From positions 62,001-126,000 of the forward strand of contig JACRQE010000003.1 of assembly GCA_016222815.1 (NCBI GenBank): a stretch of DNA of 64,000 nucleotides, in the 5' to 3' direction. A program made the position numbers and the translations under genes. Shown here piece after piece: positions 1 to 64,000 of the stretch (positions are counted from its first letter, which is position 1; each line of letters begins with the position of its first letter). A model generated the notes under the pieces. It was not told where the DNA came from. It did no database searches and worked only from the letters and a program-made list of their open reading frames with translations. This DNA comes from Candidatus Uhrbacteria bacterium (GTDB lineage: Bacteria; Patescibacteriota; Patescibacteriia; 2-12-FULL-60-25).

Positions 1-1
1 C

Positions 2-265
2 TTTGTCGGAGCTGTCTCCGAAAAAAGCGAAGGCGCCAAGAAGATTTTGGCCGTCGGCCTTAAGTACGACGGCAAACAGCCGGCCATCCGTTCGGTGGTC
101 CGTGTCTCCAAACCGGGCAAACGCGTCTATCGCGGAGCCGGTGAGTTGCCGCGCGTCCTCTCGGACATCGGCATCGCCATCGTCTCGACTTCGGCCGGCG
201 TCATGACTAACAAAGAAGCCCGCAGGCGCAAGCTGGGCGGAGAAATTATTTGCGAAGTCTACTAG
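2..265 (+). CDS. rpsH: 30S ribosomal protein S8, C-terminal part
   Basis: The reading frame is open from the window edge, so the 5' end is missing. The 87 visible residues match the C-terminal half of S8, which binds the central domain of 16S rRNA during small-subunit assembly. The end contains the typical S8 signature: a STSAGVMT stretch followed by a basic KEARRRKLGGE segment. It lies one nucleotide before rplF in the usual spc-operon order, which supports the call. The short open frame beginning inside it at position 47 is not a separate gene. Confidence 0.96.
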   Translation, partial: FVGAVSEKSEGAKKILAVGLKYDGKQPAIRSVVRVSKPGKRVYRGAGELPRVLSDIGIAIVSTSAGVMTNKEARRRKLGGEIICEVY

Positions 266-266
266 T

Positions 267-818
267 ATGTCACGCATCGGAAAAAAACCCATCATCATCC
301 CTGCAGGCGTCGAGGCCACCCTCGGCACTGCGGAAGTGGCCGTCAAAGGCCCCAAGGGGACTGTGACCATCGGCATCCACCCGTCGGTCAAGGTCGCTTT
401 GGAGAACGACCCCAAATCCCTGGTGGTCACGGTCGGTGATCCCGAAGATACGACCCAGCGCGCCCTGTGGGGTCTGACCCGCCAGCTTTTGTCTAACGCC
501 GTCGACGGCGTCCAGAAGCCGTTCGAGAGGTCGCTCGAGTTCGTCGGCGTCGGCTTCAAGGTCGCGCTCGCCGGAAACGCTTTGAACATCGAAGTCGGGT
601 TTTCCCATCCGGTGAAATTCGAATTACCCAAGGGCATCGAAGCCAAGGTGGACAAGCAGATTGTGACCCTTTCCGGCATCGACAAACAACTCGTCGGCGA
701 GACGGCTGCCCGCATCCGCCGCATCAAGCCGCCCGAACCGTACAAGGGCAAGGGCATCAAGTACACGGACGAGGTCATCCGCCGCAAGGCCGGTAAAGCC
801 GCGGTCAAGTCAGCCTAA
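267..818 (+). CDS. rplF: 50S ribosomal protein L6
   Basis: L6 (183 aa, close to the usual length) binds 23S rRNA near the sarcin-ricin loop and the factor-binding site. The N-terminus MSRIGKKPI and the C-terminal [18 protein letters not shown] signature are diagnostic. Two alpha/beta repeats of about 80 residues fill the protein. It starts one nucleotide after the rpsH stop, so translation is probably coupled. It belongs to the rpsH-rplF-rplR-rpsE-rplO transcription unit. Confidence 0.98.
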
Positions 819-828
819 CGCTACGCAT

Positions 829-1182
829 ATGAAGAAAGACGTATTGAAGACAATCGCTAAAGCCAGGCGCATCATCCGCGTCCGGGCCAAGATATCCGGG
901 ACGGCCGAACGGCCTCGCTTGGCCGTGCGCCGCTCCCTCAGCCATATCTACGCCCAGCTCATCGACGACGTGTCCAAGAAGACGCTGGTCGCAGCTTCGG
1001 ATAAGGATGTGAAAGGCAAGTTCACCAAGACCGAAGCGGCTGCCGAGGTGGGCAAGATCCTGGCCGAAAAGGCGGTGGCCAAGAAGATCCAATCAGTGGT
1101 CTTCGACCGCCGCGACAAGCGGTATCATGGCCGCGTCAAAGCCTTAGCCGATGGCGCCCGCGCTGGCGGCCTTAAGTTTTAA
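829..1182 (+). CDS. rplR: 50S ribosomal protein L18
   Basis: L18 (117 aa) anchors 5S rRNA to the large subunit. The basic N-terminus followed by the [20 protein letters not shown] block and the C-terminal [20 protein letters not shown] block are the conserved L18 regions. It lies between rplF and rpsE with short spacers of about 10 nt. An ATG start at 829 gives full-length L18. Confidence 0.97.
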
Positions 1183-1191
1183 ATTGCTTTT

Positions 1192-1917
1192 ATGACAGAC
1201 GAAATCAAACAACCCGCGCCGGAATCAGCAGCACCGGCCCCAGCGCCGACCCCGGCTAAACCGGCCCAGAGGACCGGCGCGCCGCAAGGTCGCGGCAGTT
1301 TCGGTCGTGGCGGAGCCGGAGGCCGCGGTGGCTTCGGCGGTCGTGGCGGAGCCGGAGGCAAAGGCGGCCAGCGCCGCGGACCTCCGCGCGGTAAACCAGG
1401 CGAGATGCCGGTCGAATCCGACTACGAAGAGAAGAACCTCGAAGTGGCCCGCGTCACCCGCGTGACCAAGGGCGGCAAGCGCATGCGCTTCCGTGCCCTG
1501 ACCGTCATCGGCAACCGCAAAGGCCGCGTAGGCTTCGGCTTGGCTAAGGGTATCGACGTGGCATTGGCTACCTCGAAAGCCACGACCCAGGCGCGCAAAG
1601 CCCTCATCACCATCCCGCTCCGCAACGACACCATCCCGCACGCCGTGGAAGCTAAGTTCGCGGCGGCCCGCATCCTGCTCAAACCGGCTCCTAAAGGCAC
1701 TGGTATCAAAGCCGGCGGCGCGGTCCGCATTGTGCTCGAATTGGCTGGCGTACCCAACGTCGTCTCCAAGATTTTGGGGTCGGCTAACAAGATCAACAAC
1801 GTCAAAGCGACCTTCGCCGCCCTCAAGAAGCTTCGCCTTCCGCCGCAGGCTGTAAAGACGGAAGGTCACGACGCGGTACGCGGTACGTCGGACGAAGCAC
1901 GTCCGAACCAAGAATAA
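1192..1917 (+). CDS. rpsE: 30S ribosomal protein S5 with long N-terminal Gly/Arg-rich extension
   Basis: The S5 core, needed for decoding accuracy and mRNA unwinding at the entry channel, runs from about residue 80 to 225. It contains YEEKNLEVARVTRVTKGGKR, RALTVIGNRKGRVGFGLAKG and the GVPNVVSKILGS region. The total is 241 aa, against about 165 in E. coli. The extra length is mainly an N-terminal tail: residues 1-28 are Pro/Ala/acidic, and residues 29-72 are RGG/GGRG repeats like RNA-binding RGG boxes. A short acidic C-terminal tail is also present. The rpmD (L30) gene that normally follows is absent; rplO starts 5 nt downstream. Confidence 0.97.
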   Translation: MTDEIKQPAPESAAPAPAPTPAKPAQRTGAPQGRGSFGRGGAGGRGGFGGRGGAGGKGGQRRGPPRGKPGEMPVESDYEEKNLEVARVTRVTKGGKRMRFRALTVIGNRKGRVGFGLAKGIDVALATSKATTQARKALITIPLRNDTIPHAVEAKFAAARILLKPAPKGTGIKAGGAVRIVLELAGVPNVVSKILGSANKINNVKATFAALKKLRLPPQAVKTEGHDAVRGTSDEARPNQE

Positions 1918-1921
1918 ACAT

Positions 1922-2410
1922 ATGGCATTGACTCTCAATACCCTCAAACCCGCCAAGGGGTCCAAAGTGAAGCGGTTCCGCCTCGGCCGTGGCGAAGGTT
2001 CAGGCAGCGGCAAGACCTCGGGCAAAGGCACCAAAGGCCAACGTGCCCGTTCCGGCGGCCGCAACAAGCTGAAGATGAAAGGCATCCGCGCCATGCTCTT
2101 GTCGTTCCCCAAGATGCGCGGTTTCCAAAGCCGTTACCTCAAGGCTTCGACCATCAATCTCGAGAAGGTCGCCAAGGCATTCGGTTCGGACGAGAAGATC
2201 ACCTTGCGCCTTTTGAAGACCAAGGGCTTGGCGACCAAGAGCGCGACCCGCGCCAAATTGGTCGGCGGCAACGTCGACAAAGCCCTGCACTTCGTGAACG
2301 TCATGGCCTCGGAACCTGCCAAGGCCGCTGTCGTGAAGGCTGGCGGTTCATTTGTCCTGGAAGGCAAGAAGAAGCCCCGGACGGTCAAGAAAAATAAAGC
2401 TCGCGCGTAG
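1922..2410 (+). CDS. rplO: 50S ribosomal protein L15
   Basis: L15 (162 aa) is a late-assembly 23S rRNA-binding protein. The N-terminal segment with GRGEGSGSGKTSGKGTKGQ and RARSGG is the classic glycine-rich extended arm of L15. It directly follows rpsE with no L30 gene between them, an arrangement known for CPR bacteria. A promoter-like element downstream suggests that secY can be transcribed independently. Confidence 0.97.
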   Translation: MALTLNTLKPAKGSKVKRFRLGRGEGSGSGKTSGKGTKGQRARSGGRNKLKMKGIRAMLLSFPKMRGFQSRYLKASTINLEKVAKAFGSDEKITLRLLKTKGLATKSATRAKLVGGNVDKALHFVNVMASEPAKAAVVKAGGSFVLEGKKKPRTVKKNKARA

Positions 2411-2445
2411 TTTTACGGTCCGTAGTTCGTCAGCGGCGGTTCGGG

Positions 2446-2451
2446 TATACT
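2446..2451 (+). promoter_or_regulatory. -10 box upstream of secY
   Basis: TATACT preceded by CGGG lies 41 nt before the secY start. No good -35 is visible. Short complementary words (CCGTAGTT near 2420 and AACTACGG near 2474) bracket it and could pair as DNA or RNA. Confidence 0.45.
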
Positions 2452-2492
2452 CTGGTTACAGCCCGTGCTTACCAACTACGGCCTAACAATAT

Positions 2493-3767
2493 ATGTGGGA
2501 AAAACTGCAACAAATCTGGAACGTCAAAGAAGTCCGTAACGGCTTGTTGTTCGTCCTGGCCATGATGGTCGTGTTCCGTTTTGCGGCGCACGTCCCGCTG
2601 CCTGGCATCGACGTCGAAGCCTTGCGCCGTTTCTTCCAGGCCAACCAGGTGCTGGGCATGTTGAACCTGTTCTCCGGCGGCACGGTGCGAAATTTCGCCA
2701 TCGTGGCTTTGGGTGTGGCGCCGTACATCACGGCTTCCATCATCTTCCAGCTTTTGGGCATGATCGTCCCGCGCATCGAGGAAATCCAGAAAGAAGGGGA
2801 GTCCGGCCAAAAGCGCATCAACCAGTGGACCCGTCTCCTGACCGTGCCCTTGGCCTGTCTCCAGTCATTGGCTCTGATCCAACTCTTGCGCCAGTCTTCG
2901 ATGAACATCCTGACCAAGACCGATGCCCTGCACATGGTGACCATCATCGCCACGGTCACGGCCGGCACCGTGTTCCTCATGTGGATCGGTGAACTCATGT
3001 CCGAAAAGAAGGTCGGCAACGGCATATCGCTCCTGATTTTCGCCGGCATCTTGGCCGACTTGCCGCGCGCTTTGGGCCAGCTGGCCGTCACCTATGATTC
3101 TTCCCAGCTCATCACTTACGTGGTCTACGGCATCATCGCCGTCCTGACCATCGTGGGCGTGGTGTTCATCAACGAAGGCCAGCGCAACATCCCCATCCAG
3201 TACGCGCGCCAGGTCCGGGGCGCGACGTCCATGGGAGGCGTTGCCACGAGCCTTCCTCTCCGCGTCAACATGGCCGGCGTCATTCCGATCATCTTCGCCA
3301 TCTCCATCCTGCTTTTCCCCTCGGTCATCGCCCAATTTTTCGTCCAGGCGCGCACTCCGTGGATAGCAGAGGCTGCGCAGTGGATCATCGCCGTCCTGCA
3401 GAACCAGATAGTCTACGGCGGCACGTACTTCGGGCTGGTGGTGCTCTTCACCTTCTTCTACACCGGCGTGGTGTTCCATCCGGAGCGCATCGCCGAGAAC
3501 CTGCAGAAGCAGGGCGGTTTCATCCTGGGTATCCGTCCGGGCAAACCCACGGCCGAATATCTGCAGTCCATTATCAACCGCATCAACCTGGTCGGCGCCG
3601 TGTTCTTGGGCCTCATCGCAGTCTTGCCTCTTTTGGCCCAGGGCCTGGGCGGCTCCAGCCTCCTGGCCATCGGCGGCACCTCTCTCCTGATCGTGGTTTC
3701 GGTCGTCATCGAATCGGTCAAACAGGTCGAAGCCCAGCTCACGATGCGCAAGTACGACGTGTACTAG
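2493..3767 (+). CDS. secY: Preprotein translocase channel subunit SecY
   Basis: This 424-aa polytopic protein has about ten transmembrane helices and forms the Sec channel with SecE and SecG. Diagnostic stretches are PYITASIIFQLLG in the TM2 region, the cytosolic loop GQRNIPIQYARQ and the C-terminal GIRPGKPTAEYLQ and QLTMRKYDVY. It sits at the end of the ribosomal operon in standard order. A strong hairpin terminator follows 17 nt after the stop, so adk is not co-transcribed as it is in many bacteria. Confidence 0.98.
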   Translation: MWEKLQQIWNVKEVRNGLLFVLAMMVVFRFAAHVPLPGIDVEALRRFFQANQVLGMLNLFSGGTVRNFAIVALGVAPYITASIIFQLLGMIVPRIEEIQKEGESGQKRINQWTRLLTVPLACLQSLALIQLLRQSSMNILTKTDALHMVTIIATVTAGTVFLMWIGELMSEKKVGNGISLLIFAGILADLPRALGQLAVTYDSSQLITYVVYGIIAVLTIVGVVFINEGQRNIPIQYARQVRGATSMGGVATSLPLRVNMAGVIPIIFAISILLFPSVIAQFFVQARTPWIAEAAQWIIAVLQNQIVYGGTYFGLVVLFTFFYTGVVFHPERIAENLQKQGGFILGIRPGKPTAEYLQSIINRINLVGAVFLGLIAVLPLLAQGLGGSSLLAIGGTSLLIVVSVVIESVKQVEAQLTMRKYDVY

Positions 3768-3783
3768 CATATAAGATTTCACC

Positions 3784-3817
3784 AAACCAACGGCGGCCCA
3801 CGGGCCGCTTTTGGTTT
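3784..3817 (+). terminator. Rho-independent terminator after secY
   Basis: A GC-rich stem, GCGGCCC/GGGCCGC with a two-nucleotide loop, is followed by TTTT. It is extended by an outer AAACCAA/TTGGTTT pairing. It closes the ribosomal protein-secY unit. Confidence 0.85.
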
Positions 3818-3857
3818 ATCCACTCGATAAAATGTGATGGGGGGGGTGATTTTATGA

Positions 3858-3863
3858 TATACT
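3858..3863 (+). promoter_or_regulatory. -10 box for the gene at 3890
   Basis: TATACT lies 26 nt before the ATG at 3890. It overlaps the earlier in-frame ATG at 3854, which argues against that ATG as the start. A run of eight G lies just upstream (3839-3846). Confidence 0.45.
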
Positions 3864-3889
3864 TTTTTGAAATCTTTCAAACTCTTTTT

Positions 3890-5812
3890 ATGCCTACACA
3901 ACCAAAGATAACCCAACCGGCGTATCTTATTGCCGGAGTCCTGTTCACGGCGATAGCGTTCGTGGCCATCGTCGCCTTATTCATACTCGGGTCAAAGGCT
4001 GACGTGACGACACAAGAAGCCCATCCGGGTAATGCGGCTCCGACTGTGGATTTGATGTATGTTGCCGAGACGTCCCAGGGAACCGATGTAGGTCCGGCCG
4101 GCATCGGGGCGGGTTTCACGACCAACGAAGGACTGCCTAAGAACATCTTCGTGGGTGGCACGATCACTGACCTGAACGGCTGCCATAACCTGATGCAGGC
4201 TGCTGTCACGTTGTACCGCTCGGACCTGGTCGACGGACAAGACTGCGCCGCCGACACCAACAACTGCTACCACACCACCCTGTATTTCCCAGACGATTTC
4301 GACGGTTGCGATACCCCGGATGACACGGATGTCACATTCGAGACGAGCTTCAGCCTGCCGAACTATGTGGATCCCACAGATGCAGGAAGTCCGTATGTGG
4401 ACGCTACCTGGGTAGCCCTGGTGAACGCAGAGGACAGCTATGAAGCCCAGACATCCCTTTCCGAGACCTACGAAATCAACAGCATGGTCGCCTTCAACGT
4501 GCCGAATGCCATCAGCTATGGCACTGTCGCCCTGGGAGCTGACTCCAGCGCCATCCAGCTGACCTTCTCCAACACGGGCAACCGCAACGTGGATTCGGAT
4601 GTCATCGCCCTGCATGACCCGCTCGCCCAGCCGACGCCGATTGAGGGAGACATGGTCTCCAACCTATCAGGCTTCGACAATATCGCAGCTTCTTCGGTCC
4701 ACTATTCCTTGAGCGCCTTGACCGCATACGAAAGCGCAACTGCTGTGAGCAAGATAGCTTCGACCGACCTGGCTTTGGCCCTGCCCCAGCAGACCGATGA
4801 CCTGACCATCCCCACGACCGATACCTATTGGAAACTGCGCATGCCGGCATCCGGTGTCCAGGGAACCTACACCAACGTCGTGGTGTTCACGGCTAAGGCC
4901 GAAACTGTTTTCTCCGTTGCGACCAGTACGTTGAATATCGGTGAACCGACCGCCATGGTTACTCAAGGCGGCTATATTTATGTGGCGGCCAGTGATCCTG
5001 ATATCATGAATATTTACGACAATACCGATTATTCACCGACCTTGGTCGGGACGCTTACCCTGCCTGCGGGGACTGATGTCCATAGGGCTATCGCCGTTTC
5101 CGGGGATTACGCGTATCTGGCGGGCTACGCTACGAATTTGTTTTATGTCGTAAATATCTCGAATAAATCCAATCCACAGATCGTCGGCTCCACGGGTAGC
5201 GGTATGGACGCTCCAAAATCGCTTGCCGTATCCGGCAATTACGTATATGTCGCCAACGCCGGCGGTACATTCTCGGTCATGAATGTCACGACTCCGGCTT
5301 CGCCGACCAAACTCACGCACATCACCATCCTGGGATCGTTGTTTGACATCGCAATTTCCGGAACTAAAGCCTATGTGGCAAACAATTCCGGCCAGTCGCT
5401 TGCGATAGTCGATATTTCAAACCCAGCGACACCGTCTGTACAAAAGACCGTCTCTATACCCGGTTTCGACGCATACGGTCTAACCGTGAGCGGCAACTAT
5501 GCATATGTTACAAGCTGGAATCTGGGCAGCATGAAGGTCGTCGATGTATCGGTCCCTGCCAGCGCCAGCGTAGTCGGTACTGTCTCGACTGGCGGCGGTT
5601 CAAATTCAGTTTCGATATCGGATAATTTGGCATATGTATCGAGTTGGAACTCGAATGGAGTCACGGTGGTCGATGTCTCAACGCCCACTGCTCCAGTCAG
5701 TGTCAAGACTATCCCTACCGGCCTAAATCCGATATTCGTCACTACGGATATGAATGCCATTTATGTAGCGAATTTAGTAGCCGACAATTTCATGGTAATG
5801 CCAAAAGACTGA
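3890..5812 (+). CDS. Membrane-anchored secreted protein with LVIVD/YVTN-type beta-propeller repeats
   Basis: The 640-aa protein has an N-terminal transmembrane anchor (about residues 9-33) and an extracytoplasmic Cys-containing domain (about 40-340). Its C-terminal half is built from five or six repeats of the type 'ISGxxAYVAN..xLxIVDISNPxxPxxVxT', the LVIVD/YVTN beta-propeller pattern. Such propellers usually mediate binding at the cell surface; the ligand cannot be told from sequence. The frame is open far upstream inside secY, but the start at 3890 follows a -10 box and gives the membrane anchor directly. It stands alone between two terminators. Confidence 0.8.
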   Translation: MPTQPKITQPAYLIAGVLFTAIAFVAIVALFILGSKADVTTQEAHPGNAAPTVDLMYVAETSQGTDVGPAGIGAGFTTNEGLPKNIFVGGTITDLNGCHNLMQAAVTLYRSDLVDGQDCAADTNNCYHTTLYFPDDFDGCDTPDDTDVTFETSFSLPNYVDPTDAGSPYVDATWVALVNAEDSYEAQTSLSETYEINSMVAFNVPNAISYGTVALGADSSAIQLTFSNTGNRNVDSDVIALHDPLAQPTPIEGDMVSNLSGFDNIAASSVHYSLSALTAYESATAVSKIASTDLALALPQQTDDLTIPTTDTYWKLRMPASGVQGTYTNVVVFTAKAETVFSVATSTLNIGEPTAMVTQGGYIYVAASDPDIMNIYDNTDYSPTLVGTLTLPAGTDVHRAIAVSGDYAYLAGYATNLFYVVNISNKSNPQIVGSTGSGMDAPKSLAVSGNYVYVANAGGTFSVMNVTTPASPTKLTHITILGSLFDIAISGTKAYVANNSGQSLAIVDISNPATPSVQKTVSIPGFDAYGLTVSGNYAYVTSWNLGSMKVVDVSVPASASVVGTVSTGGGSNSVSISDNLAYVSSWNSNGVTVVDVSTPTAPVSVKTIPTGLNPIFVTTDMNAIYVANLVADNFMVMPKD

Positions 5813-5841
5813 CACGATTCAGACTTCTGACAAAAAAATCA

Positions 5842-5879
5842 CCGCTTCCTCCAGAGAACCCTGGAGGAAGCGGTTTTTT
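5842..5879 (+). terminator. Bidirectional-looking hairpin terminator
   Basis: An 11-bp stem, CCGCTTCCTCC with GGAGGAAGCGG and a 10-nt loop, is followed by T6 and preceded by A7. It would terminate the gene ending at 5812. Confidence 0.85.
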
Positions 5880-5965
5880 GAAGACTGAAAAGTCTCGATA
5901 TGAAGCCGAAACCCTAGTGTCAGGGCGTTCACCATATCCGTAAGCCCCTCTCTTTACATCACCCC

Positions 5966-5994
5966 TTGCACGTCTCCCGGTCTTGGGGTAGTTT
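5966..5994 (+). promoter_or_regulatory. Sigma70-type promoter for the gene at 6034
   Basis: TTGCAC, a 17-nt spacer and TAGTTT are followed about 40 nt later by an AGGTGAT Shine-Dalgarno and the ATG at 6034. Confidence 0.5.
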
Positions 5995-6033
5995 GGATTA
6001 TCGTTGCGTTCTTTTAATATCAGGTGATTACAC

Positions 6034-6966
6034 ATGTCGGACAGCAGACAAGGCAGAGTTCTGATGGTCGATAAAAAAGGCAACTGTACGTTTTATCGTC
6101 GTTTGTCTGGCCCGCTGCAGGCTGGCGGGATCGTCTTGCGGATTGAAGCCCTGCAGACAGAAGAACGGCTTGATGACGAACAGATGGCGATACTGGAAAG
6201 GGAAGTCAGTGTCTTCCTGGCCACGCTCAAGAACGGCTCGGCCACTGACCTGTCGGACGAATTCATCGCCGTGCGTTTGCTCGAACAGACGGCTGATCAG
6301 GCATTCAACCGCCTGCTCAAGGTCCGTGACGCTTATGCCTCCTGGATGATCTTAGCCTGGACCGCCGAAGCCAAGCATCTGCTGGGACATTTGCCTGCTG
6401 ATGACGCCAGACGGCCGGCAGTCGTCGGACTGCTTAAGCGGCTCGAGGGTTGGTCCAGCGCCTTGCACTTCGACGCCGAGTCGCCTCCAGGACCGAGCCA
6501 CAACGTGGATTGGAAGCACATGGCCATCCATGCCCGCCGGCAAGCCGATATCGTGCCGCGGACCGAGGTCCTGTCCGATTCATCCAAGTCACTGCGTGTC
6601 AGGGGTCAGGTATGGCCGTTGTTCGCCAAGCTGCGCGCCCTGGCCAAGGCTGACCGTCGAATTTTCCTGGTCGGTGCCCACGAAGATGTGGAGCTCATCG
6701 AATCCTGCCGTCAGGCCGTCGGGCCAGTGGTGGAGTGGCTGTCCTGCATCCCGAACGACAGCTACCAATCGGCCATTCGCCTGCGCCTCAAACACGGTTC
6801 CGCGGCTGGTGCATTGTTCATGCCCGACATCGATCCGTCACTTGCGCGAGACCTCACTAAGTTCGGCCAGGAACTCAAACTGGCCTGTGCCGCGGTCGCA
6901 TCGCCTGACGGGGAGAGCCTGCAGATAGCTTTGCTCCAGTTGGAGAACGACCTGAAGATCTCTTGA
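6034..6966 (+). CDS. Orphan cytoplasmic protein of unknown function (310 aa)
   Basis: I do not recognise this family. The product has no signal peptide or membrane helix and is rich in charged and Leu/Ala helical stretches. A central part, EAKHLLGHLPADD...LKRLEGWSSALHFDAES, is followed by a more alpha/beta-like C-terminus. The ATG has a strong Shine-Dalgarno (AGGTGAT, 6 nt spacing), which most genes here lack. The gene has its own promoter and terminator and no operon partners, so it looks like an independently regulated or acquired unit. Codon-like composition along the frame is consistent with real coding. Confidence 0.75.
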   Translation: MSDSRQGRVLMVDKKGNCTFYRRLSGPLQAGGIVLRIEALQTEERLDDEQMAILEREVSVFLATLKNGSATDLSDEFIAVRLLEQTADQAFNRLLKVRDAYASWMILAWTAEAKHLLGHLPADDARRPAVVGLLKRLEGWSSALHFDAESPPGPSHNVDWKHMAIHARRQADIVPRTEVLSDSSKSLRVRGQVWPLFAKLRALAKADRRIFLVGAHEDVELIESCRQAVGPVVEWLSCIPNDSYQSAIRLRLKHGSAAGALFMPDIDPSLARDLTKFGQELKLACAAVASPDGESLQIALLQLENDLKIS

Positions 6967-6977
6967 TCAAACCTACC

Positions 6978-7008
6978 GAGTCCCGATGCCCATCGGGACT
7001 CTTGATTT
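6978..7008 (+). terminator. Hairpin terminator after the 6034 gene
   Basis: A perfect 10-bp stem, GAGTCCCGAT/ATCGGGACTC with loop GCCC, is followed by the T-rich TTGATTT. Confidence 0.75.
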
Positions 7009-7074
7009 ACTTGAAATCCGGTTAAACCCGGATTATTCGGCGTGCTATACTGGCAACCGCACGAGAGCCAAGGG

Positions 7075-7908
7075 ATGCAACATTTCATCAGACAACCGGA
7101 CAACCAAAAACGCGCCATGCGTTTGTTTCTGGTCGGCTGTTTCGTGGTCACCGGCGCCATGGTCACAGGCATCATGACGAGCGCGCTCCGTCACCCGCGG
7201 TCTTTCCTGTCCGCTGAAATCGAACCCTGGCAGCAAGCTATCGTTATTCTCATCGCCTTGGCCACGGCGCTCATGGTCTTCAAACGGTTGCGGTCCTGGG
7301 CGGTCTGGGAAGCGTTCTTCACTGCCACTCTGTTCCTCGGCATCTGGTATGCGGCTTTGCTCGTGCTGCCTCTCCCGTACGCCTTATCGTTCGCCGCGGC
7401 CATCACGCTCTTTGATCTTCTTGTGCCGCGCGTCTGGAGCCATGACATCTTTTATATCATCGGCGCCAGCGGCGTTGCCATCAGCTTGAGCCTGTGGCTG
7501 CCCGGGGACGTGCTATTGGTCTGGTTGGTGGGCTTTTCTCTTTATGATATCTTAGCTGGACCGCCGGGCGGGCCTATCCTGGACCTGGCTAGTCGGCTTG
7601 TTGGCCACGGTGTGATTCCGGGCTTGGTGGTCATCGGCCGGCCGCAAGACGCCCTGCTCCCGCTCAAACTCGAGAAACTCGGCCATACAGCTCTCCTCGG
7701 GGCAGGTGATCTGGTCCTGCCCATGGCTCTCGTCGCCCGTGCCGCCCTGGCCGGGATTTATCCCGCATTGGCTGTCCTGGCGGGTGTGGTGGTGGGCGCG
7801 TTGGTATTGTCCCGCGGCGATATGCTCCATCCTCGCGCCGCGCTTCCGGCCCTGGCCGCCGGCGCAAGTGTCCCGTTCATCATCCTTCGGTTCCTCTCGG
7901 TCGTATGA
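7075..7908 (+). CDS. Presenilin/signal-peptide-peptidase-like intramembrane aspartyl protease
   Basis: The 277-aa protein is almost entirely hydrophobic, with about eight or nine predicted helices. The three hallmarks of family A22 appear in order with the right spacing: SLYD (Asp158) in one helix, GAGD (Asp212) in the next, and P-A-L (residues 258-260) near the C-terminus. These proteases cut transmembrane segments, using the two aspartates in YD and GxGD. It overlaps adk by 4 nt (ATGA), so the two are translationally coupled. A GTG at 7042 could extend the N-terminus by 11 residues, but it precedes a possible -10 TATACT (7046-7051), so I prefer ATG 7075. The substrate is unknown. Confidence 0.8.
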   Translation: MQHFIRQPDNQKRAMRLFLVGCFVVTGAMVTGIMTSALRHPRSFLSAEIEPWQQAIVILIALATALMVFKRLRSWAVWEAFFTATLFLGIWYAALLVLPLPYALSFAAAITLFDLLVPRVWSHDIFYIIGASGVAISLSLWLPGDVLLVWLVGFSLYDILAGPPGGPILDLASRLVGHGVIPGLVVIGRPQDALLPLKLEKLGHTALLGAGDLVLPMALVARAALAGIYPALAVLAGVVVGALVLSRGDMLHPRAALPALAAGASVPFIILRFLSVV

Positions 7909-8564
7909 TTCGCAAGAAGGTCAAAGCTGTCCTCTTCGGCCCCCAGGGCTGTGGCAAAGGCACGCAAGGTCAACTGCTGTCTGAGCGTTTTGATATCCCG
8001 CTGATCGGCGCCGGCGACCTTTTCCGGGCAGAAATCTCCACTAAGACGCAACTAGGCAAGCTGGCCAAAGGTTATGTGGACCGTGGTGCTCTGGCTCCGG
8101 ATGAGCTGGTCAACGCCGTCATCATGAGCCAGCTCAAGAAATTGGATTTGTCGCGCGGCTTCATCCTCGATGGCTATCCGCGGAACGTCGAACAAGCGAG
8201 TTATCTCGACCGGCTGGCCAAAGTCAATTTAGCCATATACCTTAAGATCTCGGACCAGGAAGCTGTGCGCCGCCTGGTCGGCCGTCGCCAGTGCAAAAAT
8301 TGTAAGTTCGTTTACCATCTGACCGACGCGCCTCCCGTAAAACCTGATATCTGCTCGCTGTGCGGCGGACCCCTCATCAAACGGGCTGACGATACCGAAG
8401 ATATCATCCGCCAGCGCCTGGCTGCGTTCCATTTCATGACCGAGCCTCTGGCCTCCTATTACCGCCAACAGGGCGTGCTCCTGACCATCAACGCCGACCA
8501 GACCATCCCTGAAGTCTTCGCCGACCTGATCAAGAAGATGGGCCGTCTCGGTTACGGAGGATAA
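7905..8564 (+). CDS. adk: Adenylate kinase
   Basis: It interconverts AMP + ATP and 2 ADP in the cytoplasm. The 219-aa protein shows the P-loop GPQGCGKGT (residues 12-20) and the DGYPRN AMP-binding motif (89-94). Its long-form LID carries a four-cysteine zinc site, C130-x2-C133 and C150-x2-C153. The length matches zinc-type long adenylate kinases. It overlaps the presenilin-like gene by 4 nt, an unusual partner since adk usually follows secY directly. Confidence 0.96.
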   Translation: MIRKKVKAVLFGPQGCGKGTQGQLLSERFDIPLIGAGDLFRAEISTKTQLGKLAKGYVDRGALAPDELVNAVIMSQLKKLDLSRGFILDGYPRNVEQASYLDRLAKVNLAIYLKISDQEAVRRLVGRRQCKNCKFVYHLTDAPPVKPDICSLCGGPLIKRADDTEDIIRQRLAAFHFMTEPLASYYRQQGVLLTINADQTIPEVFADLIKKMGRLGYGG

Positions 8565-8593
8565 GGAATCGCTTCACGACGCCTCACATAAAC

Positions 8594-9376
8594 ATGTCCC
8601 TCATCAAAACACCAGCCGAAATAGAAATCCTGAAAAAAGGCGGAGCCATCCTGTCGCGTGCTTTGCGTTTGGCCATGGACGCTTGCGTGGTTGGCGCTTC
8701 GACAGTCGAAATCGACCGTATCGCCCGCGAGTACATCGTCTCCAAAGGCGGCGAGCCGTCCTTCCTCGGTTATCGCATCTCACCCGAAGATCCGGCCTAT
8801 CCGTCCACGCTCTGCATCTCCATCAACGATGAAGTCGTCCACGGTTTGGCTATCCCGGAGCGCATCATCAAAGACGGCGACGTGGTCAGTCTGGATATCG
8901 GAGCTTGGTATCAAGGTTTGTGCACGGACATGGCCGCCACAGTCGCGGTCGGAAACGTCCAACCGCGCAACCTGGAACTCATCCGTGATACTCGGACGTC
9001 TCTCGAAAAGGGGATAGCGGTGGTCAAAGCCGGCACTTTCGTATCCGATATCGGCGCGACCGTCGAAGATTTCCTCAAACCCAGGGGCTACGGCATCGTC
9101 CGCGACCTGGTCGGCCATGGCGTGGGTCACGAGGTCCACGAAGAACCCCAAATCCCGAACTTCCGTGAACCGCGTATGCCCAAGACCAAGATGCGGACCG
9201 GAATGGTCCTGGCCATCGAACCTATGATCACGCTCGGCGATTGGCGCGTCTACCAAAAAGACGACGGCTGGACCATCGTGACCAAAGACCACTCGGTCGC
9301 GGCGCACTGGGAAGTCACGGTCGCGGTGACGGAAACAGGTTACGAGCTGATAACGCCGTGGCCCGACGAGTCCTGA
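8594..9376 (+). CDS. map: Methionine aminopeptidase, type I
   Basis: It removes the initiator methionine from nascent proteins. All five dinuclear metal ligands are present in register: Asp101, Asp112, His175 (in GHGVGHEVHE), Glu209 (AIEPM) and Glu240 (HWEVTV). The substrate-positioning His83 (VVHGL) is also present. The 260 aa match the short bacterial type Ia form without an N-terminal zinc domain. It lies downstream of adk as in many ribosomal superoperons. Confidence 0.97.
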   Translation: MSLIKTPAEIEILKKGGAILSRALRLAMDACVVGASTVEIDRIAREYIVSKGGEPSFLGYRISPEDPAYPSTLCISINDEVVHGLAIPERIIKDGDVVSLDIGAWYQGLCTDMAATVAVGNVQPRNLELIRDTRTSLEKGIAVVKAGTFVSDIGATVEDFLKPRGYGIVRDLVGHGVGHEVHEEPQIPNFREPRMPKTKMRTGMVLAIEPMITLGDWRVYQKDDGWTIVTKDHSVAAHWEVTVAVTETGYELITPWPDES

Positions 9377-9445
9377 ATCTTGAAACTTGAATCTTAAATC
9401 TCGCACTATCCTACGTTTCAAGTTTCATGTATCAAGCTTCATGAT
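9377..9445. repeat. Word-repeat hairpin element, copy 1
   Basis: The gap between map and ruvX is filled by degenerate repeats of CTTGAAACTTGAATC on the left and CGTTTCAAGTTTCATG on the right, around a core CACTATCCTA. The arms are inverted relative to each other, giving a long imperfect hairpin. Its reverse complement resembles the element at 9851. Confidence 0.65.
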
Positions 9446-9850
9446 ATGAGAATCCTCGGCATTGACTACGGTTCCAAGCGCGTCGGCATCGCGCTCGGTG
9501 ATACTGATTCGAGAATCGCCACCCCGTGGTCGGTTTTGCCGAACGAAGGCGCCTTAGCCCTCCTCTCCAAAATCCACGATATCGTAGAACGCGATTTGGT
9601 CTCCGAGATCGTCATCGGCATTCCGCGCCCTCTCAAAGATCCGAAACTCGAGAATGACCAGGTGCGCGAAGTGCGTAAGTTCATCGCCGGTCTCCAGGGT
9701 CTCGGCTTGCCGCTCCACGAAGAGGATGAAGCTTTGTCATCCAAACTCGCCGCCCAGCAAGTCGCGGCCGCAGGGGAGAAGGGGAAGCGAGACGACCTGG
9801 CCGCCGCCGCTATTCTGCAGACATGGCTGGACCGGCAACGTGAAACTTGA
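9446..9850 (+). CDS. ruvX: RuvX/YqgF family nuclease
   Basis: The 134-aa protein has the RNase H-like fold signature: MRILGIDYGSKRVGIAL at the N-terminus with the first catalytic Asp, an EIVIGIPRP strand with the second acidic region, and a C-terminal DDLAAAAILQTWLD with the last Asp pair. YqgF proteins process the 5' end of pre-16S rRNA and were also called putative Holliday junction resolvases. It sits before recO, consistent with either role. Both flanking gaps hold related hairpin repeats. Confidence 0.93.
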   Translation: MRILGIDYGSKRVGIALGDTDSRIATPWSVLPNEGALALLSKIHDIVERDLVSEIVIGIPRPLKDPKLENDQVREVRKFIAGLQGLGLPLHEEDEALSSKLAAQQVAAAGEKGKRDDLAAAAILQTWLDRQRET

Positions 9851-9921
9851 AGCATGTAACTTGAAGCGTAGGATACTGTTTGGTTTGACGTTTCGAGTTC
9901 CACGCTTCAAGCTGCGAGAGC
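9851..9921. repeat. Word-repeat hairpin element, copy 2
   Basis: Between ruvX and recO, GTAACTTGAAGCG and a core TAGGATACTG are followed by inverted words including CCACGCTTCAAGC. The left part begins inside the ruvX stop region (GTGAAACTTGAAGC). It is the same family as 9377-9445 in opposite orientation. Confidence 0.65.
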
Positions 9922-10599
9922 ATGCCCTATCTCCGCGATACCGTTTTTATCCTCAAGAAAGAGCCGTATCGAGAACACGACCGGCGCTATTATCTGTACG
10001 GCCGCGAGCACGGCCTGCTCATCGCCGTGGCCCGCGGAGCGTCTTCGCATAAATCAAAACAAGCCGGCCACCTCGAGCCTTTCAGCCAGGCCCAAGTCAT
10101 GATTGCCAAAGGTGCGAGCTTCGACAAACTCGCGGTGGCAAAGGCGGACGCGTCGTACCCCGTACATCGAACCTCGTACCTCGCGAACTACGCCGTCATG
10201 GGTTCTTTCTCCGACCTGATGGTCAAGCTCCTGCGTCCTGGCGTAGCCGACGAACGCGTCTTTGATCTCCTGCAAGAAGCGGGGAGCGCCTTAGCCGAAT
10301 TGCCTCGCGAGCCCTCTGCTGACCGCTCGCGTCTCTTCCTCTCCGCCGCCACACTCAAACTTCTCGACCTCCTGGGCTTCGCTCCACCGGTCCATGCGTC
10401 GCCCGAATTCACGACCCCGGTCCAAAGCCTGGCGCTCGTCTCGTTCATGCGCCGCGCCCCGCTCGCCGACGTCTTGCGTCTCACAGGCCAAACCGACATC
10501 TTCCGCGCCGCCTCGGCCTTCGTGGATGAAGCGCTCAAGAATACCCACCTGGAACGCGAACCGCGCTACGCCGAAGCTATTTACGCTCTCCTGGGCTAA
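9922..10599 (+). CDS. recO: DNA repair protein RecO
   Basis: RecO loads RecA on SSB-coated DNA with RecR. The 225-aa protein has the N-terminal OB-fold pattern (RDTVFILKKEPYREHDRRYYLYGREHGLLIAVARGA, residues 4-39) and a helical C-terminal domain. The zinc-finger cysteines found in many RecO C-termini are absent. The ATG at 9922 directly follows the hairpin element. No recR is visible nearby. Confidence 0.9.
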   Translation: MPYLRDTVFILKKEPYREHDRRYYLYGREHGLLIAVARGASSHKSKQAGHLEPFSQAQVMIAKGASFDKLAVAKADASYPVHRTSYLANYAVMGSFSDLMVKLLRPGVADERVFDLLQEAGSALAELPREPSADRSRLFLSAATLKLLDLLGFAPPVHASPEFTTPVQSLALVSFMRRAPLADVLRLTGQTDIFRAASAFVDEALKNTHLEREPRYAEAIYALLG

Positions 10600-10603
10600 G
10601 CCA

Positions 10604-10632
10604 TTGACGGTCCGGGGTTTTAGTGCTAAATA
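10604..10632 (+). promoter_or_regulatory. Sigma70-type promoter for the gene at 10688
   Basis: TTGACG, a 17-nt spacer and TAAATA begin 4 nt after the recO stop. An AAAGGA Shine-Dalgarno-like site follows before the ATG. Confidence 0.55.
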
Positions 10633-10687
10633 GTTCTATTCGGCGCTCTTTTATTAACCCAAACCTCGGCAGCGAAAGGATCCCAGG

Positions 10688-11593
10688 ATGCCCAGAGATC
10701 AACGGACGCCCAGGCAGATTATGATCGGCGTGAGCCATAGCGGGGCAGGTTTCACCAAGCGGCAGTTCAACCGCGGTGAAGCGCCTCCGCCGACCACTGG
10801 CGCACATCCGATCGTGAAACGGGCGGTGAAGATCGCCAAGCCGCGCAGCAATCGTCGCGTCAAGGTCGCCCAGCCGCCACGGGTCAACATCCCGTCCGAT
10901 TACCAGATACGCGAACTCTCCCTGTCGGTGGCGCGCCAAAGTGCATTCCGCGAACGTCGTCGGCAATATCTCGACAACATCGCGTACCGTGTCTCGCAAG
11001 GGGAGGAAGTATCCGAAGACGAGAAGGTGGGACGTCTCGCCGACTTCCCAAAGTTCTATCGCTTGGTGGCAGTCAAGCTTCGCCGCTACGGCGGCAAACA
11101 TCCCATCATGATCGACATCTACCTGGCGCTCAAGGAATACGTGCATCGGGCCAGGAAGGAGTTCCGGAGCCTGACGCTCCAGGATTTGAAGAACTTCGCC
11201 GAACTGCACATCGCCGGCCGCGAAGCCTTGATCATCCAGATGGCCGACGAAGGTGAGCTGGTCCAGCGGCCAGGCTCGCCGAAGGACGCAAAGAAGAACG
11301 GCTCGTCAGCATACACCGAAGCGGCCGCCAAACGCCGCAAGGACGCCCGGCGCATCGACCGCATCACGGTCCGCTCCAGGCTTCCGGGCAGCTCCGAGGA
11401 CCTGTTCATCACCCTGGGCCGGTCGACCAAGATGGTGGATGGCCGTCGGGTTCCGTGCTCGCGGCGCGTATTCGCCATCCAGACCGAAGCCGAGTGGCGC
11501 GCCTGGCAGAAGTCGCGCATCCGCGACAAGCAGGACTACCGCAACTATCACCCGCGTCCGCGGCGCGATGACCGCGCCTCTGACCTCAACTGA
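10688..11593 (+). CDS. Orphan basic protein of unknown function (301 aa)
   Basis: I do not recognise this protein. It is strongly basic (many Arg/Lys clusters such as RERRRQYLD and AAAKRRKDARRIDR), with no signal peptide or membrane helix. It has a basic disordered-looking N-terminus (1-70), a helical middle (75-190) and a C-terminal part (225-285) with beta-like segments. The basic character suggests nucleic-acid binding, but no known motif is seen. It has its own promoter, ribosome binding site and terminator, and stands alone between recO and asnS. Confidence 0.75.
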   Translation: MPRDQRTPRQIMIGVSHSGAGFTKRQFNRGEAPPPTTGAHPIVKRAVKIAKPRSNRRVKVAQPPRVNIPSDYQIRELSLSVARQSAFRERRRQYLDNIAYRVSQGEEVSEDEKVGRLADFPKFYRLVAVKLRRYGGKHPIMIDIYLALKEYVHRARKEFRSLTLQDLKNFAELHIAGREALIIQMADEGELVQRPGSPKDAKKNGSSAYTEAAAKRRKDARRIDRITVRSRLPGSSEDLFITLGRSTKMVDGRRVPCSRRVFAIQTEAEWRAWQKSRIRDKQDYRNYHPRPRRDDRASDLN

Positions 11594-11601
11594 CCTCTCG
11601 A

Positions 11602-11641
11602 CCTCCGCCTCGGCACCTTGCCTGGGCGGAGGTTTTCTTTT
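11602..11641 (+). terminator. Hairpin terminator after the 10688 gene
   Basis: A perfect 8-bp stem CCTCCGCC/GGCGGAGG with a 15-nt loop is followed by TTTTCTTTT. Confidence 0.85.
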
Positions 11642-11657
11642 AAGCTAGCAGACATAT

Positions 11658-12950
11658 ATGGATACCCTCATCTCCAAATTCCCTGACCTGGTCGGCCAAG
11701 CCGTGACCGTCAAAGGCTGGGCCTACAACGTCCGTTCGTCGGGCAGTATCGCGTTCCTCCAGATCCGCGACGGTTCGGGTTTTACCCAAGCCGTGGTCGT
11801 CAAGACGAATGTCGACGAAGCGTCCTGGCAAGCCGCCGTGGACACGACTCTTGAATCATCCGTCGAAGTCACGGGCACTGTCTCCAAGCATCCCAAGCAG
11901 GAAGGTGTCTATGAGCTCCAGGCGTCATCCGTCAAACTCATCCAGAAGTCCGAGGAATATCCCATCGGAAAAAAAGAACACGGTCCGGATTTCCTGCTCG
12001 ACAACCGCCATCTCTGGCTGCGCGCGCCGTCGCAGTGGGCCGTCATGCGCGTCCGCAACGAAATCATCTACGCGACTTACGATTGGTTCCGCGACCACGA
12101 TTTCATCAAAATCGATTCTCCCATCCTCACGCCCAATGCCTGTGAAGGAACGACCGAGCTCTTCGAGATCGATTATTTCGGCGAGCGCAAAGCTTACCTT
12201 TCGCAATCCGGCCAGCTCTACATCGAAGCCGCCATCGCCTCGGTCGGCCGCTGTTTCGATTTCGGCCCGGTCTTCCGCGCCGAAAAATCCAAGACGCGCC
12301 GCCACCTCACCGAGTTCTGGATGATGGATGCCGAAATGGCGTTCGTGGAACATGAAGGCAACCTCAAGATCCAGGAAGAACTCGTGTCATTCATCGTCAA
12401 ACGCGTGCTTGAGAATTGCGCAGCCGAACTCAAGCTCCTCGAGCGCGACGTCGAACCTCTCAAGAAAGTCGTAGCCCCGTTTTACCGCCTGACCCACGCC
12501 GAAGCCATCCGCATCCTGCGCGAGAAGGGGAGCGATATCGGCGACATGGATGATCTCGGAGCTGATGACGAGACCACGCTCACCCAGATGTATGACAAGC
12601 CGATCTTCATCGAGAAATATCCGGCCGCGGTCAAAGCCTTCTACATGAAACGCGACCCGTCCGATCCGACGCGCGTCCTGAACGCCGACCTGCTGGCTCC
12701 CGAAGGCTACGGCGAGGTCATCGGCGGCAGCCAGCGCGAGGACGATTACGAAGCGTTGGTTGCCCGCGTCCGCGAACACAACCTGCCGGAAAAGGAATTC
12801 CAGTGGTATCTGGACCTGCGCAAATACGGCTCGGTCCCGCACTCCGGTTTCGGCTACGGCCTCGAGCGTCTCGTCACCTGGATCTGCGGCCTGCACCACG
12901 TCCGGGAGACGATCCCGTTCCCGAGATTGATGAACAGGTTGGAACCGTAG
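11658..12950 (+). CDS. asnS: Asparaginyl-tRNA synthetase
   Basis: This 430-aa class IIb synthetase charges tRNA-Asn. It has an N-terminal OB-fold anticodon domain (about 1-110) and a catalytic core. Motif 2 lies in the FRAEKSKTRRHLTEFWMMDAE region; motif 3 is GFGYGLERLVTWI near residues 395-407. The ending HHVRETIPFPR is typical of AsnRS-like enzymes. A stand-alone AsnRS suggests direct asparaginylation rather than the transamidation route. The TAG stop lies inside a palindromic repeat (12947-12993). Confidence 0.93.
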   Translation: MDTLISKFPDLVGQAVTVKGWAYNVRSSGSIAFLQIRDGSGFTQAVVVKTNVDEASWQAAVDTTLESSVEVTGTVSKHPKQEGVYELQASSVKLIQKSEEYPIGKKEHGPDFLLDNRHLWLRAPSQWAVMRVRNEIIYATYDWFRDHDFIKIDSPILTPNACEGTTELFEIDYFGERKAYLSQSGQLYIEAAIASVGRCFDFGPVFRAEKSKTRRHLTEFWMMDAEMAFVEHEGNLKIQEELVSFIVKRVLENCAAELKLLERDVEPLKKVVAPFYRLTHAEAIRILREKGSDIGDMDDLGADDETTLTQMYDKPIFIEKYPAAVKAFYMKRDPSDPTRVLNADLLAPEGYGEVIGGSQREDDYEALVARVREHNLPEKEFQWYLDLRKYGSVPHSGFGYGLERLVTWICGLHHVRETIPFPRLMNRLEP

Positions 12951-12993
12951 GGGCGAGGTTTCCGCGCCCTGGGCGGGGTAACCCCGCCCCTAC
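12947..12993. repeat. GTAGGGGCGA palindromic repeat, copy 1
   Basis: GTAGGGGCGAGG at the left end pairs with CCCCGCCCCTAC at the right end, with an inner GCGCCCTGGGCGGGG part. The asnS stop codon TAG is part of the left arm. Related copies lie at 14882 and 16316. Confidence 0.75.
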
Positions 12994-13014
12994 ATAAAAA
13001 ATCCCTTCCCGTGG

Positions 13015-13020
13015 TATGCT
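13015..13020 (+). promoter_or_regulatory. -10 box implying a leaderless start
   Basis: TATGCT in the context GTGGTATGCT ends 6 nt before the ATG at 13027, so transcription should begin at or next to the start codon. Confidence 0.55.
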
Positions 13021-13026
13021 GTGCCT

Positions 13027-14076
13027 ATGGGAAAAAGATTGAAAAACCTAAGCAAAACCAATGTTCCGGTCTTGCTTTTTGCGACTTTTTTGGTGGTCGG
13101 AGGCATAGTGTCTGCCGCCTACTTTTCCAGCCAAAAAGCAGACGTTGCCGCCCAGGCGTCAAAACAAGGCTCGGTGCAGAATTCCACCAGCCAGCCGCAA
13201 GTCGCGTCCGGTACGCTCTGGCTGGCCAATTCCGATGCGGTAACGGTCCTAAAGTTCGACGGAACCTCGGAGCGACTGTCTTGGGATGATTTCGCCAAAC
13301 GCTTTCCGAGCGCTGTATGGCCGGGCCAAGGCTCCTTAGCGGCCAACGGATCAGCTGTCTCCCTGCTTTCTCCGGAACAGGCGAGCGGAACGCGCAAAAT
13401 CTATCCCAGCCCTGACCGCAGATACATGGCGAATCTAGGTACACCGAAATCCGACAACGCCGCGGTCATTGAAGTCAGGCAAGGCAGGGAATCGCCCCAG
13501 ACCCTGGTTATCCGCGACCGCAAAGGCCGGGCATTCTCGGATACGCAATTCATGGGATGGTTGGATAATCGCACCCTGGCGCTTACGGCCGTGGCCACCA
13601 GCTCCCGTTGGGTATACGCCGTTGATCTCAACAACGTCATGCGTCCTTTGGCACCCCTGCCTGACGACGCCGTCTACCTCGAAGTCCGTGCCGGAGCAGT
13701 CTGGTATGCCACCGCTGTGCTGGGTGAGGGCATTGAGAGTCCGCCCATGGGTCCGTCGGACCTTCATCGAATCACCTCGAACGGTCAGGATGTGATTGTG
13801 GCCCAAGATGACTCGCGTGTCTTCCAGATTGTCGTCGCTAATGACAGGGGAGACTTCATGTATGCCACTGACGACGGTCAGGCTTATTACCAAAAATCAG
13901 GCGACACTGGTTCGCGCAAAGCCTTAAGTGAACGTCGCCCGCTGCTGATCTTGCGCGACGGCCGTCTGGTATTGCGCGAAGGGTTCAAAGTCGTCCTCTA
14001 CGATCCGGCGACCTCCCTATCCAGAGACTTGGGCGATTTACCCGAAGGCGAAGTCAGGGTCTTCGAAGGCAGTTGA
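13027..14076 (+). CDS. Membrane-anchored extracytoplasmic protein, probably beta-propeller
   Basis: The 349-aa protein has an N-terminal signal-anchor helix (about residues 14-37, TNVPVLLFATFLVVGGIVSAAYF). A long beta-rich domain follows, with repeated strand pairs such as YPSPDRRYMANLG, FMGWLDNRTLALTAVA and VVANDRGDFMYATDDG. This resembles TolB/WD-type propellers of about six blades. No catalytic motif is visible. The GTG at 13021 is an alternative start, but ATG 13027 fits the -10 spacing. It is followed by another anchored protein at 14120. Confidence 0.75.
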   Translation: MGKRLKNLSKTNVPVLLFATFLVVGGIVSAAYFSSQKADVAAQASKQGSVQNSTSQPQVASGTLWLANSDAVTVLKFDGTSERLSWDDFAKRFPSAVWPGQGSLAANGSAVSLLSPEQASGTRKIYPSPDRRYMANLGTPKSDNAAVIEVRQGRESPQTLVIRDRKGRAFSDTQFMGWLDNRTLALTAVATSSRWVYAVDLNNVMRPLAPLPDDAVYLEVRAGAVWYATAVLGEGIESPPMGPSDLHRITSNGQDVIVAQDDSRVFQIVVANDRGDFMYATDDGQAYYQKSGDTGSRKALSERRPLLILRDGRLVLREGFKVVLYDPATSLSRDLGDLPEGEVRVFEGS

Positions 14077-14119
14077 TCACTCGACCTGGCGCGGTGCATC
14101 GGATAAACTAATCAGGCTT

Positions 14120-14860
14120 ATGTCCAACCAACCAGCGAATAACACGGATCTCAAGATATTTATCGGTCTCGGTATCGTGGCCCTAGCCTTAGCTGTCTTT
14201 GCGCCCGCCCTGTGGTTCATTTACGTCCTGACATCCCAATCCCTGACGCCGACCGCGACTTCGACCATGTCCGGCGCCGGGAAACCCGCCATCCAAGGGC
14301 ATATCGGCGAGCTCGGAAGCACTTGCGGCGGTGTCGAACGTTTTCCCTGCCGTCCCGGCCTCCAGTGCTCGACCGGTATCGATTTCACGAAGTACGGCGT
14401 CTGCGAAAAACCCGCCCAAACCATCCAAGCGGCGACTTTGATGCAGATGGGGGAATCCTGTGACGAAGCTCCTTGTGTCCCTGGTCTGTTTTGCGACCAA
14501 TCCAAATCTACGGAACAGGGATGGGTTTGCGCCTCGCAGGACGGACAATCTCCAAGCATCCTGAAAGCCAAGCTCGACGGAGCTGAGCCCGTTACCGGCA
14601 AATACCTGGCAGCAAGCGGAGCCAAAATCAAGCTTAGCGTCCAGACCGTTAACGCCGAAAAAGTCACCGTCTTCTTTGAGCCCGAAGATCCCAAGACCGG
14701 CAGGACCGAAATTATCATGGATAAGGGTGCCGGAGGTGTATTCGTGAGCCAGAACGATTTCATGGTCGCAAAAGGCATGTCAGGCTATTTCCGTATCAAG
14801 GCCCAAACCGTCGGGACCGGCTACTCCATCCTGGACCTGCCGTTTGCCAGCAAAGATTGA
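14120..14860 (+). CDS. Membrane-anchored protein with two small Cys-rich modules
   Basis: The 246-aa protein has an N-terminal membrane anchor (about residues 12-37). Two short cysteine modules of similar layout follow. The first, about 60-96, has the pattern C-x6-PCRPGLQC with a further Cys at YGVC. The second, about 112-138, has C-x3-PCVPGLFC with a further Cys at GWVC. The C-terminal domain (about 150-245) looks like an Ig/CARDB-type beta sandwich. Paired Cys modules suggest disulfide-stabilised extracellular binding domains; the partner is unknown. A -10-like TAAACT lies at 14104-14109. Confidence 0.75.
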   Translation: MSNQPANNTDLKIFIGLGIVALALAVFAPALWFIYVLTSQSLTPTATSTMSGAGKPAIQGHIGELGSTCGGVERFPCRPGLQCSTGIDFTKYGVCEKPAQTIQAATLMQMGESCDEAPCVPGLFCDQSKSTEQGWVCASQDGQSPSILKAKLDGAEPVTGKYLAASGAKIKLSVQTVNAEKVTVFFEPEDPKTGRTEIIMDKGAGGVFVSQNDFMVAKGMSGYFRIKAQTVGTGYSILDLPFASKD

Positions 14861-14881
14861 ATCGTGTAATTTGATTCCATT

Positions 14882-14908
14882 GTAGGGGCGAGGTAACCTC
14901 GCCCCTAC
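14882..14908. repeat. GTAGGGGCGA palindromic repeat, copy 2
   Basis: A near-perfect 27-nt palindrome pairs GTAGGGGCGAGGT with ACCTCGCCCCTAC around one central base. It lies between the gene ending at 14860 and aspS. Confidence 0.85.
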
Positions 14909-14921
14909 CATTATCAATAAT

Positions 14922-16319
14922 ATGCCACGCATCCTGAACCAAGAAACCGTTGGCCAAATTGGCTCCGAAGTCGCCATCTCCGGCTGGGTCAATACCCGGC
15001 GCGATATGGGCAAGATCACGTTTTTCGACATGCGCGACCGCTCCGGCCTTTTGCAGGTCGTAATCGTGCCATCCGAACTGGACGACGCTTCGCGCGAGCT
15101 CGTCACCGCCATCCGTTCCGAGTATTGCCTCAATATCGCTGGCATTGTCCAAAAACGCAGCGAGAAACAGGTTAACCCCAACTTATCTACCGGCACCGTG
15201 GAACTCTTGGCCAAACGCATCGAGATTCTCAACCCATCCAAGACGCCGCCTTTCGAACTCGAAGAAACGGCTGGCATCAACGAGGAGCTGCGCATGAAAT
15301 ACCGTTACCTGGACCTCCGCAGCCAGCGCATGCAACGCAACATCCGCCTGCGCGACAGTCTCGTGTCCTTCATGCGCGACTTTCTCCACGCCCAGGATTT
15401 CGTGGAAGTCGAGACGCCGTACATCACCAAAGGCACGCCCGAAGGTGCGCGCGAGTTCCTCATCCCGTCGCGTACCCAACCCGGCAAGTTCTACGCTCTC
15501 CCGCAATCGCCCCAGCAGTTCAAGCAGCTTTTGATGGTCGGCGGCATGGAACGTTATTTCCAAATCGCCCGTTGCTTCCGCGATGAAGACCAGCGCGGCG
15601 ACCGCCAGCCCGAATTCACCCAGCTCGACCTCGAGATGTCTTTCGTGGAACGCGAAGACGTGCTCCAGCTCATCGAAGACATGATGATCAAGATGGTCAA
15701 GGCCGTCACGCCCGAGAAGCGCATCCAGCAGGTCCCGTTCCCGCGCATCCCATACCGCGAGGCCATGGAAAAATACGGCAGCGACAAACCCGATCTCCGC
15801 GAAGACAAAGACGACCCGAACCTGCTTGCGTTCGCCTGGGTCATCGATTTCCCGTTCTTCGAGCCGACCGACGACGGGGGATGGACCTTCAGCCACAACC
15901 CGTTCTCCAAACCCAACGACGAACACATGGAGTGGCTAATGGAAAAGTCGCATATCTCCGAGATAATGACCCAGCAGTACGACCTGGTCCTCAATGGTTA
16001 CGAAGCCGGCGGCGGCAGTATCCGCAACCACCAGCCAGAAGCGCTCAAGAAGGTGTTTGAGGTCATGGGTCTCTCGGAAGAGGATATCCAATCCCAGTTC
16101 GGCCACATGCTCGAAGCCCTCACCTTCGGCGCCCCTCCGCACGGCGGCATCGCCCCGGGCATTGACCGTCTCGTCATGCTTTTGGCTAACGAACCAAACA
16201 TCCGCGAAGTCATCGCCTTCCCCAAGACCGGCGACGCCCGCGACCTTCTCATGGGCGCACCGTCAGAATTGCCGAAAGCCAAGCTGGACGAAGTGAATAT
16301 CCAAATCAAGAAGACGTAG
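14922..16319 (+). CDS. aspS: Bacterial-type aspartyl-tRNA synthetase lacking the GAD insertion domain
   Basis: This class IIb synthetase charges tRNA-Asp. The 465 aa compare with about 590 for standard bacterial AspRS. The N-terminal OB fold (about 1-105), the catalytic block TKGTPEGAREFLIPSR, the QSPQQFKQLLMVGG and RCFRDEDQRGDRQPEFTQLD region, and the motif 3 region GGIAPGIDRLVMLL are all bacterial in type. Between YGSDKPDLRED and AWVIDFPFFE, where other bacteria carry the roughly 120-130-residue GAD domain, only about ten residues remain. The clean junction and intact flanks indicate a real domain loss, not a frameshift. Confidence 0.95.
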   Translation: MPRILNQETVGQIGSEVAISGWVNTRRDMGKITFFDMRDRSGLLQVVIVPSELDDASRELVTAIRSEYCLNIAGIVQKRSEKQVNPNLSTGTVELLAKRIEILNPSKTPPFELEETAGINEELRMKYRYLDLRSQRMQRNIRLRDSLVSFMRDFLHAQDFVEVETPYITKGTPEGAREFLIPSRTQPGKFYALPQSPQQFKQLLMVGGMERYFQIARCFRDEDQRGDRQPEFTQLDLEMSFVEREDVLQLIEDMMIKMVKAVTPEKRIQQVPFPRIPYREAMEKYGSDKPDLREDKDDPNLLAFAWVIDFPFFEPTDDGGWTFSHNPFSKPNDEHMEWLMEKSHISEIMTQQYDLVLNGYEAGGGSIRNHQPEALKKVFEVMGLSEEDIQSQFGHMLEALTFGAPPHGGIAPGIDRLVMLLANEPNIREVIAFPKTGDARDLLMGAPSELPKAKLDEVNIQIKKT

Positions 16320-16344
16320 GGGCGAATCATGATTCGCCCGTAAC
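16316..16344. repeat. GTAGGGGCGA palindromic repeat, copy 3
   Basis: GTAGGGGCGAATCA and TGATTCGCCCGTAAC form an inverted repeat with a perfect inner GGGCGAATCA/TGATTCGCCC. The aspS stop codon TAG is inside the left arm, as for asnS. Confidence 0.8.
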
Positions 16345-16419
16345 CCGGTTGTCATTCCGCAAGGAATCGTGATATTCTAGGCCTGCTTTGTGCTAAGTTT
16401 GTTCATAATTCCATCCTCT

Positions 16420-18639
16420 ATGCGTAAGTTTCTTACGTCTTTTTGTGCCGCGGTCATCGCTTTGGTACCGCTGGTTTCCTCGTTCGCGACGCCAATCGCT
16501 GCCAATGCCGCGACAACGGGCTTGATTAAAGGCCCCGGAGATACGGTTTATTGGAAGTCGACTGACGGAAAACGCTACGTTTTTCCGACCTATAATACGT
16601 TCCGCAGCTGGTACGGCGATGTTTCCCAGCCCATCCAGATGCTGACCGCCGATGAACTCGGGGTCATCCCGATTGGCGGCAACGTGACTTACAAACCAGG
16701 CGTCCGCCTGATCAAGGTCACGACCGACCCCAAGGTTTACGCTATTGCGCGTTACGGCATGTTGCGTTGGATTACGAGCGAATCACTCGCCGTCCAGCTG
16801 TACGGCGCTGACTGGGCGCGTAAAGTCGATGACCTGCCCGATCCGTTCTTCGTAAACTACAACATCGGGTCAAGCATAAATTCAACTGCAGATTATAGCC
16901 CCTCTGGCGAAAGCGCCGCAGTCTCGACGCCGGATGACAGTTTGAAGATGCCTGCCAGCCCGACTTCGCCGACACCCTCCGCCACGTCTCCGACCAACAC
17001 AGGCGCCCGCTTCACCACGGTCGCCAGCCGCACCACCATCACGTCGGGTGATTTGGTTAATTTGAGCGCAGTCCTGAATTCCCCGAATACGAACCCGGCC
17101 ATTACCCATTTCGACATCCTTGATCCCCGGACCAATGAGCCGCTCAAGACTTGCTGGAACGTGACGAGCTGCGACGTATCCCTCAATTTAGAGATCCGCC
17201 TGGGCGTGAACAGCGTCATCTTCCACGCCCGCGGTTACGATGCTTCGAACAACAAGGTCGCCGAAGAATGGTTCCCGACAATCTCCATCGCTCAGCCAGC
17301 ATCGTCAGCGACATCTTCTGTCTGGACCGAGTTTGGCGCAACCAACCTCTACCGCATGGCGGACGGCAGCTATACCTCGGATCAGTTCCATGTCAATGCG
17401 AGCGATTCTTCAGGGATCCGACGAATCGAAATGTTCAAGAATGACGGCCTCTACAATACTTGCGATTTCGGAACCGCCCAGAGCGGAACCAAGACCTGTC
17501 AGGTAGGGGTCTATGCCGTTGATTTTCCGGTCGGTACGGTCGTCAGCGTCTACGCCAAGATTACGAATGGGAATGGTGAGGTTACGCGATCAGACACCAA
17601 GACTTTCACCATCGTGAATTATGTATCGCCGTCTAGCCCGACAGCCCCGACCATCACTTCGCCCACGGCCAACCAAGTATTCACTAATTATCCGCGCACC
17701 CTCACGGTCACATGGGCTAATGACAGCCAGCCGTACCACGATGTCGAAGTCGCTTGCGATGTATGTGTTTCGGTCGCGAATCCTTACAGCGGCGCAACCA
17801 CATACACTGCGTCCAATTACCGGATGAATTATGCGCTGCCTGCTTTGGCCGGTGACAACACCTTCCGCGTCCGCGTGAAAGCCATCGACTCGAACTACGT
17901 AGCCGGACCATGGTCTAATTACGTCTATTTCAGCTTCAAGACCGCGCCTACCGCCTCGGCTCTCCAGGTCACTAGCGTCCAATTCCAGGATGCTACGGTC
18001 AATGACAATCTCGGCGCCAAGGTCGGTTTGACCTTCAACCATCAGCCGCAAAAGGTAGAGTTCTCGTTCACCTCGCCGACCGGCCAGAAGATCCTCAACG
18101 GTTATACTAACTTGATTAGAAGTTATGCCACACCTTTCAGCGACAATTATGTGATGCTCATGAACAACCTGGCCTCGAACGTGGATTACCAGTATTTGGT
18201 CACGGCCACGGATTGGGACGGGACCAAAGCCACGGCCCAAGGGATGTACCGTTCTCCGACCTTGGGCCAGCCCTATGCCTATCTCGACTATCAGGTCGTC
18301 GGTACTTCACAACAAGGGCAGATTGTGGTCAGCCCGTCCACGGCAGGTTGCAACTCCAGCAAATGCGGTTACAACTTCTTGACCAAAAATTACTCCGGAT
18401 ATTCCGGTGGCGCTTTCTACTCCGGTCTGTACAATGGCCAGTACCAGATTTTCGCCAATAACGTCGGCCAGGGAGGTTTGGCGCCCATAGCCAACGGGGA
18501 CGTGTCCGCACCGCTCGTAAGCAGTGGCTTGTATAACCGCTTCGGGGTCCCCCTGACCGTTGGTTCCTGGTACGCGGTCTATGATGAAGCTAACCAGATG
18601 TTCATCAAGGTCCACATTGCAAAGCTCGTGACTCCATAG
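16420..18639 (+). CDS. Large secreted modular surface protein
   Basis: The 739-aa protein has a clear signal peptide (residues 1-27, MRKFLTSFCAAVIALVPLVSS and ANAA cleavage region). Residues 30-150 hold two related segments (GPGDTVYWKSTDGKRYVFP and TTDPKVYAIARYGMLRWIT), as in exported proteins of CPR genomes. A Ser/Thr/Pro-rich linker (about 165-200) and several Ig/fibronectin-like beta domains follow. The in-frame codon at 16390 is less likely as start because ATG 16420 gives a clean signal peptide. Probably an outer-surface or S-layer-associated protein; function not established. Confidence 0.8.
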   Translation: MRKFLTSFCAAVIALVPLVSSFATPIAANAATTGLIKGPGDTVYWKSTDGKRYVFPTYNTFRSWYGDVSQPIQMLTADELGVIPIGGNVTYKPGVRLIKVTTDPKVYAIARYGMLRWITSESLAVQLYGADWARKVDDLPDPFFVNYNIGSSINSTADYSPSGESAAVSTPDDSLKMPASPTSPTPSATSPTNTGARFTTVASRTTITSGDLVNLSAVLNSPNTNPAITHFDILDPRTNEPLKTCWNVTSCDVSLNLEIRLGVNSVIFHARGYDASNNKVAEEWFPTISIAQPASSATSSVWTEFGATNLYRMADGSYTSDQFHVNASDSSGIRRIEMFKNDGLYNTCDFGTAQSGTKTCQVGVYAVDFPVGTVVSVYAKITNGNGEVTRSDTKTFTIVNYVSPSSPTAPTITSPTANQVFTNYPRTLTVTWANDSQPYHDVEVACDVCVSVANPYSGATTYTASNYRMNYALPALAGDNTFRVRVKAIDSNYVAGPWSNYVYFSFKTAPTASALQVTSVQFQDATVNDNLGAKVGLTFNHQPQKVEFSFTSPTGQKILNGYTNLIRSYATPFSDNYVMLMNNLASNVDYQYLVTATDWDGTKATAQGMYRSPTLGQPYAYLDYQVVGTSQQGQIVVSPSTAGCNSSKCGYNFLTKNYSGYSGGAFYSGLYNGQYQIFANNVGQGGLAPIANGDVSAPLVSSGLYNRFGVPLTVGSWYAVYDEANQMFIKVHIAKLVTP

Positions 18640-18658
18640 TCTGATGCATAAAAAACCA

Positions 18659-18684
18659 AAAAACAGCCCTTCCTGGGCTGTTTT
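18659..18684 (+). terminator. Hairpin terminator after the 16420 gene
   Basis: The stem CAGCCC/GGGCTG with loop TTCCT is followed by TTTT and preceded by an A-rich run. Confidence 0.8.
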
Positions 18685-18734
18685 CGGTCAATCCGTGATC
18701 ATTGACTGACCTGGCTTTTTTGCCTCTCTTGCGC

Positions 18735-18740
18735 TAATAT
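18735..18740 (+). promoter_or_regulatory. -10 box implying a leaderless GTG start of scpA
   Basis: TAATAT ends 6 nt before the GTG at 18747. No Shine-Dalgarno can fit, so initiation must be leaderless if this box is used. Confidence 0.5.
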
Positions 18741-18746
18741 TCGGAT

Positions 18747-19490
18747 GTGGGCGTAACGTTCAAGATTGAGCATTTCGAAGGTCCATTAGACCTCCTGCTT
18801 CAGCTTGTTGAGCAGGAGAAGCTTGATATTTCCCATGTTTCCCTGGCTGCCGTGGCTGACCAGTTCGTGTCTTACATGCGGTCCTCGCCCGAGATCCCGC
18901 TCGAGGAAATGGCGGACTTCCTGGTCGTGGCCGCCAAGCTCGTTTACCTCAAGTCCAAGCTTTTGATGCCCGACCTTTCCGAGGCTGAATTGGATGAAGG
19001 TCCCGACCTCGAGACCCAGCTCCGCATGTACCGTGAGTTCGTCAAAGTTTCGCGCAAAGTCGATTCCCTTTGGCGCTCCAAGCTCCGGTCATACGCCAGG
19101 GTCAAGCGCGCTTTCCGCCAGCAGGAAGTCAAATTCTCGCCGCCGCCCGAAGTCACCCAGGACTTGATGCGCGAAACCATGGGCCGGATCATCTCGCGCC
19201 TGACCCCGCTCCTCAAACTCCCGAAAGCCGCTCTGGAACGCGTCGTCTCGGTCCAAGAGAAGATTAAACAGCTGTTCAGTCACGTCCGCGAAAAGACCCG
19301 TATGACTTTCTCGAGTTTCGTGGGACGCGGCGCCACGCGGACCGAAGCCGTCGCCTGTTTCCTGGCTTTGCTCGAACTCGTCAAACAGCGTTTCGTCCGC
19401 GTCAGCCAGACCGATCCGTTCGATGATATCGATATCGAAAACCACCCTGAACCTCCGGCCAACGATCCGTTCGCCGAATCATTTATATGA
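18747..19490 (+). CDS. scpA: Segregation and condensation protein A
   Basis: ScpA is the kleisin that bridges SMC heads in the condensin-like SMC-ScpAB complex. The 247-aa protein begins with the diagnostic FEGPLDLLLQLVEQEKLDI and continues with EEMADFLVVAAKLVYLKSKLLMP, the SMC-neck-binding N-terminal region. A helical linker and a C-terminal winged-helix segment follow. The start is a GTG placed right after a -10 box. It overlaps scpB by 4 nt. No smc gene lies in this window. Confidence 0.95.
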   Translation: MGVTFKIEHFEGPLDLLLQLVEQEKLDISHVSLAAVADQFVSYMRSSPEIPLEEMADFLVVAAKLVYLKSKLLMPDLSEAELDEGPDLETQLRMYREFVKVSRKVDSLWRSKLRSYARVKRAFRQQEVKFSPPPEVTQDLMRETMGRIISRLTPLLKLPKAALERVVSVQEKIKQLFSHVREKTRMTFSSFVGRGATRTEAVACFLALLELVKQRFVRVSQTDPFDDIDIENHPEPPANDPFAESFI

Positions 19491-20110
19491 CCTTGGACCA
19501 AACCATCGAAGCCATGCTCTTCGCCGCCGCTAAACCGTTTCCCATCAAACGGTTGGCTGAAGTCACCCAGTCTCCGGCGCCTGATGTCGAATCCGCCCTC
19601 AAGGTTTTGGCCGAACGTCTGGATGCCTCGGGCAGCGCCATCATGTTGCAGAAGAACGGCCATGAGTACGAATTGGTGACGCGACCGGATGCGGCCGAAG
19701 CCGTGGCCCAGGTCGTGAACGAAGAGGCGCAAGGCGAGCTCTCACGCGCCGCACTCGAAGCCCTGACTATCCTGGCATATCGCGGACCCATGACGCGCGC
19801 CGAGCTCGAACAGATCCGCGGCGTCCATTCCTCCATCATCTTGCGCAACCTGATGCTCCGCGGCCTCATCGAACAAGCTGAAGACGACCGTCTTGGCCAA
19901 CCGGTCTACGCTGTGACCTTCGAGTTCCTGAATCACCTCGGGGTGAAAGGCGTGGACGAACTTCCGGAATATGCGGATTTGCGCGGCCATGCCGTCATCA
20001 CCGACATGCTCGCCCAACTCGAAGCCACACCAGTCAAAAGCGAAGCAACTGCGTCCGCCGAACAGGTTCGACAGCCGGCCGAAGGTGTTGCAGACGAAAC
20101 CCAAAAATAA
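19487..20110 (+). CDS. scpB: Segregation and condensation protein B
   Basis: ScpB (207 aa) dimerises through tandem winged helices and binds ScpA. Conserved pieces are TIEAMLFAAAKPFPIKRLAE at the N-terminus, LSRAALEALTILAYRGPMTRAELEQIRGV in the middle and FLNHLGVKGVDELPE near residue 155. The C-terminal 40 residues are a poorly conserved polar tail. The start codon overlaps the end of scpA, so the two are coupled. Confidence 0.95.
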   Translation: MTLDQTIEAMLFAAAKPFPIKRLAEVTQSPAPDVESALKVLAERLDASGSAIMLQKNGHEYELVTRPDAAEAVAQVVNEEAQGELSRAALEALTILAYRGPMTRAELEQIRGVHSSIILRNLMLRGLIEQAEDDRLGQPVYAVTFEFLNHLGVKGVDELPEYADLRGHAVITDMLAQLEATPVKSEATASAEQVRQPAEGVADETQK

Positions 20111-20134
20111 AAAACCGAAATAAATACCATAATT

Positions 20135-21040
20135 ATGCTCGGAAGTTTACTCGGATCCCTCATCGCCCTGACTCTCGCTTCCCCCGGCCAAATCCCGTCC
20201 GGCATCACCCTGAATACCTTGCCTCAAGCCAACGATGTCGTGAAACCCCAGCCCCCGGTCAAGCGCCGCACCGACAGCCTGGGCATCAAGACCTTGGCTC
20301 CTTCGGCTTTCGTGGCCGATGTGGCCACGGGCAATGTCCTGTTCGCCAAAGACGCCCACCGCGTCATGCCGATCGCCAGTCTTACCAAACTCATGACCGC
20401 CATGGTGCTGTTGGACAGCGGTGTGGACCTCAAACAGACAGTGGTCATGAAAGATCAGGACTTCGACCGCGAAAGCAAGGGCGTCTTCAAAGTAGGGGAA
20501 GAGCTGACCTATGGCGATCTGCTGAAGACCATGCTCGTCGGTTCGATCAACGCTTCGGCCAGTGCTATCGCCCGGGCCAGCATGGGCACCGATAAATTCA
20601 TCGCAGCCATGAACGCCAAAGCCGTGGAAATGGGTCTGAAATCGCCGCACTACGAAGATCCCTCTGGTTTGGATCCCGACAACCGCGCCAGTGCGGCTGA
20701 TATCGCAGCCATCATCACCAAAGCTTCGAGCTATCCCGAGATCCGCGATGTCTCGCATCTGTCCGAAGTCACGGTCCGCGGTCTGCGCACCGGACAGGCC
20801 TATACGGTCAAATCCACGAACCTGTTGTTGGGCTCATTCATCAACCGCAAGCCATATTCGGTCGTGACTGCCAAGACCGGTTCTCTCCCCGAAGCCGGCT
20901 ACAACATGGCCCAAGTGACGCGCAACCTGGATGGGCATGAAATCGTGGCCGTGGAGTTAGGCAACGACAACCACTTCGGTCGTTTCCAGGACATAAAATC
21001 CCTGACCTACTGGGCTTTCGATACCTACGAGTGGAGGTGA
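20135..21040 (+). CDS. D-alanyl-D-alanine carboxypeptidase, DacA/PBP5 family (S11)
   Basis: This serine peptidase would trim the terminal D-Ala from peptidoglycan stem peptides outside the membrane. The three active-site motifs are present: SLTK (Ser82, Lys85), SIN (137-139) and KTGS (247-250). A short hydrophobic N-terminus (1-16) is a probable signal peptide. The 301 aa cover the catalytic domain only; the C-terminal membrane-binding beta domain of classical PBP5 is missing. It follows scpB closely and may share its transcript. Confidence 0.9.
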   Translation: MLGSLLGSLIALTLASPGQIPSGITLNTLPQANDVVKPQPPVKRRTDSLGIKTLAPSAFVADVATGNVLFAKDAHRVMPIASLTKLMTAMVLLDSGVDLKQTVVMKDQDFDRESKGVFKVGEELTYGDLLKTMLVGSINASASAIARASMGTDKFIAAMNAKAVEMGLKSPHYEDPSGLDPDNRASAADIAAIITKASSYPEIRDVSHLSEVTVRGLRTGQAYTVKSTNLLLGSFINRKPYSVVTAKTGSLPEAGYNMAQVTRNLDGHEIVAVELGNDNHFGRFQDIKSLTYWAFDTYEWR

Positions 21041-21127
21041 GCGGAATCATGTAACACGTTACATGTAGCACGATTCAGCTCTGCGCATACTGTTACGTGT
21101 TTCGTGTTACGTGCTACATGAACCATT
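21041..21127. repeat. Word-repeat hairpin element, copy 3
   Basis: The gap before the glycosyltransferase contains ATGTAACACGTTACATG and, further right, CGTGTTACGTGCTACATG. They are inverted relative to each other around a core GCGCATACTGTTACG. The architecture (word-built arms, xATACTG core) matches the elements at 9377 and 9851, although the words differ. Confidence 0.6.
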
Positions 21128-22294
21128 ATGCAAATCGGAATTGACTTGCGCTGCATCCCGGCAGAAGGCGACAATGGCGCCGGTATTCCGCATGCTTCGC
21201 GCGAGCTCGTCAGGGCGCTGCTCAATTCCGCCGGGCATGACGATGCTTGGACCCTGTATCTGCCGAAAAATTCCGCGTCAGGCGACGGCCGATCGCTTTT
21301 CCAGGAATGCTACGGCAAAAATTGCCGCATCGTGAAGATCGCTTCGGCTACCGGCGGGGCTTTGCGCAAAGCTCTGTCTGAACATCCATGCCAAATCCTG
21401 CTTGTCCCGTCCGGCGCGGTCGCCCTGGGTATGCGTATGCCTGTCGTGCCTTGGGTCCACGACATCGCCATCTTCGACCATCCAGAATGGTTTCCGCAAT
21501 CAATTTTCCAGCGCACGCTCACGACTAACCTTTTTCGCAAAGGCATCACAAAAGCGCCGCGCGTCTTGGCCGTCTCGGAATTCACCAAGTCACAACTGGT
21601 TTCCCATTTCTCCCTCGATGTCTCGCGTATCAACGTGACCTGGGAAGGCGGGGATCATGTCCTGGCTAATCTCCGTGATAAAGGATTGGCCGAAGCGAAA
21701 CAACGAGCCAGAGCCAGGATGAAGGCCCGCGGGATCGATAATCCGTTCATCCTCTGCCTGGGGACGCTCGAACCGCGCAAGAATATCCCCACTTTGCTCA
21801 AGGCTTGGTCACAGGCCCGTCTGTCGTTTCGCCGCCGTACCGATTTGGTCATCGCCGGACGCGACGGTTGGAAGCTGGGACCAATCATGAAGTCTTTGGA
21901 TACCGCAAAAGCCGGCCAATCCGGGATAAACTCGCATCTCCATCGCATCGAAACGCCGACCGATGAGCATCGTCGCGATCTGTTGTTGGCGGCTGATGCC
22001 GTGGCTTTACCATCGCTCTACGAAGGTTTCGGTCTTGTGGCGCTCGAAGCCATGCAAGCAGGGACGGCAGTCTTGGCTTCGACCAGCGGTGCTCTACCCG
22101 AAGTCATCGGACAAGCCGGCGTCCTGCTCCAATCGGAAGACACCGATGCCTGGCGGGATGCTTTGGTGGATTTGATTGACGACCACGAGAAGCGTCGCCA
22201 GCTCGCCGACGCAGGCAAGTCGCGGAGCTTGGATTTCACTTGGGAGAACGCCGCGCGAGTCGCTTATGGCGTCTTGACGCAAGTCAAGGCATAG
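21128..22294 (+). CDS. Glycosyltransferase, GT4/GT-B family
   Basis: The 388-aa protein shows the two Rossmann-like halves of GT-B enzymes. The C-terminal half carries FILCLGTLEPRKNIPTLLKA, then AVALPSLYEGFGLVALEAMQAGTAVLASTSGALPEV, the EGFG...E nucleotide-sugar site typical of GT4. The N-terminal RCIPAEGDNGAGIPHASRELVRAL is the acceptor-side start. It likely makes a surface polysaccharide or glycolipid; the sugar is unknown. The promoter of the following tRNA lies inside its 3' end. Confidence 0.9.
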   Translation: MQIGIDLRCIPAEGDNGAGIPHASRELVRALLNSAGHDDAWTLYLPKNSASGDGRSLFQECYGKNCRIVKIASATGGALRKALSEHPCQILLVPSGAVALGMRMPVVPWVHDIAIFDHPEWFPQSIFQRTLTTNLFRKGITKAPRVLAVSEFTKSQLVSHFSLDVSRINVTWEGGDHVLANLRDKGLAEAKQRARARMKARGIDNPFILCLGTLEPRKNIPTLLKAWSQARLSFRRRTDLVIAGRDGWKLGPIMKSLDTAKAGQSGINSHLHRIETPTDEHRRDLLLAADAVALPSLYEGFGLVALEAMQAGTAVLASTSGALPEVIGQAGVLLQSEDTDAWRDALVDLIDDHEKRRQLADAGKSRSLDFTWENAARVAYGVLTQVKA

Positions 22295-22302
22295 GCTATA
22301 GT
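22274..22302 (+). promoter_or_regulatory. Promoter of the initiator tRNA gene
   Basis: TTGACG, a 17-nt spacer and TATAGT. The -35 and spacer lie in the last codons of the glycosyltransferase gene. The tRNA begins about 28 nt after the -10. Confidence 0.7.
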
Positions 22303-22329
22303 TGCGCCAGCCAGTAATCCACAATTTAT

Positions 22330-22405
22330 CGCGGGATAGAGCAGTTGGCAGCTCGCCAGGCCCATAACCTGGAGGTCGCCGGTTCGAGTCCGGCTCCCGC
22401 AACCA
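22330..22405 (+). tRNA. Initiator tRNA-fMet (CAT)
   Basis: A complete cloverleaf with encoded CCA. The C1-A72 mismatch at the acceptor end is the bacterial initiator hallmark. The anticodon stem is CCAGG/CCTGG, so pair 29-41 is A-U rather than the usual third G-C. The loop CCCATAA has C33 instead of the near-universal U33. Confidence 0.92.
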
Positions 22406-22411
22406 AATCAA

Positions 22412-22435
22412 AAAACACCCAAACGGGTGTTTTTT
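22412..22435 (+). terminator. Terminator after tRNA-fMet
   Basis: AAAACACCC, loop AAAC, then GGGTGTTTTTT. Confidence 0.85.
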
Positions 22436-22440
22436 GATTT

Positions 22441-22480
22441 GTCCTGAGCGGAGGCCGTCTGACGGCCGGAGTCGAAGGAC
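22441..22480. repeat. Imperfect palindrome of the GTCCTGAGC...GTCGAAGGAC type
   Basis: GTCCTGAGCGGAGGCCGTC and GGCCGGAGTCGAAGGAC form an imperfect inverted repeat around TGAC. Palindromes with these ends are widespread intergenic repeats in bacterial and metagenomic sequence. One copy was seen in this window. Confidence 0.6.
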
Positions 22481-22550
22481 CTCCAATCCTTGACACTTCG
22501 ACCCTAAGCTGTCAGGGTAATCTGGCCCTTTTTCATCAAGGAGTTGTCCG

Positions 22551-23201
22551 ATGAACGCACGTGACTGGGTCATCTGGTCCGACGTGGGTAACGTCATGGC
22601 CCCTTTTTTTCTGGAACGGTATTCCGTGAACTTGTGCCGTCTCACCGGCATGCCGCAGGATCTGATCAAACAGCGGCTGTGGGGCTTGCCCTCCGGAGAG
22701 AGACTCCACTGGGGCATCCTGACCGGTGAGGTCAAGATGGACGAGTATCGTCGAGGCGTAGAGATGCTTCTGGGCACAGCCCTGCCCGACCATGATTTCT
22801 GGCCTGCTTTCAACGACATCTTCGAACCCAATCCGAACCTCATCCAGGTCTACGAGCATCTGCGCCGTACGCGGCAGGTCAAACGGATCATCCTGATGAC
22901 CGATGCCGACCCGTGTCGCTTGAAGCATTCCATGAAACTCTGCCGTTTCGAGCCTGATGACATCGTCGCGAGCTATGACATCGGGCGCCGAAAGCCTGAC
23001 GTGGCCATGTTCTCCAAGGGGATCATGCTGGCCGCCAGCGACCCCGACCGCATAGTCTACCTCGACGACCTCCAGGAGAACGTCCTTGCCGCCCGCGAAC
23101 TCGGCGTCCAAAGCATCCACTTTTTGTACGATCGACTCGGGTTGAAAGACGCGAACGAAATCGCCTTTGGAGAACTCCGTGCCCTGGGTTTTTCCTTCTG
23201 A
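22551..23201 (+). CDS. HAD-superfamily hydrolase, YihX-like
   Basis: The 216-aa protein carries HAD motifs in order: motif I WSDVGNVM (Asp10 as nucleophile, with the D-x-G-N-V variant seen in YihX-type sugar phosphatases), motif II ILMTDAD, motif III GRRKPD, and motif IV VYLDDLQENVLAA. A helical cap lies between motifs I and II. The family hydrolyses small phosphorylated metabolites; the substrate is unknown. The ATG has an AAGGAG Shine-Dalgarno at good spacing, and a -10-like TAATCT lies at 22518. It is a single-gene unit between two tRNA genes with its own terminator. Confidence 0.85.
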   Translation: MNARDWVIWSDVGNVMAPFFLERYSVNLCRLTGMPQDLIKQRLWGLPSGERLHWGILTGEVKMDEYRRGVEMLLGTALPDHDFWPAFNDIFEPNPNLIQVYEHLRRTRQVKRIILMTDADPCRLKHSMKLCRFEPDDIVASYDIGRRKPDVAMFSKGIMLAASDPDRIVYLDDLQENVLAARELGVQSIHFLYDRLGLKDANEIAFGELRALGFSF

Positions 23202-23206
23202 TCATT

Positions 23207-23242
23207 GCCCCGCCGCACCATGCGACGGGGCTTGCTTTTTTT
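23207..23242 (+). terminator. Terminator after the HAD gene
   Basis: An 11-nt arm GCCCCGCCGCA pairs with TGCGACGGGGC (one mismatch), followed by a T7 run. Confidence 0.85.
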
Positions 23243-23260
23243 AGGTCTTAGTAGTATATT
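23232..23260 (+). promoter_or_regulatory. Promoter of the tRNA at 23316
   Basis: TTGCTT, a 17-nt spacer and TATATT. The -35 overlaps the T-run of the preceding terminator. Confidence 0.6.
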
Positions 23261-23288
23261 TTCGCCACAAAATACTCGAGTTGTCGTG

Positions 23289-23322
23289 CCCCGGCACGTC
23301 GCTCGAGAGCGACGTGCCGGGG
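23289..23322 (+). promoter_or_regulatory. Perfect 15-bp hairpin overlapping the 5' end of the tRNA
   Basis: CCCCGGCACGTCGCT and AGCGACGTGCCGGGG are exact reverse complements separated by CGAG. The last seven bases of the right arm (23316-23322) are the 5' acceptor strand of the tRNA. The leader can therefore pair with and hide that strand. Confidence 0.8.
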
Positions 23323-23392
23323 TAGCTCAGTTGGTTAGAGCGCGGGACTCATAAGCCCGAGGTCGCCGGTTCAATTCCGGCCCCCGGTACCA
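23316..23392 (+). tRNA. tRNA with CAT anticodon (elongator Met, or Ile2 if modified to lysidine)
   Basis: A full cloverleaf of 77 nt with encoded CCA. The D-arm is identical to common Met/Ile tRNAs and the loop CTCATAA gives anticodon CAT. The acceptor starts with a G1-U72 wobble, so it is not the initiator. Pair 31-39 is an A-G mismatch. Sequence alone does not separate tRNA-Met from tRNA-Ile(k2CAU). Confidence 0.88.
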
Positions 23393-23398
23393 TACAGG

Positions 23399-23425
23399 AA
23401 CTCTTCCAGAAATGGGGGAGTTTTT
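23399..23425 (+). terminator. Terminator after the 23316 tRNA
   Basis: AACTCTTCC pairs imperfectly with GGGGGAGTT, followed by T5. Confidence 0.65.
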
Positions 23426-23448
23426 GTTTATCCCGCAGGGACGCTCCC

Positions 23449-23477
23449 TTGACTATTTATCCTGTTTGGTGTAATTT
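23449..23477 (+). promoter_or_regulatory. Sigma70 promoter of the lipoprotein gene at 23514
   Basis: TTGACT, a 17-nt spacer and TAATTT, followed by an AGGAGG Shine-Dalgarno before the ATG. Confidence 0.7.
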
Positions 23478-23513
23478 TCTCCATCGCTCATTTCTGCAAT
23501 CAGGAGGTCGAAG

Positions 23514-23900
23514 ATGTCGAAGCTGTCGGTTCTCTTGCTCATCGCGTTGGTCGGATGTGCTGGCCGGCCTTCGTCCTCTCCCGCAACGCAATCGCCGGAG
23601 ACTCGAAGCGAGCTGCCGGATCAGATGACCGAAAAGCAATCCGCCCTGCACCAGCTCGGTCGGGACCAGGAGGGTGTCAGCCAGTTGGGGGAGGCGACCG
23701 AAATCGTCGCTTGCTGGGGCTGCCTGGCCGAAAGCATTTGCGATGACTTCGCACCCATAAAAGCTATGGAGGCACTTATGGCCACTTGTCCATCAGGCAG
23801 GGCGACCATGATAGGTTTCTACGAAGTCCAACGGGCAAGGAATGGCGTCGCATCCTGCTTTCGTTATCAGTTGCCGACCGCAGGCTTCAAGTGTCAGTGA
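23514..23900 (+). CDS. Small lipoprotein, paralogue of 24513-24896
   Basis: The 128-aa protein has a lipoprotein signal peptide with lipobox LVGC (Cys15). The mature part has the layout 'ALHQLGRDQEGVSQLGEATEIVAC-W-G-C...C-D' followed by a CPSG motif and 'SCFRYQLPTAGFKC'. The same cysteine and sequence pattern recurs in the divergently oriented lipoprotein at 24513, so these are paralogues. Conserved Cys suggest disulfides. Function is unknown. It has a clear promoter, Shine-Dalgarno and terminator. Confidence 0.8.
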   Translation: MSKLSVLLLIALVGCAGRPSSSPATQSPETRSELPDQMTEKQSALHQLGRDQEGVSQLGEATEIVACWGCLAESICDDFAPIKAMEALMATCPSGRATMIGFYEVQRARNGVASCFRYQLPTAGFKCQ

Positions 23901-23911
23901 CTCAATCTCAA

Positions 23912-23941
23912 AAACCGCCCCGGTGTCCACCAGGGCGGTTT
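23912..23941 (+). terminator. Terminator of the 23514 gene
   Basis: AAACCGCCC and GGGCGGTTT with a 12-nt loop, 11 nt after the stop. Confidence 0.8.
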
Positions 23942-23955
23942 CATCATATAAATAA

Positions 23956-23985
23956 ACGCCCCATGCGTTGTCTGGCATGGGGCGT
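23956..23985 (-). terminator. Hairpin terminator of the minus-strand pair
   Basis: A perfect 11-bp stem ACGCCCCATGC/GCATGGGGCGT lies just past the stop of the minus-strand gene at 23989. On the minus strand it is followed by a weak T/A-rich tail. Confidence 0.7.
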
Positions 23986-23988
23986 GAG

Positions 23989-24492
23989 TCAAGTCTTGGG
24001 CGGGATCGAGGAGGGTTCGGCTCGGAAGCTCAAAGCTTTCAGGTTCTCGAGCCGTTGGGCGATGGCTTGCATTTCGGTCCTCGCCCCATCCTGGAGGAAG
24101 ATGAGGAACTTCTCGAAGCCTTGTTCCCAGGTATCTGTGGTCCAGACCGGTGGAGTGCCGGATACCGAGAGGTGGATATCATCCCTGCACACGACCGTCC
24201 CGTCGTGGTTGAAGTGGATCTCCCATTCGGTCACCCCGTTGCGGGTCAGGTTGACTCTAAGCGACAAGTGCCGGATGTCCGTGTTCATTTCGGAGAGCGG
24301 GGATTCGTAGGCGTCGATCACTTCTCCCACGGCGCTATCCAATTGGCTGAACGCCTGGTCGAACCGCAGCCGGGAGTCTTGGTCCAGATCCAGCGACCAT
24401 TCGAATCCTGGCGCTTGGGGAATGATGATTTCGCGTCGTTCGCTCTCCATGAGGTCGAGGGTGTAGGTTACGGTCCTGGTGTTATCGTTCAT
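23989..24492 (-). CDS. Orphan protein of unknown function (167 aa)
   Basis: I do not recognise this protein. It is acidic and soluble-looking, with a beta-rich start (TRTVTYTLDLMESERREIIIP), a helical middle and strands with LSLRVNLTRNGVTEWEIHFNHDG. There is no signal peptide. The frame opens at 24570, inside the upstream lipoprotein gene. ATG 24492 is preferred because a GGGGGGA Shine-Dalgarno-like tract precedes it and it lies 20 nt after the lipoprotein stop. It probably forms a two-gene unit with the lipoprotein. Confidence 0.7.
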   Translation of the reverse strand: MNDNTRTVTYTLDLMESERREIIIPQAPGFEWSLDLDQDSRLRFDQAFSQLDSAVGEVIDAYESPLSEMNTDIRHLSLRVNLTRNGVTEWEIHFNHDGTVVCRDDIHLSVSGTPPVWTTDTWEQGFEKFLIFLQDGARTEMQAIAQRLENLKALSFRAEPSSIPPKT

Positions 24493-24512
24493 CGATTCCC
24501 CCCCGTTCTGTC

Positions 24513-24896
24513 TCAATCGCATGCGTAGCTGTTCGCCGGCATCTCGAACCGGTAGCACTTGGCTGTGCAAGCCCGTGCGCTCCTGACCGTCGTCATGACA
24601 TCGGCCATTAAATGGCCTTTGCCCGAGGGGCAGGCCTGGTCACGCATCGCCACGGCGCGTAGCCTGCTTTCTTCATCGCAGACCGTGTCCGAGAAGCAGT
24701 TCTCGCAGACCACGACGTAGGTCGCGGTCCCTACCAGGCGAACGCCTTCACGCTCCTCACCAAGCCTGCGCAAGGCCGTCTGCATCCGAGCCTGACGGAT
24801 CTGTTCTTCCGTGGGTCTCTCTACGGTTGCCGTAGAGGATTGGGCGGCGCAGCTGCACAAGAGCGTGGCTGCGATAACCGTCAACAACAGCCTCAT
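24513..24896 (-). CDS. Small lipoprotein, paralogue of 23514-23900
   Basis: The 127-aa protein has a lipoprotein signal peptide with lipobox LCSC. The mature part repeats the pattern of the 23514 product: 'ALRRLGEEREGVRLVGTATYVVVC-E-N-C', then 'C-D-E', a CPSGKG motif and 'CYRFEMPANSYAC' at the end. GGAGG precedes the ATG. The two copies lie within 1.4 kb on opposite strands, each isolated by its own promoter and terminator. Function is unknown. Confidence 0.8.
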   Translation of the reverse strand: MRLLLTVIAATLLCSCAAQSSTATVERPTEEQIRQARMQTALRRLGEEREGVRLVGTATYVVVCENCFSDTVCDEESRLRAVAMRDQACPSGKGHLMADVMTTVRSARACTAKCYRFEMPANSYACD

Positions 24897-24938
24897 TAGA
24901 CAACCTCCGTGTGAAAATTGTTGGAATGAACTCCCTAG

Positions 24939-24967
24939 GGTTTACTTAAAAATCGGGTGGATGTCAA
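24939..24967 (-). promoter_or_regulatory. Sigma70-type promoter of the 24513 lipoprotein
   Basis: On the minus strand: TTGACA, a 17-nt spacer and TAAACC, followed by GGAGG and the ATG. Confidence 0.6.
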
Positions 24968-25011
24968 GGAATGCACCCACGGTTTTCGGCAAATAAAAAA
25001 TTCCGGAAAAG

Positions 25012-25098
25012 TGGTGGGCGGGGAGGGAATCGAACCCTCATGGCCTTGCGACCGCGGGATTTTGAGTCCCGTGCGTCTACCAATTCCGCCACTCGCCC
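25012..25098 (-). tRNA. tRNA-Leu (CAA)
   Basis: An 87-nt class II tRNA with a long variable arm and encoded CCA. The anticodon stem-loop CGGGA-CTCAAAA-TCCCG gives CAA. TGGCGGAATTGGTAGACGC is the typical leucine D-arm region. One acceptor pair (6-67) is an A-C mismatch. Confidence 0.92.
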
Positions 25099-25246
25099 CC
25101 CAGCTTTCCGGAACCTGATTCTGAACGCCAAATCTGATACGGCGTGCAATTTACCGCAAGCGGCATTAATGGTCAATATCGGCATATTTTCCAGCCCTTG
25201 TCGGAGTCGTGGTCAGAGGATAAACTACAGCCGCATTCATTGATTT

Positions 25247-26026
25247 ATGGGGCGCATCATTTCTGTCGTGAACCAGAAGGGCGGAGTGGGTAAAACCACT
25301 ACAGCCATCAATTTAGGCGCCTACCTGGCCGAAGCTGGGAAGTTCGTGCTTATCGTGGATCTCGATCCGCAGGCGAATGCGACTTCGGGGCTCGGTGTTG
25401 ACCATCGCGGCCTCGAGCGCGGTGTCTACGAAGCGGTGCTCGGCATCGTGAACATGCGCCAGATCGTCCAGCCCACGGCGCACGAGACTTTGCGCATCGC
25501 CCCGGCCACGACCGCTCTCGCCGGCCTCAATATCGAACTCGTGGATATGGAGCGGCGCGAATTCAAACTCTACGATTCCCTTCTCGAAATCCGCAACGAC
25601 TACGACTACATCTTCATCGACTGTCCGCCCACGCTCGGCCTCATTACCCTGAACGGCATCGTGGCCGCGGACGAGATCCTGATCCCGGTCCAAGCCGAAT
25701 ACTACGCCCTCGAAGGTCTGGGCCAATTGCTCGAGACCGTGAACCTGGTCAAAGAAAACCTTCGTCCCGAAGTCGACGTCCTGGGAGCCGTCCTCACCAT
25801 GTACGACAGCCGGACCAAACTCTCGGACGACGTCATGCAGGAGCTCTATAAATATTTCCCCAATAACATCTTCCGCTCGGTCATCCCGCGCAGCGTTCGC
25901 CTGGCCGAAGCGCCGTCGTTCGGCCGTTCAATCGTCCACTTCGACACGTCGAACAAAGGCGCCAAGGCCTACGAAAGGTTGGCGCGCGAAATCATCGAAG
26001 GTGAATCCCAACGCTACGTCTTATGA
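25247..26026 (+). CDS. parA: Chromosome partitioning ATPase ParA/Soj
   Basis: The 259-aa deviant Walker ATPase partitions the chromosome with ParB. It has KGGVGKTTTAINLG (residues 10-23) with the signature lysine, the Walker A' and B strands DLDPQANAT and YIFIDCPPTLG, and QAEYYALEGLGQL. The absence of an N-terminal DNA-binding extension fits chromosomal Soj. The ATG lies 20 nt after a -10-like TAAACT (25221-25226). It overlaps parB by 4 nt. Confidence 0.96.
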   Translation: MGRIISVVNQKGGVGKTTTAINLGAYLAEAGKFVLIVDLDPQANATSGLGVDHRGLERGVYEAVLGIVNMRQIVQPTAHETLRIAPATTALAGLNIELVDMERREFKLYDSLLEIRNDYDYIFIDCPPTLGLITLNGIVAADEILIPVQAEYYALEGLGQLLETVNLVKENLRPEVDVLGAVLTMYDSRTKLSDDVMQELYKYFPNNIFRSVIPRSVRLAEAPSFGRSIVHFDTSNKGAKAYERLAREIIEGESQRYVL

Positions 26027-26952
26027 TCATCGGACCACGACAATCAGGATTAGGCAGGGGACTGGGGGCCCTGATCCCGCCCAAACCGCAAGCCTCACCG
26101 ATACAGCCGGCTGCTTCTTCTGATGAAGAACTGCGGACCGTGGCCCATCTTAGCGGCGAGGGCGTGCGGCCAAACACTAACGAGATCCATTTCTTGCCCG
26201 TCGAATCCATCGACCCGAATCCGCACCAGCCGCGCTCCCACTTCGACCATACCCAGCTCGAAGACCTGATCCTGTCCATCCAGACGCACGGCGTGCTCCA
26301 GCCTATCGTGGTCACGCCCAAAGAAGGCGGACGCTACGAGCTCATCGCCGGTGAACGCCGTTTGCGTGCCTCAAAGATCGCGGGCCTCGAGACCATTCCG
26401 GCAATCGTGCGCACCGCCACCGAACAGCAGAAACTCGAATTGGCGCTCATCGAGAATATCCAGCGCCAGGATCTGAACGTGGTCGAAGAAGCTGAAGCCT
26501 ATATCCGTCTCCAGAACGAATTCAACCTGACCCAGGAAGAATTGGCCAAACGCGCCGGCAAGAGCCGCTCCCAAGTCGCCAACACCATCCGTCTGCTCCA
26601 ACTGCCCGAACAAATCAAAGAAGCATTGATGCAGGGCAAGATTTCTCCCTCCAACGGCCGCACCCTGCTCTCACTTTCGACCGACGAAGAACGCCTCGAG
26701 CTTTTTCGTAACATGCTCGAGGGCAATTTCACGGTCCGCCAGACCGAAGCCCGCGTACCGCACCGCCGTAATCGCCAGCCGTCTTTGCTCGACCCGAACC
26801 TGTTGAGCGTCGAACAGCGCCTCCGCAACGTCCTGGGCACCAAAGTCGTGGTCAAACGCGACCCGCGCGGCGAAGGCGAAGTCCGTATCACGTTCCTGAA
26901 CGACGAAGACCTAAAATCCATCATCAAACGGATAGCGGGGGAAGAGGATTGA
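26023..26952 (+). CDS. parB: Chromosome partitioning protein ParB/Spo0J
   Basis: ParB (309 aa) is a CTPase DNA clamp that loads at parS. It has the N-terminal ParA-interaction peptide (GLGRGLGALIPP), the VESIDPNPHQPR start of the ParB/sulfiredoxin domain (about residue 65), the ELIAGERRLRASKIAGL CTP-binding block, and the helix-turn-helix around QEELAKRAGKSRSQVANTIRLL. A C-terminal dimerisation domain ends the protein. Its start overlaps parA. No exact canonical parS was noticed in the window. Confidence 0.96.
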   Translation: MIIGPRQSGLGRGLGALIPPKPQASPIQPAASSDEELRTVAHLSGEGVRPNTNEIHFLPVESIDPNPHQPRSHFDHTQLEDLILSIQTHGVLQPIVVTPKEGGRYELIAGERRLRASKIAGLETIPAIVRTATEQQKLELALIENIQRQDLNVVEEAEAYIRLQNEFNLTQEELAKRAGKSRSQVANTIRLLQLPEQIKEALMQGKISPSNGRTLLSLSTDEERLELFRNMLEGNFTVRQTEARVPHRRNRQPSLLDPNLLSVEQRLRNVLGTKVVVKRDPRGEGEVRITFLNDEDLKSIIKRIAGEED

Positions 26953-26955
26953 TGA

Positions 26956-28467
26956 TTATTTCTTCAGCAGCTTTTTCGGTATCACATCCCTGATCCAGTT
27001 CGAGATGCTGGAGCGGGCGTATTGGCGTATCTTGGAGCGCGCGTGACGCGTCTTCACGAATTTTAGCCAGTCCGGGTTCGGGCCTTTGCGGCTTTTGTCG
27101 ATTATGATTTCGACCACGTCGCCGGATTTGAGCGTCCGATCCAGTGACGCATGTTCGTCGTTCACCCGCGCGCCCATGCACTTGTTGCCGATGTCGGTGT
27201 GGATGAGGTATGCGAAATCCACGGGCGTCGAATCCTCGGGCAGGTCGATGACGTCGCCCTGCGGCGTGAAAACGAAGATGCGGTCTTTGAATATGTCTAT
27301 CTTGACCTCTTCAAGCGATTTGAAATATTGCTGTTTGTCCGCGATTTCCCTCTGGATCTCCGCGAGTTGGCTCATCCAGTCTATTTTGGGCGTGGTTTGT
27401 CCGTTCCGATTCTCCGCTTTCTGTTCGTCGTACGACCAGTGCGCCGCGATGCCGAACTCGGCGGCCAGATGCATCTCTTCGGTCCGGATCTGGAACTCCA
27501 CGACCTCTCCGTCCTCGCAGAAAACCGTGGTATGTAGCGAGCGGTAGCCGTTCGGTTTGGGCTGGGCGATGTAGTCCTTGATACGTCCCTTGAGCGGCGT
27601 CCATTTGCCGTGGATGATTCCGAGCGCCGCATAGCAATCTGCGATGTTCTCGGTGATCACCCGGATGGCCATGACGTCATGGATCCCGGCCATGCTGCGG
27701 TCGTGCTTGAGAAGCTTCCGATAAAGCGAATACAGGTGCTTGACCCGACCATGCACGTCCAGATATTTGAGACCGGCCTGATCCAGCGATTGGCGCGTGA
27801 GCTTCATCACCTTGTCCAGATAATCTTTCTGCTTCAACAACGCCGTCTGTTGTATATTCTTGGTCCATTCGAATTCCTTGGGCAGCACGTAAGGGAAAGC
27901 CGCGTCCTCCAGCCGTCCTTTTATTTCGCCCATGCCCAATCGATTGGCGATGGGGGAATAGATTTCCAGGCTCTCGAGCGCGATGCGGTACTGCTTCTTC
28001 ACGGGTTTGGCCGACAGCGTCTCGAGGTTGTGCAGGCGGTCCGCGAATTTGATGATGACCACGCGCACGTCTTCGGCCATGGTCAAGAACATCTTGCGCA
28101 GGTTCTCGATGTATCTCTCGACTCCGCGGTATTTGATGGTCCCGACTTTGGTGATGCCTTCCACGAGCTTGGCCACGTCGTCGCCAAACTTGGCGCGAAT
28201 CTCATCGAGCGTCACTTTCGTATCTTCCGGAACGTCGTGGAGCAGGCCGGCCATGATCATGTTGGGCGTGAGTTTCATGTCCGCCAAATTCAACGCCGTA
28301 TGGATGGGGTGCACGATATACGGTTCGCCGCTGGCGCGGGACTGTCCGCTGTGCGCTTTTTCGGCGAACGCTAAAGCCTCGCGGATCTTGCCGAAATCCG
28401 CCTCCGGATCGTATTGCCTGACCGTTTCTTCGAGCTGTTTGGCCAGTTGTTCCACAGATTCAGCCAT
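26956..28467 (-). CDS. (p)ppGpp synthetase/hydrolase, short RSH protein without C-terminal ACT domain
   Basis: The enzyme makes and degrades the alarmone (p)ppGpp. The 503 aa include the HD hydrolase domain with His77-Asp78 and Glu81-Asp82 (HDVPED), the synthetase domain (about 230-370, with RVKHLYSLYRKL, GIHDVMAIRVI, PKPNGYRSLHTTV and EFQIRTEEMH) and a TGS domain (about 395-455). Typical Rel/SpoT proteins exceed 700 aa. Here the zinc-finger and ACT regulatory domains are missing after a short basic tail, so ribosome-linked control may differ. Both active sites look intact. Confidence 0.93.
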   Translation of the reverse strand: MAESVEQLAKQLEETVRQYDPEADFGKIREALAFAEKAHSGQSRASGEPYIVHPIHTALNLADMKLTPNMIMAGLLHDVPEDTKVTLDEIRAKFGDDVAKLVEGITKVGTIKYRGVERYIENLRKMFLTMAEDVRVVIIKFADRLHNLETLSAKPVKKQYRIALESLEIYSPIANRLGMGEIKGRLEDAAFPYVLPKEFEWTKNIQQTALLKQKDYLDKVMKLTRQSLDQAGLKYLDVHGRVKHLYSLYRKLLKHDRSMAGIHDVMAIRVITENIADCYAALGIIHGKWTPLKGRIKDYIAQPKPNGYRSLHTTVFCEDGEVVEFQIRTEEMHLAAEFGIAAHWSYDEQKAENRNGQTTPKIDWMSQLAEIQREIADKQQYFKSLEEVKIDIFKDRIFVFTPQGDVIDLPEDSTPVDFAYLIHTDIGNKCMGARVNDEHASLDRTLKSGDVVEIIIDKSRKGPNPDWLKFVKTRHARSKIRQYARSSISNWIRDVIPKKLLKK

Positions 28468-28497
28468 AGATATAATCCTAGCATCATGAGTGAATTT

Positions 28498-28598
28498 TGT
28501 CGTCCCACGGCGCCTGTCCTCGCGGAGGCGGGGATGACCGGGGGATCCTGCCTAAAGCGTTGCCGCCTGAGATTCCCCGGTTGAACCGTGGAACGACA
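28498..28598. repeat. TGTCGTCCCACGG...CCGTGGAACGACA palindromic repeat, copy A
   Basis: The left arm TGTCGTCCCACGG and the GACCGGGGGATCCTGC segment are mirrored by GATTCCCCGGTTGAACC and CCGTGGAACGACA on the right. Related copies are at 34398, 36479, 46383, 46491 and 46582. Confidence 0.8.
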
Positions 28599-28669
28599 GA
28601 AATAATTGATAAAATGGTCAACCTGCGTTGGAATTAATCCGATTTTATTGCTATCTTATGGTCAAACAT

Positions 28670-30787
28670 ATGGCATCCCAAGACCAAGAGCTCCAACCAC
28701 GTCCCGAAGCCGAACAGCCCAAAAAACCGCCTGCCGAAAAACCGCCTGGTGAACTTGATGTGGCCATCGAGGCCGGCAATTGGAATGTGGTTGATGAAAA
28801 GCTTCTCGAAGAAAAGAAGGGCGCGGTAGTGGAAGTCAGGACGTTTGCCGAGAGCGTGGCGAACGATCCGGAATTGGGGACGCTGTCACATGACCAGGAT
28901 GCGCTGGTCGACCGGGAGACGAGCGATGCCCACGAACGGGCGACTACAGAGATAAAAACCATCCGGCAGGCTGCAGGCGAGGTAGCGCCGGCCGCTCCTG
29001 CCTCACCGCCAGAAAAACCACCAGAATCTGCGGTCGTGGCCGAAGCGGTTCCCGCGGCCCCTCCTGCCCCTCCTTCGGAAAAACTGCCCCAGGTTCCGGA
29101 TTTGGTAGTCTCTCCTCCACAGCCGACCGCCGAAGTAGCTCAACCCGTCGTCGAGCCTGCGGCGCCGGCTTTGCCGCATGTGCCCAACCTGATTACGCCT
29201 GAAGCCGAGGCTGCCCAGGCGGCTGAACAAAAAGCACTTGAGGCCGAAGCTGAAGCGCAACTCTCCGGAATCCACGCTGAAGCCATGCCGAATGCTGCTG
29301 AAGAAAAAGCGCAAGCTCGGATGAAAGAGATCCTCCAAGAGATGGATGGCTTGCGGCTGAAGATAAAAGAAAATCCGCCCGACAAACAGGCGCTCTTGCA
29401 ACGCAGGCAGGCTTTGGCTCTCGAAGGCCGCAATGTCCAGGAAGAGATCAAGAAGCTTGCGGCAGAAAAAGCGAAACAGGAGCAGGCCGCCCAAGCTCCC
29501 GTGCCGTCTTCCGAAGTCATCCAGCCGCAGCGCGTCATAGAAGCCGGATTCACGGCTGAGGAGCAGGCTGAAGCGGTCAGATCCTCCCGCAACGAACTTG
29601 GCGCCTTGGCCCGCGAATTGCGTGATGGCGAGGGTTACATGACTGACGAGATGGTCGAAAAATTCAAACAGCTCCGGAACCGCGTCGACGACCTCCAGAC
29701 CAGGGGAGCGGATATGCAGGGGGTGCAGGAGATGATGCATCACTTCGGTATGCTCCTGAATGCCGAGGCGAGCCCGGACGCTCCTGACCGGCTCAAGGGT
29801 TTGAATGAGTTCTTCAACGAGAATCCGGATTTGGCTTCCGAAGCGGCCCCTGAAACCGATGAAGAGAGGTTTGCGCGGATGGCTAAAGAGGCTGATGCCG
29901 CATATAAGGCCGGACAGGAGGAGCAGAAGAAAAAAGAAGAGATCGAAAGACGCCAACAGGAAGCTCCGAAGATGCCTAAACTTGAAGACATAAAGGGTTT
30001 GGTGGATGTCCTCTCGACCGCGCCGGAAATCGGCGAAGCGGATTTCAAGTCTTTCTTCGAGGATTACAACGGCGCCGAATACGGCATGGCGCTCAAGAAT
30101 CTGGATGCTGTCATGGGCCAGCGTGACGCCAAGATCAAGGAATTGTTGGCCCTCAAGCCCGAGGGTGAAGAACGCAAGAAAAAAATCCAGGAACAGATTG
30201 CGTGCCTGCAGTTGGCGAACCGGATTTCGGCCATGCGCAAGGAGCAGTGGGCCAAACAGGACGGCCTGTTCAAGGCCCAGAAAGCTCTGGAACTGGACGG
30301 TACCGCCATCCTCGAGACGCAGCAGGAGATTTCAGAAGTCGCATCCATGCTGGAGGCGAACCCGAACGACGAGAACCTGCAAAAACGCAAAGCCCAGCTT
30401 GAACAGCAGTTGGAGTTCCAGGAGCGTGAACAGTCCGGCCGCCTGGCCGCAATCGAGACGCAGAAAAAGGAAATCGAATCTTTGGGGTCTGAAATCGCAC
30501 GCGGAATCAAAGCGCTTGAAGGCCTTAAACAGGATATCGACAAGCCCGCGGCAGAAGATCCGATTTGGGCGCGTCCTACCACGACCGAACTTCCGAGTCC
30601 CGAAGAGATGCTCGAGAAAGGCATCAACCGTCTGGGTGAAGGCTTTGCCACGCTCGGCAGTCAGGACGACATCGGCGAAATGGCGTTTGGCGCCATCGGC
30701 AAAATATTTTCCGCCTTGGAATGGGCAGTCGACAAGGTGCCGGGCGGCACCAAGGGCGGAGCCGCTAGCTCCAGCAAGAAAAGCTGA
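28670..30787 (+). CDS. Large coiled-coil protein with Pro/Ala/Glu-rich N-terminus
   Basis: I do not recognise a family for this 705-aa cytoplasmic-looking protein. Residues 1-190 are disordered and rich in Pro, Ala and Glu (PPEKPPESAVVAE, PAAPPAPPSEK). Most of residues 190-640 are highly charged helices with coiled-coil character (KARMKEILQEMDGLRLK, LEQQLEFQEREQ). The C-terminus (650-705) is Gly/Ala-rich and ends in SSKKS. No membrane helix is seen. It may be a scaffold or structural protein. The frame is open from 28628, but ATG 28670 lies 12 nt after a -10-like TATCTT. Confidence 0.75.
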   Translation: MASQDQELQPRPEAEQPKKPPAEKPPGELDVAIEAGNWNVVDEKLLEEKKGAVVEVRTFAESVANDPELGTLSHDQDALVDRETSDAHERATTEIKTIRQAAGEVAPAAPASPPEKPPESAVVAEAVPAAPPAPPSEKLPQVPDLVVSPPQPTAEVAQPVVEPAAPALPHVPNLITPEAEAAQAAEQKALEAEAEAQLSGIHAEAMPNAAEEKAQARMKEILQEMDGLRLKIKENPPDKQALLQRRQALALEGRNVQEEIKKLAAEKAKQEQAAQAPVPSSEVIQPQRVIEAGFTAEEQAEAVRSSRNELGALARELRDGEGYMTDEMVEKFKQLRNRVDDLQTRGADMQGVQEMMHHFGMLLNAEASPDAPDRLKGLNEFFNENPDLASEAAPETDEERFARMAKEADAAYKAGQEEQKKKEEIERRQQEAPKMPKLEDIKGLVDVLSTAPEIGEADFKSFFEDYNGAEYGMALKNLDAVMGQRDAKIKELLALKPEGEERKKKIQEQIACLQLANRISAMRKEQWAKQDGLFKAQKALELDGTAILETQQEISEVASMLEANPNDENLQKRKAQLEQQLEFQEREQSGRLAAIETQKKEIESLGSEIARGIKALEGLKQDIDKPAAEDPIWARPTTTELPSPEEMLEKGINRLGEGFATLGSQDDIGEMAFGAIGKIFSALEWAVDKVPGGTKGGAASSSKKS

Positions 30788-30802
30788 CCGTGTGGTCAGC
30801 TT
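30781..30802. terminator. Bidirectional terminator shared by two converging genes
   Basis: AAGCTGACC, loop GTGT, GGTCAGCTT. The hairpin contains the TGA of the upstream plus-strand gene and ends next to the topA stop on the other strand, so one hairpin can serve both. Confidence 0.7.
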
Positions 30803-33018
30803 TCCTGTTTATATCCGCAGCCTTCGTTTGGGCAGACCAGCTTCGTGCCTTTGGCTGTGAGCGTGGCGTAGCCGCACTGCGGGCACTTCTCCCCGGTCGG
30901 ACGGTCCCAGAAAGCCTGGTCGCAGGCCGGATAGCGGTTGCATGAGAAGAATATTTTTTTCTTCTTGGACATGCGCTCCACGATGAAGCCTTCGTTGCAT
31001 TTGGGGCATTTGATCTGGTTGCCGTTCTCATCCTTCACGAATTTGTCGATGTTCTTGATGTTCTTGCAGTCCGGATAGCGCGAACACGAGAGGAACGGGC
31101 CGAAACGCCCGATTTTCTTGACCATGGGCGCGCCGCACTTCTCGCAAATCTCGTCCGTGGGTTCGGGTTCCGCGCGTTTGGCTTCGCCCGGCAAAGGCTT
31201 GGTGCCTTTGCATTCCGGGTAGTTGGTGCAGGCCAGGAATTTGCCGAAACGTCCGCGCTTGACCGTCATCGGACTGCCGCACTTTTCGCACACCACGCCT
31301 TCGGCCGCCGACTGGTCTTCCTTGTCCAGCTCCGCTTCTTTCGCCTTAAGCACCGTATGGAACGGCCCGTAGAAAGCCTCCAAAAGCGGACGCCATTCCA
31401 TCTCGCCCTCGGCTATCTTGTCGAGCGAGTTCTCCATGCGCGAAGTGAATTCGTAATCCACGATGTCCGGGAATTGCTTCTGCAGCATGTCGGTCACGTC
31501 GAACCCGGTCTGGGTCGGCGCCAGGCGTTTCTTGTCGTCGCGTTCCACGTATCCGCGTTCCACGATAGTCGAGATGGTCGGCGCATACGTCGAAGGCCGG
31601 CCGATGCCGTTCTCTTCCAGCGCTTTGACCAAAGTCGCGTCGCTGAAGCGCGGCGGCGGTTCGGTGAAATGTTGTTTGGCTTCGATGTCCAAAGCCTCCA
31701 CGGTGTCGCCCTTCGTGAGTTTCGGCATGAACTTGTCCTTGTCCTGGTCCGGGAAAAGCTTGAGGTATCCGTCGAAGAGGACCGACTGTCCGGTTGAGCG
31801 GAAAGTCGCGCGGCCGCTCGTCAGATCTGCCGAAGTCCCGAGGATCCTGGCTTCCTTCATCTGCGTCGCCAAAGCCCTCTGCCAGATCAGTTTGTAGAGC
31901 TTGGCTTCGTTCGGTTCCAAATGCGCTTCCACATCTTCCGGTCTGCGCGACGGATCCGACGGCCGGATTGCTTCATGGGCCTCCTGCGCACCTTTGGATT
32001 TGGTCTTATATTTCCGCGGCTCGTCCAGCTTATAATCTTTTCCGAATTCGCTGCCGATGAATTCGTTGGCGTCGGCGATGAACTTATCTGCCAAATTCAC
32101 CGAGTCGGTACGCATGTAGGTGATGAGGCCGACCGGGCCGGATTTCCCGAGCTCCACGCCTTCGTACAGCCGCTGGGCCAGCATCATGGTCTGTTTGGAT
32201 GAAAAACCCAGGCGTTTGTTGGCTTCCTGCTGAAGGGTGGAGGTCGTGAACGGCGGGGGAGGCGACGTCTTGCGCTCCTTGGATTCGACTGCCGTGACCG
32301 TGAACGGTTTGCCTTTGGTCTCCGCGACCAGTTTGCCGGCTTCGTCTCCGTTCTTGAGCGCCATCTTGTCCAGGTTCTTCCCGTCCAAAGCATGGAGTTT
32401 GCCTTCGAATTCCTGCGGATCATCCGGCGACTTGAAAGTGCCTTCGACCGACCAGTACTCCTCGGCGTTGAAAGCCTTGATCTCGCGTTCCCGTTCCACG
32501 ACCAACCTTAACGCCACGGACTGCACGCGTCCGGCCGAAAGTCCGCGCCGTATCTTCCTCCACAGGAAAGGCGAGAGTTCGTAGCCGACCAAACGGTCCA
32601 AGATCCGGCGCGCCTGCTGAGCGTTCACGAGCTGCATGTCCAGTTTGCGCGGATGGGCGATGGCTTCGTTGATGGCCGTCTCCGTGATTTCATGGAAAGT
32701 GATGCGCCCGACCTTATCCGTGTCCTGGTCCAAAACCTGTGCCAAATGCCAGGCGATTGCTTCTCCTTCGCGGTCTTCGTCAGTCGCCAGCAAAATCTCC
32801 TTGGCCTTCTTGGCCGCGGTCTGGATTTCCTTGACTTTGGCCTTGTGGTCCACGGGCACTATATAGGAAGGCTCGAAGCCGTGTTCCACGTCCACGCCTA
32901 TCTTGGATTTGGGCAAATCGCGGATATGGCCGTAGCTGGCCAGGACCGTGTAGTCCTTGCCCAAAAATCGCGAGATGGTTTTCGCTTTGGTTGGTGATTC
33001 GACGATGACGAGTTTCAT
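30796..33018 (-). CDS. topA: DNA topoisomerase I
   Basis: This type IA topoisomerase relaxes negative supercoils. The 740-aa protein starts with KLVIVESPTKAKTI (Toprim, acidic residues in DEDREGE) and has the catalytic Tyr301 in LITYMRTDS. Four C-terminal zinc fingers of the type C-x2-C...C-x4/5-C are visible from about residue 585 to the end. The open frame extends 33 codons upstream, but ATG 33018 (MKLVIVES) is the conserved start. It lies head-to-tail after dprA. Confidence 0.97.
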   Translation of the reverse strand: MKLVIVESPTKAKTISRFLGKDYTVLASYGHIRDLPKSKIGVDVEHGFEPSYIVPVDHKAKVKEIQTAAKKAKEILLATDEDREGEAIAWHLAQVLDQDTDKVGRITFHEITETAINEAIAHPRKLDMQLVNAQQARRILDRLVGYELSPFLWRKIRRGLSAGRVQSVALRLVVEREREIKAFNAEEYWSVEGTFKSPDDPQEFEGKLHALDGKNLDKMALKNGDEAGKLVAETKGKPFTVTAVESKERKTSPPPPFTTSTLQQEANKRLGFSSKQTMMLAQRLYEGVELGKSGPVGLITYMRTDSVNLADKFIADANEFIGSEFGKDYKLDEPRKYKTKSKGAQEAHEAIRPSDPSRRPEDVEAHLEPNEAKLYKLIWQRALATQMKEARILGTSADLTSGRATFRSTGQSVLFDGYLKLFPDQDKDKFMPKLTKGDTVEALDIEAKQHFTEPPPRFSDATLVKALEENGIGRPSTYAPTISTIVERGYVERDDKKRLAPTQTGFDVTDMLQKQFPDIVDYEFTSRMENSLDKIAEGEMEWRPLLEAFYGPFHTVLKAKEAELDKEDQSAAEGVVCEKCGSPMTVKRGRFGKFLACTNYPECKGTKPLPGEAKRAEPEPTDEICEKCGAPMVKKIGRFGPFLSCSRYPDCKNIKNIDKFVKDENGNQIKCPKCNEGFIVERMSKKKKIFFSCNRYPACDQAFWDRPTGEKCPQCGYATLTAKGTKLVCPNEGCGYKQES

Positions 33019-33117
33019 ATATGCTTTCTGTCTGCGAGCGTCTGTCATCCGCTGACTGAATACGTCGCAAGATAGCAGAGGAATTTGATTAATACCAGAA
33101 GTCAACCGATCTGTCAA

Positions 33118-34257
33118 TCAATGGCGCGACTTTGTATACATTTGTCCGCCCTCTGATTTCACCCTGCCTTTGAGCTCCAGACCCATCAATCTGGTAGCTA
33201 TCGTAGCCGCATCCAGATCCAGGATTCTGCCCAATTCATCGGCATGTCTTGGCTGGTCGAGCGCGTCGCAAACAGCTTCCTCTTCGGGCGTCAGAGGTAC
33301 GGTTTGCCGTGGTTTGGGACTGTCGGCTGTCAGTTCAAGATGCGTCAGGATATCCGCCGCCCCGGTGCAGGGGATGGCGCCGAGTTTCAGAAGCTTGTTC
33401 GTCCCGCGTGATTGCTCGCTGGTTATGGGCCCGGGTACGGCAAAGACGTCGCGGTTCTGCTCCAGCGCCAGATGCGCCGTGATGAGCGAACCCGACTCTT
33501 CGGCCGCTTCAACCACCACTACCGCGCGGCATAATCCGGCGATGATTCGGTTGCGCAAAGGGAAATGGTGTTTGAGCGAAAAAGTCCCGGGCGGGAACTC
33601 CGAGATGATCGTGCCACCGCCTCCCAAAATCTCCTGCGCCAGCTTCAGGTTATGGCGCGGATAAATCGAACCGTCGTCGCATCCTCCTCCGAGCACGGCG
33701 ATGCATCTGCCCCCGTCTTCGAGCGCCGCCCCATGCGCATACGCATCCACGCCGAGCGCCAAACCGGATACGATGCCTAAGCCGCTCCGCGCCAGGTCAT
33801 GCGCCAGCTCGATCGTCACGTTCCTGCCGTATGGCGTGCAGTTCCGCGTACCCACGATGGCAATCTCCAACTCGCTGAATATCTTCGGTCCACGGACGAA
33901 CAACGCGAAAGGCGGATCCGAGATTTGTTTCAATCTCGGTGGATAGTCCTCATCCGAATCCAGCATCAAGCTCACGCCTTCCTCCTCCATCTTCCGCGCC
34001 AACCGTTCCGTGTCAGTCTCCCGACGGAAACCGAAGAAGCGCGCCGCCACCTTCTCCGTCACGTTCGCGGCAAGCAGATCCTCGAGCGTGCAAGCCAGGG
34101 CCTTGTCTCCGCGCCCTCCGTATCTCTTGGCTAAACGATGCAAAGTCCGCGTACCGAACCCGTCGAACCAAGCCAAAGCCAGCCAGCCGAGGCGGCTTTC
34201 GTCCCATGGCTTCGGGGTGTTGACAGATATTGCCGGGGCTTGGTAAAACATGGCCAT
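33118..34257 (-). CDS. dprA: DNA processing protein DprA
   Basis: DprA binds incoming single-stranded DNA and loads RecA during transformation. The 379 aa comprise an N-terminal SAM-like helical part (about 20-95) and the Rossmann-like domain with YPPRLKQISDPPFALFVRG, IVGTRNCTPYG, GLALGVDAYAHGAAL and SEFPPGTFSLKHHFPLRNRIIAGL. A C-terminal winged helix (about 310-375) follows. An alternative ATG lies two codons downstream. With comF, recO, recG and radA it supports natural DNA uptake and recombination. Confidence 0.95.
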   Translation of the reverse strand: MAMFYQAPAISVNTPKPWDESRLGWLALAWFDGFGTRTLHRLAKRYGGRGDKALACTLEDLLAANVTEKVAARFFGFRRETDTERLARKMEEEGVSLMLDSDEDYPPRLKQISDPPFALFVRGPKIFSELEIAIVGTRNCTPYGRNVTIELAHDLARSGLGIVSGLALGVDAYAHGAALEDGGRCIAVLGGGCDDGSIYPRHNLKLAQEILGGGGTIISEFPPGTFSLKHHFPLRNRIIAGLCRAVVVVEAAEESGSLITAHLALEQNRDVFAVPGPITSEQSRGTNKLLKLGAIPCTGAADILTHLELTADSPKPRQTVPLTPEEEAVCDALDQPRHADELGRILDLDAATIATRLMGLELKGRVKSEGGQMYTKSRH

Positions 34258-34397
34258 CGCTCGGCCCTCTGCATTCTGCTGTCGCTAGGTTGTCACGGGA
34301 GAAATTTCGAAAGTATCCCGGCTGTAATGACCTGACGACGGCAGAATCCAGGGGGTCTTTATATACCGCTGCCATATCTTACAAAATTGCGCAAGGT

Positions 34398-34427
34398 AAG
34401 ATTCCCCGGTTGAACCGGGGAATGACA
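34398..34427. repeat. Half copy (B) of the TGTCATCCCACGG palindromic repeat
   Basis: AAGATTCCCCGGTTGAACC followed by GGGGAATGACA matches the right half of copies at 28498 and 46383. The inner CCCCGGTTGAACCGGGG is itself palindromic. It lies in the 192-bp gap between pth and dprA, in which no gene was seen. Confidence 0.7.
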
Positions 34428-34449
34428 ATTTTTGTTTTTATTCGTGACC

Positions 34450-35007
34450 CTATTTCGCGTTCCACTTGGTCATGGCCTTCTGCAGTCCGAGCGTAATCCA
34501 GTCTTCGATGGCTTCCGGCGCTTCCAGGATACGCTTTTCCGTCTCCTGGTTCAGTCCGCCCAAGACCCAATCTTCAGTTTTGATCTCTTTGTTCTCCGGC
34601 CTTCCGATTCCGATCCTCAAGCGGGCAAAGTCTTGCCGGCCGAGGAGCTCGAATATCGAAGAAATGCCGTTATGCCCGGCTGCTCCGCCTTGCGGCATGA
34701 AAGCCATCTGGCCCGGCGCATAGTCCAAATCGTCGTGGACAACTAAGAGGTCATTGATGTCCGCCTTGTAGAAATTCATGAGCGCGGACACGGCTTGGCC
34801 CGAAAGGTTCATGAAGGTCTGCGGCTTGGCCAGGATGACGCGTTCGTCGGCGACGAAATGTTTGGCGATCTGCGCCTTGAATTCCTGCTCCGAAGCGAAG
34901 AATGCGCCGAGTTTCTCGGCCAGCAAATCCAACGCCATCCAACCGGCATTGTGCCGCGTCCTCGCGTATTGTTTGCCCGGATTGCCCAGGCCGATGATGA
35001 GTTTCAT
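34450..35007 (-). CDS. pth: Peptidyl-tRNA hydrolase
   Basis: Pth frees tRNA from prematurely released peptidyl-tRNA. The 185 aa show MKLIIGLGNPGKQYARTRHNAGW with Asn9 and catalytic His19, LAKPQTFMNLSG, VVHDDLDY, and GGAAGHNGISSI. ATG 35007 gives the conserved N-terminus although the frame is open further upstream inside der. It starts one nucleotide after the der stop, so the two are coupled. Confidence 0.97.
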   Translation of the reverse strand: MKLIIGLGNPGKQYARTRHNAGWMALDLLAEKLGAFFASEQEFKAQIAKHFVADERVILAKPQTFMNLSGQAVSALMNFYKADINDLLVVHDDLDYAPGQMAFMPQGGAAGHNGISSIFELLGRQDFARLRIGIGRPENKEIKTEDWVLGGLNQETEKRILEAPEAIEDWITLGLQKAMTKWNAK

Positions 35008-35008
35008 A

Positions 35009-36454
35009 TCAATACATTCCCTTCCGTCCAATGGGTCTCTTCCGTCTCTGGATACGCTTCTTGCCGCCGAGCTCTGCTTCCTGTTGTTTGATCTGCGGCA
35101 TGGGCGCATGTTCGACTTTGACGATGACCGGCGTTCCTACGAAACCGAATTTCTCGCGCAAGCGGTTCTCGAAATACCTGACCCACGAGATGTGTACCGT
35201 CTGTTTTCCGCCGCGGATGGTGATGACGAACGTCGGCGGGTTGATCCCGACTTGGGTCACGTCGTGGATATATGGCGAGAAGTTTCCGAGGTCGGCCAAA
35301 GGTTTCTTGCGCGCCACGACCGTCTTGAGCAATCTCTGTAAAGCATTGTAGGCGATCTGTCTGCGCCGTTCTTCGCGGATGGTGAACGCCATGTCCAGGA
35401 TCTTGTCGCACCGCAGTTTGTCCTTGGCCGACACGAATATCATGGGAGCCCAAGCCAGGAAAGGGAATGATGACCGGATGTTGGCTTCGTATTCCCGCGA
35501 TGTGCGTTCGGTCTTGTCTTTCACCAGATCCCATTTGTTGGCCACGATTATCAGGCCCTTGGTCTCTTCCTCCATCAGGCCGGCGAGATGCTTGTCCTGG
35601 GTCCGCGGATCCTCGGTCGCATCCAATACCAGAAGCGCGATGTCCGTCCTGCGCAATGCCTCCCTGTTCCTGTCCAGACTCTCCATCTCCACGCCTTTCT
35701 CCAAATGCGAGCGCTTGCGCATGCCGGCCGTGTCGATGAGCGTTACCCTTTCACCCTTCCAATCGAAAGAAGTGTCCACCGGTTCGCGGGTCGTGTGCGG
35801 CTGGGCAGAGGCGATGACCCGTTCTTCCCCCAAAATGGCGTTCACGACCGAGGATTTGCCTACGTTGGTCCGGCCCATGACCACGAGCCTCAAGCCTTTT
35901 TCCTCTTCCGCCGGGATGGGCGGTCGTCCCAGGCGATGGAGTTCTTCGAAGACCCGGTCCAGCAAATCTCCCACGCCGCGTCCGGTCGACGCCGAGCAGG
36001 GGACGGCCTGGCCGAATCCCAGCGCCAGGATTTCCTGGCTGAAGGCATCGCCGAAGTGTTTGATGTCATCCAGCTTATTGGCCACGACCACCACCGGTTT
36101 TTTCAATTTTTTCAGGTTCCTGACCGCGTCCCTGTCTTGCGGCATGATGCCGGAGCGCGTATCGATCATGAAAAGCACCAAGTCCGCGTCCTTGAGCGCC
36201 AGTTCGACCTGCTGGATCATGCCCCGTCCGATTTCGTCGCCGGCCGAGACGTCCAAGCCGCCGGTATCCACCACTTCGATATACTGTCCGCGCCAAACCA
36301 CGCGTCCGTAATTCCGGTCGCGGGTCGTGTGCGGTTTGTCCGATACGATGGCTTGGTGGGATTCGGTCAACCGGTTCCAAAGCGTGGATTTGCCCACATT
36401 GGCTCGGCCTACCAAGGCTACTATCGGGTGTTTTCGTTCGCGTGCTGCGGGCAT
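35009..36454 (-). CDS. der: GTPase Der (EngA)
   Basis: Der is a double GTPase needed for 50S subunit maturation. The 481 aa contain two G domains, each with P-loop, G3 and G4 motifs. G1 begins VGRANVGKSTLWNRL, with DTGG and NKLD. G2 begins MGRTNVGKSSVVNAI, with DTAG and NKWD. A C-terminal KH-like domain (about 365-450) and a basic tail follow. It forms a unit with pth. Confidence 0.97.
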   Translation of the reverse strand: MPAARERKHPIVALVGRANVGKSTLWNRLTESHQAIVSDKPHTTRDRNYGRVVWRGQYIEVVDTGGLDVSAGDEIGRGMIQQVELALKDADLVLFMIDTRSGIMPQDRDAVRNLKKLKKPVVVVANKLDDIKHFGDAFSQEILALGFGQAVPCSASTGRGVGDLLDRVFEELHRLGRPPIPAEEEKGLRLVVMGRTNVGKSSVVNAILGEERVIASAQPHTTREPVDTSFDWKGERVTLIDTAGMRKRSHLEKGVEMESLDRNREALRRTDIALLVLDATEDPRTQDKHLAGLMEEETKGLIIVANKWDLVKDKTERTSREYEANIRSSFPFLAWAPMIFVSAKDKLRCDKILDMAFTIREERRRQIAYNALQRLLKTVVARKKPLADLGNFSPYIHDVTQVGINPPTFVITIRGGKQTVHISWVRYFENRLREKFGFVGTPVIVKVEHAPMPQIKQQEAELGGKKRIQRRKRPIGRKGMY

Positions 36455-36478
36455 ATGTTTTTCGGTTTAGGTCTCTGC

Positions 36479-36556
36479 TGTCATCCTCCGGCTCGACCGG
36501 GGGACCTGGATTCCCCGGCCGCGCCACGTTCGACGTGGTTAAACCGTGGAATGACA
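36479..36556. repeat. TGTCATCC palindromic repeat, copy C
   Basis: TGTCATCCTCCGG and GACCGGGGGACCTGG are mirrored by AAACCGTGGAATGACA, with an inserted GCCACGTTCGACGTGG. It lies between der and the LCP gene. Confidence 0.75.
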
Positions 36557-36570
36557 AAATGGGACAATTT

Positions 36571-38028
36571 CTAGTTTCCGTACGGATTCACGAGCCCCAA
36601 ACTCGAGTCGCCCAGGATTATCAGGAAGTTAGTGGCCGTGGTGTACAGGTTCTCGCTGCCTGTATTGTCGATCTTCACCGCCTTGCCGGACAACGGAGGG
36701 GAGGATGCCACGTTCGCGTCCAGGAGTTTCTTGAGCCGCGCCAGTTCGTCCGGTTTGCTGCCGTTGGTCAAATCATAGATCACGGTCTTCTCGTAGCCGC
36801 GGCGCGAGGCATTGCCCGTGGCTTCCACGTTATAGCCCAGCGTCTCCAGCTTCGACGAGACCTGCGAAGCGTAACCCGTCCGCAGCGTGCCGTTCTTTAT
36901 CTCCACGTGGACCGGTTCGGCCGGACGTTCCTGTTTGGCTATCTCCTCCTTGCTCGTGAACGGGTCGGCGGCCAATGACCGGATCTCGGACCAGTCCGGT
37001 TTGCGCGGGAAGAGCATGAAAGCGCCTTCGACATTCGCGGAGATAAGCTCTCCGTCCGGCGCATCGGTCAAGACGTTCGTTTTGATGGCCGTGTCCTTGA
37101 AGTTCATGGCCACCGGCGTGAGCTTGAGCGCGTCCCAGGCCGTCATGTCGGTCTGGACGTTCGATGAGATGGCTGACCAGAGTTCCGTGACTTTCTGTGG
37201 ATTGCCCAGGGTGCCGAGCGAGAAAAGTTTGTTGCGCACCGCGTCGAGCACGAGCTGTTGCCGGCGGCTGCGGGCAAAATCCGAACCCTCACCATTCGAG
37301 CCATGGCGCGAGCGCACGTAAGTCAATGCCCGTTTGCCGTCCATGTGCTCCGGACCTTTCTTGAAAGTGACTGAAGTCCACTTGAACGGATTGGGGCCGT
37401 TGTCGTCGGTCGGGAAAGATGAATCCGTGAAAGAATTTTCGACCGTCACGTCAATCCCGCCCAACGCGTCGATGAACTTAGCGAAGCCCGCGAAGTCCAC
37501 GCGCACCACGCGGTCGATGCGCACGTCCAGGAGTTTGTGGAATTCTTGCGCCGTGTAAGTCGCACCCTGGCCCGGATGTTCCTTTTCGGCGTAAGCGTTC
37601 ACTGCGTTGATCTTCTGGAATCGGCCGTTGCCCAGGGGAAAAGCCATGTCGCGGGGGATTGATAGGAGACCGAGCCGGTTGTTCTGGCGATCCAGACTGG
37701 CCAGGATGATCGTGTCAGTTAGTTGCGAACCGTCGTGATTGCCTCCGCCAATGCCGAGCAGCAGGATATTGATGCGGCCGTCGGGCGTGGCGAACGGATC
37801 GAATTCCGAGCCCTGGTTTTGTCCCCAGGCTAATTTCGTGATTTCGTTCAGCGACAAATAGCGCCCCATTTCCATGAGCACATTCGTGCCGTTCGTCGCC
37901 GCTTTATACGAAGCTCCGGCGCCCAAAGTGGCCAAGCCGCCGACGATCAACGTAAATAACGCAGCCACTACCAAAGTTGTCTGCCGGGCTTTGCGTTCTG
38001 CGTCAGGATTCAAGAGGTTAATCTTCAT
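36571..38028 (-). CDS. LytR-CpsA-Psr (LCP) family protein with LytR C-terminal domain
   Basis: LCP enzymes transfer polyprenyl-phosphate-linked glycopolymers to the cell wall or surface. The 485-aa protein has a short cytosolic part, a transmembrane helix (about 18-42) and the LCP domain (about 85-300). That domain includes ILLLGIGGGNHDGSQLTDTIILAS, LLSIPRDMAFPL, NAYAE, FAGFAKFIDALGGIDV and ALTYVRSRHG...DFARSRRQQ, with the conserved Asp and Arg residues. A LytR_C-type domain (about 370-435) follows. It probably attaches a surface polymer; the glycosyltransferase at 21128 could be a partner. Confidence 0.92.
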   Translation of the reverse strand: MKINLLNPDAERKARQTTLVVAALFTLIVGGLATLGAGASYKAATNGTNVLMEMGRYLSLNEITKLAWGQNQGSEFDPFATPDGRINILLLGIGGGNHDGSQLTDTIILASLDRQNNRLGLLSIPRDMAFPLGNGRFQKINAVNAYAEKEHPGQGATYTAQEFHKLLDVRIDRVVRVDFAGFAKFIDALGGIDVTVENSFTDSSFPTDDNGPNPFKWTSVTFKKGPEHMDGKRALTYVRSRHGSNGEGSDFARSRRQQLVLDAVRNKLFSLGTLGNPQKVTELWSAISSNVQTDMTAWDALKLTPVAMNFKDTAIKTNVLTDAPDGELISANVEGAFMLFPRKPDWSEIRSLAADPFTSKEEIAKQERPAEPVHVEIKNGTLRTGYASQVSSKLETLGYNVEATGNASRRGYEKTVIYDLTNGSKPDELARLKKLLDANVASSPPLSGKAVKIDNTGSENLYTTATNFLIILGDSSLGLVNPYGN

Positions 38029-38120
38029 GTTTTTGCCGAATCTTTAGTCCAATGAATATATCAGATTAAGCGGATTTTGCCTATACCCAGCCTTAGCTAC
38101 GTTAAGCCTTCGCCGTGTGG

Positions 38121-38126
38121 TATAAT
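38121..38126 (+). promoter_or_regulatory. Extended -10 box of the secretion-like operon
   Basis: TATAAT in the context TGTGGTATAATC lies 13 nt before ATG 38140. AAGGAA sits between them as a possible weak Shine-Dalgarno. Confidence 0.65.
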
Positions 38127-38139
38127 CATAAAGGAATAT

Positions 38140-40863
38140 ATGCGCCACGCGCTCATGCTGATTTATTTAAATTGGAAGACAAAATGCGAAGCCTTCGGAC
38201 GTCGCATAAAGCGCTTGAAGAATCTCGACCGGCGCTCGAGGATCTTTATTTCAGCTGCCGTGCTGGGCGTCTTGGCTGTCCTGGCCTGGAACCGGCCGGC
38301 CTTGGCCGCCTTGGCCGACAACCTGGCGTTCGTGAACGTCGGCGGAAGGATCGGCGACCTCTTCCTCATCGTCCTGACCGGCGTGGTCCTGCTTTTCCTG
38401 AACCTGATGATGATCATGAGCTTGCTCCTGACCAAGCTCCTGATCGCCGTCGCTTCCTATAACAACTTCGTGGCCGCCGCCGCTGTGACCACCGGTTGGC
38501 CTTTGGTCCGTGACGTGGCCAACATGTTCTTCATCGTGGTCCTGCTCATCATCGCCTTCTCGACCATCATCGGCTATAAGGAGATGGACTACAAAAAGTA
38601 CGTGCCGCGCCTTTTGCTCATGGCCGTGCTCATCAACTTCTCCAAGACGCTCATCGGCCTGCTCATCGATTTTTCGCAGGTCATCATGCTGACCTTCGTC
38701 AACGGCTTCAAAGAGGCGGCCTTCGGCAACTTCGTCAAGATGTTCGGCCTGCAGAACGTCTTCACCATCGCCCAAAGCAACACGGTCGAAGCCATCGCCA
38801 AGACCTCCAACCTGTTCATCGCCGCCATCTTCGGCGTCATCATGCTGTCCGTGGTCAGCACGACCCTGCTCATCATGGTGATCTACTTCGTGGCGCGCAT
38901 CATCGCTTTGTGGATCATCCTGATTTTCTCGCCCATGGCCTTCTTCGTCTGGGCTTTGCCGCCCAAGCTCCAGAAGTCCCTCTCGCGGTTCTCCAATGAT
39001 TGGTGGGGCGGTCTGGCTTCCTGGCTTTCGGGCGGACCTATAGTCGCATTCTTCCTCTGGCTCACCATGGCCATAGTTGCCGCCAACGATTCGCCGTTCA
39101 AGGACATCATGCCCAATGACGCGGAAACCGACTTTTTGCGCGCGGCCATCACCAAAGCGGCCAATCCTGACGACATCGCACGTTTCATCGTGGCCATCGC
39201 TTTGCTCATGATGGGGCTTAAGCAAGCGGTCGAAGTCTCCAGACAAGCATCCGCCAGCCTGGGCGCAGCCGCATCCAAGATCAAAGCCGCCGGCGGACCC
39301 ATCGGCTATCCGGCCAAGCTTGGTGCCCGTGCCGCGGGTAAGGTCGGCGCCGCAGGCGTCAAGTTCGCCGACCAAAAGTTCGGCGTCACCCAGAAACTCG
39401 GTCGCGGCATCTCGGAAATGGGTTTGGCAGCCGGCCAAAAAGGCGGAGCTTTAGGTTCGTTGGTCGGCGGTTTAGGCGTCAAATACGGCCAACAAATCGA
39501 GGGCATCAGCGGCGCGCGTGCCGCAGCCTCTGCTAAAGGTCATGAGGCCATCGCCAAAAACCTGCCGCCCACCGAACGCAATGCTTACTACGGCATGCTC
39601 TCCCGGAGCGCGACTCCGGATGTCGCCGCCTCTGGCCAGCGCTTTATGGTTCGCGATAGGTTTGAACCTGACGCTAAGGAAAGCCGCATAGCCGGGTACG
39701 CAAAATCTTTTGAAGCCATGGGTGCGAGCAAGGATGACGCTAAAGCCATGGCGGCCCATAAAGATAGGCAAGAGACCATCGCCTCGCTCAAAGCTGCCAA
39801 AGACAATCCGGAACTCATGGGCGACAGGGACTTCAAGAAGTTCGTGGATGACAAATATAAGGAAGATCCTTCGCTTAACGCTGATTACAACAAGGTGCGT
39901 GAAGAAGTACGCAAGAAGAAGGGGAGGGAAATCACGCCCGAGATGCGCCAGAGCTTGGATGTCATCCAGACCGAATTGGAGGATCAGGGCTTCATCAAAG
40001 ACGGCAAACTCGATGCCAAGGCTGCTCGCAGTTCGGATTGGTACAAAAAAGCCAAACAAACAGGCGGCAACGGATTCCTCCAACTCGAGGCAGGCATCGC
40101 AGCTATTGAACGCACTCCGGCTCTGGCTACCGGTCCTACCGGCATCAGGCTCGCTGCACAGGGCGACGGTTCGGTCCAGCAGACGCGTTACGACTCTGCA
40201 TCCAATGCTTACACTGGCGGTGTCCTCAACAAGACTGCTGGGGTAGAGAACATGCTGACCTCTGCCGGTATGCCTGCCGCCCAGGCCGCAACCACCGCAC
40301 AGCGCTTCTCGGGCATCAGCGATCAAAGCCAAGCAAGGGCTGTCAATAACGCATTCAACGCCGGAGCATATTCCGGCACCGCACCGGTCGCCACCGCAGC
40401 TGCAGAAATGGCCAATGTCCAGAAATCCGGAGTCCCGACTGCCCAGGCTTTCGGCGTCCAAAGCGGTGGCAACTACGAGACGCCGGCATTCCAGGCTGCC
40501 CACGCCGCGGCCATGAGCTCTGCGGTCGCCGACATCCCGGCCAACATCCAGTTCATCGTCACCATCGATCCGCAGATAATCACAGGTGGCGGCGCAGCTG
40601 CAGCCACGGTGGCCACGGCATTGTCCGGTCCTGACGTGTTGGATAACGCCGTCGCCGCAGTCGGTAAGGATAAGGCACTGCAGGCCAAGATGCAGGGTGT
40701 GGTCAAGGCCATCGCTGACGCCGGAGCCGAGTCCGAGAGGCGCATCGCGGCCGGTGTGGCTGAAGCGGCTGATACCGCGATGGCGGCAGCCAGGGCCAAA
40801 GTCATGGGCAATAAGGCTACTAGGAACATGGCCTATCCACCCGCAAAAAAGAAAAAGAAGTAG
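38140..40863 (+). CDS. VirB6/TrbL-like multi-pass membrane protein of a type IV secretion-like system
   Basis: The 907-aa protein has a membrane half (about residues 35-330) with six or more helices. It includes the segment FVARIIALWIILIFSPMAF typical of the TrbL/VirB6 family of inner-membrane channel components. The second half (about 400-907) is soluble, Ala/Gly-rich and helical, with many Lys/Glu stretches. VirB6 proteins form the translocation core of type IV systems. It heads a tightly packed operon with PrgI and VirB4 homologues. The assignment to VirB6/TrbL rests on topology, the SPMAF segment and context. Confidence 0.75.
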   Translation: MRHALMLIYLNWKTKCEAFGRRIKRLKNLDRRSRIFISAAVLGVLAVLAWNRPALAALADNLAFVNVGGRIGDLFLIVLTGVVLLFLNLMMIMSLLLTKLLIAVASYNNFVAAAAVTTGWPLVRDVANMFFIVVLLIIAFSTIIGYKEMDYKKYVPRLLLMAVLINFSKTLIGLLIDFSQVIMLTFVNGFKEAAFGNFVKMFGLQNVFTIAQSNTVEAIAKTSNLFIAAIFGVIMLSVVSTTLLIMVIYFVARIIALWIILIFSPMAFFVWALPPKLQKSLSRFSNDWWGGLASWLSGGPIVAFFLWLTMAIVAANDSPFKDIMPNDAETDFLRAAITKAANPDDIARFIVAIALLMMGLKQAVEVSRQASASLGAAASKIKAAGGPIGYPAKLGARAAGKVGAAGVKFADQKFGVTQKLGRGISEMGLAAGQKGGALGSLVGGLGVKYGQQIEGISGARAAASAKGHEAIAKNLPPTERNAYYGMLSRSATPDVAASGQRFMVRDRFEPDAKESRIAGYAKSFEAMGASKDDAKAMAAHKDRQETIASLKAAKDNPELMGDRDFKKFVDDKYKEDPSLNADYNKVREEVRKKKGREITPEMRQSLDVIQTELEDQGFIKDGKLDAKAARSSDWYKKAKQTGGNGFLQLEAGIAAIERTPALATGPTGIRLAAQGDGSVQQTRYDSASNAYTGGVLNKTAGVENMLTSAGMPAAQAATTAQRFSGISDQSQARAVNNAFNAGAYSGTAPVATAAAEMANVQKSGVPTAQAFGVQSGGNYETPAFQAAHAAAMSSAVADIPANIQFIVTIDPQIITGGGAAAATVATALSGPDVLDNAVAAVGKDKALQAKMQGVVKAIADAGAESERRIAAGVAEAADTAMAAARAKVMGNKATRNMAYPPAKKKKK

Positions 40864-40866
40864 CTT

Positions 40867-42687
40867 ATGCCCGTAACGCGCCAGACCTTTGATTCATTCG
40901 CCGACATGCCCGATGGGCTGCGAATTTTTCTTTTTTCCGAGGAATTCAATGATGCCGAGAATCGCCTGCAGAAAAATTACTCTTTCTCCGATGAGCAAAA
41001 AATCCTTATCGGCGACCAGATGATGGATGTGATGTTCGGCGACTCCGAGCTCAAAGAGGCTGTCGAGGCCATCAAGACAGCTCTTGTGCCCAAGCCGCTG
41101 GATGAAAACAGGTGGAAAGAACTGCTGATCGACCTCTTGAAAGTCGAAGTCTGGCCGTTGCGCGACCTCTTGGGCAGCGAACTTACGCAGATCCTCGAGG
41201 AATACCGCATCAGTACCGCGGGCTGGCCCCAGACCAAGATTTACCTCAAGCCCATGACCTATTCGGCCGCGGCTGGCGAAGTCGCGTCCCTGGCCGGCTT
41301 CACGCTTTTGAGTCCGCAAGCCCGCGAACGCCTGCGCGACCTGATCATGAGCAGGGTCAAAGGCGTGCGTATCGATGCGCAAGTCAAGGAAGTCTTGGTC
41401 CGGCCTGCCGATTTCGGCGGTCTGGGTCTGAACGCCGACGAAGCCGATAAGACCATCAAGACCATCAACGACCTCATCGCCAACGTCAAAGTCATGTCCG
41501 AAGACGAGTATGCGGACTGGCTCTCCGAAGAAGCGCGCCGAAAGACTGATGCTGAAATCGCGGCCAAGAAAGCGGCCGAAGGACCGGCGGCCGAAGAGGA
41601 TCCTGAAATCGCCAAGATAAAAGCAGCCATGCCGGTCCCGTCCAAACCGGCGACCGTGTTGGATGAGGCGGTGGAAAAGATCTACGCCTCTTTGACCTAC
41701 AAGCCTACGGACGAATATCTGATTAACCGCCTGCGCCACATCATCTCGTCCCGTTTGCGCGACGTGCGCAGCGCCCTCGAAGTCATCCAATTGCTCCAGC
41801 GCGACACCAAGGTCGGGGGAGTGGGATTGGACCAACAGCAGGCGCGCACCCTCGGCGACCAGATCGAAACCGCCTACCAGACCAGCCACGACTCGATCAT
41901 GGCCGAGGAAAAGAAGAAAATCGATATCCAGATGCTGGAACAGAAGAATAAGATAGAAGAGCGCAAACAGCGTGAAGCCGAAGAACACGCCAAGTGGTAC
42001 CAGGAGAAGATCCAGGTCCGCCAGCAGGAAGAGACACAGAAGCAACAGATGGCCGAGCAGATGAAGAAGTCCTTCATGGCCGGTTCAGCCGCTCCCGCTC
42101 CGGCCCTGCCCATGGATATTAAGGAAGCCAAGAAAGAGAAGGAACGCTTCGGCGACATGGTCCCGGCTGTGGCCGCTGGCGCCGCACCAATCGCCGCGCC
42201 CAAAACTCCCGAAACCGTCCCCATCACCCCTTTCACCACCACCAACGCCCCGGTCCAGGCCGCGCGTCCCGAGGTCAAAGTCTCCAAAGAGACCATCATG
42301 AAACAGACCTTGGCGCCGGGTCTCAAACCCCGCATCGACGACGTCAAATTCGCGAGCCCCAGGCTTACGGGTCTGGTGGATGAGCTGAAACAGGTGACTC
42401 TCTCCGAATTCCGGCGCATGGCCAAAGACCCGGAGGGTGCGGCCCAAAAGATCTTGCAGAAAATCGAGACGCTGGGAGGGGAGTCTTTCGAGAAGCGCGT
42501 CAAAGGCATCCAGGCCTGGCAGCAGTCACCCATGCAGCAGGCTTACCTCTCACTGGTCTCCGAATCTTTCCGCCAGGGCAAATCCGTCCCCGAAGTCGCG
42601 GAAATCAGGCACGCCGCCGGCCAAGATTCGCCGAGTCCGGCCGAAGTCGCGGCTGTCATCTCTTTGAACAGTAAGCTACACTTCTGA
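40867..42687 (+). CDS. Coiled-coil protein of the secretion-like operon, function unknown
   Basis: I do not recognise this 606-aa protein by family. It has no signal peptide or membrane helix. Residues 1-230 are globular and helical. A long charged coiled coil lies around 340-410 (MLEQKNKIEERKQREAEEHAKWYQEKIQVRQQ in part). Residues 415-480 form a Pro/Ala linker and a helical C-terminus follows. It starts 3 nt after the VirB6-like gene and ends one base before prgI, so it is probably a cytosolic partner of the complex. Confidence 0.75.
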   Translation: MPVTRQTFDSFADMPDGLRIFLFSEEFNDAENRLQKNYSFSDEQKILIGDQMMDVMFGDSELKEAVEAIKTALVPKPLDENRWKELLIDLLKVEVWPLRDLLGSELTQILEEYRISTAGWPQTKIYLKPMTYSAAAGEVASLAGFTLLSPQARERLRDLIMSRVKGVRIDAQVKEVLVRPADFGGLGLNADEADKTIKTINDLIANVKVMSEDEYADWLSEEARRKTDAEIAAKKAAEGPAAEEDPEIAKIKAAMPVPSKPATVLDEAVEKIYASLTYKPTDEYLINRLRHIISSRLRDVRSALEVIQLLQRDTKVGGVGLDQQQARTLGDQIETAYQTSHDSIMAEEKKKIDIQMLEQKNKIEERKQREAEEHAKWYQEKIQVRQQEETQKQQMAEQMKKSFMAGSAAPAPALPMDIKEAKKEKERFGDMVPAVAAGAAPIAAPKTPETVPITPFTTTNAPVQAARPEVKVSKETIMKQTLAPGLKPRIDDVKFASPRLTGLVDELKQVTLSEFRRMAKDPEGAAQKILQKIETLGGESFEKRVKGIQAWQQSPMQQAYLSLVSESFRQGKSVPEVAEIRHAAGQDSPSPAEVAAVISLNSKLHF

Positions 42688-42688
42688 C

Positions 42689-43126
42689 ATGCCCGAGAAA
42701 TTCATCGTCCCGCAATTCATCGACAAAGAGGACCAAATCCTGGGCCCGATTACGGTACGCCAATTCTTGATCATGCTGGTCGGTACGCTCTTGATTTTCA
42801 TCTGCTACAAGCTCTTCAATTTCTGGTATTTCATCGGCGCCACGGTCCTCATCGCGGCCGTGGGCGGCACATTCGGTTTCGTGAAAGTCAACGGCCAGGC
42901 GTTCCACATCTTCTTCATCAACATGCTCCAGACCGTCACCCGACCCGCGCTCCGTACCTGGGACAAGCGGCCGACCGACGCCGAGCTTCGTTCATTCATG
43001 AAAGTCGAAGCCGCGCCCATGGTCAAGGTCTCGACCCGCAAAGAAGCTCCGCCCTCCAGCCGGTTGCGCGACTTGTCACTCGTGGTCAACACCGGCGGCG
43101 TCTATAAGCCGGAAGATGAACTCTAA
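42689..43126 (+). CDS. PrgI family (VirB3-like) membrane protein
   Basis: The 145-aa protein starts with FIVPQFIDKEDQILGPITVRQFLIML, the PrgI signature, and has two adjacent membrane helices (about 25-60). The tail is cytosolic and contains RPALRTWDKRPTDAEL. PrgI of Gram-positive conjugation systems corresponds to VirB3, which works next to VirB4. Its place directly before the VirB4-type genes matches that role. Confidence 0.88.
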   Translation: MPEKFIVPQFIDKEDQILGPITVRQFLIMLVGTLLIFICYKLFNFWYFIGATVLIAAVGGTFGFVKVNGQAFHIFFINMLQTVTRPALRTWDKRPTDAELRSFMKVEAAPMVKVSTRKEAPPSSRLRDLSLVVNTGGVYKPEDEL

Positions 43127-43132
43127 CCATAT

Positions 43133-43813
43133 ATGCAAAGCCCTAAACTAGCCGGAGCCAAACCAGGCGTGCCCTCCCAGCGGTATCTCGACATCGCCGA
43201 GATCAAGGAGGACATCATCATCATGAAGGACGGCACCATCCGCGCCGTGCTCCTGGTCTCGAGCATCAATTTCGCGCTCAAATCCATGGACGAGCAGAAC
43301 GCCATCGTCCAGGCCTACATGCAGTTCCTGAACGGCCTGGATTTCCCGATCCAGATCGTCATCCAGTCGCGCCGCATGAACATCGACGATTATCTGCGCA
43401 AGCTGGGCGAGTCCGAAAAGACCCAGACCAACGAACTCCTGCGCCGCCAGATCAGCGACTACCGCGATTTCGTCAAATGGCTGGTCGAGACCGGCGACAT
43501 CATGCAGAAAAAGTTTTTCGTCACCGTGCCGCTCGATCCGTCCACCGACAAGCAGAAAGGATTCTTCGCGCGTTTGAGCGAGATCCTGACGCCGTCCGTG
43601 GCCATCCACCTTTCAGACGCCAAGTTCCGCAAGAACAAGGAATCGCTCATGTTGCGCGTCAACTCCATCACCTCGGGCCTACAGTCCATGTCGCTGAACG
43701 CCGTCATGCTCGATACCCAGTCGCTCATCGAGCTGTTCTACACGGTATATAACCCCGAACTTTTCGAGAGCCAGCGCATGACTGCGACCGGCAAGCTCCA
43801 ACTCGAAGGCTAA
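43133..43813 (+). CDS. VirB4 N-terminal-domain-like protein
   Basis: The 226-aa protein resembles the N-terminal, non-ATPase domain of VirB4/TraC proteins, with a beta strand pattern (IIIMKDGTIRAVLLVSSINFAL) and PIQIVIQSRRMNIDDYLRKL. It has no Walker motifs. In canonical systems this domain is fused to the ATPase. Here it is a separate gene upstream of a VirB4-like ATPase that has its own N-terminal region, so it may be a dedicated membrane-contact or docking subunit. Homology is judged by pattern only. Confidence 0.7.
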   Translation: MQSPKLAGAKPGVPSQRYLDIAEIKEDIIIMKDGTIRAVLLVSSINFALKSMDEQNAIVQAYMQFLNGLDFPIQIVIQSRRMNIDDYLRKLGESEKTQTNELLRRQISDYRDFVKWLVETGDIMQKKFFVTVPLDPSTDKQKGFFARLSEILTPSVAIHLSDAKFRKNKESLMLRVNSITSGLQSMSLNAVMLDTQSLIELFYTVYNPELFESQRMTATGKLQLEG

Positions 43814-43823
43814 AAATAGACAT

Positions 43824-45725
43824 ATGGCATTCAAACCCCAGGAAGAAAAAAAGTTCGAAGCCTCCCAGCTCGTGGCTGGCGGCATCGGGCTTAAGAAATC
43901 GGCGACCGCGGCCGAAGTCAAAGCCAAAGAGGCCGAAGAGAAGGTCGCGCTCGAGGAAGAACGGGTCTACCGCAAAGGCATAGCCACCATCAAGGACCTG
44001 ATCGCCCCGAGCTCCATGAAGGTCGAACCGAGCTTCGTCCGCTTGGGCGACGTTTGGGTGCGCACCCTGTTCATCATCACTTATCCGCGCTACGTCTCCG
44101 TGGGCTGGGCTTCGCCCATCATCGGCCTGAACGCCCAGATGGACATCTCCATGTTCTTCTATCCCATCAAAGCCGACGTCATCCTCAAACAGCTCAAGAA
44201 GAAAGTCGGTATCGTCGAAGCACAGATCACGGGCGACGCCGAAGCCGGCAAGCCGCGCGACCCGATCGCCGAAACCGCGCTCCGCGACATCGAACAGCTG
44301 CGCGACGACCTGACGCAGGGGATAGAGCATTTCTTCCAGTTCGCGTTCTACGTCACCTTCTATTCCACCTCCCTCGAACAGCTGGAGCGCCTCTCCAACA
44401 CCGTGGAATCCACCTTCGGAGGCATGTTGATCTACACTAAGCGCGCCTACTTCCAGGCTGAACAAGGCTTCAACTCGACTCTTCCGGTGGGCAACGACGA
44501 GCTCATGATTACCTTCAACATGAGCACCTCGCCGCTCGCGTCATCCTTCCCGTTCACCTCCGCCGAGCTCACTTCCGACAACGGCATCATGTACGGCATC
44601 AACCGGCATAACCAATCCTTGATCCTCTTCGACCGCTTCTCGCTCCAGAACGCCAACGCCATCGTGTTCGCCACGTCCGGCGCCGGCAAATCCTACGCCG
44701 TCAAACTCGAGATTTTGCGCTCCATGATGCTCGGCGTGGATATCATCTGCATCGACCCGGAAATGGAATACAAGCACCTGTCCGACGCCGTGGGCGGCAC
44801 CTACATCAACATCTCGCTGGCGTCCCAGGCCAAGATCAACCCGTTCGACCTGCCGCGTCCCACCGGCGAAGCCGTATCGGTCGAAGACATCATCCGCAGC
44901 GCGGTCATCACGCTCAAGGGCCTGCTCCGTCTGATGCTGGGCAAACTCACGGTCGCCGAAGACTCCCTGCTCGACCGCGCCTTGCTCGAGACTTACGCCA
45001 AGAAAGACATCGTCCCAGGCGCCGACCTCACCAAAGTCGAACCGCCGGTCCTGCGCGATTTCCAGGACATCTTGGAAGGCATGGAAGGCACCGGCGACTT
45101 GGTCGTACGCCTCAAGAAATTCACGGAAGGTACCTTCGCCGGCCTCCTGAACTCGCCGACAACGGTCAAGATGAACAACCAGCTCGTGACCTTCTCGGTC
45201 CGCGACCTGGAGGACGAACTGCGCCCCATGGCCATCTACACCATCGTCAACTACATCTGGAACGTGGTGCGCTCCGAGCGCAAAAAACGCATCCTGGTCA
45301 TCGACGAAGCCTGGTGGCTTATGCAACACGAGGACTCGGCCAAGTTCATCTTCGCGCTGGTCAAACGTTGCCGCAAATACTACCTCGGCATCACCACCAT
45401 CACCCAGGACGTGAACGACTTTTTGACCTCGCCCTACGGCCAGGCCATCGTGACCAACTCGTCGATGCAGCTCCTGCTCAAACAATCTCCGGCCGCCATC
45501 GACCTCATCGCCCGCGTCTTCCTCCTGACCCAATCCGAAAAATACCTGCTCCTCGAATCCGGCCGCGGCGAAGGTATTTTCTTCGCCGGCAACAAACACG
45601 CCGCCATCCAAATCGTAGCCTCGTATACGGAGGACCAGATCGTCACGACCGACCCGAGCCAGCTCCTCAAGATCGAAGCCGAGAAGCAGGAATTCCAGGA
45701 AGCGCTCGGTAAAGAAGGCAAATAA
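43824..45725 (+). CDS. VirB4/TraC-type secretion ATPase
   Basis: The 633-aa hexameric-type ATPase powers type IV systems. Walker A is TSGAGKS (about 284-290) and Walker B is RILVIDEAWW (Asp494, Glu495). Downstream are ITTITQDVNDFL and the arginine-bearing end typical of the VirB4/HerA group. The N-terminal third (about 50-250) is the CagE/TrbE/VirB4-like domain. It follows the VirB4-N-like gene by 10 nt and precedes a bitopic membrane protein by 2 nt. It is the best-supported marker that this operon is a type IV secretion-like machine. Confidence 0.93.
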   Translation: MAFKPQEEKKFEASQLVAGGIGLKKSATAAEVKAKEAEEKVALEEERVYRKGIATIKDLIAPSSMKVEPSFVRLGDVWVRTLFIITYPRYVSVGWASPIIGLNAQMDISMFFYPIKADVILKQLKKKVGIVEAQITGDAEAGKPRDPIAETALRDIEQLRDDLTQGIEHFFQFAFYVTFYSTSLEQLERLSNTVESTFGGMLIYTKRAYFQAEQGFNSTLPVGNDELMITFNMSTSPLASSFPFTSAELTSDNGIMYGINRHNQSLILFDRFSLQNANAIVFATSGAGKSYAVKLEILRSMMLGVDIICIDPEMEYKHLSDAVGGTYINISLASQAKINPFDLPRPTGEAVSVEDIIRSAVITLKGLLRLMLGKLTVAEDSLLDRALLETYAKKDIVPGADLTKVEPPVLRDFQDILEGMEGTGDLVVRLKKFTEGTFAGLLNSPTTVKMNNQLVTFSVRDLEDELRPMAIYTIVNYIWNVVRSERKKRILVIDEAWWLMQHEDSAKFIFALVKRCRKYYLGITTITQDVNDFLTSPYGQAIVTNSSMQLLLKQSPAAIDLIARVFLLTQSEKYLLLESGRGEGIFFAGNKHAAIQIVASYTEDQIVTTDPSQLLKIEAEKQEFQEALGKEGK

Positions 45726-45727
45726 AT

Positions 45728-46369
45728 ATGAGCAAACGCACCAAGCTCGCGTTAGTCATCCTCATCGCCCTGCTCCTGCTCCTGGTGGGCCTTTACCTCA
45801 TCCTCTGGCCGCTCTTGAAACCCGCCCCGGCTCCAGCCACCGGTGAGGAATATTCGGTTACGACCCAGGTCCAGCCTGCCCAGCCTAAACCGACCAACGG
45901 CCAAGCGACTTCCGGCGAACCGGTCACAGGCCTTCCCTCCGCGCCGACCCGCGAACCATCCGTGGACGAAATCCTGCGCGGCCTGGAGAATCGCGCCCGC
46001 GCCGCCGTGGAACGTGTCGGCTCCGGCTCCAGCCAGACCGGTTTTCTCGGTTATGCGGACGCCAAATTGGACAGCACTTCCGGTTTCTCGGCCAAGCTCA
46101 TGCAGGAACAGGAAGCCATGGTCGCAGCTCACCCCGCGTCCGGCCCGATCTACGGCATCTCGACCCGAGCCGCCTCGTCCAACATCGCTGACGGAAAACC
46201 GGGTGATGATTCCCTCATCGCCACGGTCCAAGCCGTCCAGACCATCGATGCCGGCAACCCGCGCCAACCCACATCCACGGGCGGCAAACAAATAATTGTC
46301 ACTTTCGCCAAACAATCCGACGGCTCATACCTCATCGACAACATGGAGTGGAGTGATTTGGCGCTGTAA
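45728..46369 (+). CDS. Bitopic membrane protein at the end of the secretion-like operon
   Basis: The 213-aa protein has one N-terminal helix (about residues 7-30), a Pro/Thr-rich linker (31-75) and an extracytoplasmic domain (about 76-213). The domain ends in IIVTFAKQSDGSYLIDNMEWSDL. A single helix plus a small alpha/beta domain with this kind of terminal strand pair would fit a VirB8-like or NTF2-like subunit. That is only a topology-based guess. It lies 2 nt after virB4. Confidence 0.7.
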   Translation: MSKRTKLALVILIALLLLLVGLYLILWPLLKPAPAPATGEEYSVTTQVQPAQPKPTNGQATSGEPVTGLPSAPTREPSVDEILRGLENRARAAVERVGSGSSQTGFLGYADAKLDSTSGFSAKLMQEQEAMVAAHPASGPIYGISTRAASSNIADGKPGDDSLIATVQAVQTIDAGNPRQPTSTGGKQIIVTFAKQSDGSYLIDNMEWSDLAL

Positions 46370-46382
46370 AGTAATAAATTCT

Positions 46383-46460
46383 TGTCGTCCCACGGCATGA
46401 CCGGGGGACCTTACCTGTAGCGCTTGTTGTAAGATTCCCCGGTTGAACCGTGGAATGACA
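46383..46460. repeat. TGTCGTCCCACGG palindromic repeat, copy D
   Basis: TGTCGTCCCACGG and GACCGGGGGACC are mirrored by GATTCCCCGGTTGAACC and CCGTGGAATGACA. It is the first of two and a half copies that fill most of the 282-bp gap before comF. Confidence 0.85.
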
Positions 46461-46490
46461 GTTTGTTCAAAATCAATACTACGTTCACTC

Positions 46491-46563
46491 TGTCATCCCA
46501 CGGCTTGACCGGGGGATCCTGCATTCGATTTGTAAGATTCCCCGGTTGAACCGTGGAACGACA
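46491..46563. repeat. TGTCATCCCACGG palindromic repeat, copy E
   Basis: A complete copy: TGTCATCCCACGG and GACCGGGGGATCCTGC on the left, GATTCCCCGGTTGAACC and CCGTGGAACGACA on the right. Confidence 0.85.
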
Positions 46564-46581
46564 TTGTTACTCTGAATTGCT

Positions 46582-46612
46582 TGTCATCCCACGGCAAGAC
46601 CGGGGGATCTTA
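46582..46612. repeat. Left half copy (F) of the TGTCATCCCACGG repeat
   Basis: TGTCATCCCACGG plus GACCGGGGGATCTTACC without the mirrored right half. Confidence 0.75.
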
Positions 46613-46651
46613 CCATTTGCAATTTCTTCATGTATTTGGTAGCTCTGGATA

Positions 46652-47353
46652 ATGGATAGTTTTTTGCCTTTGCTCTGGGACCTCCTCTTTCCGGTCCGCT
46701 GCGTCTCGTGCCGCGCTCCAGGTTCTTGGTGGTGCGAAGTTTGCCGAAAGAAGTCTGAACTCATCCGCCGCAATCCGTGCCCAAATTGCGCCAGCCGAAA
46801 GGCCGTCCATGACTGTCCGAAGAGTCTCGGCCTCGACGGTATCGCGGCTCTTGGCTTCTACCACGACCCCAGGCTCCGTTCCGTGCTCCACGCCCTGAAA
46901 TACAAAGGCGCGACCGTGGTCATGTCCGCCGTTGAAGAAAGGTTAGGGGAGTGGGCCGAGGAACGTCTCGATATCTGGCCGTGGTCCGGCTTGTCCAATC
47001 TCGCCATCCAGCCCGCCATCGGTGCACCGCACAGCGTCCGCCGCCGCGGTTTCGACCAGGCACACCTTCTCTCCTGCGTGGTCAATCGCGTGCTTATCCC
47101 TTGGGCTGCTCCTCTCGACATCCTGACCCGCACCGACAGCCTCGAACCCCAAGCCCGCCTGGATGTCGGAGACGTCAGGCGCGCCAACGTCGCCGGAAGT
47201 TTTGGCCTGGAACCCGGAGCGTCCGTCCCGCCTAACATCCTGCTCGTGGACGATGTCCTCACCTCGGGAGCTACCCTGGACGAAGCCGCCCGAGTCCTCC
47301 GTGCCGCCGGAGCTGAAAAAATTTACGCGCTGGTGCTGGCGATCGGGGCATGA
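46652..47353 (+). CDS. comF: ComF family protein (phosphoribosyltransferase-like)
   Basis: ComF proteins act in DNA uptake in competent bacteria. The 233-aa protein has N-terminal zinc-finger cysteines (C17-x2-C20, C28-x2-C31, C43-x2-C46) and a C-terminal phosphoribosyltransferase fold. The PRPP-binding loop ILLVDDVLTSGATLDEA lies near residues 194-210, and RRRGFDQAHLL lies upstream. With dprA it indicates a retained DNA-uptake pathway. The upstream gap is made of palindromic repeats. Confidence 0.93.
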   Translation: MDSFLPLLWDLLFPVRCVSCRAPGSWWCEVCRKKSELIRRNPCPNCASRKAVHDCPKSLGLDGIAALGFYHDPRLRSVLHALKYKGATVVMSAVEERLGEWAEERLDIWPWSGLSNLAIQPAIGAPHSVRRRGFDQAHLLSCVVNRVLIPWAAPLDILTRTDSLEPQARLDVGDVRRANVAGSFGLEPGASVPPNILLVDDVLTSGATLDEAARVLRAAGAEKIYALVLAIGA

Positions 47354-47361
47354 CGCAAAGC

Positions 47362-47390
47362 AAAACGCCCGGCGTGATACCGGACGTTTT
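47362..47390. terminator. Bidirectional hairpin between comF and tRNA-Ser
   Basis: AAAACGCCCGG pairs with CCGGACGTTTT around CGTGATA. It can terminate comF on one strand and the tRNA on the other. Confidence 0.7.
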
Positions 47391-47393
47391 GTA

Positions 47394-47483
<90 letters not shown>

Positions 47484-47814
47484 ATATTTCTCGGCAAAGC
47501 CTCGATCATAAACTCGAGCTTCGCGTTCTCCTGGGCTCGTTTTCTCGCCCGTTCAGCCCTGCGCCTGCTCGGGCCGAACCCACTCAGCCACCTCTCCATA
47601 TTTCTCGTCCCGTCTTACGGGACTCAATCATAAACTCGAGCTTCGCTTTCGCTCCAGCGTATCTACTGGATGCCTTCGTAAGGCGCACCAAAAATACCTG
47701 TTCTGGGCAGAAAAATCAAGATGCTCGCGATTTATTGGAATAAGCAGGTTGTTCCGTCCATTTCTGTTAGATCTTGTTACTGTCCAGGCAATTGATGGGG
47801 TATAATGGTGTCAC
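47484..47814. other. 331-bp gap with a duplicated tRNA-Ser 5' end and promoter
   Basis: No gene is seen here. Bases 47580-47607 repeat exactly the 28 nt at 47466-47493 (first 18 nt of tRNA-Ser plus 10 nt upstream). Bases 47627-47646 repeat the 20 nt at 47505-47524, which carry a minus-strand -10-like TATGAT. The spacer differs (a GTCCCGTC/ACGGGAC hairpin in the second copy). The rest (47650-47800) shows nothing recognisable until the tspO promoter. Confidence 0.75.
47801..47806 (+). promoter_or_regulatory. -10 box implying a leaderless tspO mRNA
   Basis: TATAAT after GGGG ends 8 nt before the ATG at 47815. Confidence 0.65.
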
Positions 47815-48303
47815 ATGAATAAAAATACTCTACACAAGGCTACCGTACTGGCAGGATCTGTTTTGGTGTGTCTGGGCGCTGGAGCCGTTGGGTCCATCTT
47901 TACCGTCTCATCGGTCACAACCTGGTTTCCGGGATTGGTAAAACCCTGGTTCGCGCCGCCGAACTGGCTATTCGGCCCGGTTTGGACCACGCTGTATGTC
48001 CTGATGGGCGTTGCTTTGTATCTGGTCTGGCTTGAAGGCTGGAAAAAGATCCAAGTCCGTGAGGCTGCTTACCTCTTCCTGATCCATCTGGTGGTCAACG
48101 CGGCTTGGTCAGGCTTGTTTTTCGGCTTGCAGAGTCCGTTGGCTGGGTTCCTGTGCATCATCGTGCTTTGGAGTCTCATCCTGGCGCTAGTGCTTAAGTT
48201 TTATCGTATCCGCCCGGTGGCCGCCTACCTACTGATCCCGTATTTGGCCTGGGTCAGTTTTGCGAGCGTCCTTAACTTCGCCATTTGGCAGCTCAACCCT
48301 TAA
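47815..48303 (+). CDS. tspO: TspO/MBR family membrane protein
   Basis: The 162-aa protein has five predicted helices and the TspO signature WFPGLVKPWFAPPNWLFGPVWTTLY (tryptophan-rich, about residues 42-66), plus NAAWSGLFFG and the C-terminal YLAWVSFASVLNFAIWQLN. TspO binds porphyrins and other small hydrophobic ligands and is often a stress-linked regulator. It shares a probable transcript with the membrane protein at 48320. Confidence 0.93.
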   Translation: MNKNTLHKATVLAGSVLVCLGAGAVGSIFTVSSVTTWFPGLVKPWFAPPNWLFGPVWTTLYVLMGVALYLVWLEGWKKIQVREAAYLFLIHLVVNAAWSGLFFGLQSPLAGFLCIIVLWSLILALVLKFYRIRPVAAYLLIPYLAWVSFASVLNFAIWQLNP

Positions 48304-48319
48304 TCCAAACCCGCAAACT

Positions 48320-48835
48320 ATGTCATCCCCAAAACCCTTCCTCAAATCGGCTTTGCTGCCGGTCTTGGCGTTCATCGTCATGGCCGGGGCATACGCCGCC
48401 GTTTTTTATATCTTCAAAGCCCAATCATTGAAGGATTTCGCCGACGTTATCTCTAAAGTCCCCAGTATCCGCCTGTTCGGTTCCGGCACGGTGGGTACGG
48501 TCATGGCCTATTTCCCGACCTATGGCGCTTTAGCCGGTCTGGTCTTCGGTCTCCTGAACCTCATCCTGGCCTACATCCTTCTCGGCCTGTTCGCCATCGT
48601 GCGTCTGACTAAGCTCGCTTTCGGGGTGACGCTCTCGCTCCTGCTTTCGCTCGTCCCATTCGCATTCCTCGGCTGGGGTCTGGTCTATTCATCCAACACC
48701 AACACGGCCCTCGCCGCCGGCATCGTCTATTTCGTGGGCCGACCGCTCTGGTACGCTTCGCTCATCACCCTCGGTTTCGCTTTCGTCTTATTCCTCTTGT
48801 CCTTCAAATATGGCCAGCCAAAATCTCAAGCCTAG
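48320..48835 (+). CDS. Polytopic membrane protein of unknown function (171 aa)
   Basis: The product has four or five hydrophobic helices and little else, with no motif I recognise. ATG 48320 starts a typical N-terminus 16 nt after the tspO stop; the frame is open earlier but overlaps tspO. It overlaps the next gene by 26 nt, which suggests translational coupling with the lipoprotein. Confidence 0.7.
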   Translation: MSSPKPFLKSALLPVLAFIVMAGAYAAVFYIFKAQSLKDFADVISKVPSIRLFGSGTVGTVMAYFPTYGALAGLVFGLLNLILAYILLGLFAIVRLTKLAFGVTLSLLLSLVPFAFLGWGLVYSSNTNTALAAGIVYFVGRPLWYASLITLGFAFVLFLLSFKYGQPKSQA

Positions 48836-49406
48836 CTTAGCCGTCCTACCCCTCCTCGTCGTTTCTGCGATGGTTCTGCCCGGCTGTGATTTTTTAGCCG
48901 GCCTGACGTCGTACGCCTGTCTGGTTTCGCCTGACGCGCCTCACTGCTATCAGGACGCCGCCGTCCAAAGCGGCAACCCTGATGATTGCAATAAGGTCGC
49001 GCAAAAAGAGGAGTTCAAGGAACTTGGTTCCAATCCTCCCCAAGACAAGTGCAAGATGATGGTCGCGGCCAACAAGGAGGACCCTAAGATTTGCGGTACG
49101 CTTAAAGGCGGCTTGATGTCGTATTCCAAAGAAGATTGCGAGAAGACGATCGCCGAGACCGCGACCAAACCCGTTACCTGTAGTTCTCTGCAGGGAGATT
49201 CGGCCGCCACGTGCGTTAACCAGGTGACCGAAAAGACCCTGGCCGAAATCGACGTCTTGAAGGCGGACTCCGACAAATCCCCGGAGAAAATCCAAGCCCT
49301 TCAGTCAAAGATGGATGAGCTGTCCAAGATGCAGCAGATGATGACTGATGTCATGAAGGCGCAATACGACATGCAGAGGGCCGCCATCCAGAACCTGCGA
49401 ATCTAG
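48810..49406 (+). CDS. Cys-rich lipoprotein of unknown function
   Basis: The 198-aa protein has a lipoprotein signal with lipobox LPGC (Cys26). The mature part has regularly spaced cysteines (SYACL, PHCYQD, DDCNKV, DKCKMM, KICGTL, EDCEKT, VTCSSL, ATCVNQ). This looks like a chain of short helical Cys repeats stabilised by disulfides. A helical tail (about 145-198) follows. It is the last gene of the tspO unit. Function is unknown. Confidence 0.75.
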   Translation: MASQNLKPSLAVLPLLVVSAMVLPGCDFLAGLTSYACLVSPDAPHCYQDAAVQSGNPDDCNKVAQKEEFKELGSNPPQDKCKMMVAANKEDPKICGTLKGGLMSYSKEDCEKTIAETATKPVTCSSLQGDSAATCVNQVTEKTLAEIDVLKADSDKSPEKIQALQSKMDELSKMQQMMTDVMKAQYDMQRAAIQNLRI

Positions 49407-49604
49407 CCCAAAGGCCCATTCTTGCGCAAATACGGCATAATTGCTAATCTTAGCCCGCTGATTTTGAATAATCGTCTTAGTTTCAACCCACAAGGTTGAA
49501 CTGGGGCCCCCGCTCGCCAACGGCGAATGGGGAGCGCAGGCCGCGACCGGATATGTAGCTAATGCGCCGCGCATTAGCGGAGTGAAGGTCGCTAGGCCGA
49601 GCAC
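49407..49604 (+). other. Structured 198-nt gap before tRNA-Ser (GCT)
   Basis: No gene is seen. Several hairpins are visible: GTTTCAACC/AGGTTGAAC with a CACA loop (about 49489-49510), and GCTAATGCG/CGCATTAGC with a CCG loop (about 49558-49578). It may hold the tRNA promoter and a long leader. A -10-like CATAAT or TAATCG lies upstream, but no convincing -35. Confidence 0.4.
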
Positions 49605-49695
49605 GGAGAGGTACCCAAGAGGCTGAAGGGGGGAGATTGCTAATCTCCTAGGCGGGTAAAACCGCGCGAGGGTTCGAATCCCTCTCTCTCCGCCA
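49605..49695 (+). tRNA. tRNA-Ser (GCT)
   Basis: A 91-nt class II tRNA with encoded CCA and G73. The stem-loop GGAGA-TTGCTAA-TCTCC gives anticodon GCT. The long variable arm is TAGGCGGGTAAAACCGCGC in part. Confidence 0.95.
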
Positions 49696-49699
49696 TGCA

Positions 49700-49726
49700 A
49701 AAACCGCACCCATCAGGTGCGGTTTT
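49700..49726 (+). terminator. Terminator after tRNA-Ser (GCT)
   Basis: AAAACCGCACC, loop CATCA, GGTGCGGTTTT. It can also act for lysS on the other strand. Confidence 0.85.
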
Positions 49727-49746
49727 CGCTTTTGTGTTCCCTCGTT

Positions 49747-51228
49747 TTATTCATCTTCTTTTCCCTCCTGTCCCCTCGGTTTCATGAGCGGGAAGATCTG
49801 GCATTCGCGGATGCTCTTGTCCATCAAAAAGCTGAAGACGCGTTCGCTCATCCCGAAGCCGCAGGTCGGCGGCATGCCGTATTCGAGCGCTTCCACGAAC
49901 TCCTCATCCGTCATCTGTGCTTCCTCATCGCCCTGTTCGCGCAACTCCGCTTGCTGGCCGAAACGTTCAGCCTGGTCGATCGGGTCGTTCAGCTCACTGT
50001 AGCCGTTGCCCACTTCCGAACCGGCGAGGATGGGCTGGAAACGCTGGGCCAGTTCCGGGTGTTTCTTGTCGCGTTTGGCCAGCGGGGACACGGTAATCGG
50101 GATGCCGACCACGAAGCCCGGTCCCGAGATCTGCTTGCGGCAGTATTTCCACAGGTTGTCGATGGCGCGCGTGATGTTGAACCCTTTTTTGTCGTATTCG
50201 ATCTTGTGTTCGCGCAGTTTCGCCTCGATGTCCTCCATCGTGGTGTCCAAGACGTCGATTCCGGTGAACTTCAGGACCGTTTCGCGGTAGTCATAGCGCT
50301 CCCAAGTCTTGTCCAAATCTATTTCATGCCCGTTGATCGTGAACTTGGACGTTCCGAAAGTCTCCTTGGCCACGTACTTGTACAGTTCCTCCACGAGCTC
50401 CATGCCTTTTTCGTAATCCGCATAACCCCAGTAGAATTCCATTTGCGTGTAGTCCTGCAGGTGCTCCGCGTCCATGCCTTCGTTCCTGAACTGCCTGCCG
50501 ATCTCGAACGTCTTTTCATAACCTGCGACCATGAGCCGTTTCTGCCAGAGTTCGCCCATGGAGATGCGGAGATATACGTCCATATCCAGGGCATTGTGGT
50601 GGGTCACGAAAGGACGCGCATCAGCACCCCCAGTCGTCACTTCCAGGACCGGTGTCTCGACCTCCAAAAAGCCGCGGTTCACCAAAAAGTTGCGCACTGA
50701 TTGCCAGAATTTAGCCTTCTTCACGAACATGTCGTGGACATCGGCGTTCGTCAGGATGTCGAGATAGCGTTTGCGGAGCTTCTCTTCCTCGTTCTTGAAA
50801 CCGTAATATTGGTCAGGCAGGGGACGGAGCGCCTTGGTGAGCAGCTTCGCCTCTGTGACTTCCAAAGAGTTCTGTCCCGACCGCGTGACATAAGCTTTGC
50901 CGCGCGCTTCCACGAAGTCGCCCATGTCGATCAGGTCGGTGAAGAACTTGAAGACATCGGCGGAAACGTTCTTTTCGTTGATGACGATTTGGACCCTCCC
51001 CGTCCCGTCGTCGAGGTCGGCGAAGACGAGCGCCCCGTGTGCCCGGATGCTGCGGAGTCGGCCGGCGAGGCAGACTTCATCCAGCGACTCAAGATGTTCG
51101 GCGAAAGTCTCATTGAAATCCTTCACGCTCGTGTCGCGCGCGGTTGTGGCTTCGAATGGATCGAGCCCCATCTCGCGGATCGATGAGAGGCGTTTTTTCC
51201 GTTCTTGGTATTCGTCAAAAGGGTTCAT
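49747..51228 (-). CDS. lysS: Lysyl-tRNA synthetase, class II
   Basis: The 493-aa enzyme charges tRNA-Lys. It has an N-terminal OB fold (about 50-150, GRLRSIRAHGALVFADLDDGTG), and KLRKRYLDILTN leading into the class II core. Motif 2 lies at RQFRNEGMDAEHLQDYTQME and motif 3 at GFGMSERVFSFLMD, ending with IRECQIFPLMKPR. The length matches bacterial LysRS. It is a single gene facing away from the 51354 gene. Confidence 0.96.
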   Translation of the reverse strand: MNPFDEYQERKKRLSSIREMGLDPFEATTARDTSVKDFNETFAEHLESLDEVCLAGRLRSIRAHGALVFADLDDGTGRVQIVINEKNVSADVFKFFTDLIDMGDFVEARGKAYVTRSGQNSLEVTEAKLLTKALRPLPDQYYGFKNEEEKLRKRYLDILTNADVHDMFVKKAKFWQSVRNFLVNRGFLEVETPVLEVTTGGADARPFVTHHNALDMDVYLRISMGELWQKRLMVAGYEKTFEIGRQFRNEGMDAEHLQDYTQMEFYWGYADYEKGMELVEELYKYVAKETFGTSKFTINGHEIDLDKTWERYDYRETVLKFTGIDVLDTTMEDIEAKLREHKIEYDKKGFNITRAIDNLWKYCRKQISGPGFVVGIPITVSPLAKRDKKHPELAQRFQPILAGSEVGNGYSELNDPIDQAERFGQQAELREQGDEEAQMTDEEFVEALEYGMPPTCGFGMSERVFSFLMDKSIRECQIFPLMKPRGQEGKEDE

Positions 51229-51353
51229 ATTTCCTGAAAACCATACAGGATTGACGATGAACGGTCAACAAAAGAAGACCGATATCCGATTGTTTACTAA
51301 ACCCCCAAAAAGTGTCAAAATCAAATCAGGCTTAAGCCAATCTTTTCAATAAT

Positions 51354-51986
51354 ATGACTGACAGGAACATGAAGCTGAACATTTTTGCATTCGTCGTCTT
51401 GGGCGTGACGAGCGTCGTCGCTCTGCTCGCCATATCATACATGTACCGGTCTGACCGTGCCGGCTGGGATGTGGTCCCTGGCAAGAACGCGACCGAGGTC
51501 GAACTCACGTGTTCCGGCGGATACGCTATCTCCGCGCTGTACTACGCCCCGGATGCCGGCGGGATAATGCGGCGGCTCGCTCTCAAGGTCGTTGCCGGCA
51601 ATTCGGCGCGATATTTCGACATGATGCCCGCCATGTCTGGGAGCGGCGCCCGTTATGCGGATAAGGACGAGGTATATTCCTTTTGGGAGCATCAGGATGA
51701 GTTCACTTTCTACAAGAAAGACATAAATCTCGCCGTGTGCCGAAAAATGGTGAGCAAACCGGCTGGATGTAAGATGACCGAGGCGGCGGCTCGTTCGATC
51801 GCCGAAAGGTCCTGCATCAAAGGCGGCGGAGCGCTCTCCGCCGGCATGTACAACAAAAACTCAAAAACCTGGTGGTTTGACGCCAACCTCAACTCCACGC
51901 GTCGCGGCTGCAATCCCGCGTGCGTCGTGAGCGAACAGACCAGGACAGCCGAAATAAATTGGCGCTGCACCGGTTTGATGCGTTAA
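51354..51986 (+). CDS. Membrane-anchored protein with MliC-like lysozyme-inhibitor domain
   Basis: The 210-aa protein has an N-terminal membrane anchor (about 9-30). Residues 45-128 follow the MliC pattern: ELTCSGGYAISALYY, LALKVVAGNSARYFDMMPAMSGSGARYADKDEVYSFWEHQDEFTFY (quoted in parts) and a closing Cys. The SGSGARY-x-FW core is the lysozyme-binding signature of MliC/PliC inhibitors. A second Cys-rich part (130-210) is not recognised. The domain would protect peptidoglycan from C-type lysozymes outside the cell; that is inferred from the family. Confidence 0.78.
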   Translation: MTDRNMKLNIFAFVVLGVTSVVALLAISYMYRSDRAGWDVVPGKNATEVELTCSGGYAISALYYAPDAGGIMRRLALKVVAGNSARYFDMMPAMSGSGARYADKDEVYSFWEHQDEFTFYKKDINLAVCRKMVSKPAGCKMTEAAARSIAERSCIKGGGALSAGMYNKNSKTWWFDANLNSTRRGCNPACVVSEQTRTAEINWRCTGLMR

Positions 51987-52031
51987 CGAAAAAAACCAAG
52001 GGCGTCGGTTCCCAGCGGAATGGGGGAATGC

Positions 52032-52037
52032 TATAAT
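52032..52037 (+). promoter_or_regulatory. -10 box close to the start at 52048
   Basis: TATAAT ends 10 nt before the ATG, leaving a leader of only a few nucleotides. Confidence 0.6.
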
Positions 52038-52047
52038 CAGTTCATCT

Positions 52048-52554
52048 ATGGCATATTCCAAAGAATTCCTGGATCACATGGCTTCATCCCAGGATGCTTT
52101 CGTTTGGGAGGCGCCGGCGCACGAAGAAGTGGACCGCGGACCCAGATGGTTCCTTTGGATGTCGCTTGTGGCTTTGCTCCTGGCTGCCTATGCCATCTAT
52201 ACGGCTAACTATTTGTTCGCTTTCATCATCCTGCTCACGGCCATCATCCTGGTCTTCGCCGGCAACGAAAAACCGCGCAAAGTCCTGATCCAGATCGGCA
52301 ATAACGGCGTGGTCGTGGACGGCCGCCTGTATCGTTTCGATGAATTGGCCAACTTCGCCATCATCTATTACCCCCCGCAAACCAAGGTTTTGTACGTCGA
52401 ACCCAACGGCGTGCTCCAGGCCCGAATGCGCATCGAGCTCGAGGATGAGGACCCGGTCGCCATCCGCGCCCACCTTAAGAAGTTCCTCCAGGAGGACCTG
52501 GACTTGCAAGAAGAGCATTTTTCTGATATTGTCGGCCGGCTACTGAAACTGTAG
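52048..52554 (+). CDS. Membrane protein with two helices and a cytosolic domain, unknown function
   Basis: The 168-aa protein has two adjacent helices (about 34-70, WFLWMSLVALLLAAYAIY and LFAFIILLTAIILVFAG). A soluble domain (75-168) begins KPRKVLIQIGNNGVVVDGRLYRFDEL. That start looks like a PH-like, membrane-associated domain, as in other small bacterial membrane proteins. No enzymatic motif is seen. It sits directly before the tRNA-Arg locus. Confidence 0.72.
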   Translation: MAYSKEFLDHMASSQDAFVWEAPAHEEVDRGPRWFLWMSLVALLLAAYAIYTANYLFAFIILLTAIILVFAGNEKPRKVLIQIGNNGVVVDGRLYRFDELANFAIIYYPPQTKVLYVEPNGVLQARMRIELEDEDPVAIRAHLKKFLQEDLDLQEEHFSDIVGRLLKL

Positions 52555-52571
52555 GAAAATAGCTACTAAAT

Positions 52572-52669
52572 GCGGCCGTAGCTCAGCTGGATAGAGCGTC
52601 CCGACGCAGCGTCGGGAAGGTAGACGTTCGAATCGTCTCGGTCGGGTTCCTGAAAAGTTTCACTTTCAT
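52572..52669 (+). pseudogene. Degenerate tRNA-Arg-like repeat unit 1 (98 nt)
   Basis: The D-arm and T-arm are identical to the functional tRNA-Arg at 52796. The anticodon arm is replaced by TCCCGACG-CAG-CGTCGGGA, an 8-bp stem with a triloop, so no normal 7-nt anticodon loop remains. The 3' end reads CGGTCGGGTTCCTG instead of CGGTCGCACCA, so CCA is missing. A conserved tail (GAAAAGTTTCACTTTCAT) follows. Confidence 0.8.
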
Positions 52670-52795
52670 GCGGCCGTAGCTCAGCTGGATAGAGCGTCCC
52701 GACGCAGCTCAGCTGGATAGAGCGTCCCGACGCAGCGTCGGGAAGGTAGACGTTCGAATCGTCTCGGTCGGGTTCCTGAAAAGTTTCACTTTCAT
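52670..52795 (+). pseudogene. Degenerate tRNA-Arg-like repeat unit 2 (126 nt)
   Basis: It is identical to unit 1 except for an internal 28-nt duplication of part of the D-arm and the left anticodon arm (AGCTCAGCTGGATAGAGCG plus the following bases). The same 3' tail joins it directly to the real tRNA-Arg. Confidence 0.8.
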
Positions 52796-52872
52796 GCGGC
52801 CGTAGCTCAGCTGGATAGAGCGCCTCCCTGCGAAGGAGGAGGTCAGACGTTCGAATCGTCTCGGTCGCACCA
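52796..52872 (+). tRNA. tRNA-Arg (GCG)
   Basis: A 77-nt cloverleaf with encoded CCA. The stem-loop CCTCC-CTGCGAA-GGAGG gives anticodon GCG, which reads CGC and CGU. Most bacteria use ACG modified to ICG for this box. Confidence 0.92.
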
Positions 52873-52874
52873 TG

Positions 52875-52904
52875 CGATAAACCCGCCATCAGGCGGGTTT
52901 ATCG
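52875..52904. terminator. Bidirectional terminator after tRNA-Arg
   Basis: A perfect 13-bp stem CGATAAACCCGCC/GGCGGGTTTATCG with loop ATCA. It also lies just past the stop of the minus-strand gene at 52923. Confidence 0.85.
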
Positions 52905-52922
52905 TTTGTCGTTTTTATCACT

Positions 52923-54731
52923 TTACTTGCCCCACAAGAGATTGTTCTCCAGCGCGAAAATCAAGGTCAACCCGATCGGCCAACCATGGTTCCTGCCTTT
53001 GTCCGGTTCGTTCGGGTTCATGTGGTAGAACAAGAAATAGTTCTTTTTTGGATTCTCCCAGCACTGCGAGTACGGACCGCGGTATTTGCTGCGGCACTTC
53101 GCGCCCTTGCCATCCATCTCGTGGGCTTTGGCGAAGGTCAGGTAATCCGTATTATCCATCTTCGAGACCGATGCGATCAAATTGGTCGGTTGCTGTTTGG
53201 CGTCATTGTAGCCGAAGCACACATCCGCGTAGATCATGGTGTGGATCGGCACGTTCATGGCCGATGGATTGCCCCAGAAGTTCTTGTTGCAGCCCGTGCC
53301 TGAATGGGCCGCGACGTTCAGCGTCGAGAAATTCACGCCGCTTGTCTCCGGGAACTTGTGCAGCGTCTCGAGCGCCGCATCCCTCAAGGCCGATAAGGTC
53401 ATGCCCGGCCAAAGGGTTTCGCTCTCGCCGCTCGACGCCGGGAACACGGCGATGAACGGCGGAAAGTCCTTTTTGTTGGATCCCCAGAGCGCCCCCTTGG
53501 TCATGACATTTTTGTAGCTCGTCAGCGCGCCGATACTGGTCTCCAGCGATAAGTAGCCTTTATTTCCGTGGAAGAAGAAAATGACAGGATAATTCCCAGG
53601 GCAGTTGCGGATGCGCCCGTCCACCAGTATGCGTTGCTGCGTCGTGTCAATCCGGGCTGAACTCACTCCGGACTGCATCAATTTTGATCCTTTGACCGCG
53701 TAGTAATTCAGATAATTCGGCGGCGCCCAGTCTAAAGACAGCGTCAGCGGTTCCAGCACCTTGCCGCCCGGGTCTTGGCAGCCCTGCGAACTCTCCACCG
53801 GTTGGATAGGAGGTGACTGGCTTGGCTCCGGTCCGCCGGCTGAAGGGTCCGGAACTTGCGCTTCGGCGGGTAACGGCGTGACTTTTTCCGGTACTGCAGG
53901 AGGCAGGCTTGCGCCCTTGTCCCTGGGGGAAGGGGGTGGGGGAGGCGGGGGCGGTATCTGGCCTTTGGCGATCTTCGCTGATTTTTCCACATCGGCCGCG
54001 GAGGGGACGTCGAACTCGCTCCTGTCGACCTTCAGCAGTTTGAATGAACCTAGTTTGGTCGCCGTGGGCATCAGCGTATTCAGTATTAGGTATGCGCACA
54101 GCACCAGGATCAGGCCGGCGATGGCGTCGCGGATCGTCTCCTGCGCTCCGGAGATGGACGGTGCGGTCGCCGACAGAATGTATTTGAAGCCGCCATAGAC
54201 GATCATGACCGCGGCGACCACCAGCGACGCCCCGATCAGATAGTTGTAGATGCTGGCCAGGTACTGGGCTAACCAGGGGAATTTGATGTCCTGTCCGTCG
54301 ACCGTGACTTGCGAGAACTTCAATCCAGGAATCGGTATGTTCAGTTCCGGTGGCGTGACGGGCTTGACGCTGGCCGTGGCGGCTGAATTCGCGCCAGCGG
54401 AATATTGGATGGCCGAAACCGGTCCGACTTTGCACAACGCCGACGGATTATTCGCCGCTATGGGTTCGCACCCGTTCTCCAGTTCTTTGATCTCGCAGCT
54501 CAGTCCTCCGAGGGCCGTGTTCTTCGAGTTCGTCTTCAGGATATCTCCGCAGGAGGTAATGGCAGTATCCGTCAGGCAGATGTTGTCCGTCTTGCCCGCG
54601 GCATGGCATTTGCAGCACATGGCGAACGCAGTTATGACCGAGGTGTTGAACAACAGCCAAAACGCCACGCCGCCGATCACGAACGGCCGAATTCTCAATT
54701 TCAGGAACATTGTCCTTCGGGATTTCATCAT
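52923..54731 (-). CDS. T4SS pilin-like module fused to an alpha/beta-hydrolase-like domain
   Basis: The 602-aa protein has a signal peptide (about 1-37), a Cys cluster (MCCKCHAAGKTDNICL...C...C...C, about 38-105) and IPGLKF. A two-helix TrbC/VirB2-like segment follows (about 155-220, with YNYLIGASLVVAAVMIVYGG and GLILVLCAYLILNTLMP), then a Pro-rich linker (about 250-320). The C-terminal domain (about 325-602) has PVIFFFHGNKGY and a nucleophile-elbow-like AAHSGTG (Ser477), with a late His in GRNHGWP, as in esterase-type alpha/beta hydrolases. Catalytic assignment is tentative. Its start overlaps the stop of the 54728 gene by 4 nt. Confidence 0.8.
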   Translation of the reverse strand: MMKSRRTMFLKLRIRPFVIGGVAFWLLFNTSVITAFAMCCKCHAAGKTDNICLTDTAITSCGDILKTNSKNTALGGLSCEIKELENGCEPIAANNPSALCKVGPVSAIQYSAGANSAATASVKPVTPPELNIPIPGLKFSQVTVDGQDIKFPWLAQYLASIYNYLIGASLVVAAVMIVYGGFKYILSATAPSISGAQETIRDAIAGLILVLCAYLILNTLMPTATKLGSFKLLKVDRSEFDVPSAADVEKSAKIAKGQIPPPPPPPPSPRDKGASLPPAVPEKVTPLPAEAQVPDPSAGGPEPSQSPPIQPVESSQGCQDPGGKVLEPLTLSLDWAPPNYLNYYAVKGSKLMQSGVSSARIDTTQQRILVDGRIRNCPGNYPVIFFFHGNKGYLSLETSIGALTSYKNVMTKGALWGSNKKDFPPFIAVFPASSGESETLWPGMTLSALRDAALETLHKFPETSGVNFSTLNVAAHSGTGCNKNFWGNPSAMNVPIHTMIYADVCFGYNDAKQQPTNLIASVSKMDNTDYLTFAKAHEMDGKGAKCRSKYRGPYSQCWENPKKNYFLFYHMNPNEPDKGRNHGWPIGLTLIFALENNLLWGK

Positions 54732-56218
54732 GGAGGTGGCCAGGGACAGCTTTTGCTGCGTGTCGCTTTGAATCTCGGGCTCGGCAGACTATCCGTTCCC
54801 CACTCGAAGTGCCAGATTTCATGGCAATAACGCACCCAGCCGACCGAAGACATGATGTCCTGCAGGAGTTTCACGTTTTCCGGAGTATTCTGTTTGACTT
54901 GCTGGCTGACCGAAAAGCTGTCGCTCGTCAGTTTCTCCGAACCTTTCCAGAGTACGATATCTATCGCCAGTCCTGTTCCGTGGAGTGAAGCTCCAGGGGG
55001 TGCGACGTTGTTGCCTAATCCGCCCGTTCCCAGTGCATTGCAGGCTAAGGTGAATTGTTTGGCTAACGTCCGATAAGTCTCATGGATTGCGATAGTATAT
55101 GGTCCGCCCGGCCAGTCGTTGGCTTTTTGCCCAGCGGCAATCAACGCCGCGACCGCCGATTTCCTCATCTTGCCTGAACCGCTCAAGCCCGGGCTTTTTG
55201 GTATGCTGACCAGCTCGCTCTGTTTGACCATGCCGGATATGACCTCTGGCTGAGGCTTGGTCCCGTCGCAATAAGGCCTGCAGGCATCGTCGCTCGTACA
55301 AACGGCGCTCGGCAAGGTGACCGTCGTCGGTTCATCGCTCAAGGCGGCCGAGGCTTCTTGTCCTGCTTGAGCCGGAGCGGACGAACCCGTGTTCGCGGCT
55401 TGCTCCGCCTTCACGCGCGCCTCTGAACTTGCGACTTGCTTTATCTCGACGTTTTTCCCCTGGGCTTCTTTCGGGATCAGGTCATCGAGAGTCAAGGGGT
55501 CGGGGACTACGGTCGTGATTTGCAGCGGGATATTGTTCACGGTCGCGGGGTTCACGGTCCTCAAGAGCACGTATGCGCTCATGAGCAGGACCAACCCTAT
55601 CAGCGCTTCGTTGATCACTTCTCTGCCTCGGTTGATGGATTGGATTGTCCCGCCCAGAAGGTACAGGAAACCTCCATACACGATCATGACGGCGGCTACG
55701 ACCAGGACGATGGAGAAAGCGTAATTGGACGCGGCTGAAATGTATTGCGGCAGATAAGTGAAAGTCGCCTTTCCGGTCTGGGGATTGGTTTTGACCGTTG
55801 CTGGGAATTTCAATCCCGGGATCGGAGTGTTCAGTTGGGGCGTAGTGGTCTTCAGGGTCCCGCGCACGTTCTCCGTGCTGACCGGAACCGTATATCCTTC
55901 GATAGGTACGGCGCTGCTCGGGCAGACGCCTCCGTTGGCCGTTGGTTTGCATGAACCTTGTCCCGGTTCGCCGAGTGATGCCGCATCGCAAGTTATCTGC
56001 CCGGCCAGCCTCGTGTTTTGGCTGGCCAGCGCACTGCAGCTGTCGGCCGTGCCTGTCAGGCAGACCGATTTGCTCGAATCCGCGACCGGTGCGCACTTGC
56101 AGCACACGGTCGCCGCCTCAACGGCTGTGACGTGCGCTGAACCGACAAAAAACAACACTGCCAAAGCCAGACCCTTGGTAAGACGATTGGCCTGAAATGA
56201 TATTTTTCGGGTATCCAT
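54728..56218 (-). CDS. T4SS pilin-like module fused to an M15/VanY peptidase
   Basis: The 496-aa protein has a signal peptide (about 8-36), the CCKC cluster (about 38-100), IPGLKF, a two-helix TrbC/VirB2-like segment (about 170-240, with IVLVVAAVMIVYGGFLYLLGG) and an Ala/Glu linker. The C-terminal domain (about 320-490) carries SLHGTGLAID (His413, Asp420) and EIWHFEW (His470), the zinc ligands of M15 D,D- or L,D-peptidases. Such enzymes cut peptidoglycan stem peptides. ATG 56218 follows AAGAGG and gives the signal peptide. It is translationally coupled to the downstream hydrolase fusion and divergent from the lipoprotein at 56362. Confidence 0.88.
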   Translation of the reverse strand: MDTRKISFQANRLTKGLALAVLFFVGSAHVTAVEAATVCCKCAPVADSSKSVCLTGTADSCSALASQNTRLAGQITCDAASLGEPGQGSCKPTANGGVCPSSAVPIEGYTVPVSTENVRGTLKTTTPQLNTPIPGLKFPATVKTNPQTGKATFTYLPQYISAASNYAFSIVLVVAAVMIVYGGFLYLLGGTIQSINRGREVINEALIGLVLLMSAYVLLRTVNPATVNNIPLQITTVVPDPLTLDDLIPKEAQGKNVEIKQVASSEARVKAEQAANTGSSAPAQAGQEASAALSDEPTTVTLPSAVCTSDDACRPYCDGTKPQPEVISGMVKQSELVSIPKSPGLSGSGKMRKSAVAALIAAGQKANDWPGGPYTIAIHETYRTLAKQFTLACNALGTGGLGNNVAPPGASLHGTGLAIDIVLWKGSEKLTSDSFSVSQQVKQNTPENVKLLQDIMSSVGWVRYCHEIWHFEWGTDSLPSPRFKATRSKSCPWPPP

Positions 56219-56361
56219 CCTCTTATTAATCCGAACCAGTATCGACCTTATCGGATATGCGAATAATACCTCGAAAACGGCACGTTCGCCAGTAATCTTT
56301 CGGTCATTTGCCTTAAGCTTGTTTGGCGGATAAGCTTTTGCCGAATAACCGACCAACATCT

Positions 56362-57438
56362 ATGCAAATTTTCAACAAATCGTTCATCACGAGATCTCTA
56401 ATGGTCTTCAGCGTCATCAGCTTGTTGTCAGGATGTGGTACCCCCAAGGCCAGCCAGACCACTATCCAGCCAGAAGAGGAGGGGCCGCCGACGCTTAAGC
56501 AGGAATTCTCCATCAAAGCCCAGGACGGCGGAGCTATCACTTTGAAACCGGCTGATGGTTCTCTAATCAAGATCATATTCCCGCAAGGTTCGCTGGAATC
56601 AGACTCGGACCTCGAGGTCGCGGAACGCACGGACCGCGGCGACGAGGTCTTGTCCAATGGTTTTTCCCTTAACCGTAAGGGGAGCGAGGAAGGACCGGCG
56701 CTCAAATATCCGGCAATCCTCGTTTTCACTCTCGACAAGGAGGTTCCGAAAGAAGCATCGATCGTTCGCTACAAAGAGGGCGGAGCTTTCGATGTCATTC
56801 CGACGCGCGTTGCGTCCAAAGACGGCAAGACGTCCCTCATCGCGCAAGTCGATCATTTCTCCGATTACGGCACGCGGCTGGTCGATCCGGGAGCTATCCA
56901 ATCCGCCAAGGATTCTCAGGAGTCAACCGACTTCAACTGGGTCATCTACTCCCAAGACTCGTACGATATCGATGCCGGCGCCATGAAGCGTAAGGTTAAA
57001 TTGGATTTCAAAGCGGTCAACGCCTCGGGCGACATCGCGGGCGAATATAAAGGCTATGCCCATGCCACGACCGCGAATGATATGGATATCGGAGACGGCG
57101 GGGTCACTGCCGACTCCTCGGTCAATGACGATAACGTGAGTTTCACGCTTGAGCCGTACGTCGAACTCGCCGACCTCGTGGAACGCGACGACGATCTAGC
57201 CAACCTCGAGCCTGAAAAAATGCCGGATTTGATGGGCCAAGGCAGCCTTAATATGAGCGGCGCCGGTTCGGGCACAGTCTCGGCCAGGGGGCGCACATAC
57301 TCCGCCGGCCTCAAGGTCCAGGATTCGCACGACGCCATGACCGTCGTAGTGACCGGGCCGCTCGTCCGCTTGACGGTCACGGTCAACGGCATCGGTACCA
57401 TGTATTTCGACGGATATATCCGGGGAGAGGGCAAATAG
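56362..57438 (+). CDS. Lipoprotein of unknown function (358 aa)
   Basis: The protein has a lipoprotein signal with lipobox LLSGC (about residue 25). Residues 45-180 form a beta domain reminiscent of ZU5/PKD-like segments (GGAITLKPADGSLIKIIFPQGSL and PAILVFTLDKEVPKEASIVRYKEGGAFDVIP, read in parts, with VDHFSDYG at the end). The C-terminal half is beta-rich without a known motif. ATG 56362 is chosen because it gives the signal peptide. It lies back to back with the M15 fusion gene, 143 bp apart. Confidence 0.75.
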   Translation: MQIFNKSFITRSLMVFSVISLLSGCGTPKASQTTIQPEEEGPPTLKQEFSIKAQDGGAITLKPADGSLIKIIFPQGSLESDSDLEVAERTDRGDEVLSNGFSLNRKGSEEGPALKYPAILVFTLDKEVPKEASIVRYKEGGAFDVIPTRVASKDGKTSLIAQVDHFSDYGTRLVDPGAIQSAKDSQESTDFNWVIYSQDSYDIDAGAMKRKVKLDFKAVNASGDIAGEYKGYAHATTANDMDIGDGGVTADSSVNDDNVSFTLEPYVELADLVERDDDLANLEPEKMPDLMGQGSLNMSGAGSGTVSARGRTYSAGLKVQDSHDAMTVVVTGPLVRLTVTVNGIGTMYFDGYIRGEGK

Positions 57439-57454
57439 CCCGAAGGGGTCGTCA

Positions 57455-57483
57455 TTGCCCTTTGCGTTCGATTTTTGTACGCT
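57455..57483 (+). promoter_or_regulatory. Promoter of recG
   Basis: TTGCCC, a 17-nt spacer and TACGCT. The -10 ends 6 nt before ATG 57490, implying a leaderless mRNA. Confidence 0.5.
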
Positions 57484-57489
57484 TGCTTC

Positions 57490-59568
57490 ATGTTGCACTG
57501 GGACGACCCGGTCTCTTTCATCCACAGCTTGTCGGCACACGACCGGCGGGCTTTGAAAGCGCTCGAGGTCCAGACCGTGGGCGACCTCCTGCAGATCTTT
57601 CCGCGGCGTTACGACGACTTCTCCCACCTGACTTCGATCTCCGCCTTACAGTTAAATGAGCCGGTGACCATCCGCGCCACAGTCAAGGAGATTGCCCAGG
57701 TCAAGACTTTCCGCAGACGTTTCGTCATCATCCGGGCCACGCTCTCCGACGACACTGGCTCCATCGGCGCCACTTGGTTCAACCAACCCTGGCTGCTCAA
57801 ACAGCTGAAGCCCGGCGACGAAATCTTCATTTCCGGTGCCGTCACCCAGCGTCCGCGTTTCGGCCGCGGATTTACGTCACCTCTCTGGGAACCTGTCTCG
57901 GATGAGACTCTTGCCGCCGGCAACGTCGCGCCCGTCTATCCCTTGACCGGATCGGTGACTCAGAAGGCTATCCGCAAACTCATCAAATCCGCGGTCTCCG
58001 AAACCGAGCTTCCTCAAGACTGGATTCCGGAAGACGTCCTCTCCCGTCTCGGTCTTCCCGACATCGCCGCCGCATACCGTTTCGTCCACATCCCCTCGAC
58101 CTCCGCTGAAGCCGAGCAGGGGAGACGCCGCTTGGCATTCGGCGAGCTTCTCATCTATCAACTGGCTCTCCGTTCCGCCCGGCGCGAAGCCGACACAGCC
58201 GGTGCGCCGGTCGTCGAATTCGACGAACCGTTCGCCAAGAAATTCGCCTCATCTCTCCCGTTCGAACTCACAACCGACCAAAAAAAGGCTGTCTGGGCCG
58301 CGGTCAAAGATATGGAAGCCGCACGCCCAATGCGGCGCTTGCTCCAGGGCGACGTGGGCAGTGGCAAGACCGTCGTCGCCGCCATGCTGGCCGCCCTTGT
58401 CCACCGCTCCGGGCAATCGGCCACCATCATGGCCCCGACCGACCTCCTGGCCAAACAACACGCCATAAGTCTGCGGCGCACGTTGGCTCCGTTCCAAATC
58501 CCGGTCTTGCTCCTGACCTCCTCGTCCCGTGTTTTGGTCCAGGGCGGCGAAGAGACCAAGCTCACGCCGACCGAAGCGCGCGAACGGCTTTCCCAAGGTC
58601 GCATCGTCGCGGTCGGGACGCATGCCTTGCTCGAAGCCGGCTCTTCCCCTCCGGATCTGGCTTTGGCCGTCATCGATGAACAGCACCGCTTTGGCGTTGA
58701 ACAACGCGAAGCGCTCATCGTCTCATCCCGCTCTGACGGAAAAGTCCCGCACCTGCTATCCATGAGCGCTACGCCCATCCCGCGCTCGCTGGCTTTGACC
58801 ATGCTGGGCGATCTTGACGTCTCCGTCATCCGGACCAAACCCGCCGGCCGCTCGCCGGTCACGACCCGCATCTATCTCGGCCCCGAAGGCCGCGAACAGG
58901 CGTATGACCTCATCCGCCGCGAAGTGGCCGCCGGCCATCGTGTTTTCGTGGTCTGTCCACTCATCGACCCCTCGGATGTCTCCGGCGCCAAAAGCGTGGA
59001 GGAAGAATCGCGCCGCCTGTCCGCCGGTCCTCTCCAAGGCCTGCGCATCGGGGTCGTGCACGGCAAACTTCCGTCCAAGGACAAGGATGAAGAGATGGGC
59101 AAGTTCGTGCGCGGCGAAACCGATATCCTGGTGGCTACCACGGTCGTGGAGGTCGGCGTGGACGTGCCTGAAGCCACGGTCATGCTCATCGAAGGAGCGG
59201 AACGCTTCGGCCTGGCCCAGCTCCACCAGCTCCGCGGCCGCGTCGGCCGCTCAAGCCTCCAATCCTACTGCGGTCTCCTCACCACTGAAGATCAGGGCGT
59301 AGCCGAACGTCTGCGTGTCCTTGAACGCACTGACGACGGTTTCGAGATCGCCGAAGCCGACCTCAAACTTCGCGGTTCGGGCAATATTCTCGGCCTCCAG
59401 CAAAGCGGCCAAGCCATCTTCAAGACCGCGCGTTTCGACGACCTGGAACTCATGGCTGCGGCGCGCGAAGTTTCGGCCGAACTCGTTTCGCAGGATCCGG
59501 GATTGGAAAATCATCCGCTCCTCAAGCAGGTCGTGGAGCACATGCGCCAAACCAGCCACGGCGAATAG
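57490..59568 (+). CDS. recG: ATP-dependent DNA helicase RecG
   Basis: RecG remodels stalled replication forks and Holliday junctions. The 692 aa (E. coli 693) include the N-terminal wedge/OB domain (about 50-150), Walker A GDVGSGKT (287-294), DEQH box (Asp396), the MSATPIPRSLALTMLGDLD block, and C-terminal helicase motifs VEVGVDVPEA and QLHQLRGRVGR. The ATG at 57490 gives the usual length; an earlier TTG is unlikely. Confidence 0.97.
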   Translation: MLHWDDPVSFIHSLSAHDRRALKALEVQTVGDLLQIFPRRYDDFSHLTSISALQLNEPVTIRATVKEIAQVKTFRRRFVIIRATLSDDTGSIGATWFNQPWLLKQLKPGDEIFISGAVTQRPRFGRGFTSPLWEPVSDETLAAGNVAPVYPLTGSVTQKAIRKLIKSAVSETELPQDWIPEDVLSRLGLPDIAAAYRFVHIPSTSAEAEQGRRRLAFGELLIYQLALRSARREADTAGAPVVEFDEPFAKKFASSLPFELTTDQKKAVWAAVKDMEAARPMRRLLQGDVGSGKTVVAAMLAALVHRSGQSATIMAPTDLLAKQHAISLRRTLAPFQIPVLLLTSSSRVLVQGGEETKLTPTEARERLSQGRIVAVGTHALLEAGSSPPDLALAVIDEQHRFGVEQREALIVSSRSDGKVPHLLSMSATPIPRSLALTMLGDLDVSVIRTKPAGRSPVTTRIYLGPEGREQAYDLIRREVAAGHRVFVVCPLIDPSDVSGAKSVEEESRRLSAGPLQGLRIGVVHGKLPSKDKDEEMGKFVRGETDILVATTVVEVGVDVPEATVMLIEGAERFGLAQLHQLRGRVGRSSLQSYCGLLTTEDQGVAERLRVLERTDDGFEIAEADLKLRGSGNILGLQQSGQAIFKTARFDDLELMAAAREVSAELVSQDPGLENHPLLKQVVEHMRQTSHGE

Positions 59569-59614
59569 GGTCAGTGTCCGCTCATGCAAGGATGACAACG
59601 GCTCGTGTCCCGAC

Positions 59615-59620
59615 TATAAT
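59615..59620 (+). promoter_or_regulatory. -10 box of the NlpC/P60-type fusion gene
   Basis: TATAAT ends 11 nt before ATG 59632. ATGACA 17 nt upstream (59592-59597) is a possible -35. Confidence 0.6.
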
Positions 59621-59631
59621 GTTCTGGAAAT

Positions 59632-61443
59632 ATGAATCGGGCCGTGTCTCGCCTTTTAGTCGGAGGGCTGTTCTGTTTTTTATCTTTTCAGTTTGCCGCG
59701 ACTGCTTCGGCGTTGTGCTGCAAGTGTTATGCCCCGGGTGATTCGACCGACATTTGCCTGTCAGGGGATGCGGCGAATTGCGCCGACATGCTGAAGAACT
59801 CCAAGAATCCGAGCGTCGCCAACTTCAACTGCGTTTCCGAGATAAAGGAAGCCGCAAGCTGCCGGACCGTAGCCGCCGGAGGGATCTGTACCCAAGCGAG
59901 CAGCGTCCTGAATTACACTTTACCTGCCGCGACTCCGGCTCCCTCGACCCAGCCTCCTTTGGCCACTCCCAATCCCGGCGTCGAGATTCCTGGGCTGGCT
60001 TTTTCCTCATCTCCCCAAGTGAATAAAGGCGTCATCTCCATTCCGTTCCTGGCCCAGTACATCTCGGCCATGTACAACTATCTGATCGGCGTCGCGCTTA
60101 TCGTGTCTGCGGTCATGCTGGTCTACGGCGGCTTCCGGTACGTCCTCGGCTCAACTGTCGGAGATATTCGGACCGGCAAGGAAATCGTCTTCAATTCGTT
60201 GGTCGGTTTGGGTTTGGTCCTCGGTGCTTTCACCCTGTTGCGGATGGTCTCGCCGCCCGCAGCCACCCTGAAGCCGCTCGAAGTCATGGTCGTCAAACGT
60301 GATCCGATGGACGATTGGTTCAGCGCCAACGGCACGACTTATCCGGATTCGCCCACGAATTTTCCGCCTAGCGAGTCGCCTCCGGTGGTTTCTGATGGGG
60401 AATCTCCTGAACAGACGGTTCCCTTGGCAGCCGGTGATAGGGTTGATGTATCCGGCATCTCTTACGATTCAAGCCTGACCTCGTGCAAGAACATCATGAA
60501 ATTTTGTTATACCCCAGAAGCGAAGAGCGCTGATACCTTCGAAAAGAAACAAAAAGTCTTGGCCAAAGCCGTATTGGGATTCAATAAAGTCTGCATCCAG
60601 AATGGCAGATGCGTCTATTCCCAGGCTGTCCAGAGTTCCATGGGCGACTGCAGCCTTCCGAACGCCAAATCAAAAGCGTTTTATTCAGTCCCAAGGTTGA
60701 ACGCGATTGGCCTGTCCGTTGAGCAGATATGGCCTAGCAATCCTGAATGCGTAGAGGCATGGAAGCAGAAAGGTGGCCCGTCAAAAGTGAATGAGATGAC
60801 GGTCTGCAACGGCATTGCCAGGGACCTCTATAACGAAAGGATAAACAAAAAAATCGAGGAGGCTGGGGTTTTCGCTGCGGATTGCGGCGGATTCGTTTCA
60901 TCGATCTTTAATTGCTCGAATGTCAAAAGGAAAATGTGGACCAATGATCTTACCAGGGCGGTGAATGCACTGGCCCAGAAGAAGTCACCTCCGGCAAATT
61001 TTATGCAAACGCCCCAGCTCGTGGTATTCACCAACATAGGGGATCCGGAGTTGGATGCGAAAATCGCACAAAAAGGCGGACTTAAATTCGGCGACGTCAT
61101 CTTCGTTTCCGGCGGATCAGGGCAGAACGCAATGCACTTTTATCTGTATACCGGTGGCCGGTCTGACGTCCCATTCACGTTCATCGAGATGGGAGGCTCC
61201 GGACCGGGTGCTAATATCCCTGGTGTCGGCGTCATAAAGGGTGCGAACACCAAGAACATCTCTTTCAAACAGGACCTCCAAAATAAGACTACGACAAGGA
61301 AGGAGTATGCGTATTGGTGCGCGCAAAGCAGTGCGCCATATTCCGGAAGGAAGAAAAACTGCAAAGAATCCGAAATGGTTACGATCAAAGCATCCTACAA
61401 CACTGACGGAGCGCTCATGGTCTGGCGGCCGCTTGCTGAGTGA
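59632..61443 (+). CDS. T4SS pilin-like module fused to an NlpC/P60-like cysteine peptidase domain
   Basis: The 603-aa protein has a signal peptide (about 1-28), the cluster LCCKCYAPGDSTDICL with further Cys (about 29-90), IPGLAF and a two-helix TrbC/VirB2-like segment (about 140-205, YNYLIGVALIVSAVMLVYGG). An acidic linker follows. The C-terminal domain (about 280-603) has ADCGGFVSSI (Cys418) and, 84 residues later, MHFYLYTGG (His502) preceded by GDVIFVSGG. These are the Cys and His motifs of NlpC/P60 or CHAP-type peptidases, which cleave peptidoglycan peptides. The domain is larger than typical, with extra Cys. It lies between recG and radA. Confidence 0.83.
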   Translation: MNRAVSRLLVGGLFCFLSFQFAATASALCCKCYAPGDSTDICLSGDAANCADMLKNSKNPSVANFNCVSEIKEAASCRTVAAGGICTQASSVLNYTLPAATPAPSTQPPLATPNPGVEIPGLAFSSSPQVNKGVISIPFLAQYISAMYNYLIGVALIVSAVMLVYGGFRYVLGSTVGDIRTGKEIVFNSLVGLGLVLGAFTLLRMVSPPAATLKPLEVMVVKRDPMDDWFSANGTTYPDSPTNFPPSESPPVVSDGESPEQTVPLAAGDRVDVSGISYDSSLTSCKNIMKFCYTPEAKSADTFEKKQKVLAKAVLGFNKVCIQNGRCVYSQAVQSSMGDCSLPNAKSKAFYSVPRLNAIGLSVEQIWPSNPECVEAWKQKGGPSKVNEMTVCNGIARDLYNERINKKIEEAGVFAADCGGFVSSIFNCSNVKRKMWTNDLTRAVNALAQKKSPPANFMQTPQLVVFTNIGDPELDAKIAQKGGLKFGDVIFVSGGSGQNAMHFYLYTGGRSDVPFTFIEMGGSGPGANIPGVGVIKGANTKNISFKQDLQNKTTTRKEYAYWCAQSSAPYSGRKKNCKESEMVTIKASYNTDGALMVWRPLAE

Positions 61444-61460
61444 TTTTCTCTTGTTGCCGT

Positions 61461-62822
61461 CTACAGCCCCAACAGCCTCAAAGCCTCATCCAGCGTCGAG
61501 GCTTCTTTGATATCCAAACCTGCCGGCGGTTTGCCGCTTTGTCGCTTGGGCATGACCACGGTCTTGAATCCCATGCGCGCCAATTCTTTCAATCTTATCT
61601 CCGGCATGGATACCGGTCGGAGCTCTCCGCCTAGTCCGATTTCCCCGAATATCGCAGTCCTCGGGTCCAAAGCCACGTTTTTCACTGCACCCGCTATGGC
61701 CGCGGCCAAAGCCAGGTCTACGCTTGGATCGCGGGCGTCTATGCCTCCGGCGGCATTGGCGTAAACATCCTTGTCCAAAGCATTAACTCCGGCACGACGC
61801 GCTAAAACCGCCAAAAGCATCCCAAGCCGAGACGTATCCACCCCGGTCGCGCGGCGTATCGGTGTCCCGTAACCGGCCGGTGAGGCAAGCGCTTGGATCT
61901 CTATCAACAATGGCCTGTGGCCTTCGATCAAACAGCTCACGGCTGACCCGGCGATGCCCATGGCGCGGTCGCGCAGGAGCTCGCTCGAAGGGTCTTCCAC
62001 GATCTCCAGGCCGCGTTCGGTCATGGCGAGCAGGGCCACCTCATCCGTTGGTCCGAAACGATGCTTCAAGGCGCGCAACATCCGATACCGATGTTGGCGG
62101 TCGCCTTCGAGATACAGGACTGTGTCGACCAGGTGTTCCAAGACGCGCGGTCCGGCTACTTCGTTGTCCTTCGTGACCTGGCCGACCAGGATGACCGGGG
62201 CATGCGAATATTTCGCGGCTTCGGTCACAAGCGCGGCACTGGCTTTCACTTGGTTCAGGTTGCCCGGTTCGCCGCCGACTTCCGCTGTCCGCAAAGTCTG
62301 GATCGAATCCACGATGGTCAGACCCGGTTGTTCTTTGCTTATGGTCGCGGCGACGGTTCCCGCATCCGTTTCGTCCAAGAAAAACAGCGAGGAGGGGAGC
62401 GGTGTCGCCAAGCGCTCCAGTCGCCGATGTATCTGTGCGGGAGATTCTTCTCCGGTCACGTACACGACCTTCAGGCCGCTGGCGGCCAATGCGATAGCGG
62501 TTTGTGCCAAGATCGTCGATTTACCGATACCCGGTTCGCCGGCCAAGAGAGTCACTGATCCGTCGACCAAGCCTCCTCCCAGGACATCGTCCAATGCCTT
62601 TAGCCGCGTACTCTTCATCTCGGCACGTGTCGGCGTCTCTGTCTGGAATGACTTGATCTGTCCCGGCTTACCGGCCGATATCCTTTCAGTTTCTGCATCA
62701 TTTTGAGTCCCATCAGCCTCCCGCAAGCCGCCCCAGGCACCGCATTCCAAACAGCGCCCCGACCATTTCGAGGTCTGGGCGTCGCATTTGACGCAGGTAT
62801 AGATGGTTTCCGGTTTCTTCAT
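61461..62822 (-). CDS. radA: DNA repair protein RadA
   Basis: RadA is a RecA-like, DnaB-type helicase that promotes branch migration. The 453-aa protein has the N-terminal zinc finger C10-x2-C13...C24-x2-C27, Walker A GEPGIGKST (95-103), and the RadA-specific KNRFG motif as KHRFG (253-257). A Lon-like C-terminal domain (about 280-450) ends it. The length matches the family. It converges with the 59632 gene. Confidence 0.96.
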   Translation of the reverse strand: MKKPETIYTCVKCDAQTSKWSGRCLECGAWGGLREADGTQNDAETERISAGKPGQIKSFQTETPTRAEMKSTRLKALDDVLGGGLVDGSVTLLAGEPGIGKSTILAQTAIALAASGLKVVYVTGEESPAQIHRRLERLATPLPSSLFFLDETDAGTVAATISKEQPGLTIVDSIQTLRTAEVGGEPGNLNQVKASAALVTEAAKYSHAPVILVGQVTKDNEVAGPRVLEHLVDTVLYLEGDRQHRYRMLRALKHRFGPTDEVALLAMTERGLEIVEDPSSELLRDRAMGIAGSAVSCLIEGHRPLLIEIQALASPAGYGTPIRRATGVDTSRLGMLLAVLARRAGVNALDKDVYANAAGGIDARDPSVDLALAAAIAGAVKNVALDPRTAIFGEIGLGGELRPVSMPEIRLKELARMGFKTVVMPKRQSGKPPAGLDIKEASTLDEALRLLGL

Positions 62823-62843
62823 CTCAAGGGCTGTCCGCGGGCG

Positions 62844-64000
62844 TCAATTATCCCTGACTGTCGTGTCGTTTTGGGGATATTCCCGTGGATTCAATGCGCC
62901 CGAGGTCGATTCCTGGAGCGCCTTGGTCAGCGCTGCGTAGTCTATATCGGATGAATATTTTTTGCACTTTTTCTTGGCCGCATCGTACCATTCCAGGCAA
63001 GTGTTGCCGAACAGGTTAAGGTTGCGTTTTTTGATTATGCCTTTGACCAAATCATCCTCAAGTTTGGTGTCGCGCTTGCATTTGGAAGAGTCCCTGGAGC
63101 CGCATAGGCAGTTGCGTTCGATGATTTCCGCCAGGAGCGGGCCTTTGGACCCTGTCGCTCCGGCATAAGTGCTCGCCCCTACGCAGTAAGCGAACTTATA
63201 CACGCTGTCGTTGTACGGCAAGCAGAACTTAACGAATCCTAAGTGCGCCGCCAGGAATTCGTGGGCGTTCTTGTACTTTCGGCTGCACTGGACCGACGGC
63301 CACCATACTTCGTCATCGCCGACCCGCAACGAAGAGTGGGATTTCTGCGGGTAGCAATTCTCGCCGCAATTGTTGAACGTATTCCGCGTCTGGGTCTGGC
63401 AGACGGAAGTACAGTTCGCCGACACGCCCCGGTTCCAGATGCTGGCGTTCCCTTCGCCGTCGGTACAGCTGTCGGCGTACATTTTTCCAGTTTTCTGTCC
63501 CTTGCCTGGTCCCCATGCTACGTGTGCGCAAGAATCGTTCGGCACCTGCTTTTGGGTGCAGCCCACACCGCCGAAGTTATAGTATTTGGCTCCCTCCGTG
63601 TTGGCGCAGCTTGCAGGATTGCTGAAAAGGTTGAGGATTACGCATCGCGGCGCGTCGCTCTCGGTCATCATTTGGGCCATGATGACCGCGGCCGGGACGC
63701 CGGTTACCGACTGCTCTTCAAGATATTTCTTTACGACTTTTTCATCCAGGGTCTTGCCGCCATGGGCAATCGTGAATCTGACTTTTTGGCCCAGCATCTG
63801 CCCTCCGATGAAGATATAGGCTTTCGGATCCTTTGATGGGGGGCCTGTGGGCTTCAGGTAATTCGGATCCCGTCCCGGACACTCTTTCGGGATGGTCAGG
63901 TCGGTCGGGAACCGTGCCGTCGAAGGCGGCGGGACCCATTCGTCGGCTGTGGCCGTAGCTTGTCCCACGGCTTGTTCCTGCGCGACCTGGTCGGGGTTAT
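62844..64000 (-). CDS. Glucosaminidase-like protein, 5' end outside the window
   Basis: The frame stays open to the window edge, so the N-terminus is missing. The GTG at 63968 is therefore not taken as the start. The visible 385 or so residues begin with a Pro-rich linker, then KVVKKYLEEQSVTGVPAAVIMAQMMTESD (parts) and YYNFGGVGC. These resemble the FlgJ/LytG-type glucosaminidase helix with its catalytic Glu and the N(L)FG turn. Many cysteines (about 18) are spread over the domain, as in the three fusion proteins nearby. The missing part may carry the same CCKC-pilin module; this is a prediction. Confidence 0.72.
   Translation of the reverse strand, partial: NPDQVAQEQAVGQATATADEWVPPPSTARFPTDLTIPKECPGRDPNYLKPTGPPSKDPKAYIFIGGQMLGQKVRFTIAHGGKTLDEKVVKKYLEEQSVTGVPAAVIMAQMMTESDAPRCVILNLFSNPASCANTEGAKYYNFGGVGCTQKQVPNDSCAHVAWGPGKGQKTGKMYADSCTDGEGNASIWNRGVSANCTSVCQTQTRNTFNNCGENCYPQKSHSSLRVGDDEVWWPSVQCSRKYKNAHEFLAAHLGFVKFCLPYNDSVYKFAYCVGASTYAGATGSKGPLLAEIIERNCLCGSRDSSKCKRDTKLEDDLVKGIIKKRNLNLFGNTCLEWYDAAKKKCKKYSSDIDYAALTKALQESTSGALNPREYPQNDTTVRDN

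Follow-up and report, generated by a model that had tools for sequence, protein, structure and literature searches.

Tandem broken tRNA-Arg copies in a Candidatus Uhrbacteria genome as probable remnants of a tRNA-gene-invading GIY-YIG element

Immediately upstream of a tRNA-Arg(GCG) gene in the window, a 64,000-nucleotide stretch of a Candidatus Uhrbacteria genome, lie two tandem tRNA-like units. With a probability of about 0.6, we consider them to be broken copies of this tRNA gene left by a palindrome-bounded selfish element that invades tRNA genes and carries a GIY-YIG nuclease gene. The observations that carry this interpretation are the anatomy of the broken copies, their recurrence at many tRNA genes, the association with the nuclease and the complementary splitting of tRNAs, together with a patchy distribution in which some sites are empty, and switches from one tRNA species to another. 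No GIY-YIG ORF was found at the tRNA-Arg(GCG) locus of the window; the locus is thus a remnant and not a complete element, and its origin is deduced from relatives. Taken alone it is modest, and it is the element family that is of real interest.

The two units, of 98 nt (unit 1, 52572-52669, + strand) and 126 nt (unit 2, 52670-52795, +), were delimited from the sequence and by repeat search exactly where the preliminary description had placed them. They precede the intact tRNA-Arg(GCG) (52796-52872, +, identified by ARAGORN and Rfam), which is followed by its intrinsic terminator (52874-52905, +, from the terminator scan). Unit 1 runs from the 5′ acceptor strand through the D-arm, a palindrome, the T-arm and the acceptor up to position 72 (C72G) into a 26-nt tail; unit 2 has the same layout plus a 28-nt internal tandem duplication. 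The D- and T-arms of both units match the tRNA exactly, and a 19-nt palindrome with a stem of 8-9 bp, TCCCGACGCAGCGTCGGGA, substitutes for the anticodon arm of 17 nt (28-44 in the linear numbering of the 77-nt tRNA, 27-43 in the canonical one) at 52599-52617 (+) in unit 1 and 52725-52743 (+) in unit 2. The variable loop is one base short, C72 is changed to G and the CCA is missing. The earlier outline of copied D- and T-arms and most of the acceptor, a hairpin in place of the anticodon arm and an absent CCA end is therefore accurate, and the internal duplication it reported in unit 2 is real (52680-52735). The first 28-nt copy, CTCAGCTGGATAGAGCGTCCCGACGCAG (52680-52707, +), begins at TAG^CTCAG in the D-stem, a position at which the family's other elements and palindromes likewise interrupt tRNAs, and the second copy (52708-52735, +) stops within the loop of the palindrome. 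The tail, TTCCTGAAAAG, had been called conserved. This holds between the two units, where it is identical, but the tails of relatives differ and in several loci consist of the duplicated tRNA leader. In the repeat search the locus appeared as two 120-nt copies with 99% identity, which excludes chance.

Neither unit has the 7-nt anticodon loop with a readable anticodon, or the complete acceptor stem with CCA, of a functional tRNA. Both fall below the threshold of the Rfam tRNA model, and the ARAGORN call of unit 1 as tRNA-Leu(cag) is a mislabel. What the locus does show is a broken copy with a palindrome in a loop, beside an intact tRNA, the arrangement by which we recognise the element.

The promoter scan of the + strand at this locus gave no candidate above its cut-off. 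A weak putative promoter below the cut-off, TTGCAA-17-TATTGT (8/12 matches, 52504-52532, +), sits in the 3′ end of the upstream gene and is, by eye, conserved in relatives. If used, it would give one transcript containing both units and the tRNA. Since the 26-nt tails leave no space for a further promoter, the units are probably part of the tRNA-Arg(GCG) transcript. The upstream gene (52049..52554, +) codes for a membrane protein of 168 aa without an NCBIfam family; its synteny with tRNA-Arg(GCG) is kept throughout the family, and it served as the anchor for the empty-site comparison described below.

The window contains a second remnant. The tRNA-Ser(TGA) gene (47394-47483, −) is accompanied by partial copies of its 5′ end and leader at 47580-47607 (−) and 47623-47650, truncated in the D-arm and then continuing into inverted repeats. 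Dispersed palindromic repeats, GTAAGATTCCCCGGTTGAACCGGGGAATGACA and TGTCATCCCACGGCTTGACCGGGGGATC, occur in the window at 28567-28602, 34396-34431, 36479-36506 and 46383-46609, and repeats of this kind also surround L041, a GIY-YIG gene of the same genome with no tRNA link.

The substitution of an anticodon arm by a palindrome recurs throughout this genome (1.3 Mb in 8 contigs). In a census made on separate stretches of it, 13 of the approximately 46 tRNA genes adjoin partial copies of the same tRNA. Two tandem units with the anticodon arm replaced by a palindrome lie upstream of tRNA-Thr(GGT), one such unit accompanies each of tRNA-Ile(GAT) and tRNA-Asp(GTC), tRNA-Arg(CCG) has a unit on either side, and three tandem units follow tRNA-Ala(GGC) downstream. 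The palindromes at these five tRNAs are 18-20 nt long and mostly of the class YCCCGRYGNNCRYCGGGR. At tRNA-Val(CAC) and tRNA-Phe(GAA) only the first 13 nt are left, followed by a nearly identical palindrome, CCCCGATGTCGCTCCGCTCTTCGGGG. The pattern YCCCGRYGN0-4CRYCGGGR has 27 sites in the genome, and those outside the tRNA-like units mostly resemble intrinsic terminators. The palindrome is accordingly not a private repeat of the units and, since palindromes of this class serve as terminators elsewhere, need not belong to the element, although we take it that they may represent its own ends. At tRNA-Arg(CCG) and tRNA-Arg(TCT) of the same genome a small GIY-YIG gene is present between the broken and the intact copy. 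L041 and another GIY-YIG gene, L042, have no tRNA nearby, and no tRNA link is known for these two or for L046. Two broken tRNA-Thr copies (G000:C8:178268-178436) score 46-47 bits in the Rfam tRNA model and would count as tRNA genes in annotation pipelines.

Orthologous tRNA-Arg(GCG) loci in other Candidatus Uhrbacteria and further Patescibacteria were recognised by the conserved upstream gene. Three relatives, the congeners G001 and G003 as well as G004, share the order broken copy, intact tRNA, terminator, GIY-YIG gene and broken copy, and in G032, like G004 a further member of the family, the order is broken copy, GIY-YIG gene, intact tRNA and broken copy. Many other relatives show the empty site, with the upstream gene followed by tRNA-Arg(GCG) after 0-22 nt. 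The units vary strongly among congeners. Six tRNA species (Arg, Thr, Ile, Asp, Ala and Val) show the exact exchange of anticodon arm for palindrome, with relatives providing cases at Ala and Val. The load likewise varies: 12 of 12 sampled tRNA genes are affected in the congener G003 (a few of these loci having been picked for holding palindromes), 2 of 15 in the congener G001 and 0 of 13 in G021, which belongs to a different genus. Searching the genome and its relatives for further tRNA-like units, as the preliminary description had recommended, showed that such units form a family and recur beside many tRNAs. The suggestion of a young expanding repeat family comes close to the comparison, inasmuch as the units differ between congeners and recur at many tRNAs.

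Two loci carry less typical traces. In L125 (G025) the stretch from the upstream gene to tRNA-Arg(GCG) holds two copies of a 40-nt leader enclosing a heavily decayed piece starting GCGGTCGTA, possibly an older remnant, and in L020 the tRNA-Arg at 1501-1577 is followed by a tiny tRNA-like hairpin with a CCA end, TCGAGTGGTACCAGCTCAGCTGGTCAGCTCGACCACCA, located before the terminator.

The nuclease encoded in these elements is a protein of 80-100 aa consisting of a single GIY-YIG domain, which scores above the cut-off for Pfam PF01541. Y5, Y16, R26, H30 and E62 are invariant in the family (the genes of relatives and of the C6 locus of this genome), and the GIY-YIG catalytic residues (Tyr, Tyr, Arg, Glu) are kept as in SegB-type nucleases. 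Among solved structures, the nuclease profile comes closest to UPF0213 proteins and the structure-specific nuclease SLX1. A profile built from six tRNA-Arg-linked nucleases retrieved 68 loci in 34 relatives and the genome itself, a few of which are the same locus counted twice; a tRNA gene lies within 250 nt at 47 of them, nearly always on the same strand, and a partial copy of the adjoining tRNA is present at 30. With a wider profile, the nuclease was detected in 104 of 145 genomes sampled across the phylum. Among 69 checked loci, 42 are no more than 250 nt away from a tRNA gene, in every case on the same strand, and these tRNAs represent 15 isotypes; a partial copy of the adjoining tRNA accompanies 31 of the loci. 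By our own arithmetic the density of tRNA genes (46 per Mb) would predict such proximity at about 4% of loci. Both profiles were made from tRNA-linked members, so that the percentages describe this subfamily and not all GIY-YIG genes.

In a nuclease tree built on 85 columns only, sister genes are found at different tRNAs (Ser and Asp, support 100/92; Ala and Glu, 100/96; Met and Thr, 98/95), and a clade of the window's genus (97/96) covers Arg, Ala, Pro and Val. Four Trp-linked genes group together. Because sister nucleases reside at different tRNAs, with the intact copy always matching its own broken copy, the intact copy has to be a local duplicate. The same pattern disfavours the notion that the tRNA is cargo passed between elements. 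A phage origin was also considered and set aside, as only four weak matches to Listeria phages were obtained.

Some arrangements depart from the common one. L297 has two tandem copies of a GIY-YIG gene with the 3′ half of tRNA-Pro, the nuclease having been amplified along with half a tRNA. L320, L330, L332 and L348 are GIY-YIG genes without a nearby tRNA that are flanked, in the manner of small transposons, by inverted repeats such as CCCCGTAGAGAATTTTAGAA ... TTCTAAAATCTTCTACAGGG. A tmRNA gene occurs about 1 kb or less from the GIY-YIG gene in L337 and L338, and in the former a tmRNA-like or tRNA-like 3′ end, GGGGTTCAATTCCCCCCAGCTCCACCA, lies immediately upstream of that gene. tmRNA may therefore also be a target of the element.

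The broken copies themselves often form two exactly complementary halves of one tRNA, namely 1-17 and 18-77 for Pro, 1-22 and 23-77 for Val and 1-36 and 37-77 for Ile, and Gln is split between 34 and 35. Most splits and palindromes fall in the D-loop or the anticodon loop, and occasionally one lies in the T-loop. Among 70 broken copies, perfect stems of 7 bp or longer occur in 46 compared to 4.2 expected from shuffled sequences, and the shuffles led us to reject chance palindromes. Lesions differ from copy to copy: in some the anticodon arm is intact and palindromes occur elsewhere, and many are cut down to 13, 18 or 35 nt. At tRNA-Ile (L256) and tRNA-Thr(TGT) (L264) of G003 a complete tRNA is found inside the anticodon loop of its own split copy, bounded by the inverted repeats CCTGCCCGCC... 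and ...GGCAGGCGGG and with no nuclease gene.

We propose the following sequence of events. The autonomous form of the element would encode the single-domain GIY-YIG nuclease of 80-100 aa, which would cut tRNA genes within the D-loop or the anticodon loop, both of them hairpin loops. Repair would then duplicate the tRNA and insert palindrome-bounded DNA that may or may not include the nuclease gene. Selection would retain only those outcomes with one complete tRNA together with its promoter and terminator, and the displaced copy, with a palindrome in its loop, would cease to be a gene. Recombination between copies could later amplify or delete parts. At the window locus neither the nuclease gene nor a downstream broken copy is present, and the upstream broken copy has been tandemly duplicated. 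The element would be tolerated because one intact tRNA copy remains.

Cleavage of tRNA genes and the repair route are suggested by analogy with SegB of phages T4 and T6, a free-standing GIY-YIG homing endonuclease whose gene likewise adjoins tRNA genes of many isotypes. SegB is the best precedent, since it cuts inside tRNA genes and drives the tandem amplification, dependent on homologous recombination, of a segment that includes an entire tRNA (PMC13096335). The tandem copies at Arg, Thr and Ala and the doubled nuclease gene in L297 fit an amplification of this type. In our own reading, the SegB motif RAWTSGAAC is the complement of the T-loop, GTTCSAWTY. In contrast to SegB, the element described here is chromosomal, occurs throughout the Patescibacteria with a nuclease reduced to a bare domain, is often inserted inside the tRNA gene and leaves broken tRNA copies plugged by palindromes.

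The units might instead be functional, anticodon-less tRNA mimics that are co-transcribed with the tRNA and act as decoys, sponges or processing aids, an explanation we regard as unlikely. It would fit the intact elbow formed by the D- and T-arms, the cloverleaf-like fold of about −31 kcal/mol, the probable presence of the units in the tRNA transcript, the precision of the anticodon-arm swap at several tRNA species with loss of C72 and CCA, and the presence of broken copies in two genera for Thr and in three congeners for Asp. However, the broken and intact Thr copies share species-specific substitutions in the D- and T-loops (CTCAGTTGG and TTCGAAT in G001, the T-loop TTCAAAT in G000 and G003), so that they evolve in concert or are recent. 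Conservation of the arms, which had been read as evidence against old decay, thus does not speak for function; it reflects recent copying or gene conversion, not constraint on the broken copy. Many broken copies of 13, 18 or 35 nt cannot take a tRNA fold at all, and most relatives lack copies at the same locus. Concerted evolution at Thr and the short copies led us to reject a functional decoy as first choice; the decoy, sponge and processing-signal roles proposed earlier gained no support, and an RNA role of the units is possible but unsupported. Ordinary tRNA pseudogenes produced by replication slippage or unequal crossing-over, without any mobile element, would account for the tandem units, their identical tails, the 28-nt internal duplication and the lack of a nuclease gene at the window locus. 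This explanation also seems improbable to us, as it does not explain why several tRNA species show the same palindrome swap, why a nuclease gene recurs in this position in relatives and why complementary half-tRNAs stand on either side of an insert. The nuclease-bearing orthologous loci of G001 and G003 already go far towards refuting it.

Palindromes at loops could also be scars of fold-back repair of double-strand breaks in tRNA genes, with no mobility involved. In yeast, short templated inverted duplications arising at breaks by fold-back are documented (PMC11724301). The location of the palindromes at loops and the different palindrome sequences of two species at one locus (Val-CAC in G000 and G003) would agree with this. 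Local fold-back would not, however, produce near-identical palindromes at different tRNAs of one genome, as is the case for CCCCGATGTCGCTCCGCTCTTCGGGGCAGG at Phe and Arg-CCG and for the nearly identical palindrome at Val, and we judge this origin quite improbable. That the architecture is an assembly artefact is very improbable indeed. Short-read assemblies can mis-resolve tandem tRNA repeats, and some contigs do stop inside a repeat (L013, L039), but assemblies made independently by separate projects (JAVHLR010000001, JAJYXM010000016 and JACQMO010000029) show the same architecture, two of these cases lying within megabase contigs.

The invading element favoured here has features of other known systems. 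REP/REPIN sequences with their RAYT transposases and MITEs resemble it in their short scattered palindromes and apparent association with a nuclease gene, yet the nuclease here is of the GIY-YIG type, not a Y1 transposase, and insertion occurs into tRNA loops. The tRNA-linked tandem repeats at E. coli tyrT, each with a piece of that tRNA, are much like the three units downstream of tRNA-Ala(GGC), but the units described here are mostly upstream, palindrome-swapped and recurrent at many tRNAs. Integrases with tRNA attachment sites also target the tRNA gene and leave an intact tRNA; they restore its 3′ end, whereas here the whole tRNA is duplicated, and an unsystematic look revealed no integrase beside the loci. 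UPF0213 and SLX1 proteins, though close to the nuclease profile, have housekeeping or unknown roles, and structure-specificity of the nuclease described here is only putative.

More broadly, we tentatively suggest, as a possibility we rate somewhat short of even, that ‘break-and-rescue’ elements bounded by inverted repeats and mobilised by a minimal GIY-YIG nuclease enter the D- and anticodon loops of tRNA genes throughout the phylum. With an intact tRNA within or beside the insert, an essential gene could be invaded without killing the host; L256 and L264 in G003 are the clearest cases. Literature searches on bacteria that covered few subscription journals and no preprints turned up no account of such a system. 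Annotation calls for caution, since some broken copies, unit 1 and the Thr copies among them, can be taken for genuine tRNAs. The nuclease may recognise hairpins, as this interpretation would predict. The tRNA genes of one of the largest bacterial phyla have apparently been struck repeatedly by a minimal nuclease element that appears to evade the cost of breaking an essential gene. This would constitute a chromosomal parallel to the SegB-driven amplification of tRNAs and suggests a route by which selfish DNA may colonise reduced genomes.
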